Program-made: the position numbers and the translations under genes
The notes under the pieces: generated by a model
What the model saw: only the letters and a program-made list of their open reading frames with translations
What the model was told of the DNA's origin: nothing
The model's database searches: none
Assembly: GCF_016545825.1 (NCBI RefSeq)
Contig: NC_052621.1
Span: forward strand, 8,332,199 to 8,396,198
Length of the DNA: 64,000 nt
From: Eucalyptus grandis
Lineage: Eukaryota > Streptophyta > Magnoliopsida > Myrtales > Myrtaceae
Direction of reading: 5' to 3'
Part shown: piece after piece, positions 1-64,000 of the stretch
Layout: each line of letters begins with the position of its first letter
How positions within the stretch are numbered: position 1 is the stretch's first letter

Positions 1-3000
1 CAGAATGGTGGCAAAATACGATGGGCAACGAGCGGTGATTCGGCGGAAGGACAAGCGGAACACTAAAAAATGTCGTACTTATTTTGGTCAAATCTAATAC
101 TATCCAATCGTCACTATTTTGGAAAATTTATATCCCGGAAATTTAATTTTCCCAATCGAATTTTGAGTGGGTTTGCAAGGAAAATAATTTTTTAAATTAT
201 TTATTTTTTGGGAGACAAGCAAAGTTTATGTTTCGAGGGCTCGTGAAATGGAGCTTGTAGCCAAAAGTAATGAGGTGACGATGATTTTACCCGATTCTCG
301 GAAAAGATAAAGTCTACGATTATTAGATTCATGTATATTACCATATGCCGTTTAATTTGTGGATACTCATGTTTAGCAAAACCCTAGCTTGAGTCGGTCG
401 AAGTGATTTAGGGCCAGCAAATGGTGGGTCGGAGCTCCATCTCGAAATCAGACTGTGGGCCGACATGATGGGCTGGCCCATGTGCTTGTGCGCCTAGCCA
501 TCTCATCAGGTTTGGCCCACCACTTCTATATCAAATCAAAGTGATTGGGTGATGATTAGTGAATTGATGATGTGGCATGCTTGGGAATTCGGTTTGATTT
601 TATTTTTATTCAATTTTTTTTTGTTTAGTTGGAGTTCTTGGGTACACAAAAAGTCCGCTGTTTATATATTATTCTTAGATATGATGTTAAAAAGCCAATT
701 CCAACCCTTTCTCTTGTCCTGAAAATTTTAAAAAGCAAATTTAAATGCTTGCAACAATAAAGTTGGTTGTTAGTCACACACATGGAGATGGAGAATCGGG
801 CCGTGAGATTAAGAAAAATCTATGCATGAAATAGATTTTTGAAATAAGGCAATTGTAAGTTGTAACCACCTGTCTCTCTAAACATAGGTTAGGTTTCCTC
901 TCTTTTCCCATGAAGCCGCTGTCTCTCCATGGTGTCGTCCCTAAGGGGAGAGAGACCCTCCTTCCCCCTTGCTTCCCCCCTCTCTTTGCAACTTTCGTCT
1001 TTCTTTTCTTTCCGGATCAGGTCTAGATATTGTGTGTGAACAAATTTTTGCAATTGATTTTAGGTGAACATGGAGACTAGTCCGGACATTCGTCCAGTTG
1101 ACAACCATTGAGAGAGTGACTATAGTTGGCAACTCTTGAAAGAGTTATCTTTGGAATTTCCATGCTATATGGTCATGAGGCCGGGGCCAACAATGAGAAG
1201 ATACTTCTCATAGTTGCTCTCGTTAAGTATGCTTTTGCTAAAAGAGTCGCTTCCAACTAGATTTACACCAGATGAAACTGTTTGAATTCCAACTCTTGAG
1301 TATTACTTAAGGTTGACTCAAATCCTCTTAGTCTCCCATTACAAACAATTACATAATTAATGTATCAAAGGTCATATGTTAACGAATGCTCGTGAGACAT
1401 TTATTAAACTAATAAAAAATTGAAATAGTTCAGTTCTCAGATCACTGGCAACATCCCTTAAATTAAAAATATCCCTAGACTTAATTAACTCGCGCGATCC
1501 ATGCTAATTAAAGAATCCGGGGACTGCACTTTCTGGTGTAATGCCGTAAGATTCATGTTGTCTTCCACCAATGTGGTTGAGGTTCCTGGGGTGGTTAAAT
1601 ATGTTCCTCAACTGACGTGGAACCATCGCCAACATCGAAAAAGCAAAGCTGCACATGATCTTCATCGCCCATGTCGAGATCGCCAAACATAATGAATGGA
1701 AAAAATAACAGTTTTGCTCGGTTGTACAGTCTCCACTGCAAGATTCAGTACATCATTCGGCTCGTTATAGGGTTAGCGCGACCTGCGTAGGGCTAGTTGA
1801 ACGCGTTGCTTCGACTGTCAGACTTGTTTATTTTCATGTTTTGGAGGATTGAAACATTAGGCGGCTTTGATAATTTGATGGTTGATCGTCAGGGAGGAAC
1901 CAGACCGAGCGCATTAATGCAGAAGGACATGAAAAGTCCAACCTCAATCTTCATGGGACCCACGAAAGTCTATATGTTCGGTTCAATGTATTATTCTCTG
2001 TCATTAATTAAGGATCTTGAAGTTGAAGGTTCACTGGTGAGACCGCACGCACTAACGCTTTATAGAAAATCCCAAATCTTTTTTAATGATGACTGCAAAT
2101 CAAGAATATCATATGGTAATCCCCTGACGCAGAGACTCCCAGAAGAGCGATGAACATCTCACATATGCAAGCTTGATGAAGTCAGCACAACCCTCATTTG
2201 TCTTTTCATGGTTAGCATCTGTTGAAAGTAAAGAAGCATCTATTCTAAAAGCTGTAAGCTCTTACATATGAGGCGCATCAGTTGTCACTTGTTAACGTTC
2301 TCTTTTATACAGATGTTTAGTAGGATGCATCACGTTCGGGCTCTTTTGTTTTCTTTGCCAAGACTCGAAGAATTGTTGGGACTTACCCACGACATACAAG
2401 AAAGGAAAAAGGAGATATCCTGAATTAATTATCAATCAGATAGCTGCAATCCCGTGGCTAGCAACGTTGCCATTGCAGTCCAAGAACAAGTCTCTGTTCT
2501 CCCACATACGCACTCAGTACAAGAAAGCTTGATCTCACAAAGAACCGCATTCCTTCTGGCCCTAACGCACCCACCCCTCCCTCCCCTTCCTCGTCTAATA
2601 GTGGTGACAGAGCTCAGGCCGCTTGATGGAGCGGGCGAGCTTTAACCTTCCAAATTTGGAAGCGAATTGGCTGTTGTGTAGAGATCGATAACTAGATCTC
2701 CATAGTAACACCAAAATCTCGTCAGGGGGAGAGGGAGAGAGAGATGACTCCTGGTCATGCGACTGTCGACAGCGTGGCGGCGGCGGTGGCTACAGTGGTG
2801 GTGCGACCACAGTTGTTCTATACCATTAGGAGAGGAAGCGTAAGGGAGGGGGAGAGAGTTACATAACAACTAAACTTCACTAGAGAATTATTTCGACGAA
2901 AGTCAAATGTGATGAATCTAACTCCAGCCAACTAGATTTGATATATTAAACTAGAGTAAATGAATGCAACTATATGTTCTAAAATTTTGAACTGTTAAAG

Positions 3001-3945
3001 AACGACATAAAGCATTGACCTCAACGAGACCACCCGCACCATGTTTTTAATTACATGAGCCATACACTGTCTTATGAGGAATTTGTACTGCACATTAACT
3101 AAAACTATATGTCTTGTACATATAATTCGTGGGCACCCATAAAAGCAATAGAAAGCCAATCTAAGTTATCTGACTTTTATCATTTGAACCTCTAGTCATA
3201 AGGGCGCCTAACCCTAATCTCCAAGTCCCTTGTGTGTAGTTGACTATGTATCTTGCAGATTTAAAAGGTTCGAGATCCCTTGAAAAAGAAAGCTAAACCG
3301 GACGCAACTTAAAAGGTGCAAATTGCTCATTACTTGATTTCCATCCACTTTTTTTAAACCTCAAGAGAAAATTAAAAAGAAGAAGAAGAAGAAGAACTCT
3401 CACGTTTTTCTTAGCATATCCTGTTACTTCTTTCCAAATTCGTCATCTTCTCGTGCTCAGCACTGCGAAGATCGATTGATACTGGGGAAAACATCCACTT
3501 GTGGCGTTAATTATTTACCAGTAAGAGCAGCATATATAGTCTTATTTTATCCACCAAGCATATGAAGTTCCATCTCATTCCTACATCAATCCTCAATACA
3601 CGAAACTATTGTTATTTCCCCTTCGTTTATAATAATGGATGAGAAAGTCTTCCCCGTTCTACAAATCCCAGTGAAAACTTTCTTGCAGTGTTCACATATT
3701 GTCGTTGATCTCAAGTAAAATCAGCCGCCTCATAACAAACTACGCAAGCATTTCTCCACTCCATAACTACATCCGATCCAAGCTTATTAATTACAAATAT
3801 GAAAAGAAAGACATGTTCATCGTATAAACGGCAAGAAATCCGAGAATATTTTCCTCATCTTGGTCGGTCTTTATGCAACACCAGAAGGCATCAATCTTCT
3901 TAACTTCAGTCTTTATCGTTGCCTCATGAACTCAAAGAGACAATG
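1..3945. other. Gene-free stretch
   Basis: I see no supportable gene here. The longest open frames lack a convincing ATG, codon character or any recognisable family motif. The stretch is AT-rich with scattered short purine runs, such as a GAGAG cluster near 2730-2745 and GAA repeats near 3378-3394. It is probably intergenic, with old unrecognisable repeats. Confidence 0.6.
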
Positions 3946-3981
3946 GAGAGAGAGAGGGAGAGAGAGAGAGAGAGAGAGAGA
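3946..3981. repeat. (GA)n microsatellite
   Basis: An almost pure GA dinucleotide run with one GGG interruption. It lies about 70 bp before the telomere-like array. Confidence 0.9.
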
Positions 3982-4047
3982 CATTGTAAAGAATGTTTAA
4001 TGAATTGTTTGTGTCTCTTGGGCTACTATCTTTGTCTTTGCAACAAA

Positions 4048-4091
4048 CCTAACCCTACACCTAAATCCTAACCCTAACCCTAACCCTAACC
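4048..4091 (+). repeat. Interstitial telomere-like array
   Basis: Degenerate units (CCTAA, CCCTACA, CCTAAAT) lead into four consecutive perfect CCCTAA units ending at about 4091. This is the 6-nt form, not the 7-nt CCCTAAA form usual for plant telomeres. It lies inside ordinary AT-rich DNA, so it is an interstitial tract and not a chromosome end. Confidence 0.8.
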
Positions 4092-7000
4092 GGGTTTATG
4101 TGCAAGAAAACAAAGGGTTCTTCCCCTCTTTTAAAATAAATTCAAATCCCAATCAATTCAAATTAAATTTTTGACCTATAATGTGAAAATAATCCTTCAA
4201 TTTCGAGGCGACACGAGCACTTTCCCGGCGTTTCCTCCCACCCCTTGGAAACTCTCAATTTCTGCATGGGTTCTCGTGAACCTCTTTACCCAAAATTGCC
4301 CTCCCCCCTCCATTCTATTTCTTGGACATGCCATCGTTCGTTTCAACATTTCTCTCATCTTTAGACATGGAGGGAGGGTTTTCATTTTACCTTTTTTTTT
4401 TTCCTAAGGAGGAAAACAGCCATTAGTATTGACCATCATAGGAGACAAGTAGGTTTGCAAAACCACACACTTAAAGATATATACGTATTGCGGATCCCAG
4501 TAGTGCTTTTTCGGGGTTGTGAAATTGTATTTCTTCTTTTCTCGAAATTATATCAGTCTGCGTTATTGCAGAAAACATGGTGGTGATAGAGTAGCCCTCT
4601 GGAGAGTTCTATAATAAAATAAGATTTCCTTTGTTAATAAAGAGACTCCTTAGAAAACTAGTTAATCTATAGAATAATGTTATATTGACCAGTGTGTTCA
4701 ACTAACTTATTAGGTCTGGTCATTTTAGGCAAATCATTGGTTAAACTTTAAAGATGAAGTTTTGATATCTAAACTTCCAACATCTCATATGATTTCGATA
4801 CATCATGCTCCTATTAATTGACTTTGGATCACGATTTTTCAGCATAATTTAAATGGCATAAATACGAATGGATACTCATGAGTTGCTAGCTTTTGGATTA
4901 TCCATAGTCTCTGATGGAGTCTCAAGAGATAAGCTGTAATGCAAGTTTTAGTCTACATTAAGATAACGGAGGAGGAATGGGTGTTGGTAATTATTGTCTG
5001 GTTTCATTATCGAAATAGCCATTTCTCCATTTGGCTCGACACATGATTAGTGATTAGAGTACATTAAATGTTTTTTATAAATGTCTCTATTCTCACTCTC
5101 TCTCTCTCGCGTCGCTAGTCACCACTAATACATTGCTGCTAGTGACACCATCGGTGGTGGGGGTATGCAATATCTTTATGCCAATCCCTTTGCAACGAGC
5201 CGATTTCTTACCACCCAGGATCATTCACATTGGAACCCTATAATGCGACTTTTGAGTCTTCAATACATGCACTGGTCTTGTACTTAGAGTCATGAAAGAT
5301 ACTGTTATAGTTCCCAAGCAAATGCGTGCATGATTCTACTTTTGAAACACCCTTCAACCAGTACCAGCGAAAGGGCACGTCCTTTGGTGAAAACGAAGGT
5401 AGAAAGCAAATAAAAAAAAGAGATTAATTAATGGCTTTCTTTATTTTTCTTTTCCGTGCGGGTCATCATGTGGTCAAACCTCGCTCCCCCCCCTTTATTT
5501 ACTGTTTCCAAATGTTGAAAAGGAAGCATGCAACCGGAGATATCGGCTCGGCCTGGCGCATCCCCCCTACTTTCCACAGGAAGAGTCCAAAAAGGGCGAG
5601 GATTTCCAAGGTGGGGTCCAAAGGAACTGACACGTGTCAGTCACATTCCTGCGAAATTGGCCGCAAAACCTGAAACGGCGTGACGAAGGAGGGTTTTCTT
5701 TTCTTTTCTTCCTGGGGTTGGTCCAAATTTAATGAAGGGTATTTGGTCCTTCTCTAACCTCTTTTACGCTTCAGAAAAATGGCCGGTGGCGAATCCCCAC
5801 CAACACGTCATCTTTCTCCCTTCATTTCCCATTTTTCACCCCACAGTTCTCGAGAGAGAGAGAGAGTCTGAGATTCTTGTTTCTTTGGCCACAGACTCCA
5901 ATGGCAAGTTTGCTTATATTCAAGCCCTTCTCTCCTTCGTACTGCTTCTGCGATTATCCTCGTTTATTATACGTGTAGTTTTAGATTTTTACTCAGGTCA
6001 TTAAGTGACAGAAAATGCTTTTTCTCTTCTGATATTTCTTGTTCTGCCGTTGCTTTAGGGTTAGGAAAATACGTGAAGCCCTCCCCTTTTCGGTTTTCTT
6101 TAAGCGGTTTGAAGTGAAGAGAGCGAGGGACGTGGGTCCTGCCTCCCCTCTTTCTGGTCAACATATTCTTTGTTTATAAGGTATTTCGGACAAGAATTTT
6201 GGCGGGAAGTGCGGTATCATCGACGATGTAAGCAGGTATTGTTTTCTTTGTTTAAGGAAAAGAAGTTCTGTCTTTTGTTGTATTGTTTTTGTTTTTGGTG
6301 TGATGTATGTGTGTGGGGGGTTTGTTTCTTTTTTCCACGGGTGGTGTTTCGGATTCTCTCTGCTGTTTCAACTTTAATTCCAAGGGCAGTGTCACACGAG
6401 GACACGCGGTCAGAGATTTTTCAGTCAGTTCTAACAACAGATTCGCTGACATATAAAGAAACTTTGCATGTAATTCCATTCAAAAGATGGCTCTTTGAAA
6501 CCTTTTCATGATTCCATTTCTGCAAAGGCACTGCTCTCTCTCTCTCTCTCTCTCTCTCACCTTGCATGTGGATGTGTGTGTGTGTGTATATATCACATGC
6601 ATGAATTCACAACGATAGTACATCCATGTATTTCAAAATAGAACGCAACCCAATCTATCATAAAACATCATGGTACTTTGTGTAGGTGAAACAGCATAGT
6701 ACTTCCATATGTGTTTTCATTTGAAAGAAATGGAGACGGCAAATTTTATGACTAGCATGTCCTAGTTGCAACACTCACAACATTAGTGATTCGAAATTGA
6801 TTTGGTTGTTCTTGTAATAGGTTTTGTTAGAGAATAGGTTAGATGTATTTTGACAAGTTTTATTTGCTAATATAAGTGTTTAATTTTGTATAAGTCACCT
6901 AATCTAGTGAAGTCCATAACTATATGCTCAAAATCTTTTATACTCAATTTTTTCAGTTAGCTATATGTAGGCATTCAGTTTTCACCTTATGACCATAGTG

Positions 7001-8499
7001 AGGATATATGTTGCTGCTTGAAAGCACCATTATATAAGATCACAGCCGGGACGTATGGTGTTGGGTCATGTATTAAAAAACAGATGTTAGGTCCGTTGAT
7101 CCTAATCCCTCTCGAGACTGTTTCCGTCCATGATTAAGCTAGATCTGATTTTCGTGATGGCTTTTTGAGCGAGACGCGTTTGCCTCAGTCGAGGACGACA
7201 GAGCCTCGTTTGAGCCACCGTCAAATCTATCTCGGCATAGTCCTGGCTCCGTCGATGATGACTCCTAGGTGAACGCAAATTAGCTCTATCCTCATCGAGG
7301 AGCGCCCTCCACTATCATAAACAATACACACACAAACGCAATGGATGAACAGGGCTAGAACCTGCAAATAGACAGGGCCAACAGTGGAAACTTAGGTGTG
7401 CAGGCGAAGCAGTTGCTTCAATGTTTAGACTTTATGTCGTTGGGATCGTCATATAAGTTTCCGTCATTAGTAAGGTTTTCCTTGTGTGTTGTGATTTTGC
7501 ATGTGGATGACTCAACGGGATATGAATGGCTCCCATTTTGTCTGTGCAGCAGTGTTAGTACTGCGACAACATCAAAACCTCTTTTTTGATGGACATATAT
7601 TCTTCTCTTGAGAGAGCCATCGCCTTCAAATATTGAACCTACTACTCTTTGTCATTCCCACTGCAAAATGTTGTAAGGACTTCTAGGAAATAACTTCCCC
7701 CCTTTAAGCAATGTCGCTTTTTCGTTGCCCTCCTACAGTTTTTACTCTTGTGGAGTTTCAACATGCACGCGCAGACACATATAGCTCCTCTTGTTTTCAC
7801 CATGTGGGTGCATCATTTCCTTAGGAAGTAGTAGATTTATGCCATGGACTTGTGAAGCGTTTTGAACTATTCTGAACTCAAATACCCAGTTAGATGAGAC
7901 TTTTATGTATAGCGTTTGACATGGCTAGGGCTAGCTTTGTTGGTCCCTCATGGTTAGTTTGGTCCATTTTCAATGGGGTTCATGGTTTAATTACTAAACA
8001 AATGGTCTAAACTTGATTACTCAAAGGTACAAAAAAAAGACACCATTAGCTGTGCTAGCTAGCACCACACAAGCTTCTAGCGTGTTATGAAGACATGCAC
8101 TGGACCGAACATATTAAATTGAATAAACTAAGCTTTTTGCACATTTGACCGGTGCGAATACCGATTAAGTGGTCAACAGATTTCTACTTGGGAAACCCAA
8201 CAAAATCCTCCAATTTCTCTTCGATATTTTACTTTTGGGGGGGTTTCCGAATATTTTTTTACCGAACGTGAGCTTGGTGATATTTGTTGAACAGGAGTAA
8301 TTCTTACTCATCTCCCCCCTTGATGAGTCCTTTTTAAATTTGATATGTCGGGTTCATTAAGGCAATAAGATAATGCATGTCCGTACACACACATCTTTAA
8401 CACATGCATGACTCGGGGATCAACAAATTTTGGCTTGCTCGTGGTTGATGGTCCATGATCGTATCCCTCAACTTTAAGATATATATATTGCAGAGAGAT

Positions 8500-8500
<1 letters not shown>

Positions 8501-8534
<34 letters not shown>
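8501..8534. repeat. (GA)n microsatellite
   Basis: Seventeen uninterrupted AG dinucleotides. Confidence 0.9.
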
Positions 8535-8538
<4 letters not shown>

Positions 8539-8879
8539 ACTTTAATAATGATGATACTAAACTAAAGATATGAACTTATTTCTTCGTGATACATGAAGTT
8601 GCATGTGGCTTTAAAAAAGCAGTGTTGTACATGTAACTCATGCCCGGTTTATAAATATTGATGATGTGTCGTTTAACGTAAGTTTTTCTTCTTTCTTTTT
8701 GGTACATTAGCGTTTGTAAATATTTTTGCCGGTGTATGTGTTGGGCATTTGCTCAATATTTTAAGGAGAGGGAAGAGAGATGATTTGGTGAGTGTGGGAA
8801 TGCTGGGCTTTGGGGAGTCATTAGGTGTAGAGAACGAGGACGTGAGTTCCGATGAATCAAGTGGGTGTTGAATGGAGAC

Positions 8880-8903
8880 TGAGAGAGAGAGAGAGAGAGA
8901 GAG
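8880..8903. repeat. (GA)n microsatellite
   Basis: A short pure GA run about 950 bp upstream of the PLETHORA-like start codon. Confidence 0.85.
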
Positions 8904-9320
8904 GATGGTCATATGGCGAACTTAGGGTTATAATCTTAAAAGTTTTTTTCCAGTTGGAATTCGTGGGTTTGTCTCTGCCTCACGAATGACCGAAAGATCT
9001 TTATCTCATTCTTTCAATCGGCCACTCGTGGCCTCGTATGTAAATCGCAATATATATATGTATACTATGTTTTCTTTACTTAAAGCATTGCTTGGTTTTG
9101 AAGTTTTGGACCAGAGAGGGTTATGCTAACATCCACTTGGTGTGCACCGTGCATTCAAATAATAAATGGATATATATACACACATATATATATTAGATTT
9201 ATAGTGGATATCACATGATAGTTCACTTAAAGACTTTTATGTGCCATTGGTGTACTATTAGGGTGGATAAGAACACCCAGTTGAAAGTTCAGCTGCCATT
9301 TTGAGTCAGTACTTAGTGGG

Positions 9321-9322
<2 letters not shown>

Positions 9323-9359
<37 letters not shown>
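9323..9359 (+). repeat. (GA)n tract just upstream of the PLETHORA-like leader
   Basis: About 18 GA dinucleotides immediately upstream of the AT-rich box at 9361. GA tracts of this kind are known binding sites for BPC-type (GAGA-binding) factors in plants. That this one has such a role is inference from its position. Confidence 0.7.
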
Positions 9360-9360
<1 letters not shown>

Positions 9361-9833
9361 ATTTAAATACCTGGTATACTTATTCATGGTTTTTCCTTTT
9401 TCAGCCTCTCCTCTCCTTTGTCCTCTCTTCTATCATGTTTTCAGAAACCCTACTTCAATAAAGCTCAGAGTCTCCTGCTGCTCTCCCTGAGAGAGAGAGA
9501 GAGAGAGAGTTTCGATCATCAGGCAAAAGGTGCAATCCTAGCTACCATTTCTAAGGTGAAGATATCAAATCTCAGCCCAGTTCATTTTCATACTTTTTGG
9601 TACTTTTTAGCAGTCTGGATTGGCTGGTCTTCCTCCAGATTATTTCTGATAATAAGATCTGATTCTCTCTCTCTCCCTCTCTCTCTCTCTCCCCCGACTT
9701 TTTATGATTGTATATGCAGGAAAGATTGGTCTCTGTTATTTTGCTCAAAAGACATCAAAGAAGTGCAGTTGCGACTAAGTACTACTAATTACTGAAGAAG
9801 AAGAAGAAGAAGAAGAAGAAGAGTATTTGTTAT
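9361..9833 (+). promoter_or_regulatory. Putative core promoter and 5' leader of the PLETHORA-like gene
   Basis: An ATTTAAATA box at 9361-9369 could serve as a TATA element, giving a leader of roughly 400 nt. The leader carries a GA run (about 9488-9509), a CT run (about 9663-9693) and a GAA run (about 9794-9823) ending just before the start codon. A leader intron is possible, with donor near 9555 and acceptor TATATGCAG ending at 9720. Neither the transcription start nor that intron can be proved from sequence. Confidence 0.4.
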
Positions 9834-12813
9834 ATGGGCTCGATGAATTCAAACAACTGGCTATCGTTCCCCCTCTCTCCGTCATCTCACTCTTCATTGC
9901 AAGCAAATCTTCACTCCACTCAGCCTCATCAGTTTTCTCTAGGGCTAGTCAATGAAAACATGGACAACCCTTTTCACAACCAAGGTAAAATTACTTAAAT
10001 TGGAAAACCCCTCCCAAAAAACGTAGTTATTGCTACATCTGTTGGGTGATTCATTTTGTGTGTGTGTGGTTTTTTTTTTTTTTTTTCAGAGTGGAATATG
10101 ATCAATGCTCACGGGGCGAGTGGCGAGGTGCCAAAGGTCGCAGACTTCTTGGGGGTGGGCAAGTCAGAGAACCAATCAGATCTTACGGCCTTCAACGGGA
10201 TGAACCAAGCTGGCGACGCTGATTACTTGTTCCCGAGCAGCAGCCTTGTCCCAGTCCAACAGAGCGCAGTCGTGGCAGCGGCGACCTCGAGCAACTACGA
10301 GCTCCAAGAGAATGTAGGCAACATGCAGTCACTGACTCTATCCATGGGCAGCGGGAGCAAGGGCTCAGCTTCGGAGATTAGTGGGGACAACACTAGCAAC
10401 AACACGGTGGAGAATGCGCCAAGAAGGACCTTGGACACATTCGGGCAAAGAACTTCGATTTACCGGGGCGTCACCAGGTGATCAATCCTCACCAAGTCCT
10501 CATTGTCATTTTAATCTCCTCCTCTTGTCGTATGTTATGATGGAATGTCGCAAATCAAATTACACATAGTTGCAATACCTTCTATACTTGGTTTGATTGG
10601 GTCTGTCTTGGAGAAAATACCTGCAGGCATAGATGGACAGGGAGGTATGAGGCTCATCTTTGGGATAATAGTTGCAGAAGGGAAGGCCAGTCCAGGAAAG
10701 GTCGCCAAGGTATATATCTACATTTTGTTTATATTTATGCCCTGATTAGTGTCAGTCAGTCTTCTTGTTTGAATATACTTTTTTTTCCACTTTGATTCTT
10801 TGTGGTACTGACAAGATACATAATTTTTTTGTTTGTGGGTGCTGTTCTTGGTGTTTCCATTAATCTTCTGTTCCAGTCTATCTGGGTGAGTGCCATCAAT
10901 TTTTTTCTTTTTAATTTCTCTTGGTTAACAGTTGCATTTAATGATTCTGATAAGCTAATTATTTCTGTCGATTTTTCACTATAATTTTTCTTTTCCTTAC
11001 TTAGGGGGTTATGACAAAGAAGAGAAAGCAGCTAGGGCATACGATCTTGCTGCTCTCAAGTACTGGGGAACATCGACCACTACAAATTTTCCTGTTAGTT
11101 TCTTCCTTTGCTTTTTATTGTCATTGATCAGTATGTACACAAACCCAAGGCTTAGATGAACGAATAAATCTCTATTTAAATGCAAGGCGACACTCAAAAC
11201 TTTTTATACTTCTTTTATGTGTGCAGATAAGTAACTATGAGAAGGAACTCGAAGAGATGAAGCACATGACCAGGCAAGAATTCGTGGCGTCCATTAGAAG
11301 GTCAGATAACATGTTCGAACGAAAATACTCATTTCTATCTCGACAGCTTCCGATACTTTCTTCGCTATCAAGAAACGCTTATGAAGCTAAGTTGATGTTG
11401 TGGTGTTGTGTCGCTCTCCTTCGCAGGAAGAGTAGCGGCTTCTCTAGAGGGGCTTCGATGTATCGCGGAGTTACTAGGTACACGCTTCTTTCTTCTCCTT
11501 CTTCTTCTTCATCTGCTGCTGCCACTCCTTCTCCTCCTCTTCCTCATCGATTTCAATGAACTTTACGCAGGCATCACCAGCATGGACGTTGGCAAGCGAG
11601 GATTGGGAGGGTTGCAGGAAACAAAGATCTTTATTTGGGAACTTTCAGTGAGTCACTTAATATATATATATATTTATATGTGATGGGTTTTTTCTTCTCT
11701 GCTTTTTCGAAAAAATAAAATTCTGGAGATGCCCCACGGGTCAGTCTTTTGTTAATTAAACATAAAAATGTGGAAACATTTATTACTCAGCAGCAGCTGC
11801 TCGCATCTAATATTTAACTGAAAAAAGTTAGATCCTTGCTGAGAAAGTTTCCAAAGATCTATCATTTATAATGGAACATTCCATGCATGCACATACGCTC
11901 AGTCAGTCAGAATCTCTACCAAGGCCAGCACCCATTTTCTTTGATTGAAAAGCACGTGCAACCTTTCTACTTTAGGTTACTAAATACTATCCGCTGATGC
12001 AATGCATCGGCTCTTCCCTCGGCTATTCGCGGAACTGTGAAAACTGAATTTTGCGGGTTAAACGCTTTTTCAGGCACCGAGGAGGAAGCTGCCGAGGCCT
12101 ACGACATCGCGGCGATCAAGTTCCGGGGCCTCAACGCCGTCACCAACTTCGACATGAACCGCTACGACGTGAAGGCGATCCTCGAGAGCAACACACTGCC
12201 CATCGGCGGGGGCGCCGCCAAGAGGCTCAAGGAGGCCCAGGCGCTGGAGTCCTCGAGGAAGCGCGAGGAGATGATCGCCCTCACCTCGAGCTTCCAGTAC
12301 GGCAGCTCGAGCTCAGGCCGCCTCCAGTCGTACCCTCTGTTGCAGCCATCGTTCGATCACCACCACCAGCCTCAGCCGCTGCTGACCCTCCAGAACCCCG
12401 AGATCTCGCACTACTCGCAGCAAACCGACCCTTCTTTCCCCCATAATTACATCCAGACGCAATTGCAGCTTCATCAGCAGTACCAGAACCACCCTTACTA
12501 CAATAGCACCAACTATCTTCAGAGCAACCCGGCGCTGCTGCACGGGCTGATGAGCGTTGGGTCTTCGACGACGGTCATCGGGGAGAACACTAACAACAAC
12601 GGGAGTTCGAGTGGGAGCTACAGCGGAGGGTACTTGGGAATGGGCTCGAGCAGCGGCGGCGGAGGCGGCGGCGGCGGGGGGAACGGTGTCGGGTCGGAGG
12701 AGCTCGCGATGGTCAAGGTGGACTACGACATGCCTAATAGCGGTTACGGGAGCTGGTCGGCGGACTCGGTGCCGGGCTCGAACCCAGGCGTTTTCACGAT
12801 GTGGAATGACTGA
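9834..12813 (+). CDS. PLT2: PLETHORA/AINTEGUMENTA-LIKE AP2 transcription factor (PLT2/PLT1-type)
   Basis: A nuclear DNA-binding regulator; in Arabidopsis, PLT proteins are auxin-responsive dosage factors that maintain the root stem-cell niche. Exons by splice phase: 9834-9984, 10090-10477, 10627-10709, 10877-10885, 11005-11093, 11227-11300, 11427-11477, 11571-11647, 12074-12813, giving 553 aa, close to the roughly 570 aa of PLT2. The N terminus ([13 protein letters not shown]) and the motifs [11 protein letters not shown] and QSLTLSMG match PLT1/PLT2. AP2 repeat 1 starts at YRGVTR, residues 175-180, and repeat 2 at residues 277-282. A conserved linker ends in [11 protein letters not shown]. 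The C-terminal exon is Q/H/G-rich and ends FTMWND. The fourth exon is only 9 nt (TCTATCTGG) and completes VYLG. An in-frame ATG at 9843 would give the start used by Arabidopsis PLT2. Assignment to PLT2 and not PLT1 rests on overall resemblance. Confidence 0.95.
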
Positions 12814-13439
12814 TGATGGTGCAGGAGAGGAGGGGCGCAAGGTCACGGCGTGCATGGAAGATTTTATACATAGCTTTTCAATGCTTCTTTTACTAATGGA
12901 TCGAGGCTGATTGGCTTCTACAAGTGCACCAACAAAAACAACCTTCTTCTTAATTTCTTCATTCTTCTTTATTTCTTTTTTTTTTTGTTGGTTTTCATTA
13001 TCGGAATAGAATGTATTAGATTCTTGGAGAAATCGCTAATCAAGTCAATCGCATTGTCAAGAATTATATAGGACCGTGCATTTCGTGCATCGTCATTGCG
13101 ATGTGATTGACTTGATTTTAATGGCGGTGATGATCGTTCGTGTCCGAACGAAAATTTTGTTCCCTTGAATCTAATGAGAAAATCTAATTATTGAAGACTT
13201 GAGACGATCGTGCCTTTTCATTTGAGCTTATTCTGATCTATATATAATAATGTAATGTAATTTCTCATTAAATGACGTGTATCTATTATGTTATTTTTCA
13301 TTTATAATATGAAATGAGGCCCCATGTATTTTTTCTTTTGTCAGAATCAATGCATTTCTTTTCATCCGGGGCAATTTTAAGGCTTGTTGATATTATAAAT
13401 ATTTTTGTGGGTGATATACTAATGCATAAATATGTGAAA
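12814..13439 (+). other. 3' flank of the PLETHORA-like gene
   Basis: The 3' untranslated region follows the TGA at 12811-12813, then AT-rich spacer. No gene is visible. The poly(A) site cannot be fixed. Confidence 0.5.
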
Positions 13440-14072
13440 TTTTTTCAAATAAAGACTTGAAATACTCTCAATTTCTCAAATAAGAGTTTGAGATGGATCT
13501 TATTTTATATAGGGTTTTGAAATATTTTCATTTTCTCAAGTAAGAATTTCAAGTTGACTTTATTTCAAATAATCAGTTGAAATAGCCATACTAGTCTTAA
13601 AAAAAGGACCTGCCCTCACCAGTGATCGAGGGCATTTTCTGTCCTGTTGCATTTTCTTATTTTCTTTCTTTTTTCTTTCAAAAAACTTAAAAATTAAGAA
13701 AATGCAAAAACTTGAAAAAAAAAAAGAAAACACAAATTAAAAAAAAAAAACCCTAAGTCAAGGGCTGGGGCTAGCCCTCTCAACTATGGGGCATTTGGCC
13801 ATGGTCGGGGTTGTCAAGCCTACCAGCCCCTGTTGAGGTGCCGACAACCTCTGTCGACCATGGTTAATGCCCCCACAGGAGGGGGAGGGTTGCCTGCCAA
13901 GCCTCTCGCTTGTATTTTTCTTTTTCTTCTTTCAATTTTAGCCTCTTTTTTTTTCTTTGTTAAGTTTGTTGTTTTTTTAAAAAAAAATAGAAAGAGGGAA
14001 GAAAATAAGAAAACGTGAAAGGACAAAAATGCTATTAACCAATTGGTGAGGTCAAGTCTTTATTTAAGATTA
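13440..14072. mobile_element. Foldback (MITE-like) element with GC-rich core
   Basis: The outer inverted arms read AAATAAAGACTTGA on the left (about 13450) and TCAAGTCTTTATTT on the right (about 14052-14066). Inner arms at 13630-13680 and 13988-14033 are also complementary (GCATTTT..GTCCT and TTTTCTTATTTTCTT against their reverse complements). The centre (about 13750-13910) is GC-rich and contains GGCCATGG. No transposase is encoded, so it is a non-autonomous element of unknown superfamily. Exact ends and target duplication are not resolved. Confidence 0.5.
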
Positions 14073-14389
14073 ACATTGTTACTTTAAATCCATATTTGAA
14101 ACAATACTCATTTAGGTCTTTACTTAAGATAATGATAGCACAAGCCCCTATTTGAGTTAATATTTACGTTTACTTTTATTTGAGAATTTGATAATGCTTC
14201 AAGTTTTTATTTAAAATTTTCCCTTAGACATCGTTGACAATTCTCATTAATTTAATAAAACTTCATGAGTTGCCTTTGTTACCCTCAAATACTTACCAAA
14301 AGTCCAATTTTGCCCCTCTTTAAGAAATTAAAACCTAGATCTAGGCCCACTTATCTCTGTATCCCTCTTTCGAACCAGGAGAGAGCCGT

Positions 14390-15162
14390 CTTAAAGTCAC
14401 GCGCCTCTTCTGCTCAGCTCCGCTCCGTTCGCCCGCCCGCCCGCCCGCCCGCCTGCCTCGCTCCGTTCGCTCGAGCTCAGGCCAGTCGCTCGTGCCTCCT
14501 CGGAAGCCAGTCGCTCGACCCTCTCTCGCTCGCCGCTTTCTTTGTCCGGGGAAGGAGGTACCAATTCCGCACTTTCTCCTTTAGGGCATAGAATGATTAC
14601 GGGACGATTTTGCTGTTCCTTTTTTTTTTTTTTTTTTGGGAGATCTTTTCGTTGGTGATAGTGATTTGCGTTGGTGGAATTGTTATCGACCGTGTTATCT
14701 CGGCCCGAATTGTTCGGCGTCAAGTTGGCCGGGTTTTGGACGTACATGTTGCGGTTCTGATGTCGAACAGTGTGCGAAGATTGAGTGGGGATGGATTGGC
14801 ATGACTAGGACGAGAGGATTGGGGATTTAATCGATTTATGCGAGCATGGCTCGATTGTGATGGTGCAGTGTCGAATTCGAATTGTGGCTCCATTTAACTC
14901 TGGTTGATGATAACATGGGAGTAGTGCTTTTATCTTCTCTTTGCTTACTTTATGATTTTATGGTCTTCTGTATGTGGCGACTCGGTCTGTGGTAATCTTT
15001 TCGGTAGCAACACATGGGATGTCTGCTAGTTGATAACTCGACAGAAACCTCATAGAAAGTGTGGTTTAACGAGTAGAGCATTGTCTTGTCTCGAGTGCTG
15101 TTAAATTTGACGGTCTTTCATGTCTTTCATGCTTCCAGGGATATTTCTCTGCTCGGTTGGAT
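14390..15162 (+). promoter_or_regulatory. Promoter-proximal region and 5' leader of CWC22-like gene
   Basis: A GC-rich patch with a CCCG/CCGC repeat (14430-14455) is followed by sequence with leader character. A leader intron probably ends at the acceptor GCTTCCAG (ending 15138), 24 nt before the ATG. Its donor may be near 14558 (GGAG/GTACC). No clear TATA box is seen. The intron is inferred from consensus only. Confidence 0.4.
14430..14455. repeat. (CCCG)n simple repeat
   Basis: About six CCCG units in the leader of the CWC22-like gene, the only GC-type microsatellite I noticed in the window. Confidence 0.85.
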
Positions 15163-18100
15163 ATGGCGAGAAGGCACGAAGATGATGAATCTGAAGATGT
15201 AAAGTATGATAGACGAGAAACGGAGAGAAGCCACCGGCATGAAGATGGTTACAGTCGGCGGGGAGCAATAGACGGTGAGACGGGGAGAGGATCTCATCGA
15301 GATTCGAAGGAAGACAATGGGGCGAAGGATGGACGGGAAAGAAGGAGAGATCATCGGCGTGAGCATGGGCACAGGGAGCGGGATTCTGAAGCTGGTTACA
15401 GAGACAGGGAGAGGGATAGGTATTCATCACGGGACTCTGAGTATGAATATGAAAGGGCCTCGCACAAGAGATCAGAGCGTAGTAGGACCAATGGTGATAG
15501 ACATGATAGATGGAGGGATGATGATAGTGACGGGAGTCCTAGAAAAGATAGAGAGGTTTACAAAGGGCGAGATACCTCAATTAACAATGACAAAGAGGGA
15601 AGAGATCGCAAGAAGGTTGATGATTCGAAACCAGAACAAACAACATTGCGGGAGGGCAATAAGAACACCGATGCTTCAACCTTGGGCAAAAGTGGAGGAG
15701 TTTACATGCCACCATTTAAGTTGGCCAGAATGATGAAAGAGGTCCAAGACAAAACTAGTGTTGAGTATCAAAGGTTGACATGGGATGCTTTAAGGAAGAG
15801 TATAAATGGTCTAGTGAATAAAGTCAATGCAACAAACATTAAGAATATCATTCCAGAACTTTTTGCTGAGAATCTTATCCGAGGAAGGGGTCTTTTCTGC
15901 CGTTCTTGTATGAAGTCTCAAATGGCTTCTCCAGGATTCACAGATGTCTTTGCTGCATTGGTTGCTGTTGTCAATACAAAGTTTCCAGAGGTTGGCGAGC
16001 TTCTACTTAGAAGGATTGTTTTGCAACTTAAGAGAGCTTATAAGCGGAATGACAAGGTACGGTCACATGTCTCTTGGTTGAGATGTCTTAGCTCACTTGT
16101 TGATTATTCATACTTTCGGTGTTAATTTGTTTTTTTTTTTTTTTTTGGTTGTATTCTCAACAGCCTCAATTACTTGCTGCTGTTAAATTCATAGCACATC
16201 TGGTTAACCAGCAAGTGGCTCATGAGATTATCGCTTTGGAGCTGCTCACTGTTCTGCTGGAAAATCCTACCGATGATAGTGTAGAGGTGGCTGTTGGCTT
16301 TGTGACTGAGTGTGGTTCCATAATGCAAGACCTTTCTCCTAAAGGTTTACATGGTAGGTATATGTTGTGAAGTTCAAATTATATCCAGCTTGTTGCTCTT
16401 CAATTCTTGCTTGGGTGCATGTATCATTAAATTGTGAGGCAATCTGTTGGATAGTGCTCTTTCATGGTTGGATATGAATTCATGAGATCAGAGTTGGAGA
16501 TCATGAAGGAGACAGCAGATTTGACGAATGGTTAAGCTTGTATCATTCATCAAGTATAGTGTCATCATGCTATATCCTAAGGCTTTCTATATCATGTCAT
16601 ATCATCTAAGTCATCCTTTTATGTAGTTAAGAAGATAATTTTTACTATACAGTGTGCATGACTAGCACTTCTATTGTCTTGCACTGGCTTCTTAATTCTG
16701 ATAATTTTTTCAGGTATCTTTGAGCGGTTTCGTGGAATTCTTCATGAAGGTGAAATAGATAAGCGAGTTCAGTTTTTGATTGAAGGTCTTTTTGCCATTA
16801 GAAAAGCTAAGTTTCAGGTCAGTTACTCCAATCTCTCTTACTTGGGTGAGAAAGTACAATTTTTCTTTTGGAGAGGTTAATCGAGCATGCATGTCTTGGC
16901 CTCCTTACTATCATAACTTAAATTTTCCCATGTACATACAGGGTTATCCCGCGGTTCGCCCAGACTTGGACCTTGTGGAGCAAGAAGATCAACTGACACA
17001 TGAGATATCACTCCAGGAGGACATTGATCCAGAAATTACTCTTGGTATCTGTCTACTTATCCAGTTATGGGGAAGCTACTTATAATCTGCGTATTATATT
17101 GTCTGATATTTTTTCTTTTGTCATACTTGTTTCTGGACCAGACATATTCAAGCCTGATCCGCAATTTGCGGAGAATGAGAAGCGTTATGAAGAATTGAAG
17201 AAAACCATTCTTGGTGACGAGTCTGAGGAGGAAGAAGATTCTGAAGAAGGCTCAGAAGATGGATCAGATGAGGAATCTGAGGAAGAAGATGATGAACAGA
17301 TGAAAATTAAAGATGAGACAGAGACTAATCTTGTAAACCTCCGGAGAACAATCTATTTGACGATTATGTCCAGTGTTGATTTCGAGGAAGCAGGGCATAA
17401 GCTATTAAAAATTAAGCTTGAACCTGGACAAGAGGTTAGACACCTTTTCAGTCATTGCAGCCAAATTTGAATACTTGTTTCTTTCTTTCCCTTGATTTCT
17501 AAGAAGGTTGTCCATAGGATGAAATGGTTTTAATGGTCTGTTATTTTTTTTGTCCGGCGATTTTGAGAATTTAAATAAATATTTGCTGATTTTTGTCCCA
17601 TAACCAAAGTGGATTTGGCTGATGTATAATCTTTCTGTTGAACTTGCTTTTAGGCTGTATTTTTAGAGCTGATTGCTTTGCATGTTATAATTAATCTGTA
17701 AATGAGGTCGACTGGTTTGGTTTTGTGTATTGCACTGACTTTGAAACTGCAGCAATTGTAAATTCTAGTTATCCAATTTTTTGCTCGTGACGCAAAATTG
17801 GTGCCTTTTCTTTTCCCAATTTTGTCTCTGTATTTAATATACTCCTACCATTACGACAATTAATCAATTGTGTACTTCTTTTTTTGTCAGAATCAATTTT
17901 GTTTTCAGATGTTTGGTTGTTGGAAGACTTTCTTGCGCATTACTTTTGCCAGATGAGTTTTGAGTAGTTTAATAGTAGGAAGAAAAGTTGAGATTTTTTT
18001 CAATTTTGGTTGATCATCTTCTTTGAGTATTTTTTTTTTCCTGATCATTTTGATTGACCTAGTTGATAAGACATATAGCAGCTAGACTTGATAGCTTGAA

Positions 18101-19864
18101 AGTAGAATTCTTTTATTTGGAAGCATTCACTGCCCTTGCAATTAGCATGGTAGATGGCCTACTATGCTACATTAATGACGTTTTGCTTGGTTGTGCGGTG
18201 GAGTGTCAGGGGTTAACTTTCCCCAGAATGTAGAGATTTCTAGAATTAATTTGTTCATAGGCTGACATGGGTTAGCTTTCAGAGAAGGTGCTGAGCTTAT
18301 TTTATAAGCTAGATGGTGGATTTTGTTAAATCTTTCATTTTAACTTTCATCGATGTTGCTAATTATAATGATTTTGTGGTGCTTGTAGTTTCTCATGCTA
18401 ATTTGTTGGAGAAGTAAGTCACTTTCTTGTTCTTTTTTACATTTTGCCTTATTCAAATTATGTGTCTTTAGAATAATTTTCTTAGATTATCAGCTGCTTC
18501 TTGCTGTCCCTGGAACTAGTTTCTTCTTTACTTACTGTATTGGTTTTTGGGCTGTGCAGATGGAGTTATGCATAATGCTGTTGGAGTGCTGCAGTCAAGA
18601 GAGAACTTACCTCCGTTATTATGGTTTGCTGGGGCAGCGGTTTTGCATGATCAACAAAGTACATCAGGAGAATTTTGAGAAGTGCTTTGTTCAGCAATAT
18701 TCAATGATTCACCGTCTTGAGACTAATAAACTGAGAAATGTGGCAAAATTTTTTGCCCATTTACTTGGGACGGATGCACTTCCATGGCATGTCTTGGCGT
18801 ACATACGATTGACTGAGGAGGACACCACTTCTTCGTCGCGTATATTTATTAAAATCCTTTTCCAGGTGAGTGAAAAGCCATCTGATAAAATATCAGACTT
18901 TCTGTTGGTTTCATTTGTTTCTTTTACTTACTTACTGTGGTAGAAAGAACCTAGCCAATGCTTTGAAGAATATTATTTGTGAAATAGACGTCTAGCTGAC
19001 AAGTTGCTTATGCTTAGAAGATTTTGGCTTTGACAATTTGGTGGGAAGAAAAATTCACAGTAGGTTTCTCTACTTCGATTTTGGCACCACACATACGCAG
19101 CCCATAAAATAGGTCTCTGCGACATGTTTCCTTTTAGTATCTAACAATATTTATGCTGAGTGGAACGTGCCATCATGACCGTGGAAAAATGTTATTGCCC
19201 AACCAAGTTTTAGACAAATACACCACTAAGATGCACCTGATGAATTGTGTCATGGTTTTGTTTTCCAGTACCCTTTTGTATTGCTCTATTCACTGGCAGA
19301 TGTCAGTGATTTTTTTAAGCGTTCAGTACCTCTTGTGATCTTAAATTAAAGGCTTCAGATTGCTGATATAATTATTATTCACTCAGACAGACTTTTCATT
19401 AGTTTTCAACTTAAAAGAATCTTTGATTTATATCTCAAGCAGACTATCTTTGGTTTATATCTCAAGCAGACTAACTGTTGATGTTTGTTCTTTTGCAGGA
19501 ACTATCGGAGCATCTAGGGATCCGGTTGCTTAATGAACGCCTGAATGATCCATTAATGCAGGATTCCTTTGAGTCAATATTCCCCAGAGACAATCCCAAG
19601 AACACAAGATTCTCGATTAACTTTTTCACATCCATTGGGCTCGGTGGCATCACTGAGAACTTGCGCGAATATTTGAAGAACATGCCACGCCTCATTATGC
19701 AGCAGCAGCAGCAGCAAGCTTCATCAGAAACAGATGAAGACTCGGGAAGTTTGAGCTCATCAGAGTCGGATGAATCCGATTCTGAATCTTCTTCTGAATC
19801 AGACTCCGGTTCATCTGACCGGGACAGGGATAGAAGACGCAGTAAGAAGAGGAGGAGAAATTAG
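15163..19864 (+). CDS. CWC22: CWC22-type pre-mRNA splicing factor (MIF4G + MA3)
   Basis: CWC22 is a spliceosome component that in other eukaryotes binds eIF4A3 and delivers it for exon-junction-complex assembly. Exons by phase: 15163-16056, 16164-16353, 16714-16817, 16942-17044, 17142-17434, 18560-18865, 19499-19864, giving 751 aa, somewhat shorter than the roughly 900 aa I recall for the Arabidopsis protein. Residues 1 to about 170 are charged and rich in R, D, E, S and H. MIF4G runs from about 198 to 395, with the family signature [17 protein letters not shown]. An acidic Glu/Asp/Ser stretch follows, then MA3 from about 496 ([20 protein letters not shown]). The tail has six glutamines, a Ser/Glu/Asp-rich stretch and a basic SKKRRRN end. 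The first ATG in frame is used. Convergent with the downstream LRR gene. Confidence 0.95.
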
Positions 19865-21487
19865 GAAATACGTCCATTTTGCTTGGGTCTTTCAACCGAC
19901 TGTCGCGTTTACATTTCTTTTCTGTTATTGTTATGGAAGGAATTTGTATTTAAGTTGGAAGAACATCTTTTCCTTTGCCCCATCTTTTCTTTTGGTGGGG
20001 TTGGCTCAAGACGGACTGTAATCGTGTACAGCGGGAGGAATTGCATTGGTAGAGGATCCACGATCCATGTGATTTTGTGCTACGCATTGCTTGAGTTCCG
20101 GTCATGGTGCTGATGCAGTCGATTCCACCAGGTACAAACCGTCTCTTTCGCTTTGAGAAGAACCATTTTTCCCATTCCGTGTGATGTCTCAACTCGATGT
20201 CCGTTGCTCGAGATCGAGCGTCGTTATGTTCAATCCGCCGTTTCTGATTACAATGATTGGAGCATGCTTGGTCGGACACATATAGGCATATTGCATTTGC
20301 ATAATCTGGAGCGCTGGTCGTCTTCCGAGCACGTCCATGGCAATAGACTCGTAGGAGATGGAATCTTATTTAATCGCCCGTGTCTCCTCCGCATTCCTTT
20401 CATAGCAAACATGGGGCCACTTCCTATTCCCCAACTAATGGCTTTCACGTGTAATTCGTCCTGAACTTAAATTCGTCCGGCCTTTAACTCTTGTAGGGCC
20501 GGTTCGCTTGCAGTGAATTGAATTGGATCCTTAACTGCAATTCGCTCGGCCACCCCCCAAAATTACTCGGATTAACTGCAGCCGCTCGCCAATGAGTGAT
20601 TTCTCGATTCCTCACCCCGTGATCCTCATGAATCGCCAAACACGAAGTTCACCCACCTTGAGATCCTAAATCATGCGTGACGAGTCTCTATCGACTTCAT
20701 GGTACGTGCTTGGGCCTCATCGGGCTTCTCAAGATCTTACCATACGGATGAGCCGTCGAACAATTGTGACTTCTCGGAGAAGAAACTGGGAAATTTCCCT
20801 TGTTATTTGTACTCTTGTCGACATGCGTAACTTATTGAGAAAATTATTAGAATAATCTCAAATTCATCATACGTCAACTAATTTAGTTATAAATTTTTTA
20901 ATTTTATCAATTTAATCATAAATTTATTTTTTGTCGAAAATCATTAATGTAGATATAAACTATCCTACATAATACCATCGCCATGTTAGCGATTTTTTTA
21001 TCAAAATTAATCAGAACAGTTATTGTGACTTTTTGGACGATTATGCCCGACTTGTCCGTGTCCTGGCAATTTCCCTCGTTTCACCTCAAGAAAAGGGGTG
21101 GCCTTTCCCCGTCGGTGATCATTGTACAGTCTTCTGGCGATGCACGGCTAAGAAAACTGCACAATCACTTCGTTTTTTGGTCCCATCGATACGGACGAAC
21201 GTCATCTGCAAAGTCCACATGGCTTGTCATCCAAATTATTAGCTCCCTCATTACTAGTTTCAGCCTTTTTCTTGGCGTGCGAACCCCCACTCCGTTCCAT
21301 GCAAAAGATTTCACGACTGATCCATCAAGATCACATCCCGCGCCGTAACATTATCATTTCAACGTAAATCTAACACAACATATTACCTAGATAAACCATA
21401 GCACAATTCATCCGCTATCACGAGCAAGTGCGTACATACATACTTCGGGTCAAGCATAGATCCGGAACTCCGGGACCTCGGCCCGGT
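19865..21487. other. Convergent intergenic region between CWC22-like and DRT100-like genes
   Basis: Holds the 3' ends of two tail-to-tail genes. No further gene is supported. Around 20850-20990 there is AT-rich DNA of the 'tttagttataaatttttt' type seen in many plant dispersed repeats. I could not place element ends. Confidence 0.5.
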
Positions 21488-22582
21488 TTAACATGCTCGG
21501 AGGGGCTTCCCGCAGAGGCAGTCGTTGTACGCGAAGGACGACGCCTCGAGGTGGTCGAACGGTGCACCCCCCGGGATCCGCCCGCAGAGGTGGTTGTGGC
21601 TAAGGTCCATGTGCCCGATGAAGGACGCGGACGATATGGACCTCGGGATCGGGCCGCGGAGGCCGTTGTACGAGAGGTCGAGCGCGGTGAAGTAGGACCT
21701 CGGCCCGAAGACGTCCGGGATCGTGCCTTGGAGAGCGTTCCTGCTGAGGTTCAAGGTGCTCACCGCGGAGTTGATCAGAGTTCGGGGGATGGGGCCGGAG
21801 ATCTTGTTCGAGTCGAGGTTCAGCGTGGCGAGGACCGCCATCTTGCCGAGAGAAAGCGGGATCGGACCTGATAGCTGGTTGAAAGAAAGGTCGAAGTCCG
21901 CCAATCGGTATATGTCCGAAACCGAGTCGGGTATGGTCCCCGTGATCCGGTTCCCGCTTAGCAGAGCCCGGCTCAACATCCTCAGCTTCCCGAAATCTCG
22001 GGGCAGTGGACCCGAGATCCGGTTGTTCCTCATGTCCAAGTGCATCAAGCTCGAGAGATTGGTCAATGACCGGGGGATCTCGCCGGTGATCATGTTGTCC
22101 GCAACATTGAGCACCGTTAGGCGGTGGAGCTTCCCAATGTTCGCGGGGATCTCGCCGGAGAGGCGGTTCCCTATCAGGTCAAAGACCCGGAGGAACGGGA
22201 TCGTGGTGATGCAGCTCGGGATCTCGCCGGTGATGCCCTTCCAGTCGGCAAGCGTCAGACTGGCGAGGCCCTTGAGCCTGCATATAGCCGGGGAGATGGT
22301 GCCCGTCATGTAACCGGTCCGCTTCGCCCGCTCGAAGATCGGGTCCTCTGACTCGCCGCGGAGGTTGATGTCGGCAACGCGGCGGGTCTCGGCATCGCAG
22401 CTGACGCCGTACCAGTTCCAGCAGCAGTCGGTGCCGGTCCAGGAGTTGAAGATGCCTAGGTAGGGCTCGTGGAGGCTGGCTCTAAAGGCCAGGAGGGCCG
22501 CCCGGTCGGACGGAGGGCAGCAGTCGACGGCGGATGCGGCGGCGAGAAGTAGCAGGGCGACGCAGAACAAGGGAGAGTCCAT
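21488..22582 (-). CDS. DRT100-like secreted leucine-rich-repeat protein
   Basis: A 364-aa intronless protein, close to the roughly 370 aa of Arabidopsis DRT100. It starts MDSPLFCVALLLLAAASA, a clear signal peptide. The plant LRR N-terminal cap follows, with paired cysteines (DCCPPSDRAALLAF and TDCCWNWYGVSCD). About ten plant-type LRRs follow (consensus LxxLxLxxNxxSGxIPxxxxxL, e.g. LSFNQLSGPIPLSLG). The C-terminal cap is NDCLCGKPLRAC. There is no transmembrane segment or kinase, so an apoplastic protein is expected. DRT100 was named from partial complementation of bacterial DNA-repair mutants; most relatives are considered cell-wall LRR proteins, so a repair role should not be inferred. The gene could equally be called polygalacturonase-inhibitor-like in the broad sense, but the ending is DRT100-type. 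Confidence 0.93.
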   Translation of the reverse strand: MDSPLFCVALLLLAAASAVDCCPPSDRAALLAFRASLHEPYLGIFNSWTGTDCCWNWYGVSCDAETRRVADINLRGESEDPIFERAKRTGYMTGTISPAICRLKGLASLTLADWKGITGEIPSCITTIPFLRVFDLIGNRLSGEIPANIGKLHRLTVLNVADNMITGEIPRSLTNLSSLMHLDMRNNRISGPLPRDFGKLRMLSRALLSGNRITGTIPDSVSDIYRLADFDLSFNQLSGPIPLSLGKMAVLATLNLDSNKISGPIPRTLINSAVSTLNLSRNALQGTIPDVFGPRSYFTALDLSYNGLRGPIPRSISSASFIGHMDLSHNHLCGRIPGGAPFDHLEASSFAYNDCLCGKPLRAC

Positions 22583-22654
22583 CGTTTTCCGCTGCAAGCG
22601 TGCGCGTTGCTTGGATTCTTTCTTCTAGGGTTATCGACAGAAGTCTGTTCTTGT

Positions 22655-22658
<4 letters not shown>

Positions 22659-22710
<52 letters not shown>
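22659..22710 (-). repeat. (GA)n tract in DRT100-like 5' leader
   Basis: Twenty-six uninterrupted AG units, 77 bp upstream of the ATG (read as CT on the coding strand). It is the longest dinucleotide run in the window. A further CT-rich run lies at 22859-22892. Confidence 0.9.
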
Positions 22711-22712
<2 letters not shown>

Positions 22713-22866
22713 ACAGAGAGAACATGCATGCATGAAAATGAAATGCAGTGGGGGTGAGGCTTTTATAGATGGAGATGGGAGTCCAAATCATTTCCCTGAT
22801 ACTATTCAACCGATCGTCGCATATGAACATGTCGCGTAGGTTGACGTCAATTCATCGCTCTTTCTC

Positions 22867-22899
<33 letters not shown>

Positions 22900-24473
22900 T
22901 CTGCATCCATTTGACTGTCCAGAAGGAAGTGATGAAGGAGCACAGAGACAGGGACACGTAGGGGATAGCTCCACATGCATGGTATCGAAAAGGAAGGGAT
23001 TGAAGAGGACAAGGCTGGTGCGTTTTAAATATTTCGGACGTCACATGACATGTTACGAGAATTCATTGAATAGTTTGGCATATAGTTAATTCTGTACGAG
23101 ATGGGTTTGATATAATCGGTTTGCTTCTTTAACTGCTGACCAAAATTCTGTGATATCAAAATAACCAAAAAAAAAAAGAAAAAAAGAAAAAAAAAAAGAA
23201 ACAAAGAAATGAAATGAAAGAAAAACCTAGTTGCAAAATACAGTCGATCCATAGCCTGCATATTTGTGGAAGCCGATCTCTAAAAGCTCGTATCTATCAT
23301 TCGGCAACTGAACAGGAAGTGGCTTAAGAAAGGATTTTCGCATCAGATGCGCTTGGCTGGCGAGAAAGGCCCCGACCCTACCGACCGACTATTGACAAGA
23401 AATAATAGAATGGAAGGAGAAGAGAACTTCGTATTTTGGGAGCTATCTAGGAGTCATGTTCACCACCGGGGTTTTCGGCTCCCAATAGAGATAGGGTCCC
23501 GATCGAGCAACTAGTAGTCCTCGCTATCTGCCTCTCTGGACACAGTATCTTGAGTACCAATAATGGTGACCACCCCGTCTATTTGCATGTGATGTTTGGA
23601 CATGTAGTAGTCGAGTCCTTGTGAATGGGCAAAGCCAGGTACCCTTATTTTACGACGGTAGGGACGATTGCTTTCATTACTGACCGGAAAACACCAAATT
23701 CTCCTTTAGGTGCTTCGACTGCAGTATATAAGTGGAAGGAGCTGGTACAGGAAAACCTTTCGTATAAAGTTTGAAATTGTCAACTGAGGTAAAGTGGACC
23801 GATGATCCAATGACCACGCCACTCACTATTGCCTCCGCTGGCTACTGCACCGGCGTCGGCATGGCACTCCTCTTCGTCTCACCGATCACCACAACGCTTT
23901 TGTACATCCGACGAACTTCGTTGCAGCAGATCCACCGATGGTTGAGATTAGTGAATTTCAGCTCCTTCTTTGCTTATAAATGAAGGTTATAATGATCGGA
24001 CCACGTAATTTTTTCTTATGATTTTTCTTGTTCGAAGCCTTAACTGAGTTGAATGGACAAGACGAATCGTGCTGCAGGACTAACGAAATCTATATGGGAC
24101 ATGCAATGTGGTCCCTCGAAAGGCGCTCTATCTACAACTGCGCGGATGCCTTATGTCCACTATATTTTTTTAGGTTTTTCATATTTTCCATTATGGTGTG
24201 TATGTTCATTCAAGACATAAAATTTATTGAGTTAAAATGTTCTAGTTATATAAAACGTATTCTCAACGTATTTAAGATAATCCACTTTCATAGGAGACCT
24301 AGGAATAATACATATGAACCGGTGAGGTTTACTATTCCAACAATACATACATATGTCCCTCCAGATTCTCCTTAAAAAGATTAAAAAATTGATCTTAAAA
24401 GGAAAATTCGTTCAATCAGATACCTAACTTTTTCAGGTGTATAATGATATAAGTGAACTAGATGTGTTCTAGT
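22711..24473. other. Upstream region of DRT100-like gene and gene-free spacer
   Basis: The first few hundred bases are probably promoter. There is a poly(A/T) cluster near 23167-23215. From about 23270 to 23760 the sequence is less AT-rich than its surroundings and has no repeat character I recognise. No gene is supported. Confidence 0.45.
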
Positions 24474-27400
24474 TGTGACGTCCTAAAAATTCGACTCTAT
24501 CTCGATTAAATGAAATGAGTTTTTCATTGACGTGCCTATGGTAATTTTTCTCTGAGTTGATCACTCACGAAATAACTAATCTATCAGGTGAAGCCGTTAA
24601 TGGATATAACGCGACAAACTTGAGAATTCGATCATAAATCGACTGCTCGACCGTGCTAATCAGCAAGGGTTAATACGGCACCGTTATAATCGATTAGAGA
24701 CCGAAGATAAATCGATTCGATAGAAGCACGTAATAAAATTATGGGTAATTCCACCTAATTGCAAAATTCGTGTTGAACAGTACTAAATCGATTTTTCTGT
24801 CGATTCTGTACCCGGTGTCCGTAATTGAGACATTGAGATTTTTACGATAACCGAGAGTCGCCGATGAGTCGAAGATACACAAACTTGGATCGAGAATTAT
24901 TAACCACAGGTCAAATGCGATAAAATTCATAAAAGCTACCCAGTAGGATATGTCACGCTAAAATCGCGTTCGATCGAAATTAACCACGAAATTGAACTCG
25001 GTTTCGAGAATCGAAAGTTATAGCGTGTCATTATTTATTTTTGGGTTGTTGACTCATCCTTTAAAGAATTTTTGGCGAGCTTAGATTTTTGGCGGAAAAT
25101 CAAAATTTGGCAAATTAAAATCGAGAAATTTGGAGGGGCATTTTCAAGTGAAATTTTGGCCTTTAAAAGGGATTGTTTGGTGAAGTAAATTATGGAAATT
25201 CGTATGGGCACCTTAGTTGGTATTTTTGGAGGCCAATTTGGCTTGATTTGGTGAGAAATTAAATGAAGACCAAGGCAAATTTGTAGGGGCAACTGCTGAG
25301 GTGATTTTAGACACCAAAATGAAGTCATGTGGTGAAAATTTGTGAAGAAATGACTTGTGGGAGAAGCTTGGACAGTAGGGGGCAAAGACTTTGGTGCCAA
25401 GAACACTCAAGTGAATGATATTTTCACCTTAGACCTCATTGGACAGCAGCAAGACTTTTTGGCCTCTTGTCCCTCCTTGGTTCCCCCTCTCTCCCTCCCT
25501 TCTCCTTGGTTGACCACCACACCAAGCAGACTAGCTTCTGCTTCTGTTTCAGCTTCTTCTTCTTCCTCAAAGCTCCCTTTCCCTCCATTATTGAAGCTGC
25601 AAACACCTGAGACCAAGCCAGCAACCCTACAAGCCACCGTCAGTCCGCCTGAGCTGCCTGCACGCCCGCCAGTCCAACCGCAACGCCAGCTCCTTCGTGA
25701 GCCCATCCCCGAGCTCGCCACCAGCTCGCATGGCCAGCTCATCATTGCCAATCCCCGCAGTCGCCGTGTCCAGCTCCAATCGCCCACCTCATCGCTTCCA
25801 GCCTTCACATTGTAGCTTCGCCTCAACCAGCCAAGCCAGCTCGATCTAAGACCAAGTAGAAGCCAGTTGGGCCGTGAACCTAGCCAGGCCTTTTTTGGCC
25901 CCTTCCGAGCCTCCCTTGGTGTCGCCGTAGGCTCGGGTTTCGGTTGCCGTCACGCCACTGTCACTGTGAACCGGTTTTCGAGCTAAACTGGTGAGTTAAC
26001 ACCCTAAACTCTAATTATGGGGTTAATTGCGCTTAAGGGTGGATTAGTGGGCTAACTAGGGATTAGGGGTTAGTTAGGTTAATTAGAGATTAGTAGTAAT
26101 TAGTTTATATGACTAAGTTAATTAGGATCGGTTAATTAGGCCAATTAGTTGTTAGGTGGTTAGTTAGGTGGCTTAGTTAGATTAATTAGCTAATGTTCCT
26201 AGTTTAGTCAATTAGTTTAATTAATCTAAGTAGCTTAGCTAGATTAGCTTATGTTAATTAAATTAAGTGTTTTAATTTAATTATTTTGTAATTTATTTAA
26301 TTAAATGCGATTTATTTAATTATTTATTAATTAGCGTAAATTATCTTTGGGATAGCCAGTTGTCAGAATTTCGTGCCAATCGTCGTGGAAGTGTTGGTTT
26401 GTGCAATTGAATGCTAATTTGTGCAATTGAATGCTTGGTGATGATTTTTGAATTATTATTTCAAAAATATGGAATTTTGGTATTTAATTAAAACAATACT
26501 GACTGTCAGTTTTTGATGCCAAAAATATTTTAAGTACTATATCAAATTGTAGAGTTTTTAAATGGGAGAGTATCACACTTTGTGGATCGATTTGACTATG
26601 TGACAACGCATAATTATTTTACTGGGTGTTTTTAATATGAAGAAAATAGGCTAAGCACATTATTTGAAATTGAGGCATTTGAGTGCAAAACACGATGTTC
26701 TTGGCCAAGATTGGATGTGCGTGTGATTGCTATTGGAATCCATCACGTTGCGTTTACGCCGAATGATGTTCCTTCGGGAATGCCTCATGTCAATGAATGC
26801 CGGTCACAGTGGGAGCTGGGCTGATGCTCCTTTGGGAATGCTGTCTAGATGTAGACGTTGCCATGCTTGATGAAACGGGACAACGTCCGGTTATGCCAGA
26901 TGACCGCCGACTGTTTAGTTGGCCGTGGCCATTGGGTCGTAATTAATTAGAACGCTTGAATGAGTGAGATAACCACGTCTGATTATGAGACAAAATTGTG
27001 TGACACGAAATGTGACGTGTTATAATGATTTGGCCTTATAATCGGACTCCTGTGCTTGATTGGTATATGTTATGAGGTGTTCCAGTTAATGATGTATGCT
27101 TGCTGCGTTTATATATGATATATGAGATGTGCTAATGTGCAGGGAGGTGCTGAGGTGAGGTAAGTCCTCTATGTTGCATGTTAGGCTGTCTCTAGGTGAA
27201 TTTCATCCTAATCAGGGTTTAGGGTGTAGACTCGCTGAGAGATCATCTCACCTGTCGTGGTTTAAAATTTTACAGGTCTTTAGATGGCGGTGCGTCATGT
27301 CCGTTTTGGGTGGCCACGGGAGGTGGAGACCTAGCGTACCATACTCCCTATCCACGGGAACCCCAACTGGATCAGTGAACTCATCGTGACTATTATTTGG

Positions 27401-27946
27401 GTCGATGAGGGCCTACCTCAGTTGGTACCTCACCTATTCAAAGTGTGGTTTCGTCACGGGCCCAACGGTGTTCGGGAGGGCCCTTGGATGGCTTTGACGG
27501 ACCTACCATCGATGATGAGTATGTGAAGGTACTTGACCCTGTCGTGGACGCCGATATTATAGTTGATATCAAGGCAAACCAGGGACCCGAGGTTGAGGAG
27601 CTCACAACAGAGATAGCTGACCCATTAGACATCGACATCCTTAATGGTGTCGTGGTAGACCTGGATCCCAAGTAGATATGGTACGGGGCAAGGTTAGCAT
27701 AGTAGCTTTTTTTGGGTCTAGACCTTTTTGTATATAACTCTATAGGGCTGACTTGGTTATTTATAAAATATGTTTGGTATTAATTGGTTGTCCTGATTTT
27801 TTATCCCATGTTTGTTTGTTGTTTGGAGATTGTTATTTCGCTTCTGCATGTGCATAAATCGTTTGGGTCAGCGACGTGCCATGGGAACGTCACAATTGAG
27901 TTGACTGCCAAGGGATGTGTGCGTGTCTGGGGTTCAGGGCGTGACA
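24474..27946. mobile_element. Candidate solo LTR of a Ty3/gypsy-like retrotransposon
   Basis: The stretch begins TGTGACGTCC and ends GGGCGTGACA, so it opens with TG, closes with CA, and its ends are imperfect inverted repeats (8 of 10). The flanking pentamers are CTAGT (24469-24473) and CTTGT (27947-27951), a 4-of-5 target-site match. No gag, protease, reverse transcriptase or integrase reading frame is present between the ends, so a solo LTR is the simplest reading. At 3473 bp it is long for an LTR. It contains a pyrimidine-rich leader-like part (about 25440-25560) and a TTAATTAG-rich part. Assignment to gypsy is inferred from end type and length. Confidence 0.55.
26030..26340. repeat. TTAATTAG/TTAGTTAGG-rich low-complexity tract
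   Basis: Dozens of overlapping TTAATTAG, TTAGTTAG and TTAGGTTA words inside the candidate LTR. This looks like a degenerate short-period repeat. Confidence 0.75.
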
Positions 27947-29878
27947 CTTGTAATCTGAATAATTTCATTTTCATTTACTTTATTTTGCCTTTTTATATTG
28001 TATAGAGTGGCATAATATCAAATAAAATAGCAAATATCGACTCTAACAAGTAAAAAGGTGCGCTGTTTAATTCTTTTATCTTTTGTGAATTCTAAGTGCA
28101 TTTTAGACATGTTACATTACATTTATCTTCATTTATTGTCTCACAACTCTAATTTTCTGTAAAATAGGAATTTGAGCATGATCTATGTACTTAGGAAGAC
28201 TATACTATAGAGATGGAAAATTGGAGATCAATTTTGTTTATCAAATTTTGCTATGATAATTTGTCAGAGATCCTTTTATATATATATTGAAAATACTAGA
28301 AAAAATAACATGGTAACTTGACACCAAGTGCGCATGCCCGCACCACATTAACGCACTTTTCTCTATTAGTTCTCAATGGAATCCTTTCTTATAGAAACGA
28401 GATTATAAATCAAGCTAGAAAAATTATCCTAACCAGTTCTAAATTTACGCCAAATCAATTTTGAACTTTTTAATTTTGTCAATATAGTTCTAAATCTTAA
28501 TGAAATACCCCCATAGTCACTCTGGACAATTTTTTGTTGAGAAATTTCAGTTATCGCATGTCATTCTACGCGGCACCCACTGGATCATATCTTATTAAAG
28601 TTGAATTAGTTCTTTCAATAACGAAATAAGAGCTCCAAAAAATGCCAAAGTGATTGGATTGTCCCCACCACCACTGACCCGAACCCCTTGTCTCCCATGT
28701 CGAGAGCCACAAATTTCTGCAAATCCGGTAAGCAGTGCTATCATCCTGCAATCAATGCGATTGGATTCAGCATGGTCCATTTGCTAGATCTCCTGCCCTT
28801 TTCGTGTCCCACTCCATTGATTTCGGACAACGATTGACCTTATCTCGAAGATTGGATTGCTTACCTTCGGAGAGAAGTGAAGATTCAGGGATCGAGAACT
28901 GAGCCTATCTATGTCCTTTTGCAATATGCATGAAAGAAACTGCACATGATTGATATGGGAGTGTTCGATATCGAATCTCGTAATTAAGCCCTAAAATATC
29001 TAAAATGTCGTATATCAAATGTCTCAATTAGACCCCATTCATTTTGGGTGACGACAAAAGTTCATTTGTCTTTTTTTTTAAAATTATTTTTCTTTCTCTC
29101 ACGAGGATTTTGAGGCACTGGCTTTTGCTTCGAAATCCGTTGATTCCCGAGTTCATAAGGGCGGCGGTTTTTGATAATTCGAAACATCCTATCTTTAACC
29201 TATATATCTTTATAGTCCTTGGTTGTTTATGGCCTAAGGTTGATACCTGCTCTAATTCAATATGCATGTGATCACTACACGTTAGATATATCGAATAGGA
29301 TTAATCATTATGCATAGGAGCAATCAAATTCAGTCATAGCACTCATGACCAAAAAATGAAACTTCCATAAATTAATCCTCCAGATTAAGAAAGAGAAATG
29401 AGTCAAAAAGCACAAAGCTAGCTTGATTGATTGAAACCTAACAGCAGAAAGTCAAGCATAAAAACCACAACCACAACCCCACCCACAACCACAACCACAC
29501 AGCTGCTCTTGTTTCTTTGCTTATAAAGGAAATCTTGAATTTGGCATGCCCTGTCTTTTCCCCATAGTTAGGCTAAAGGCTAAAAATTTGGGAAAAAAGA
29601 AGAAGAAGCAATAAAGTGGTAATTTATGTTGCTTCATACATATGATTAGCTCTGAAATGTTGGCATTTTAGGCAGTGATGTTGCTGAGGATTTACTATAA
29701 GGAATTTTGTAGTAAAGACATTATACAAATTACAAACTAGCAAAGTTGTGTGTATTGAAAATTTGCAAATGTTTTTAATGGAAGAAAAAACAGTGGTAAT
29801 TTAGGTTATTTGGGAAATCAATTTCGATTATTCCTTGATGAGATTAGTCACTTGAAATTAGATTATAGTCCTGATAAA
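27947..29878. other. Gene-free stretch
   Basis: No supportable gene. The part near 28430-28560 has the 'taattttgtcaatatagttctaaatctt' texture common in dispersed plant repeats. A CCACAACCACAACC-type short repeat lies at about 29461-29500, followed by a TATAAAGG at 29521-29528 with no gene attached. Confidence 0.45.
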
Positions 29879-30328
29879 AGAAAATGGAAAAAGACACCAA
29901 AAACCCTAAATTTTACTTGATATGACAAATTTACTCCAAATTTTTTTTTGATTTTTTTTTGTCATACAAATAACCCAAAAATTTACCAATTGTGACACAT
30001 GCATCCCAATTCGGTGGTTGAATGGCATTTAATTTCTTTTTCTTTTTCTTTCTTTTTTTCTTCTTCTCTCTTCCTTCCGCCACCCTCACCTGAGTGCGAA
30101 TTCCCTTCGCCATGGCTGGCAGAGGGAAGAGAGGAGAAGGAAAAAAAAAAAAAAAACAAAGCATAAGAAAATTTTAAGATGAAAATGCCCTATAATTTGA
30201 GGTCAATATGTCACGTGAGTATAAGTTTAAGGTTTTTTGTGTTACGAAATTTTTTTAAAGATAAATGTGAACTTCATGGTAAATTGGTGACATTGGGTAA
30301 AGTTTAAAGTTTTTGGTGGCATTTTCTC
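29879..30328. mobile_element. Foldback (MITE-like) element
   Basis: The left end (GACACCAAAAACC at about 29893) is complementary to the right end (TTTTTGGTGGCATTTTCTCC at about 30310-30329). Homology of the arms continues inward over AAACTTTACCC-type sequence. The centre has a pyrimidine-rich run and a small GC-richer core containing CGCCATGGCTGGCAGAGG. No coding capacity. Ends are approximate. Confidence 0.55.
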
Positions 30329-33300
30329 CAAAAGAAAATAAAATCTTGGTTTAAGCTATTTAGTGGTTAATGCGATGACTTTGTCCAAATTTGTCCATTA
30401 TTTAGTAATACACGATTGTTATTTATTTTTACAAGTAATCATGGGTATTTTTTTTTTGGTAAGGAGTAAGCATGGGTATTTTGTGGAATTTTTAGGCAAA
30501 AGTTTCAATTCTGTCATATGTAATATGTGCATGCCGGATTCGTCGATAATTTTTCTAAGAAAAAAATGGATATGAACAATTATAATGGGTAAGATATGCG
30601 CTCATGAAAACATGAAATGTATTTGGTGTTTTGATAATATAAAAAGATGATATATATATGTTGCGGATATAAAGACAGTGAAAAGTAGACGTTGCAATAA
30701 ACTAACTAAACATCCATTCGTCAAGCAGACAGACCGATTTTTTTTCATGTGCAAGAGGTAGAAAACTAAATTAAATCTCCGATAATTTAGGAGGTTAATT
30801 AATTGATCAATTTGGGTATCACATGGGGGAGCTAATGCTCGTGGCACGTGACCCTAACACCAAAGGCTCAATTCGAGGCATGTTCCTTTCATGTGATCAT
30901 GCTAATTAGTAGGTCACATAACAAATTAAATTATCCAAAAGACAAACTTTTTGCTACTTATGTATTTGAAACGTGCTTAAGATGTAATTATGCATGTGAT
31001 TATTAGGTCTGTTTTGCTTCGTAATTGCCTTTAGTATAAAAGGCAAATTCAAAGGAATTTAATAAAAGGAAACATTGATAATAATTCCGAAATTTTCAAA
31101 CGTTTTTCTTCTCGATATCTTGAAAAGGTGACATATCGATATTTAGTAGTCTATTGTATTAACATAGTGATTTATGTGATTTTATAGATAGGCTCGGGAT
31201 TTGTGGATTAGGTGCTTGATATATAAGTTCGATTCGCACATCAACGGGTGCAAGCAAATTCTTGTTTGGGTCAGCCGCTCTGGTTCTAATTGCATCTTAC
31301 CCAATATATGTGATTCTAAGGTATTTCATGGGCCCTGCATTCCCTAATCAAGGCGGGTTTTCTTTTTGTAGAAGAAAATAATAAGAGCTAGTAGTGTCTA
31401 ATACGATTTGTTTGAGTGACATAAGTCTAAATATGAATTATAGAGAGGAAGCATTAATATGACATGACACGATACTACACGTTCTACTTTATATATTAAC
31501 ACAAATCGATTCCAATTAATATGTGCTCATCGCAGATCAATCAATTGTCATGTAGAATAAGAAATTAAGACGTTTTAAGCCGACACCAATCGACACGAAT
31601 CACAGACACGGTTACGACACCCGATCCGAAGTACTGGCCCTAGGAAATTGCACGAAATCAACAGTATTTACTTTTAGGCATAAGTCTGCAACTGCAACTT
31701 CGATCAAAAAAGGTGGGCCCAAGCCCATGAAAATGGCAGTGGCCTGATCCATTTCGTTGCGAACATTTTCTATTCCGTCTTTTAGTTATTGCTTCTGGAC
31801 CATATTCTATCTTTGTAGGCCCATGAAAAATCGGATTTATTTTATTGACTTAATTTCATATCAATTTTGCAATTATTGGTGAATAAATGAGTCAGGAAAA
31901 ATGATCAAGAAACTAATGATTTCGACATGAGCATTTAATTCTGGTCAATTCTCAAATCAAATTGGAACAAATAATACGTTCTTGCTAATTCAACTTGCAT
32001 GCTGACATACATCTATCTCCAATTTCATTTTCAGATCTTATGTCGCACATACAGCTAAATTTTATAATAAGAAGATGATTATTGAAACTTGACTTTATAA
32101 TGAGTTGAGACAACAGGGCCTTTACACTAGGGTAATTTGTGCGTCATCTAACAGCCCGTCAATCAAAATTACCAAAGAGATACATTTAAAGGGAAAAATC
32201 GCTAACATGACTACTGAGTCATCGTTGATGTCAACTATTCAAGAGATAAATTGGCCGAAAAGACTACATCAAAATTTCATGCATGCAAATGTTTAAGACT
32301 AAATTAGAAAAAATTAAAAAAAAGGATTAAATTGGCATTTATATGAATAAATTTTGGATAGTGCGAAGGAAAATTGACAAATTCACATGATAATGATATG
32401 TTATCTCAATCTTAGAAAATAATATATCTTCCGTTCCGTGTGGTTGTTAATGTGGCACGTCACGTAATGACATTAGAATCCTAAATTAAAACATCTGATG
32501 ATCATCAACACCGACGCAGTTAATCATTTCGACTAAGAATTACGCTATCTTAGCGCCGTACGCAACAATTCAGCAGGGCTTATAAAATACTTAGTCACCT
32601 CTCGACGTGGTTTCAATTTTGTCGTTTAGGTCAATTGATTAACGAAGTCAAAGATGTCGATCTCCAAATTAATCAAACCAAGGCATGAATTGGAGTATCA
32701 GCAATGCATTTGATCATTATAATTATTATTTTTTTCTCCTAAGATTTTGATTATCATTGTCAATTTTAGTAGGAGTGCCAGTACTGAATCAAAAACAAAA
32801 CCGAACTGAATTTTCTTGTGTTGGAGGTTCATTTCAGGTTTTTAGTTTGGGAAATGAAAAAATAACTGTTTTCATTTCAGTTTGATTCGGTTAACCAAAC
32901 CAAACCGAAAATACACAATGTATCTCATTTGTCACCGGTCCTCTTTTTTATATTACAAAAAAGAAAACCGAACAAATAGTCACGATTCGTTTCAAAGCTA
33001 ATGTCCATCCAATCGATTCAATCAAACCCGAACCAAAATGAACCGTTGAAAACCCTAAAGGGAGCACCATGATATAGTTTAATCTTTGGAAAGTTTATTA
33101 ACTTTTTTTTTTTGCAATATAATTGCTAGTAGAAATATAAATTTACATTTATTCTTAGTCGTGTCTACCTACAACAAAAGAGATGCGACCTTCTAGAAAT
33201 AAAATAAAATTGTGCGACCACAGCTGAGAAGAGTACTTTATCTATATAAACTTTAATTGCATTTTCTTAACCCACTAAATCTTGGATTGTTGAATGACAG

Positions 33301-34459
33301 ACACAAATTTCCGTTACGAACATTGATGGTAGAAAATGAAAATCTTCACAGATTGGTTTCGATTCGTTAGGGACATATGTCCCGTCTTATTTGAGTCAAG
33401 ATCAAGAGAGATCTTGATGTCCCTTGACGGCATTGAATCCGTCATCTAGTTTTGTCGAACCAATTGAGATACTTCTTACGATACGGAAGGAACGGAAGGA
33501 GAGAAAGAGAGAGAATTTTGTTTCGAGGATGATATTCTACTCTTTATGTAAAATAATTATTAAAAATGTCGATTCTTTTAAGTTGATTGATTTTGAAGAA
33601 TTGACAAAAATTTAAATACCGGAGTTGAGAATATAGTGAGGCATATGTTCGACCCCACGAGAAATTAAGATGTAAAATCATTTTTGGAAGTAGATATGTG
33701 AAGAATAACAAGTATTTCATGTCCTTCAAATTTTTTGGTGAAATTGAGTGCATGCTCAACCCTTACTTGGATCATATGATCAAGCGAGATTCATTTTGCG
33801 ATTGACAGTTTAAACTTGTAAAAGGAAATTATGTTCTAAGTAGAGTTTAACTTACCTAGAAATGAATTAGTCGTGTTAGCGAATGCCCCTGAAGCTAATT
33901 TTTAAGATGATGATCACATGCATTCCTAGAAAAGTCAAAAGATTTTTTGCAATTCCTTCATGCGATTGGTCGAAATTAATAAAAATCATATATTAATCAC
34001 CGTGGACAAAGGAAAGGACAAAAAATTGGACTCGAGAGTTTACTTAAAGGAAAGACATTTTCCAAATTTCCTTAAAATGAGACAGGGACGCTCTCTCGCG
34101 CACAAATCAGCGCACATGGTGTCACTGTACGGGACAGAAAAAAATAAAGACGGGCAAAGATTCGTATCTCCTCAAATCTAGGAAGATCCTCTTTTTCATC
34201 TTTTTATAATGAAGAAAGAAGAGAGAGGGAAGGGGGAAAACGCACATGTAATGCCACGCTTTCATGTAGTTTTTAAGCTACATTTCGCTTATGGTGTCCT
34301 TTGTTGGCAATTTTTTTTTTTTTTTTTTTTTTTTGCAGGACCTTTTAAACTAGACCCAAAAAGATGGTCTATCCCAATTAGTAAGTTACTCATACTTTTA
34401 TGTTTTTTGTGCATAGCCTGCTTGTTAGAAAGAGATAATTTTGGTAGATCAATAAAATA
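30329..34459. other. Gene-free stretch with repeat fragments
   Basis: No gene is supported. A segment at about 32795-33060 is built of 'aaccaaaccaaaccgaa' and 'ttcggtt' motifs on both strands, typical of a dispersed plant repeat, but its ends are unclear. A T run of about 25 bases lies near 34311-34335. Confidence 0.45.
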
Positions 34460-34880
34460 AGCAAGCTTAGGCTTGAGTGGGATTTGACGTCATGAATTTC
34501 ACTTACTTGAGATATTATTCGCTTTGACATGTCTCATACTAAGCCTTATAATTTTGTCATACGGATAACTACTTTCTCAAGAGATCACCTATTTTAATAG
34601 TGCCTTAATTTGAGCATGCTTAAATTTAGAGTTCCTAAACAAAGTTTGTCATTATGTTAAAATGTGTTTTTGTAAGTTAATTTCAATTTTCACACACGTG
34701 TATCTCAAGCACTCTTTTGCCTTATTTGATATGTAATTTGGTTCATTCCTATTCCTTCACAATCCTAAAAGCCTGCTAGTGGCCACTCTTAATTCGAATC
34801 CTCTAGCTCTGATGACGATTGTTGGCTCTCATCGGACTAAGTCGTTATATGGAGAAGTGGTTCCACTTTGCTGGTGAGCT
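34460..34880. repeat. Dispersed repeat family, copy 1
   Basis: Shares ordered words with 45140-46130: ACTTGAGATATT..., CTCAAGAGATCACC, ATAGTGC, TAAGTTAATTT..., TTTGATATGTAATTTGGTTCATTCC, then CCACTCTTAATTCGAATCC. The similarity is imperfect but collinear over about 400 bp. Element class unknown. Confidence 0.55.
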
Positions 34881-35104
34881 TAATGATTATTTCAATCATG
34901 AGCTAACTCGAGGGAAGTTTTTGAGGTTGCAATCAAACCCATCCGATCCGGCCCCTTAGTTAGGTCTAATTAGGAGGAGGAGTTGGGAAGGGGGGGGTTT
35001 CATGTGAATTTATAATTTATTGAATAGGACTTGCACGCCCTACTTTAAAATGAAGAAATCCCCGACATTGAGGAATATTTTACATAATTAGCCAACCCCA
35101 CCCC

Positions 35105-35136
<32 letters not shown>

Positions 35137-36763
35137 ATGTTTATTCCAATTATGTTCGTTTCAGCTTTCATAAAAAAAGTCAGAGATCAAATCATGCAGC
35201 CACTCAATCGACAATAATTACGTGGAGACATCACCGCTCTTGTCAATAAGATCGCGTTCCCATGCTTGTCAGACCACAACACCAAATGCTACTCATCATA
35301 GTCAACTCCCTTAATCTTTTGCAATAATTCATAATCGGCCTTCATATTCTCGAAAGGACATGCGGAAAAGTATATTTAATCCGCAATTATCAATACAATA
35401 TTATCACGGGTCTTCATTAACAGCTATTTCCACGGCATTCTCTAAGTATATTTAATGAGAAATTTGTGGACTTTCACGGTCTTGATCTTACGTAATACAA
35501 TGAAATCAGCGTGTCGAGAGTCATAAGCTTTCTTTACATTTACTTGCTTAACGAATTTGTTGAGAACACTAATTAATATATTAATCATAATGGGTGTGAG
35601 TTAACCACTTGGTGTGCATCAACATGTATGAGTGACCTTTACAATTTTGTCAAGGATAAGTGCAAATGAAAGTCTTAAATTTTCTAAGAAAGGTAGTCAA
35701 ATCCTAAAATTTTTAATTTGTGCAATTGAATCATAAAATTCGTTCAAAAAGTTCTATTGAATACTTCTGTTAGCTCTATTGAGTGAATTCAAATGATAAT
35801 GTGGCTTTTCAAGTGATTTTTCGAGGTCATACGGTGCTAATTTGGCATCGGGTAAGCAAACTATCCCCAAAAAAGTAAAAGATAAAAAATAAAAGCATAG
35901 GGGAATAGTGAACCTGGTCGATGTCGCTTAATTGGGCGGAAACCTTCTTTGGCGAACGTCACGCGGCACCCTGATTGCAATGCTTTTCCTTTTCTTTCCT
36001 TTTCTTTTCTTTTTTCAATTTCTTTCTCTCTTTTTTTTCTCGGCACCACATGACCATGAAAAGTATTTTCAAAAATTACCTTCGTATATTTTGTCATTCA
36101 ATTTGAATTGAAATTATTATTTGCGTGCATTTTTTGCTATATTTTAAGACTTGATTACATAACTCAAAAGTCATAAACAATTTATCGTAATTTTGTTGGA
36201 TGTTGTAGGATTTTAGAAGAACCTATTCCTTTCGCTTATAACCTCCTGACAATAGAGGGCATTTAATTCACGTCAACAAGTATAAAGTGGAAATATCTTT
36301 TATTCCAAACTCGTAATTCTATGTCATATCGAACTCAACAAAGAGGGTTTTGTGTGCAATTAAGCTGTAAAGCCAGCTCCGATGAGAATGTGCAGTGATC
36401 ATCAGAGCAGGAGAGCTCGAGCCATGTATAGTTCTTGCTAGGTTTTTAGGTTGGCAAAGAAAGGCAATAGCGCGGTCGGACAATTGAGGTGAAAGTAGAC
36501 CAACCCCCGAAAGTATGCATTTTGATATAACGGATTGGATCAGCATTGAAACTATGTGATGTATTTACAATATTAAGCATTTGCCAAGTAGGATATGTGA
36601 TTCTTTTAGGAAACCTAGGGTCATGCTAACAACGATAGGCAAAAAACGTGAAGCTTCATATGGAATATGTGAAAGATTAACGATATCTCTTATAGGTTAG
36701 ACCGTGTCGTCAAAAGAAAAAAAATGAGGTGCGAGGAAAAATCATGCATAAATTGATAGGGAT
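34881..36763. other. Gene-free stretch
   Basis: No gene is supported. A (C)4A(C)4 motif followed by about 27 consecutive A residues occurs at 35096-35131, which could be the tail of a retroposon, though no body is recognisable. Confidence 0.45.
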
Positions 36764-37153
36764 AATGACACAAATGATCTATAACCCTAAGCTTTTAATT
36801 TGTATAATATGTCCCTTAAACTTGATCCTAATGTGCAATGTAGTTCCTAAACTTCTAATTTGTTCAATATGGTCCATAGAATTTTTGTACATATTCAATT
36901 TAGTCCTTAAATTATATAAAAAGCTCAATTTTGTCCTTTTATTTATTGAAGCTTTAGGATAATGATGAACATATTCATATAATTTAGGGATTAAGTTAAA
37001 TATATACAAAAGTCTAGGGATTGCATTGAACAAATTAGAAGTTTATGAACTATATTACATATTAAGCTACAATTTAGGGAACATATTGAACAAATTAACA
37101 GTTTAAGGATTATATTGCACATTTGATCAAAATTTAAGACCATTTGTGTCATT
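36764..37153. mobile_element. Near-palindromic MITE
   Basis: Begins AATGACACAAATG (36764-36776) and ends CATTTGTGTCATT (37141-37153), perfect inverted ends. The two arms stay complementary almost to the centre (about 36940-36960): words such as TTCAATATGGTCC, AATTTAGTCCTTAAATTATAT and CTTCTAATTTGTTCAAT recur in reverse complement. About 390 bp with no coding potential, so it would fold into one long hairpin. Confidence 0.75.
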
Positions 37154-38496
37154 TTCTATAAATGGATAGGACTGTAATTGATTGTTGTGCTCCTACTAGT
37201 TTTCAGGACGACAAAACTAGATAGGAATTGACAGAATCACGTGGCATTATCAAGTCAACGAGACATAAAGAAAGGTGTCCTTTTTTTTTTTTTTTTTTTT
37301 ACATGGTAACTTGGATTAACATTGAATCTCCTATTTTAAGCGTAATAAGATGAAAAACACTAAAAAGAACGATTGACCTCTTACAAAAGTATCAACTTAG
37401 GTTGCACTAGTATCGACGGATAAAATGGCGAGTCTTCCATAGTATGAAGACAATACCGCTTACATGTTAGGCTCTAGTCATCATCTTGACTCTTCTATAT
37501 TAATTTTTATATTTTCTTAGACATGACTTCTTAATATACTTGAAATTTTTAGCTTTCGAAATTATTTTGTGGTCTTTACACTCTAAAAATAATAAAATAC
37601 ACATGAACAGATGTTTTACAAAAATCAAAAGTTAAAAAACAAAAGACCTATACACTCTAAAAATAATAAAATACACGTGAACTCGTGTAGAACATAAAGT
37701 GATCAATTAACTTGCCAAATCAAAGATCAAAAGTTAGAAAAGCAAAAGAGCCTGTAACCCCTGCATTACCCTTGATGAGGGCTCTCAAATCTAATCAAAC
37801 CAGTGTTGAAGATGGTCATGCGGGTTACTATCATTATCCGTAATGCTGTATAATAAACTATAAAATTTACCACATGTTACAACCATCGAGGTCTCACTTT
37901 TTCGCGCATAACGTCATCGACACATAGCCGGTCATCCATTATCGATAATCCTATAGCGTGCCATGGTATGCTACACTCGGCTAACACCTTCTCACTGAGT
38001 GGCAGAAATAACCGAGCATCAGAAAATGTCCAAACCGAAAATTTTTGCTCTCGGGTTCGGGGTCCAGGGAATCGAGTCTTAACGTAACCGTTGGTTCTCC
38101 GGATGGAGACAATGCCCGTGGTGGGTTCGATCCTTCAGACCCGGATCAACCAATTTCCCATATAAAAGGGGTACGGGATCGGTCATTGATGGCTGTCAGC
38201 AAATAATTCACCCCTCGCTAGTCGTCAGAGCTTTCACTCCCGGTGCGCCAAGCTCCACCGTGAAAACTGGGGCACTTGCCACTTGGTGCAATAAGGAGCA
38301 AGTGCTTGGGTCACTGTGAGCAAACGTGATGTGATGCACTTTTTGGTGGTGTGAGAGAATGAGAGACTAGCAATAGCATCCCTCTGGCTCCTAGTGTTCC
38401 TTTGTCTGTGCTGAAAAATGCACATAAAAAGAAAAGGTCCCTTCTTTTTTATTTAAAAAAGAAGAGAAAAGGACCGTCATTTGGAGTTTCTAGTCT

Positions 38497-38499
<3 letters not shown>
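37154..38499. other. Spacer and distal promoter of the bHLH gene
   Basis: A T run at 37281-37300 and a local direct repeat, ACACTCTAAAAATAATAAAATACAC (37579 and 37654 regions). A TATAAAAGG box at 38161-38169 could be a TATA element, but it is about 890 bp from the start codon. No gene. Confidence 0.4.

Positions 38500-38534
<35 letters not shown>
38500..38534 (+). repeat. (CT)n tract in bHLH leader or promoter
   Basis: About 17 CT units upstream of the bHLH start. A second GA run lies at about 38591-38608. Confidence 0.85.
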
Positions 38535-38537
<3 letters not shown>

Positions 38538-39052
38538 CCCTTGGCATCAACCACACACCACCCCACTCCCAGCATCAAACTTTGTCCGGAGGGAGAGAGA
38601 GAGAGAGATTAGTCAGAGATTGACTGGTTTCTGCTTTTCCGTTTCTTGATTGCTGTTGTCCCCAGATTAGAACGCCATTTCGGTTGCAACTGCCCTGCCG
38701 TCTTCCAATCATGGTGGTCTGGAGTTCAGGTTTGGGACCGAGAATGGTAAGGAAAAACCTGGGTTGCAGTCAGATTTGGCTGATCTGTCTCTCCCTCTGT
38801 TCACACGAAGAAGTAGAGCACGATTGAATCTCCGGTTTCTCTCTTTAGCCATCGTTTACATCGGTTCCTAATCTACTTGAGCAGCCTCCTTTTTGGGTGC
38901 TTCGAGTCTGAGCAAGCAGATATCCTTTTCTGGCTCTGACTTTTGGTAACTTGTCCTCTCAGGAAGCTCCTCTTGTCAAGGCTTTCTGACATTTTTATCA
39001 ACTACTACTTGGAAGGTCGAAACTCCGAGCTCATTTTCCAAGAAAACCCGCC
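38535..39052 (+). promoter_or_regulatory. Probable 5' leader of the bHLH gene
   Basis: Pyrimidine-rich sequence without repeats between the CT tract and the ATG. A leader intron is possible: donor ATG/GTAAGG near 38746 and acceptor CCTCTCAG near 38962. Inferred from consensus only. Confidence 0.35.
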
Positions 39053-41090
39053 ATGGAATCAGATCTGCAGCAGCAGCGCGACGGTCGCTCCTCCAATTAC
39101 CAACCCCAGCAACAACCGAACAACAACAACTCGGGCTTGTCCCGATTCCGATCCGCCCCGAGTTCATACTTCAAGAACTTACTGGACAGCTGCGAGGAGT
39201 TCCTCAACCGGCCTTCGAGCCCCGAGTCGGAGCGAATTTTCGCGCGCCTCATGTCCTCCTCCCCCGCCTCTGGCGGCGGCGGCGGAGGAGGGGGAGGAAA
39301 CGTTTTCGGGCCACCGATGAAGACCGAGGCAGAGGTCCTTCAGCCAGAGCGGAGCAGCTTCTCCTCTGCTGCTTCCTCGCAAAACTTCTATCAGGGCTCG
39401 TCTCAGCTGCAAAACCAGAGCATGGACTACAAGGTAGTGGGCTCGATGGGCATGGATCGATCGGCGTCCCTGAAAACGGGGAACAGCAACTCCTCGAATC
39501 TCATCAGGCAAAGCAGTTCGCCCGCCGGATTGTTCTCCAACACAAACATCGATGGTACACAAAATCTCTCTCTGTCTCCATGAATTATTTTCTTTCAGTT
39601 GCGTCGTTTTATCTGTTGGGTTCCTTTATACAAGATGTAGAGAAGCGAGGAAGTTCCAATTTTCTTGGGAAAGGATTTTGCATTGCAAGTTGACATTTAT
39701 TATTCGGATTTTTACTTTTTTTTGGCTCCTTCCTCGTACTTTAATTTTTCTAGTGCTCTTCCAGTCCAGAGCCCTGTTTAAGTACATCAATCAAATTCGA
39801 AAGAGAACAACAACTTGGAACTCGAAAAAGTCCTAGAAAAAGAAAGGGCAAAAAAAAAACATAAAAAGGCAAAGTCTCGGCGGCAGTTAATCAAAATCTG
39901 TTGAAAGAGATGTTTGGAAGCTTCTATCGTTCTAGATTTTGATCTCGATGTTACTGAATTCTTCGAATGATTTGTGGACGGGATAAGACAGATAACAAAC
40001 CGATGCAAATAGCAGGATATTCTGCCTCGAGAAGCATCGAGGATTTCGTCGGCAGCGGCGCTGCAGGAGAGTCGTCCTTCTCTCCGGCGAGCAGGTTCAG
40101 CAACCGCATGAACTTCTCATCCGGGCCACCTCCTTCCTCGTCCGGAAAGATGAGCCCGATTACTGAACTGGGAAAGAAGAGCATGGATATCAATAGCCCG
40201 GAAGGGGGCGATTTCAGTGAAGGCCATGGCAACGACTACATCACAGGTTTCCCTATCGGCTCGTGGGACGACCCAGTTGGTCTTTCGGACAATTTCAACC
40301 GCGGAGATGAGGATGAAAAGGGATTTTTGGGTTTGAACGCATCGGAAACTGAGGTACTAGTTGCTTTTGATTCACATATGTTTATTTGCACTAAGGTCAG
40401 TTTATCTGATGAACGAACAAATGTGGGATCTGTTCTATATGACCAGGAGGGGAAAGGTAGAGTTCCTGGTCTTTTAGCTCACCACTTGAGCTTGCCGTCG
40501 AAAAGTTCCGCAGACGTGGACAAGTTTTTGCAGCTCCAAGATTCTGTACCGTGTAAAGTCCGCGCCAAGAGGGGTTTCGCGACTCATCCCCGCAGTATTG
40601 CAGAGAGGGTAAGCTTAATCAATCTCTTCCTGTGCTACTTGAGTTTCTTCCATTCTATGTTCCTTCAAGGGTAAGTTCCATTTTTCAATGTGAACAGGTG
40701 AGAAGAACCAAAATCAGCGAAAGAATAAGGAGACTACAGGATCTTGTTCCCAACATGGACAAGGTATTACACTTTCAAATTTCTGGATGTGAAACTGAAA
40801 TGTGAAATTGAATCTCGGGTTGCGTTCTCGGCAGCAAACGAACACAGCGGACATGTTGGACCTGGCCGTTGATTACATCAAGGAGCTTCAAGGACAGGTT
40901 AAGGTAACGCATGAACCAAAAAAGTTTTGACTAGAAATTCACGAAACCCTCCACAGAAAAAGAAGTCCATGCAATATGTACATATCGTTGTCAAGATCTG
41001 ATCTCCTTGCTTTTCTTTTCTCTTCTTTTTCAAAAGACGCTCTCGGACGATCGCGCAAAGTGCACTTGTCCAAGCAAGCAACAGCTATGA
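39053..41090 (+). CDS. bHLH transcription factor, FBH/bHLH122-bHLH130 group
   Basis: Nuclear DNA-binding dimeric factor. In Arabidopsis the FBH group activates CONSTANS, and bHLH122 acts in drought and ABA responses. Exons: 39053-39554, 40016-40353, 40447-40608, 40698-40763, 40835-40903, 41037-41090, all joining in phase, giving 396 aa. Family motifs in order: SGLSRFRSAPSSYFKNLL (residues 25-45), NLIRQSSSPAGLFSN (about 150-164), GSWDDP, LLAHHLSLPSKSS, VDKFLQLQDSVPCKVRAKRG, then the bHLH (about 325-378) with RSIAERVRRTKISERIRRLQ, LVPNMDK and TADMLDLAVDYIKELQ. The tail CKCxC-like element appears as KCTCPSKQQQL. The N-terminal half carries a run of nine glycines. The exact orthologue among bHLH122, bHLH128-130, bHLH80 and bHLH81 is undecided, but the length and N-terminal box favour bHLH122/bHLH130. 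Confidence 0.94.
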
Positions 41091-44077
41091 CACGAAAAGG
41101 AAGGCCGAGAAGTCAGTTGTGTACAGAATCGCATCGCGTTTGGGAGAGGAGGATTGAGTAGCGGTGGACAAGAACAGACGTCCCTTTCCACTGGAGAGGA
41201 AGGTAAAGCAAGGGCCACGTATTATTCCTAGGCTCTGCATAAACTGGACCACCTTGGTGCCCACTATCTGTCTACACTGCTAAAAAAAGAAGTTCAAAAT
41301 CAGTGTATTAGCCATAAATTCTGGAGCTTTTCTTGTCTGATTTCGGTTGCCAAGTTCAGCTAATTATGGAAACATCTATGTATTGAGATGGGAAGAGAGA
41401 TAGAGAGAGGGAGAGATTACAATTGCTTTTATTCGATGGATTGATAGAGAGAGTGAGAGATTGCCATGAATGGTGGAGCCATTAAATGGAATGGGAACCA
41501 GGTGGGGGCTACCCTTTTGTTGGGTGACTATAATTGAATGCAGATGAATGAGTGAAAGCAGACTAAAATTCTGCATAAAAGTAAAGTTCCTTGCTACCTG
41601 ATGATGATTCAATATGATGGTCGGTTTGTGGTTGGTCTCTCTTCTTTTCCTTTTCTTTTCCAATTTGGGAATCAAGCATTTTCCGTGTTGTCCTCAACCC
41701 ATTTTTGGGCATCTTCCATCTCTCTTTTGGCTCATGATTGTGTTCTTTCCTCTCTCTCCCTCTCCCACTTCACTCCATGTTATCTTTTGCTCCTAAAGGT
41801 GAAAGATGGAGAGCGGGGTGGTGGACTTTGCCCCATCATGGGTTGTCGCTTGATCAAGAAACTCCTAAGATTTTAATGTCTATGTATCAACTAGGAGCCC
41901 GCTGGGAAAGATTTCCAATATGATTTTGGATATAAATTTTTGTTAGGTGACGATAAGATTTACATAAAGTATGCGTCTTTTTTTACGTAGTGTCCTTATT
42001 CTCACAACTCATGACGCTTGTTGAGAAGTGCTTATCATGATACAATGGCTCGTATGAAATTTCCTTAACTTCATCATCACTCGACCTGACATGAACTCTT
42101 TAGACCGGAATAGACGAATCCTAGTGTGCAAAAACCATACACGTCTCGTGCCGTTGTTCTTTTAACATGAACGCTCGTTCTTTTTTCTTTCTTCCTCCTC
42201 TTTTCCTTCGAAGCAAGAAGGGTTGATTAGAGAAAGCGACTGAACTTGTGCTGAGAACCCCACTTCATTCACACATACGCTCGCGAGAAGAAGAAGGAGA
42301 AGTCGTTGTCAGCCTCAACGCCTGAGTTTATCATTAAACAACCCCAACCACTCCTTCCTGGAAATAATGTATTAAAGGATCCACTTCAGAGTCAGACATG
42401 ATTTGTGCCCCAACCCCCCGCGAGGGTGCCGAAAGCAAATACTACTTTTGAAGTCACAATTGCACCATTGACCCTAATTCGGTATCGAAGCTAGAGGTCG
42501 CAAAACGGCCACGTATATCAAGCTCGTGCATTTCAATCCTTACTTTATTGAACGGTGGCTGAAACTTTTAAGGCGAATGGCGACAAGATTTTAATTTTAT
42601 GTTATGTTGAAGTTTCTAACGAATCATTTAAGTGTATGGCGATTAAAAGTTTTGAGAATTTGCAGTGATTTTTGGGGTTCTACTGGAAAGAAATGATGAA
42701 GGGATCATCGTGCGTCCCATCTCTACAGTTTCCAATTTGAAACGTTGATAGCCTCTTTTTATCTGTCCTTTACCTAGCAGAAACCGGAAGCTGGCAGGGG
42801 ACCAAGCAGATTTATGAGATTTGCTTTTTGACTTTTGTAAATTGACTTTTATGTGGACTTTAGTCTAAAAAGAGCCCAAAATCATGGAAAACGCGTACCA
42901 GTTCATACGGTCGATAAGTTGATACCTCGGTTCATTCCATTTTTGCTTTTGTCATTATTATCCTTCAAGATGCAATTATCTTTTGTTCATATCAATATCG
43001 TCAGGAATTTTTTAAACACCCGATTAATCCCCCTCAGTAGAATGTGCAGGTGTGGTGATCGGAATTCACACCTTGAACGGGAATGACGAACACATTTGCT
43101 AACTGAACGCTTGCTAACTGAACATGCAAGACAAAATAATAAGATGTCGGCTTAAATTTGGTAATCCTGGCAATTATAGATTGGCATATATTGCAACTTT
43201 CGTTGTTCGAATCTGCGACTTGAATATGAAATAATTTTTCTGTGAGGTTGAAGTAATCTTCTAAAATATCCAATTCAACTCTTTTTCCCCTATAGAGGGA
43301 CTAAGCATATCTTCATTATTCATTACTAATGTGACGTATTCATCGACGACAGTGAAAGCATAGAGTACGAAATGATGAACTATATCAGTATATTGAAGTT
43401 TTGAACATGACAACATGTTATCCTCTGGATTGATCCCAAGAGAACAAAAAAAAAAAAACAATGTTTGGGACGAAGATTGAGTACGTCACGAATATTCAAG
43501 TCAAATTAAGTTGACATTCCTGATTCGACTATCACAAATGTTCAAGTCAAATTAAGTCGACATTCCCAGTTCGACTTTCATAGCCCATGATCTCTTACCT
43601 TGCCGTAGACTTGTTAAAGGGTCATAAACCAATTTCTTAACTTGTATTTGATGAGCTAAGTTATTATATAAGTTAGTTATATCCAATAAATGGGTCGAAA
43701 TGAATTTAAAGTGGTAAAGCCCAAAATAATATGAGTGTTAAATGAGTTCATAATTTATTTAGACCTAACCCGTCTCTTTGATTATCTTTTGCATTCACTC
43801 TGTGCTCTCACCTTAGTTTAGGTACGAGTTTTCCTAAATTAAGTTAAATATGAATGTGTTTTAGTATTATGAATCGAGTTAGATATGAGTTGATATGGGT
43901 TACGCATAGATTATTAAATTTTTATTGCATAAAAATAGGCCTAAACGGGTTAAATGACTCAATTTGGGTCAAATCATTTTTCGTTCTAACTCAATCAACC
44001 TGTTTGATTGGTCTACCTTGCCATTGAATCCTAAAGCCAAATGAGCTTAGTGCTTAGAATCACCAAAATGCGAGTGT
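41091..44077. other. 3' flank of bHLH gene and gene-free spacer
   Basis: No gene is supported. Between about 43650 and 44000 there are 'gggttaaatgactcaatttgggtcaaatc' and 'atgagttcataatttatttagacctaacccg' motifs typical of a dispersed plant repeat built on GGGTCAAA/GGGTTAAA words. A 35-bp sequence (TTCAAGTCAAATTAAGT then CGACATTCC) is directly repeated at about 43495 and 43541. Confidence 0.45.
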
Positions 44078-44105
44078 CGATCTCGATCTCGATCTCGATC
44101 TCTCG
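44078..44105. repeat. (GATCTC)n hexanucleotide repeat
   Basis: Four consecutive CGATCT/GATCTC units followed by a CTCGCTC end. Confidence 0.85.
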
Positions 44106-44479
44106 CTCTATATAAATAACACTCATTAAAAAAAAAAGAGACTAGTGAGCCAATCTTGCTAAGGTAGGCCTAATTTTTGGGCCAGAAGGCTAAATTGGGT
44201 GAATGGATCGACCAATTAGCATGTAGCATATCCGGCCCCTTTGGACTGTGGAATGGACTCCGCGAAAAGTTAAAAGCACAAACTCAAATCTCTTTCAAAA
44301 CCGTTGGGCCCATTTTACGACCAAGAAAGTGGAAAAAGCTGTAGTTACAAACCTTTTGATTACCGCCCGGCCCGCCCCCAACCCAACCCAACCCCACCCC
44401 CACCAACACAAAAAGGAAGGATTAAAATGACAAATGTTAGATAACTTGAAACAATACTTACTCTAAGGTTCTATATGGA

Positions 44480-44823
44480 AACACTTCTCTTTCTCTATTT
44501 TTTTTGTTCTTTTGCTCCTCAGAACATTAAAAAAAAAAAAAAATCCATTTAGTAACGTCAGTTAATTTTTTTATTTCTCGAATAGAAAAATGACCGAGAA
44601 TAAATTTAGAACGAAACAAAGAGTAGAAAAAAGTAACTTTTTCCCGGGAATTATTTCTAGAATTAATTCGTTTTCTTCATTTTCTTTTCTTCTTTTTCCT
44701 CGCTGTTTGCTGCCTGCCATCGTCTGCTGCCCCTACATGCCCACCCTCGCAGCTGTACGCTATCATCACCACCGTACACCATCACCGTTGTTGCTCAATG
44801 GCCAACCAAGAAGAAAAGAGGAA

Positions 44824-44855
<32 letters not shown>

Positions 44856-45062
44856 TCTCAAAAAATTATTAAAAAATCAAAAGAAATTCTACGTCACAAG
44901 AAAGAATCGTGAATCATACCAAACGAATTCCTATTATTTTTCTATTCTGAGAGTAGAAATTTTGTATAATTACTAAACGCATTATTTTGCTCAAAAACTA
45001 TTTTGGCGAATAGAAACATAAATTATTTCTAGAAACATAAATGTTATCAAACACACTCTAAC
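44480..45062. mobile_element. Candidate foldback element with GC-rich core
   Basis: Imperfect inverted arms: left TAGTAACG...ATTTCTCGAATAGAAAAAT (about 44554-44591); right, in reverse complement, TAGTAATTA...TACTCTCAGAATAGAAAAAT. The outer right arm has TTTCTAGAAACATAAATG next to TTATCAAACACACTC. The centre (about 44700-44810) is GC-rich and followed by a 26-A run. No transposase. Boundaries are uncertain. Confidence 0.4.
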
Positions 45063-45139
45063 TTCTCATGTGATCTTAGTTTTGTACTTATGGCATGCTT
45101 ACATTTAGGGGGAAAACTAGATATCTTCTCTTTGTCTTG

Positions 45140-46130
45140 CTTTATGTTAATATGGAGATTAAGACATTCGAGATAACTTGACGCTTGATATGTGACGTTC
45201 TTGAATTAACTCACTTGATGTATTGTCTGCTTTACTCGGTCCTAAAGCGAGCCTCATGGTTTTGTCTTTTGTCTGAGAAAGTCACCCATCTCAGTAGTGC
45301 TTACGCTTAAATTTGAAATCCTAATGCTAAGTATTGTCATTACATCAAATGGCATTTGTTGCGAGTTAATTCTGTTATATAAATTTGAAATCCCAAAGCT
45401 AAGTATTGTTGTTACATCATATGGCATTTGTTGCGAGTTGATTCTAGTTATACATACATACATACATACATATCGTTTTCCCACCGTTTTGATGCGTTAC
45501 ATCAAATGACATTTGTTGCGAGTTAATTCTAGTTTTATATATATCACTCTCCCATTGTTTTGATGTGTAATTTGGTTCATTTCTACTTCATTCGCCATTC
45601 TAGAAGTTTATTAGGAGCCACTTCTTATCAGGGTATTTTAGCCCCGACGAACACTCTACCCTCATTGGATCGGGTCTTCATAAGCCCACCGACTTCCACG
45701 TGATTTGTTCCTGAACCACACACTTACTAGAGGGGATCCTGCTTTGATAACATATTATGACGCTCTCTAGATTAACTCATTTGAGGTATTGTCCACTTTG
45801 GTCTATCCTATACCGAGTCTTACAGTTTTGTCTTTGGGCATATAGGTGGACACTTTCCCAAGAGGTCATCGATTCCAATAGTGCTTTCAACTAAATGTGT
45901 TTAATTTTGGGATTCCAAGGTTAAGTGTTGTTATCACGTCAAAAGGCGCATCTTATGAGTTAATTCTAGTTTCATGTCAAAGAGCATTGCTATCACACTC
46001 TCTTTTTATTCGACACATAATTTGGTCCATCCTTGCCCCTTTGCCATTTTAGGAGTCTATCAAGAGTGACTCCTTATTCAAACCTTCTAACCTCAATGAA
46101 TACTCCCGCTCTTATTAGATCATGACGTTA
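45140..46130. repeat. Dispersed repeat family, copies 2 and 3 (head to tail)
   Basis: Two adjacent copies of the family also seen at 34460. Each contains a TTAACTCA(C/T)TTGA(T/G)GTATTGTC word, a CGAG(C/T)C...GTTTTGTCTTT word, a (C/T)AGTAGTGC or ATAGTGC word, and GAGTTAATTCTAGTTT. Copy 2 (about 45140-45740) carries an internal tandem expansion. Copy 3 runs from about 45760 to 46130. Element class unknown. Confidence 0.6.
45312..45535. repeat. Tandem units within dispersed repeat copy 2
   Basis: The unit ACATCAAATGGCATTTGTTGC followed by GAGTTAATTCT occurs three times (about 45342, 45412 and 45500), with GAAATCC(T/C)AA(T/A)GCTAAGTATTGT before the first two. Between units two and three there is a (CATA)n run. 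Confidence 0.75.
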
Positions 46131-49100
46131 TTTTGTAACATGCTCGGAGACATGCTTTTAATTCAATTTTTTTTTTTTAAATGTGTGAAAAAACTCAATG
46201 GGTTATTCAGACTGCAAGTACATTTGTCTTCACAGTTAAAGATAAGTATTCAAATCCCTAATTTTGTGCATTCTCTTGGAGCCACCCAATGTGCTCGGAT
46301 CTCAAAATGACAGTTTTCCACTGCCAGAGAGAGTGAGGAAGAGGCGCCATGATGATGATTGATGACTTGGTCGCTTATGTCGAGGGGTTTTGATAAATTC
46401 TTTAAGCATGACAAAGTCGGATCTATTAATTGACTCTTGTTCTGATTGGCCCGTTTCAGATCACCGATCAACCTGGGAGCAATTATACTCAGATCTCGAA
46501 GATCCCCCCATATACAGTTATTTTTTTGTGAATGAAGGAAACCCCACAACTTATTTTATTTTATTTCATTTCATTATTTATCTTTCCCTCCTTATTTTTC
46601 ATTATACTATTGAGAATAACTCAATACATTTGGATTCTCTTCAACAAGGATGGTCCCATCGTTCGTTTATGTTAAAAAATGGCTCACAAAACAGAGAGAT
46701 CTTGTTGCAAGTCAACCACCTAGATGGAGAGATAGATCTTAATAACTGACGATTCCAAGTTCACTCGGTGCATAAAGTTGGAGTTGTAAGAACTTGGAGG
46801 TGTGGCGACCCCATATGAGCAATGTTTGGCTACTCGATTTGCTACTTGCCCATCACAACCAAGCTCTACTTGTCCGAGTTTCAACGAGGAAGGTCTCAAA
46901 AAGTTTGAGATCTCATGCTTGATTCAAAATTGGTATTTCGATGGTCGAGCCGAAAGGTAATAACAAGCCGGCGGCACGCCTTCTATTTGATTGAGATGAT
47001 GAATTGAAGTTTTTGACCGAAAACTTCCCCAATGGTGATGACATCTTGCATTTGCCAAACTTATTGTAGATCTATGCAAAACCAACATGTTTTTTTTTTT
47101 TTTTTTTTTTTTTTTGGTCTTAGATGGTAGAGACTTTATTTTTGTCATTGTGGTTTTAGGCTCCAATCTTGGTGTGAGCGTTGCATGAGTAAAATCCCGA
47201 ATGTATCAGGCCGATGTGGAGGAGAACACCCACGGAGGCGAACCAATTCAAGTGCGCAGAACTGGCCCTAGCCCACACACCATAAAGGGCAAGAGGACCA
47301 CCCACGAAAGAAAAGGGGGAGTTTTTAGTAAATTGAGGCTGCTAAGTGCCATATTATCTTCAATAGCCCTTCTTCAACTTTGGAAGATAAATTGATCGAG
47401 ACGGGAGCAGCCATAGCTGACCCAATGTAGAAAAGAGTCCGTGCAAAGTCTTGGAACACGTTGATCATGGCCATGTCAATTTATCCAGACTGGAATCCAT
47501 AAACCTTTCTTTTTTTGCTTGACTTGGAATATTTGTGTCCAAACCAAGAAAATGAACACGGCTTATCACGTTCCTCGACATGAATAATCTCCTCTCAAAA
47601 AAAAAAAAAAAAAAAGAAGAAGAAGAAGTCAAATGATGACCCTTCGTACAGAATCGGCTTCTAGAAACATTGTTTGAGGGCACCATGTGTTTGATCATCC
47701 CAAGTCAAGTTAGATAAAGTCTAATTCGGAAATAAATTCTACATTACATTCAAAGAAATCAAATTGTAAAAAGGTTTTAACATACCGAAAGGAGCGCCGA
47801 TATTGTGGAAATACGTGCTAATAAGATAATGAATTACTCCTACAACACGTCTTTTTTTTTTTTAGTAAAGGTAATAATAAAAAGAAAAAAAGTCAACTAT
47901 ATAAAAGACCAGCGCAAAAACTTTCACTCAAAAAGCATACGAACAAACTGAGTGAAAGGGAGCCGGTGTAAAAGAAACAAGAAATAGCCGAGACAATCAG
48001 CAACAACAAGAGCAAATGCCCCCAAGCAACAACAAGAGTAAACACTCTTTTATCATTACATTTGTGTTAGTTAGTAATTTACGGTTATCGATTCGTACCT
48101 TCCAATTATGCTTCAATAGATTCCAACGTTCAAATTAGAACATTTCTTCTCAGGCAGCAATTCGATTTCGATTTCCTCAAATAACATGATACCCACCCTT
48201 GGTCATCCCTCATTCTATTCTCTTTCCATATTCACAACGTTTCCCCCTCGTTCTAATCATTTCAGCAAATAAATATCTGCATTGAAAAATGCGCGAGGGG
48301 CTTAAGGGATAGCAAGAACGTCTCACCGGATAATTAGAAGTCTGATCAATCCCTAATTATAATTGTGAATTTCGGCGAAATTCACATGGAGTACGAGGTA
48401 CGATGAGAGGACCAATCAAAAAGGGGCAGGAAAATTTGACCTTATCTGTCGAGTCTAATAATGAAGTGGGGAAAACACAGAGGAACCCAAAATCAAGATC
48501 CAATCCATGAAGTCCATCTTGGCATACCTTCTCGCCAAGTTGGCGAACATTCCTGGAAATTATGGAGATTCATTTGATCTGGCCCCTATATATATTTTTA
48601 TCAAATTGGAAACTTTCCCCAGAATTTTTCAAAATATCTTTTCCATCCTCATCATCTCCTCCGTGACTTCTCTCTCACCTCCCACCATCACTTTCTTAAC
48701 ACCCCCCTCCAATTAATAAAGAGGAATTAAAGAAGGAGGAGGTGGAGGAGGAGGAAATATAATAATATTATAAAATTCATATACATTGTTGAGGACAAAC
48801 AAGACAGGGAAATCAATATTTTCTCATTCTTTTTTAAAAAAGCCATGACGTCACTCAATTCTAAGATATTCACCTTCGGGATCACCGGCTTAAAATGACA
48901 CTTGATTCGAATGTGACAAATCTCGTATAGGGTATTCTACGCAGAGGATTCAGGATATTGAAGATTCTAAAAGTTTGGACGGCTGTATTCGTCCAAGTAT
49001 CTTTTCACATACTTGTTAGTTGTGCCCAACAACCAAAATTTTCGATTTTGATATGTTATATTACGTACGACACTTGGAAAGTGGTCGATATTTTTTTTAT

Positions 49101-49423
49101 ATGGGAATCTACGGAGCGACCTTATACGAGATAGAAAAGGCAGGAGGCTGTCGACATATATGAATCGCTCTCTCTCTCTCTCTCTAGGGTTAAAACAAGA
49201 AGTGGCTGCTCCTGTCATTCTCTCCAAACTGTAAAGAGTACCCAACGCGGTACTTCTTCGTCTTGTTCTTGCCGCAAGAACAGTATCCTAGTTCTCTCTC
49301 TCTCTCTCTCTCTAGAAGCATACGCGCTTCTCCCGACGCAAAGCAAAAGTATATTCATCGAGATTCAGTTCCATCCTATATACCCTTTCTTTCTCTCTCC
49401 AGAAAGCTGACGCTGTATAGGCC
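46131..49423. other. Gene-free spacer and promoter of the PDZ-like gene
   Basis: No gene is supported. T and A homopolymers occur at 47092-47115 and 47598-47615. CT runs at 49169-49185 and 49292-49312 precede the start of the next gene by less than 300 bp and probably belong to its promoter or leader. Confidence 0.45.
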
Positions 49424-49432
49424 ATGAATTGA
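49424..49432 (+). promoter_or_regulatory. Two-codon upstream ORF in PDZ-like leader
   Basis: ATG AAT TGA lies 28 nt before the main start codon. Such minimal upstream ORFs can lower initiation at the next ATG, but no effect can be claimed here. Confidence 0.4.
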
Positions 49433-49460
49433 ATTGACGGGGGGAGAGGGAGAGAGAGAG

Positions 49461-52400
49461 ATGACCAAGATGGAACGGGGGAGCAACTCAGCATCATCGT
49501 CGCCGCCGCTGGAATCGCCGTCGTCGAGGGGCCTGGCCACCGTGCTGTCCATCGAGTGCCTGAAGGGCAGCTCCAAGGCGGACGAGTGGACGGGGGACAT
49601 GCTCCAGACCGGGGACATCGTGGAGGAGCTCCGGATCGGGGGCTCGGTGCAGATCCGGTCGCCGTTCAAGAACGGCAAGAGCGGCATCCAGAAGGTGCTC
49701 CACTCCTCCTTCAAGAGCAAGGACACCTTCATCCTCGTCCGGGTCCGGCGCGGGTTCGACGAGTTCGCCGAGCTGCAGGCCTGCATCGTCCCCAACGAGA
49801 CCGCCGGCAAGAAGCAGTACATGCTGAGGTCGATCGAGGACCCCAACTACGCCGTCGGGTTCTGCGACCGCAGCGAGGCCGAGTGCCTCCACTTGCAAGG
49901 TCAGTTGCCGTGTTCGCGTCCTCTTCGTCGTCCTCGTGCGCGCTTGTCTTCCCTTTGACTTTCTGCATCGTTCCTTCCACGTGGAACGATGTCGCATGCG
50001 GGGCCTCTCTCTCTCTCTCTCAAGCGCGTGGTATGAGAATTGGATTCTTTTTTACAGATATTAATCCAGAAAAAGGTTGAATATTTCTTGTCGTTTTACT
50101 CTGGGAATTGATTTCTTGATCATTCTCGAGCACGTTCTTGGTGCCAACGCATATGAATCGGTCAGTGGTTAGGATCGTGATCTGTCATGAAGCCACGGGC
50201 AGAGCATTGAAACCTTCGCCGGAGACCATGGAATAGACCCTTTTCGACCAACATGGTTGCCCGCGTCTCTGTCCAAATTGATAAGAAGAAAACAAGAACA
50301 TTTTTACATTCCTTTTGCGCACTTCCATACTTCCGTTGGCGACCGTGTTTAACATTTGATAATCTGCTGCTTTGCTCGGTTAGGCAGGACCGAAGTTAGA
50401 TAGCCACCCACGTGACTCCTATTGGTTTACTGTTTCATGTGGCGATTAGTCATGGCCACTTTAGTGCTTGATGAGATCTACAAAGTTGAGCCAGATTCGT
50501 GTGTACAGAACCAACTCCATCGCTGTTTGCACATTGTCAACATGGCAAGTTGATTTCGCAATCACCCCTTTTCCAGGAACCAGAAGAGCGTGACTTTCCT
50601 CGTGTTTCCTTTTTCCTTGTCCTTTTGTTTCGGTTTACGGTAGAAATACCACTTTTGAGAATGTTATGGTCTGCTAATCTGAAAGCGGCGAGTATTGTGG
50701 TGTAAATGGTCACTTGGCTTTTTCACAAATTGATTGCTGCGTCGGTTGGGTCGGTGCGCCTTCCTTTACTGCTCACCTAATTGTCCATCAGATCATGAGT
50801 TTTCTGTTTGTTTGGAGTCCACGCTTGACTTTTCTTAACTTGCCGTACTTCTTGGACTCTTTTGAAAGACTGAGAATGGTTGGGGAACGAAGTCTTCCGA
50901 GCCGGTCAAGCGCAATTAGTGCCTGCTTGAAATAGGACATATGTAAATATATATATGTGTGCATATCAGATATTTACTGTCTGTAGGAAAGCTGATACGC
51001 CTCCGATCTATGCAATTTTGTTTCTGGCTTCTGAAAACATTTCATGTTTTGATTGCTGAGCGTTACCGGAATGCACATGAGATTTTTGTTGAAGTTGGCC
51101 TAGTTATTATCATTTATGGTGACCGCTTATATGGTTTGACAGATTGGCATTTATTGATGGTTGTCAATGTTGACTTGCTTAAAACCATAAACTGGTAGAA
51201 GCTGCTCCAGCTATCATAACTGAATAATTGAGCTACTTAAATGATATATTAAGGAATGAAAAAATGGCAATCCAGAGAAGTGCCCATCTATCCTCTTCTT
51301 TTGTTCCCAATATAAACTGAAGAGTGTGGTTGGAATCATTCCCATTTTAAGAAGGCTATTCTGTCTTTAAAGGCCACAACCTGATGAAAAGGTGAAAAGG
51401 GATTGTCCATTTAGAGGCTGATGCCAATAGTTCAAAACAATGAAGTCTCCATCTGAAGTCCAACCACACTCTCACCTGAAGTTATAACCTTTATTAGGAA
51501 ACGTATGCATATCCGGAATATTGTGAATGACATCGAGAGTGAGGTTTTTGCTGGTTTACTTACCTTACATTTCTGTGAGGATGATGTGATATGTCACTGC
51601 GGTGTCTTTTGCAGGTATGTTTTCTCCACAATTTCTACAACCAAATGCACCGAGCCTTGGTCCTTCTGATGAACACTTATTATTAATTGAGGAATTAACT
51701 GCATCGATCATCATTTGGGCGCTATCTTATCTCACTTGCAGACAGGAACAATCTTGTTAATAAATTCAGGCTCCTAAATATAGTTGACCTCATTGATTGC
51801 GGATCTTGCATCTATAACATTTATCAGTTTGCCAACAACAAATGTATGACATGAGGGCTCCATGTTATTTGCCTTCTGAAAAAGCATTTCACACCCAAAG
51901 TAGAAGTGATACACTTTGACTCTGACCGGTTTTAGTTATTTTTGGGAAGAACAGTTACAAATTTAGCAGCAGAAAAGCTTGATCAGAATCTTTCTTTTGC
52001 TTTTAGTTTAGTCGTAATTGCATACGAACACTCAAGGTGCAAGTGTCAAACTTTGTGCTGCCTTGTGGAAACAAAGGTTTCAAGCTTGAGAGTTGAACTA
52101 ATTTTCATCATTTATCATTTTATTATATAAGGTAATACTACTTGAATGGATTCCCGGCAAGAAAAACTAATTCATGTATGGAAGAATAATAACCCTCTGC
52201 ATGGATATTACTTGGGAAATGCAAACTTCTTTTTCTGCTGCTACTTGCTTTTTCGTGCACTTTGAGATGGTTCTTCTAATTTGCAGCTTCAAGGGGTACG
52301 AGGATGGTAAGTGCACTGTCTAGAACCCAGCTTCAAGATGGATATGTTTCCTACCGATGGGACCGCAAAATGCACGAGTTGCTTTCAGTTCCCAATTCAA

Positions 52401-53786
52401 GCTGCTTTCTCTCCATACTTCTCCTTCCAAAAGTCTCTGATCGGGTTGCATCTCGTTACAATGACCTGGAAGACACCCTTGCAAGAGCAAATGTGTGGCT
52501 CAACGCGTCCCAGCACTCTGGCGTGCCGATTGTCTTCATGAACATACAGACTGAATCCCTGCTCACTAAGGTAGACTTCTGATTCTTGAACCAAATCTCT
52601 CATTAAAAATCTGCGTATTTTTGCCTTACAAGTTTCTAGGACTAATTTTTTGAAGCATTTAAATAAATCAGGATACTCTGTCCATACATAGATCTCAAGA
52701 TCTTCAAGTTGTAGTGACTAGGAAGTCAGACTCACAGACACTTGGGTCCATACTGTCCTTAAAACTGCCATACAATATTTCCTGAGATGATGTTTTGTTC
52801 TCTCTTTCCTTTTATATTTGGAATTGATAACTCTCCTGTCACAATGCATACATAAAAATTGGAGGTGGTGAATGGAAGTGGAGTCTTACATATCTTATTT
52901 CCCTGAAAAATTATTGATGTCATTTCTACTTTGCTTTTGGCTTGTTACAGATATCTGGAGAGACGGCTTCTTCCACTGTAAATGCTAGCTCATTGTCTGA
53001 CCTATCCAATCTCGCCACTGCTAGTCTATATGGTTTTGAGGACTATCATGGGGTTGACATTGGTGTCGTGAGGGCAGTTCGTCTCTGGTTTGCTCCTCTA
53101 GGAGGAGAGTTTCCGATAGAGATTAAACTACAGGAAGGTGACACAAAACTTGGTTTCGCCATAAGCCGAACAGAGGAGGTATGATGTCCTAATTTCTCAT
53201 GCCTTTTTCTGCTACAAGTAAGGTTGTTCCTCTCCATAAAATCCCACTTTTTTTGCACTACTGTAAATTTCAGGGGTTCATCTATATATCAACAGTCATA
53301 GATGATGATGAAAGTGCACCCTCAACCCGGTCAGGGCTTAGCAATCTGTACCGTGAGGCGACTAGCTCATCCAGGCTTCTTGTCATCTCAAGAGTATCGA
53401 ACCAGAAAGTCCTCCCTTGGATTGTCTCATCAACTGGGGCAGTCCGATGCTATGACACGGTCTCTCTGAGCCAGAAGCTTTCCTTACACCGCCATGCCAA
53501 GGTGCCCATCCTCGTGCACGTCTTCCTATGGGACCGCTCGCTCTTCCCCATGAGTGGAGGCAGCTCAAGGTTCAGGATGGCCCACTCGCCACCTGCCATG
53601 GCCTTAGGACCCGAAGCACACATATCGCGGCAACCCCATGTGAACCAAGTGCAGCCTCTGCCTCTCGAGATATCAGATGACGACATTGTGATCCACAACA
53701 ACCCACAGTACAGGATCGAGCGAGATACAGCTGGCGAGGCATCCTTTAGGTTCCATGATTTTGCTCTTCCTAATAATTGGGTCTGA
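49461..53786 (+). CDS. Conserved plant protein of unknown function with PDZ-like segment
   Basis: I cannot name the family. Exons 49461-49899, 52287-52570, 52951-53178 and 53274-53786 join in phase and give 487 aa. The first true ATG (MTKMERG) follows a GA-rich leader. The N-terminal exon is GC-rich and ordered in character (TVLSIECLKGSS, GGSVQIRSPFKNGKSGIQKV, YMLRSIEDPNYAVGFCDRSE). Exon 2 includes VSYRWDRKMHELL and GVPIVFMNIQTESLLTK. At about residues 300-415 the order IEIKLQEGDTKLGFAISR, GFIYISTVIDDDE, RSGLSNL, RLLVISRVSN and LSQKLSLHR resembles a PDZ domain, with KLGF as the carboxylate-binding loop. There is no signal peptide or transmembrane segment, so a soluble intracellular protein is likely. 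Intron 1 is 2.4 kb. Coding evidence is strong; function is unknown. Confidence 0.85.
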
Positions 53787-54974
53787 GAAATATGGCTCCG
53801 CACTTGATCCCAGTTCTTCTTTATGATGTGTATATAGGTAGAGGATCCCCATGTACGATCTTTTTCAACAAATTTGAAGAGAAGAGGGCAAAAAACTTTC
53901 ACTGTCCCAAGCATACAAACCATCAGTTGATGTCCTATGTATTGATGTTTGAATTATCTGATAAAGGAAATTGGACTTTCCCCAATCCTACAGTTTTCCT
54001 TTGTCCAAGTGTTATTGTTGTTGCTGTTGTTGCGAAGTATATAGATTAAAAACAGTTGTAGAAAGCTGTCAGCCTGCGATGCAAATTTGGTTGTTGGGAA
54101 ATTTTTCTATTTTGCAGATTGTTCAATTTAATACGATTATAAGTGATCTGTGGAATTTCTATCCTAAGGAAACCGTGGGATGAATTGTCAAAACCAGTGT
54201 TTATTTTAGTCACAGTCAAGTGGGAGGACAGACTGGATCTGAAGGCCACAGTGCCTCCTGTGAAATACACGGAAAGTTGTGGAGATGATGAAGTGTGAAT
54301 CTTGAGGGCTTGCTACTGGAAAGACTAAAGACTGCACATTTTTGTTTCTTGCAGAGTCAGTTGATTTTGTTTAGTTATGTTGTCATCTGTTGCTTTCCCG
54401 TCCACGTCTTTGGATGACTTTTGTATTGAATGAGGCCTCAGATTAGAAGCTAAGATTAGTTCACTTGATTTTTTTAAAGAAATGATAATGTCAACATAGG
54501 ATATATCAGTCCAAAGTCGATTGTACAGATGCTGAAATGTAAAGAAACACTGATTTGATGACTCGGTGGCACGGTGCTGAGACCTAGGAAATCTATCCTT
54601 TCCACTTCGGAACAACACGAAAGTATCAATGGAAGGCTTTATTTGGCAAGGCCTCTTTGATGATTGGATGGTAGTTTCTAATTTCAAATCGTGTAGAAAT
54701 ATGATGGAAGAAATTATTGCAACAAGAAGTGACGGCATTAGGTAGTGTTGCAATAAAGAGGAAACTTCTTTGTTAGTTCTTAACGGAGTCCTAGAGCAGA
54801 GAGGCCAGAGTCGTTGGACAAGACTTGAGCTCTTTTCCCTACTTTTTCATGAAGAAAAACTGAAAACACCTTGATTTCTTAAGCTACCTCTAGTGTTCCC
54901 TCATCCTCTGTATGTTTCAATTCCGAGTCTTCAATTGCAGCTTTTGCTTCTCTAAGCAAAGCATGGTGATTGAC
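53787..54974. other. 3' flank of the PDZ-like gene and left part of duplication unit A
   Basis: Contains the 3' untranslated region of the PDZ-like gene. From about 54105 to 54330 it is homologous to 58503-58740. From about 54535 onward it is homologous to about 60710 onward. No independent gene is seen. Confidence 0.6.
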
Positions 54975-56193
54975 ATGGCAGAGCTCTAGTGGGCCAAGCT
55001 GTCCTCTCTGCTTCGCTCCAGGTACTATTCGACAGATTGGCGTCTTGCAGGCTGATAGACTAGGTCTGGAGACAGAAAGATGAGGAAGTTCCGCTGAAGA
55101 AGCTAAAGGCAAGCCTTCTATTTGCCGAGGCAGTGTTGTCTAATGCGGAGCTTAAGCAAATCACAGACTCCACCATGAAAGGGTGGCTAGACCAGCTAGA
55201 AGAAACTGTCACCGATGCTCAGAATCTCTTGAATGCTGTTGAAGCCAGAGATTCACCGAGGAGGTTCAGAGGTGGATCAAGAAGCAAATTGCCAGAAGAC
55301 ATGCTCAACGGATTGGAGCTTATGGCTGGGCAAAAAGATGCCTTTGGCTTCATAGAACTAGGAGTACAGCCTTTGCAGGCATCCCCGACGATGTCTTTGA
55401 TGCAAAAGCCTAACATCTATGGTAGGGACGAAGATATGGAGGCGATACTCAGCTTGTTGCTGTCCGATGATGCGCCAGGTGACCCAATATGTGTGATTAC
55501 CATCGTTGGTGTCCCAGGGATTGGCAAGACCACGCTTGCTCAGTCTGTTTACAATGATAATAGCGTGGAAGGGTATTTTGACTTCACAGTTTGGATCTGT
55601 GTCTTGAACAGGTTTGACGTTTATTCGATTACCAAGACATTCCTAGAAGCAATAACTATGGCGAGTTGTGATATTAAGAATCTGAATCTTCTTCAACTGA
55701 GACTCAGAGAAGAACTAATCGGCTGGAAACTCTTACTTGTTCTGGATGATGTTTGCACTGAGGACTGCACAGAATGGAACACACTGCAAAGTCCTTTAAG
55801 ATTCTGTGCACCAGCAAGCAAGACCATAGTGACCACTTGTAGTGAAATAACAGCAGCAATGACATGCACGCTGCCAGCTTACATTTAAGCCTGCTATCCT
55901 ATGAAGATTGCTGGTTGATCTTCGCTCAACATGCATTTGACAGTATACTCGATGCTCCAGATCCAAACCTAGAAGCAGTAGGCAGAGAAATTGTGAAGAA
56001 ATGCGGAGGACTTTCTCCAGTCACCAAATCCCTTGGAGTTCTGTTCTGCTCTAAACCAAACCATGAGTGGAATGAAATCTTGACGGATAGCAGGTGGGAT
56101 GCATCGCATGATATAAACAGCTTTATGCAGACTTTTATTGTACAACCTCAAGTTGTGGTTATCCACCTCTCTGATTCTTTGGTTCTATATTAG
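54975..56193 (+). pseudogene. Broken CC-NB-ARC (CNL-type) segment, copy A
   Basis: Aligned to copy B at 61120, the ATG (54975) is followed by a one-base deletion that brings in TAG after four codons (MAEL-stop). Further stops lie in the coiled-coil part. The frame is clean from about 55130 until a second one-base deletion at about 55882, after which the following part reads in another frame to 56193. Motifs present: P-loop GVPGIGKTT, RNBS-A FDFTVWICV, kinase-2 LLLVLDDVC, RNBS-B KTIVTTCSE. The GLPL motif is decayed to GLSP. There is no LRR. CNL proteins are cytosolic immune receptors; this copy cannot encode a full segment without repair, so it is called a pseudogene. Sequence similarity to copy B remains high. 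Confidence 0.85.
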
Positions 56194-56254
56194 CAGCTCA
56201 ATCGTCTTAATCTAAACTTGCAGTGATTGGGTTTGGACTTTTCCTTGGGTGTAG

Positions 56255-57322
56255 ATTAGAAGTGGAACGGGTGAATGGAGAAGAAAGCTTTTGGAAAGAA
56301 ATCATGACAAAAATTTCTTCCCACGGGGCCTGAATCAGTTCAGGGGCACATCCCCATTTATAAAGATCAAGAGGGCATGGCTTTCCAAACTTCTGGTGCT
56401 CTGGATCATGGTTCTGAGCATTGTGAGCGCATTGGTTTACAAGACTGTAGACGATTATCAGATCACAAAAATGGAGGAGGCATTGGGAAGCATGTGCGAT
56501 ACACAGGCATGGATGCTACAGAATCAGTTTATGGTCAATGTAAATCACATCCAAGCACTTGCTATGGTGGTGAGATTTTATTACGAACAGAATGCAACAC
56601 GTACTAAACGGGCGTGTCTCACACAACTCTCTTGGATATGATTTATCGATCTCTTTTCTATGCTGAACCTGATTGGTTCATTGAATCTTAAAGGTGGCCG
56701 GACCTGTTAATTGTTGAAAAGGTAGATTAGTTTTATCCATATAGTTTTAAGAATAAATGGCAATTTGTTGTTTTATGTCATATTACTTTTTAATAGTTCT
56801 TCTGCAACAAGATGCAGAGGCAATTTAGAGCTTGGATAAACTCTTTTGCATTACTTTCTGGAGTGACTTACGCAGAAAGAATGTGTCTCTGGGAAAGGAA
56901 AGTAATTTGGAGAGGGCTGGTGTGGAAGAAGATGATGCCTAAGACCTTTAAAAGCCGCCCGCCTTTGCTTGTTCAAGAAGATTTTGCAATGGTCGCAGCC
57001 TGTCAAAAAAACATCGCTCATGAGATCGCACTGATGAATTCACTTAACATTATGGCTGAAACGATACCTCATCTGTTATTTTCTCTTTACACGCTATGTC
57101 TTCGTATTTCTGCATTATGACGCTTAATTGGGGCACGTGTTTGCATGTTGCATGACCCAGGAAGATCGAGATCATGTATTGAAGGCAAGAACCATTGAAG
57201 AAGCTGTATTATCAAGCCCCTTCAGGCTGTTAGGATCAAATCGGACTGGAGTGGTTTTGACATATCCTGTTTACAGATCCAATCTCTCATCGAGCATGTG
57301 TTCGGAAGGGCAGTTTGTCTAG
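56255..57322 (+). pseudogene. Decayed transmembrane-CHASE exons of cytokinin-receptor type, copy A
   Basis: Three exon-like blocks correspond to copy B: 56255-56611 (TM helix LVLWIMVLSIVSALVY plus EEALGSMCDTQAWMLQNQF and VNHIQALAMVV), 56812-57063 (LLSGVTYAER, then diverged), and 57161-57322 (EDRDHVLKARTIEEAVLSSPF, TGVVLTYPVY). Damage relative to B: the first donor is GC instead of GT at 56612. The second donor has lost its G (AT at 57064). The second block has lost 12 codons and the PSPVQEEY motif. The third block has a deletion of about 19 nt near 57300 followed by a stop. CHASE is the extracytosolic cytokinin-binding domain of AHK receptors. No kinase follows directly. Confidence 0.8.
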
Positions 57323-57646
57323 TGTTGCTCTTTCTCATGGCATTCTTTAGTATAGTTAGGTTCGATCGAATGAGGATGCGGTCCTCTCTAATCATGATTT
57401 CTCTGAGGAACTGGACCAACCATTTCCTAGGAATGTTTGACCCTTGCTAGAAGCCGCCTGTGAGATGGGCTGGATACTACTAGAGCTAGTTTCAAATGAT
57501 TCAAGTTTCCAACGGAACTACTTAACTGAAATTCATGTCCCTTGCCCTAGCCACTCCCATTTCAGAAAGACCCGCATTACTTATTGTTTTCCTGCTATGA
57601 TTTCATGGTGTCGTTTGTGTGCTATTTTGATTGCAACCTTGACCTT

Positions 57647-58204
57647 GTCAAACTTACTAATGGAAAATATTGACTTGGCACTGACATGGCTCATTAGATT
57701 TAAAAACTAAAGAAGAAAAGCTAAAATTTATTTTTGAAAAAACTGTTAAAAAAAATAGAGAAAATGGCAGCTCTGCTGCTGTTGCCGCCCATCGCCAGAG
57801 GGGCCGGCGATGGTCGTTGGCCATGGGCGGAGGTGGCCGGCCGTCACCCGACCAGGATGAGGCCTTGCCCAAGGCTAGCGAAGGTCATTGGCCCCGTGAG
57901 GGCTGGCGTGCGCGCCGAGCCCGAGCCTGGCAAGGGTTGCTGGCCCTTGCCTAGGGCTGGCAAGGCCTCACCCTAGTCGAGCGGAGGTTGGGTGGCAGCT
58001 GGCCACCTCCATCCAAGGCCACCGTGGTAGTGGCGAAGGACCTGCCATTTTCTCTCTTTTTTTAACAGTTTAAAAAAATAAATTTTAGGTTTTCTTTTTT
58101 AGTTTTTAAATCTAATTTTGAATAAAAATAATTTAAAAAAAATCATGTGAAAATGAAGATTTATTTAAAAAGCCACGTCAGTATTTTTCGTTAGTAAGTT
58201 TGAC
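57647..58204. mobile_element. Foldback (MITE-like) element inserted in unit A
   Basis: Starts GTCAAACTTACTAA and ends TTAGTAAGTTTGAC, perfect 14-bp inverted ends. The second arm pair, about 70 bp (57699-57770 against 58042-58110), is also strongly complementary, e.g. AAAATGGCAG against CTGCCATTTT. The core (57771-58041) is GC-rich with GGCCATGG and GCTGGC words. The insertion point is where homology to unit B stops, so it arrived after the duplication or was lost from B. No coding capacity. Confidence 0.8.
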
Positions 58205-58370
58205 GGTATTAATTTTAGGACTCAATTAAACCAATTTGACAAGTTTAAGTATTTAATTGCACTTTTTACAAGTTTTAGGACTTCTATTACGCTCATCCCT
58301 TGTTTTTTCTAATAGCTCATACGATCAAGGGACCGAATCTTTACATAATGCATGCTTTCATTTTCTCACA
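58205..58370. other. Repeat-like spacer
   Basis: AT-rich sequence of the 'ggactcaattaaacc...tttaattgcac' type common in dispersed plant repeats, lying between the foldback element and the histidine-kinase remnant. Confidence 0.4.
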
Positions 58371-58452
58371 GAAACTCTAGCCATGCTCCTTGATACTGAA
58401 CTGAGTTCAACGCAAAGGGGCTACAAAAATATGCAGCTCAACGAGGAAAAGG
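58371..58452 (+). pseudogene. Histidine-kinase (HisKA) exon remnant
   Basis: After a CAG acceptor-like triplet the translation reads LAMLLDTELSSTQRGY, which matches the segment just after the phosphoacceptor helix of AHK cytokinin receptors as I remember it. Homology is lost after about 18 residues, and a GTATTAC donor-like sequence follows at 58453. It lies downstream of the CHASE exons of copy A, in the same order as in a full receptor gene, so it is probably the last trace of the kinase part. It is too short to function. Confidence 0.6.
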
Positions 58453-58502
58453 TATTACTTGCAGATCAGACAGAATTATAGACAACCGTGGGATGAATTT
58501 TG

Positions 58503-58740
58503 TCTATTTTGCAGTTTGTTCAATTTATTACAATCATAAGTGATCTGTAGAACTTCTATACTAAGGAGAATCGTAGACAACCGTGGGATGAATAGTCAAA
58601 ACCGGTATATGTTATCATCGCAGCCGAGTGTGAGAATAGACCGGCTCCGAAGTGCACGGTGCTTTCTCTGTGAAGTTCGTGGAAAGTTGTGGAGGTGGTG
58701 GAGTGTGAAACCTTGGGACTTGTTCTTGCCAAAGACTAAA
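58503..58740 (+). repeat. Left flank of tandem duplication unit B
   Basis: Homologous to 54105-54330, the 3' flank of the PDZ-like gene: TCTATTTTGCAG, TAAGTGATCTGT, CCGTGGGATGAAT, GGAAAGTTGTGGAG and AAGACTAAAG occur in the same order. The word GACAACCGTGGGATGAAT occurs twice here (58481 and 58572). Confidence 0.8.
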
Positions 58741-58774
58741 GGTGACATATCCCGATTTACAAGAAAAAAGGCAT

Positions 58775-60690
58775 GACACAACCGTTCTTTCACCAAACGA
58801 TACGGCCTTAACATACCTAAAATTCAACTTGATATCAACATATATACATTCACATATATATATTTGACAAAAATGGCATTTAGTTACAATATCAGAGTAT
58901 TTCTTTAATTCACCAAACCAAAACATATATCTTATGCAAAAACTAACTTATAAACTTATCAACTATATACAAAAAGTTCTCCCGAAGAACCCCTTAAAAG
59001 AACCTGAAAAACAAGTAGATGAAAGGAGTGAGCTACTACGGCTCAGTAAATAACACATTTCTTCTAAGCGGATCGATAAATCACTATGCACATTTAAAAA
59101 CACATTCCTGACTCATTTTAATGTACTATATAATTGTAACTTAAATATCAAAGATACCAATGGTCCAATCCATCGGCCAATCTCATAAAACATGTATCAA
59201 TGGTCTATTCTATTGATTAATCTCATTAAACTATACATCAATAGTCCATTCCATCTACCAAACTCAAATCACATATCAATGGTCTACTCCATTGATCCAT
59301 TCATGCTCAAATGTCTAGCCATGGTCACGTGTAATGCCTATGACTAGACGACCAAGATTCTCCCTTGGCAAGATCTCCACTTATTATTAGTCGATGGCTC
59401 GGCTCACAAGGATATCTAAACTAGTATGCACGTACCCACACACCCCTCAAGGTTCATAGAGACATTGAGCACCAACCATCAATCACAATATCCAGTAATC
59501 CAACATCAGAAGGAAAGTCATATCACAACTCAAAATTTGATATATAAATATCAAAGTGTTCTCCAAAACGTTTCAAGATTCTTTTATAAAGAATTTCACA
59601 AACCATTTTCAAACAACCATTCAAATCGAATTCGAAATATAACTCATTTTAACCAACAAAATGGCAGTAATAGTTTGATCTTGTTTTATGCAACAAAAGA
59701 TGTTTTTTATCAACTCATAAAATATATAATCCACCACGTTTCTCAAAACATGAGTTTAAAATACAAAGAAGAAATAGTGTCACTTACCTGGGAAAAATCA
59801 AAAATCAACCATGACGCTTATTCGAACCAATGCACTCGGATCCTAACAATTAACGGAAAAGCAATATCAAAAGGCCAAGTAAAAAGGATATTTTTATAAT
59901 GACTTGCCTATACTAGGCCTATTTGTCGATGAAACGATACCTATGCGCCACGAAAGCCCAAATTTGTGGAAAGTCATTGTTTTCCGCTAGACATGGCCCA
60001 CGTGGTAACTTTGTTGCACTAAATTCCTCCACAAAATTCCGTTTCAAGCCGTCTTATAGTCCTTACAAAACTCTCTTGATGTACTACAATAACCCCAACT
60101 CAGCCACTCCAAAACAGCACTGAAAACGACAGAAAAATCAGGCTCAAAACTACTGTCCGCTATAGTTCCAGAATGCGCCCCCAACTTCAAAATTCTGTTC
60201 CAGACAAACCACAAGCTCAAATCATGATCCGTAAGATATTATAACTTCACAACATCCCAAAGTATCATTTCTACAAATATATGCAGCTCAACAACTTAAA
60301 AATCGGGTTTTGCAGCACAAATATCCAAGAAATCCGAATTTCGAGCCCTAATTGCGACAATTGCTTCAAGTAGATGATTAAAGGCTTCAATAAGGCGTAC
60401 CAACATTGCAAAACAAACTTGAGCCCACCAATTTTTTTTTCTTTTTACCTTTTTTCCTTTCTCTTCTTTCTCTCCTCTCCCCTGTTTCTTTATTTCCCCT
60501 ATTTTCGTTTCTGCTGAAGCCCTCCCTCTCTCCTCTCTTCAAAACAGCTGAAGCTTCCACTATTTTTCTGAAGCTTCTTTTGTTGACTTTTCAAATCCTT
60601 TCTTTTCCTTTTTTTTTTAGCCCATATATTACAAGAGGCTTTGAACTTTTCTTTTTCTTGCGGAGTTGGTCATCCGTGGGAGCGAGGGCT
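58775..60690 (-). mobile_element. Retroelement-like insertion in unit B
   Basis: This stretch interrupts homology between the two duplication units and is absent from unit A. It starts TGACACAACC. Its texture (GGAGTGAGCTACTACGGCTC, tandem units, pyrimidine-rich right end) resembles LTRs of plant gypsy elements in reverse orientation, but I found no convincing CA end or target duplication. No protein domain is encoded. Ends and class are uncertain. Confidence 0.4.
59157..59312. repeat. Tandem array of about 40-bp units
   Basis: Four diverged head-to-tail units of the form ATCAATGGTCTATTCTATTG followed by ATTAATCTCATTAAAC. Unit starts are near 59158, 59198, 59239 and 59277. The array lies inside the insertion above. 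Confidence 0.75.
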
Positions 60691-61119
60691 AGTTTACTTG
60701 ACAAATTAGAGAAATGATTCAATGACGCGGCGGCATGGTGCAAAGCCCCAGGAAATTTCTTCTTTGCACTCCAGAGCAACGCGTCAATATCACTGAAAAG
60801 CTTTGTTTGGCAAGGCATCTTTCTTTAATGATTGAATGGTTCTAACTTCGAACTGCACGTGGAAATATATTTGAAGAAACTATAGAAGCAAGAAGGGTAA
60901 AATAGTGTGCGATTGAGAGGAAGCCTCTTCTTTAGTTCTTAAAAAAGGACAAGAGCAGAGGGGCCAGAGTAGTTGGTCAAGAATTGAGCTCGTCCTTCGT
61001 TCTTTCCATGAAGTAAAAGACACATTGATTTCTGAAGTTAATCAAAGTGTTCCCTCATCCTCTTTATCCTGTGATTCCATTGCCGTTTTTGCTTCTCTTA
61101 GCAAAGCCTAGACTCTGAC
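60691..61119 (+). promoter_or_regulatory. Upstream region of copy B
   Basis: Homologous to 54515-54974 upstream of copy A, so the shared promoter or leader was duplicated with the gene. It contains no long reading frame. A TATA box is not obvious. Confidence 0.4.
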
Positions 61120-62298
61120 ATGGCAGGAGCTCTAGTGGCTGGAGCTGTCCTCTCTGCTTCGCTCCAGGCACTATTCGACAGATTGGCTTCTCGGCTGATA
61201 GACTCTGTCTGGATACAGAAAGACGAGGAAGTTCTGCTGAAGAAACTGAAGGCAAGCCTTGTATTTGCTGAGGCAGTGTTGTCTGATGCGGAGCATAAGC
61301 AAATCACAGATCCAACCGCAAAAGGGTGGCTAGACCAGCTAGAAGAAACCGTCGCCGATGCTCAGAATCTCTTGAATGCTATTGAAGCCAGAGATTCACC
61401 GAGGAGGTTTAGAGGTGGATCCAAAAGCAAATTGCTAGAAGACATGCTCGATAGATTGGAGATTATGGTGAGGCAAAAGGATGCCTTTGGCTTCATAGAA
61501 CTAGGAGCACAGCCTTTGCAGACGTCCCCAACGACATCTTTAATGCAGGAGCCTAACATCTATGGTAGAGACGAAGATATGGAGGCGATACTCAGCTTGT
61601 TGCTATCCGATGAAGCACCGGGTGACCCAATATGCGTGATTACCATAGTTGGTGTCCCAAGGATCGGCAAGACCACGCTTGCTCAGTCTATTTACAATGA
61701 TAATAGCATGGAAGGGTATTTTGACTTCAGAGTTTGGATCTGCGTCTCGAACAGGTTGGATGTTTATTCGATTACCAAGACAATCCTAGAAGCAATAACT
61801 ACGGTGAGCTGTGATATTAAGGACCTGAATCTTCTTCAACTGAGACTCAGAGAAGAACTAATCGGCCGGAAACTCTTACTTGTCCTGGATGACCTTTGCA
61901 CTGAGGACTGCTCGGAATGGAACACACTGCGAAGTCCTTGGAGATTCTGTGCAAAGGCCAGCAAGATCATCGTGACTACTCGAAGTGAAATCACAGCAGC
62001 CATGACGTGCACGCTGCCAGCTTACCATTTAAGCCCGCTACCCTACGAAGATTGCTGGTTGATCTTCGCTCAACATGCATTTGATAGTGGACTCGGTGCT
62101 CCAGATCCAAACCTAGAAGCAGTAGGCAGAGAAATTGTGAAGAAATGCAGAGGCCTTCCTCTAGTCGCTAAGACCCTTGGAGTTCTGTTCCGCTCTAAAC
62201 CAAACCATGGGAAGTGGAATGAAATCTTGACGGATAGCATGTGGGATGCATCACATGACTTGAACAGCTTTGCACAGGCTTTAAGTGTACGGCGGTAA
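61120..62298 (+). CDS. Truncated CC-NB-ARC (CNL-type) protein or first exon of an NB-ARC-CHASE fusion, copy B
   Basis: Open for 392 aa from ATG 61120. Residues 1 to about 120 form the coiled-coil (Rx-N-like) part, starting MAGALVAGAVLSASLQALFDR. NB-ARC motifs: P-loop GVPRIGKTT (178-186), RNBS-A FDFRVWICVS (201-210), kinase-2 KLLLVLDDLC (251-260), RNBS-B SKIIVTTRSE (281-290), GLPL RGLPLVAK (344-351). It stops where full CNLs begin ARC2 (ALSVRR-stop), so RNBS-D, MHD and LRR are missing. CNLs are cytosolic immune receptors with ATP switching. Odd residues: Arg for Gly inside the P-loop, Cys for the usual Trp after kinase-2, and DAQNLLNA where relatives have DAEDLLDE. An alternative end is splicing at 62286/62287 (AGT/GTACGG) into the CHASE exon at 62402, which keeps frame. 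Standalone truncated gene, decoy or fusion cannot be decided here. Confidence 0.85.
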   Translation: MAGALVAGAVLSASLQALFDRLASRLIDSVWIQKDEEVLLKKLKASLVFAEAVLSDAEHKQITDPTAKGWLDQLEETVADAQNLLNAIEARDSPRRFRGGSKSKLLEDMLDRLEIMVRQKDAFGFIELGAQPLQTSPTTSLMQEPNIYGRDEDMEAILSLLLSDEAPGDPICVITIVGVPRIGKTTLAQSIYNDNSMEGYFDFRVWICVSNRLDVYSITKTILEAITTVSCDIKDLNLLQLRLREELIGRKLLLVLDDLCTEDCSEWNTLRSPWRFCAKASKIIVTTRSEITAAMTCTLPAYHLSPLPYEDCWLIFAQHAFDSGLGAPDPNLEAVGREIVKKCRGLPLVAKTLGVLFRSKPNHGKWNEILTDSMWDASHDLNSFAQALSVRR

Positions 62299-62401
62299 CT
62301 TTTGGTTATCGACCTCTCTAATTCTCTGGTTTTATTTTAGCAGTGCAATAATCTTAATCTAAACTTGCATTGATCACGTTTTCACTTTTCCTTGGGTGTA
62401 G

Positions 62402-63513
62402 GTTAGAAGTGGAATAGGTAAATGGAGAAGAAAGCTTTCGGAAAGACAACATGATGAAAATTTCTTCCCAGGGGTTCTGAATCAGTTTGGAGACACATTC
62501 CCATATATAAATATCAAGAGGGTATGGTTTTCCATATTTCTGGTGCTCTGGATCATGATTCTGAGCATTGTGAGTGCATTGGTTTACAAGACTGTAAAAG
62601 ATTATCAGACTACAAAAATGAAGGAGGCATTGGGAAGCATGTGCGATAAACGGGCATGGATGCTACAGGATCAGTTTGCGTTTCATGTTAACCACATCCA
62701 CGCACTTGCTATGGTGGCCAGACTTTATGACCAACAGAATGCAACATATACCACACAGGTGTGCCCTACACAACGCTCTTGGATATTGATTTATTGACCG
62801 CTTTTATGTTCTTGTTCATTAAATTTAGAAGGATGGACCCGTTAATCATTGAAAATGTAGATCATCATCCATATAGTTTTAAGAATAAATGGTGGTCACA
62901 GTTTTGAACTTTCACCTGCAACAAACAGCAAAGTTTGAGTATCTCGGTTCTGCATGTCGTATAACTCATGTTAATAATTCTTCTGCTGGAAGATGGGAGA
63001 GGCTCTCGAGGGCCACATGGATAATACTACTTTCAAGCGCCCATTACTTTCTGGAGTGGTTTATGCAGAACGAGCGGGTCATTGCAAGATTGATGATAAG
63101 AGAGGGCGGCAATGGCATATAATGCATGTGACCCCCGAAAGCGAGCCTCGCGAGCCTTCACCTGTTCAGGAAGAGTATGTACGCTACGAATTTGGTGAAG
63201 ATGACAATGCTTATATGGGGCCTCTTCTGAGTTCACTTGGCATGATGACAGGAGAGGTACCTCTCCTGTTATTTTCTCTCTACACACTAGATCTTCGTAC
63301 TTCCACAATACCAATGCCTAATTCGGGATATTTCATGACTCAGGAAGATCGACATCATGTATTGAAGGCAAGAGCTGTTGAAAAAGCTGTCTTATCAGCC
63401 CCCTTCAGGCTGTTTTCGTCAAATCGGACCGGAGTGATTTTGATATATCCTGTTTACAAATCCAAATTCTCACCAAGCGTGAGTTTGGAAGAGCGCATCA
63501 GAGCCACTGCAGG
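62402..63513 (+). CDS. Transmembrane-CHASE exons of cytokinin-receptor type, copy B (partial)
   Basis: Exons 62402-62758, 62993-63256 and 63344-63513 join in phase. The first opens VRSGIGKWRRKLSERQ, then a helix of about 21 hydrophobic residues (FLVLWIMILSIVSALVY), then the CHASE start (EALGSMCDKRAWMLQDQF, VNHIHALAMVARL). Exon 2 carries TTFKRPLLSGVVYAER and REPSPVQEEY. Exon 3 carries EDRHHVLKARAVEKAVLSAPF, TGVILIYPVYKS and EERIRATAG. Motif order and exon junctions (before and after the RPLLSG exon) follow AHK receptors. The Asp of EDR, remembered as the adenine-contacting residue of CRE1/AHK4, is kept; the Thr in VLTSPF is Ser. There is no ATG at the exon start, so an upstream exon is needed; the NB-ARC exon 115 bp away is in compatible phase. 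No kinase exons occur before the window edge. A weak further exon may lie at 63609-63725. Confidence 0.8.
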
Positions 63514-64000
63514 GTTTGTCCAGTGTTGCTCTTTATCGCAGCATTCCATAGTAAAATTATGATCGATTGAATGAGTGTTTGGTTCTCTCAAATCATGATT
63601 TCTCATAGGAACTGGACCAACCATTTACTATAAATATTTGGCTGTTGCTAGAAGAGGCCTGTGAGATGAACTGGATACTGTTGGAGCCAGTTTCAAATGC
63701 TTCAAGTTTGCACTTGGATACTTGACTGAAATTAGTCTCCCTTGCCCTAACCGCTCGCATTTCGGACAGAACTGAATTACTACTTGTTTTCCTGCTATGA
63801 TTTCCCAATTCTGTGTCTCTATTATTCAACCATTGGCTGTTCTATCACACATGCATGATTGTGTTTGCGTGATATACCGATTGCAACCTTGATCTTATTG
63901 TATGACGAACTTCTAGGATAAGGCTGGCTCGTGCATGCCATGATTTTGCATATTCCGGATACTTCAGGAGTCTCTGGTTAAGTTTGCCTTGCATTATGTA
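63514..64000 (+). other. 3' tail of duplication unit B to window edge
   Basis: Collinear with 57310-57646 of unit A up to about 63895. A possible decayed exon at 63609-63725 after TCATAG reads ELDQPFTIN...WILLEPVSNASSL before a stop. It faintly resembles the segment after CHASE in AHK proteins (NQ..V.VYDITNAS). The window ends before any kinase exon could be checked. Confidence 0.4.

Follow-up and report, generated by a model that had tools for sequence, protein, structure and literature searches.

A 64-kb stretch of Eucalyptus grandis DNA (the window) carries what is very probably one fused gene, in which an NB exon appears to be spliced at 62286/62402 to exons encoding a CHASE domain. We think it probable that this chimeric gene consists of an RPP13-like CNL 5' exon spliced to HK4-type exons, and plausible that the HK4 half serves as a dimerization handle or decoy. 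The whole NB-plus-CHASE unit occurs twice in tandem (54535-57604 versus 60703-63804, 79% identity). Copy 2, the downstream unit, holds the probable fused gene, and copy 1 (54975-58433) is a pseudogene (Table 1).

Table 1. Exons, introns and remnants of the two tandem copies, with other features of the window
Feature	Coordinates	Strand	Description	Evidence
Copy 2 exon 1	61120..62286	+	Rx_N coiled coil and NB-ARC to the ARC1/ARC2 border	Pfam
Copy 2 intron 1	62287..62401	+	115 bp; donor AGT/GTACGG, acceptor GGGTGTAG	
Copy 2 exon 2 (exon A)	62402..62758	+	Basic linker, TM1, CHASE stalk helix	HK4 similarity
Copy 2 exon 3 (exon B)	62993..63256	+	Initial portion of the PAS-like domain of CHASE	
Copy 2 exon 4 (exon C)	63344..63513	+	CHASE core	Pfam CHASE, AHK4 PDB 3t4j
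Copy 2 next intron, start	63514..64000	+	Homologous to noncoding sequence downstream of copy 1	
Copy 1 NB exon	54975..56145	+	Broken by a stop (55061-55063) and by two 1-bp gaps, one following ATGGCA and the other near 55881	
Copy 1 exon A	56255..56611	+	Open; acceptor kept; donor GC, not GT	
Copy 1 exon B	56812..57063	+	Open; 58% identity to copy 2; donor AT, not GT	
Copy 1 exon C	57161..57307	+	Shortened by a 3' deletion when compared with copy 2	
Copy 1 HK4 DHp helix remnant	58359..58433	+	LAMLLDTELSSTQRGY	tblastn
LRR open frame	21488..22624	-	378 codons; product presumably resembles DRT100-type plant LRR proteins	LRRNT_2 and LRR_8 matches
RS-rich protein start	15070..16125	+	Product presumably like splicing factor CWC22	MIF4G match under cut-off
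AP2-like exons	10050..12813	+	Like a PLETHORA/AINTEGUMENTA-type AP2 transcription factor	Read by eye

The 5' part of copy 2 is derived from an immune receptor. Within the open reading frame at 61120-62298, Pfam detected Rx_N (E = 6.4e-13, 49.1 bits against a cut-off of 27.7) and NB-ARC (E = 1.2e-41, 143 bits, profile positions 2-219 of 248). The NB exon carries the P-loop GVPRIGKTT, the kinase 2 motif LLLVLDDL and GLPL, and its PDB match was RPP13-like 4 (6j5t; 2.2e-30). Both Pfam and an alignment with intact NLRs confirmed the proposal of the first-pass annotation that a CNL-type segment ends here at the start of ARC2. The frame stops at 62296-62298 and, as that annotation had pointed out, offers a GT in phase 0 at 62287, ahead of the stop. 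The TM and CHASE exons that it had placed 103 bp further on, on the same strand, are present from 62402 onward. The sequence at 62402 also agrees with its description of a CHASE-side exon lacking a start codon: this exon begins in phase 0 after CCTTGGGTGTAG, no ATG precedes the membrane helix, and the first Met of exon A sits within that helix (TM1; mean Kyte-Doolittle value of 2.73 over 19 residues).

The CHASE side of copy 2 comprises three exons, every border of which is GT-AG. Exon A by itself gave no Pfam match over the cut-off. The unspliced open reading frame at 62978-63559, which covers the last two CHASE exons, matched Pfam CHASE at 1.9e-07 (31.5 bits, cut-off 25) and the AHK4 sensor at 9e-23. 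Exon C encodes EDRHHVL...FRLFSSNRTGVILIYPVYKSKF...ATAG and is followed by the donor GTTTGT. Joining the exons at 62286/62402 yields an open frame of 652 codons with no stop by the end of exon 4, in good agreement with the roughly 650 codons that had been predicted. A search with the relatives' C-termini past exon 4 of copy 2, as far as 64000, returned no significant match, and the 3' exons of copy 2 (TM2, DHp stub and stop) are expected to lie past 64000. Elsewhere in the window, Pfam searches with two exons of the AP2-like feature returned no match, and neither did tRNA and Rfam scans across the 64 kb.

To find proteins of the same architecture, we searched with the CHASE part, candidate lengths being set by the joined protein. 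The top three matches, predicted proteins from Corymbia citriodora (BT93_J0223), Syzygium grande (NL676_004406) and E. grandis (LOC104421549), with 80%, 74% and 61% identity over the CHASE part, respectively, are single chains that contain all of Rx_N, NB-ARC and CHASE. A fourth match, P0004 (EUGRSUZ_J00805) from E. grandis, is CHASE-only, is annotated as a histidine kinase and begins within TM1; it may be a fusion gene that has lost its NB exon, or one in which that exon was overlooked. The remaining 67 of the 71 matches also bear histidine-kinase domains, the best of them being HK4. With the NB segment from Corymbia as the query, the same three Myrtaceae proteins came first, and the next seven rows included fusions from Punica granatum (LOC116211369, 54% identity) and Trapa incisa (SAY87_025584, 49%) as well as P0073, a 601-residue protein whose NB part runs on into a TM1/HK segment, and P0074, an NB-only piece. 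The other rows among the best 120 of 459 were NB-ARC proteins without CHASE, mostly with LRRs. When an alignment of the five fusions was the query, they themselves took the top ranks, followed by P0073 and P0074 and then by NLRs (best 120 of 497).

Trapa and Punica belong to the Lythraceae and Corymbia, Syzygium and Eucalyptus to the Myrtaceae, all within the Myrtales, and so the search that the first-pass annotation had called for, NB-ARC and CHASE in one chain, found single predicted proteins in both families. By the precomputed assignments, 4 of the 235 distinct proteins among the matches listed have both Pfam domains; the CHASE domain of Punica scored 21.3 bits, under the cut-off of 25. 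The junction LS/(I/V)RS.IGKWRR is common to the three Myrtaceae predicted proteins (P0001, P0002 and P0003) and matches the splice inferred for copy 2, and the two Lythraceae proteins are predicted to have the same order of parts; the proposed joining of NB-ARC to CHASE thus gains support from relatives.

These relatives also show that a protein made up of NB-ARC, TM and CHASE, as first proposed, is an incomplete description. Both TM helices are kept in all five fusions, which continue through TM2, and three of the five reach an HK4 DHp stub without the phosphorylated His. The Corymbia and Trapa proteins stop at the His position or just past it, and therefore a DHp handle is not universal. In the E. 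grandis protein, HisKA fell under the cut-off (24.4 versus 26.9) and the His is lost. HATPase and receiver domains gave no match in the relatives, from which kinase and receiver are gone, and a Pfam scan of seven proteins gave no LRR match. The AHK4 sensor matched P0001 at 7e-72. About 50 residues of CHASE are missing from the Punica protein, among them the positions of W221, Y250 and D262.

Copy 1 retains a trace of the same extension. The DHp helix remnant at 58359-58433 was detected by tblastn with the P0002 C-terminus (E = 5.9e-07, 4.4 kb searched) and with whole P0002 (E = 2.9e-04, window). Since copy 1 keeps this next HK4 piece, the gene once extended past CHASE. Exons A to C of copy 1 are open despite its pseudogene state. 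A Corymbia exon for the last third of CHASE found no match in 57201-61000 or 63401-64000. Exon B (56812-57063 versus 62993-63256) is a separate peculiarity of the locus: it is 58% identical between the copies, with a dS of 0.87, and its flanking introns are about 78% identical. Replacement of exon B in one copy from a distant paralogue seems the likelier explanation. Plain fast evolution of this exon is disfavored, given a synonymous divergence of 0.87 that far exceeds the 0.25 of the introns.

In copy 2, the five fusions, P0073 and P0074, the NB part breaks off at a homologous residue, just ahead of the LSYxYLP of intact NLRs. In a tree of the NB part (30 rows, including both window copies, P0073 and P0074), the fusion rows lie on one side of a branch with support of 100/100. 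The corresponding branch in a CHASE tree (32 rows, including both window copies and P0004) has support of 99/97, and still of 99/96 once copy 1 and the Punica row, a very long one, are dropped. Because each half forms one clade, the simplest reading of these sequences is one old, retained fusion that would predate the split of the Lythraceae and Myrtaceae, families that would have parted roughly 100 million years ago. HK3 was considered as the source of the CHASE part and set aside: best matches, DHp letters and the tree all favor HK4, but a test on the CHASE segment alone did not reject a grouping of the fusions with HK3 (p-AU of 0.331).

An obvious concern is that the relatives are gene predictions, a kind able to bridge two neighboring genes. 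On that account, the NB and CHASE parts would be two separate genes, or a nonfunctional chimeric pseudogene family, joined by gene predictors alone. Copy 1 is clearly dead, some models lack exons (the last CHASE exon in that of Syzygium), and the intron 1 donor of copy 2 looks weak by eye, its copy 1 equivalent being ATT/GTACAA. We nevertheless judge this account very unlikely. It leaves the first CHASE-side exon without a start codon before its TM helix, and it sits poorly with an NB break that is the same in the predicted proteins of five species of two families, a junction that is the same in three of them, a single origin for each half and a 115-bp intron 1 spacing that is gap-free between copies 1 and 2. 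The frame of copy 2 is also improbably clean: a simulation of neutral evolution, with its calibration taken from the noncoding differences between the two copies, gave copy 2 a probability of being free of stops and frameshifts of about 3e-5 in the NB exon and of about 5e-4 in the CHASE exons. We rejected two unrelated neighbor genes in view of the conserved NB break and the shared origin, and also random pseudogene debris, which fits copy 1; by the simulation, copy 2 does not look like debris. A further possibility, that the CC-NB module is the sole working part and the CHASE half a decaying relic, at most a membrane anchor, accords with the pattern of selection. Purifying selection is evident in the NB part, whose dN/dS between the copies is 0.34 (bootstrap 0.22-0.50) and whose dS of 0.233 is near the intron divergence of 0.247. 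Exons A, B and C have omega values of 0.86, 0.82 and 1.11, with no measurable purifying selection in this comparison between the copies, values to be taken with caution as one copy is now dead. Similarly, Myrtaceae identity (copy 2 and three relatives) is 85 to 90% for the NB part and 39 to 91% for the CHASE exons, of which exon B (39% to 79%) is the least conserved, and much of CHASE is lost in Punica. Yet the CHASE exons have stayed open in copy 2 against the odds of the simulation and are open even in the copy 1 pseudogene, the four gaps that separate the two versions of exon B all have lengths divisible by three, and both TM helices persist in every fusion. We therefore consider a mere relic unlikely, while noting that the omega range of 0.82 to 1.11 and the loss in Punica are as compatible with decay as with a new role.

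If the CHASE domain still bound cytokinin, the fusion could act as a hormone-gated receptor, in which the bound hormone alters the state of the cytosolic CC-NB module. We mapped the ligand positions given in the available text of PMC3491891 on the AHK4 chain, where 10 of 10 letters fit one offset. Copy 2 retains W221, Y250, D262, K274, F281 and R282; among the eight fusion-type rows, F281 is kept in all and W221, D262 and R282 in seven, and the CHASE fold of P0001 is predicted to be intact, all of which would favor such a receptor. The changes in copy 2 are T278S, L284F, T286S and T294I. T278S and T286S are found in canonical HK rows too, and L284 has become Phe in three fusion-type rows. Ile294 is present in copy 2 and in four of the five fusion relatives (Corymbia, Syzygium, Trapa and Punica); Thr294 is kept by E. 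grandis P0003, P0004, copy 1 and six kinase rows. According to the same text, Thr294 bonds trans-zeatin and a T294A substitution abolished binding (PMC3491891). As Thr294 is Ile in most members, hormone sensing in the AHK4 mode is doubtful for most of them. The changes at 294 and 284, the poor conservation of exon B and the lack of an ARC2 for a nucleotide switch together make hormone gating quite improbable. Accordingly, of the ligand-binding domain that had been proposed, the CHASE domain itself stands, whereas hormone sensing is weakened by T294I and by the omega values of its exons. The same applies to the cytosolic nucleotide switch with a membrane helix and an outward ligand domain: the architecture holds, but the switch is reduced to NB and ARC1. 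Without ARC2, MHD or LRR, the known NLR switch cycle cannot be assumed.

Returning to a chimeric gene whose HK4 half is a handle or decoy, we find it plausible, at rather less than even confidence, that the product is a membrane-tethered CC-NB protein in which the HK4-derived half is no signaling receptor but both dimerization handle and decoy. Under HK4 topology, the CC-NB module and the C-terminal stub would both be cytosolic, with CHASE between them in the lumen of the ER or in the apoplast. The protein could pair with genuine HK4-type receptors through its stalk and DHp helices and would be unable to feed the phosphorelay. A CC-NB module placed in this way beside an HK4 receptor might report tampering with that receptor or damp cytokinin output. 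As to its origin, the fusion would go back to a single event, in an ancestor of the Myrtaceae and Lythraceae, that put an NB exon upstream of an incomplete HK4 copy, with splicing from a cryptic donor at the border of ARC1 and ARC2 to an HK4 acceptor. More speculatively, and with considerable doubt, the family could be a plant receptor of a new kind, in which a captured cytokinin receptor became the base of a membrane-spanning CC-NB protein that has been kept since before the two families split. Its cytosolic CC-NB module would then be controlled either by HK4 heterodimerization or by a fast-evolving CHASE sensor, lumenal or apoplastic, that is no longer tuned to trans-zeatin but perhaps to pathogen-made cytokinins or some other small molecule.

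In the usual view, plant NLRs act as switches in the cytosol, and the hormone receptors of the membrane belong to a world apart. A conserved protein made of CC-NB and cytokinin-sensor parts would, if true, be a direct physical link from immunity to cytokinin signaling and would suggest that HK4 is guarded or mimicked. NLR surveys that demand an LRR would miss such a fusion, a likely blind spot. The first-pass annotation knew of no described plant protein with NB-ARC joined to CHASE, and our literature search of open-license full texts, in the text available, likewise found no description, an unremarked line in a supplementary table being possible. The available main texts of three NLR surveys (PMC4759884, PMC10720953 and PMC12787737) name no CHASE domain, the word occurring in the last as the name of an author; that of the Melaleuca survey states that only models with both NB-ARC and LRR were counted (PMC10720953). 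In the available text of PMC13331592, CHASE appears as a passing description of CRE1.

Among known systems, the N-terminal half most resembles RPP13-like 1 and At3g14460-type CNLs, with which it shares Rx_N and NB-ARC and the same motifs up to GLPL; the closest intact NLRs among the matches listed (best 120 of 459) have at most 49% identity over the CC-NB part. Unlike these CNLs, copy 2 and the seven relatives depart from the NLR alignment before LSYxYLP and thus lack the ARC2, MHD and LRR of a CNL, the fusion carrying membrane helices and CHASE instead. The coiled coil has an acidic motif (61357-61386; P0001, P0002, P0003, P0072 and P0078) that reads DAQNLLNA or similar in the fusions and DAEDLLDE in the intact NLR P0189. 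We take it to be the EDVID-like motif that contacts the LRR, and its alteration is in line with the loss of the LRR. With HK4/CRE1/AHK4, the second half shares the N-terminal linker, TM1 and the CHASE fold and, in the relatives, TM2 and the start of DHp; it differs in that the fusion relatives have no kinase, receiver or phospho-His, Thr294 is lost in most and the N terminus is a CC-NB module. Like an NLR-ID, or integrated decoy, the fusion would combine NLR parts with a domain of another signaling protein; unlike one, it has a two-pass membrane receptor as its partner, an NLR cut down to CC-NB and no LRR. Truncated HK4-type receptors have a precedent in CHK5, which the available text describes as unique to Medicago truncatula and possibly a recent duplicate, with no mention there of an NB-ARC part such as the fusion has (PMC6518804). 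A further parallel is rice CHARK, a CHASE protein with a Ser/Thr kinase that, according to the available text, binds cytokinin, is retrogene-like and is confined to the rice clade (PMC7814049). In both CHARK and the fusion, CHASE has been recombined with a foreign signaling domain in one lineage; in the Myrtales, by comparison with that account, the foreign part is N-terminal, introns have been kept and the fusion spans two families (PMC7814049).
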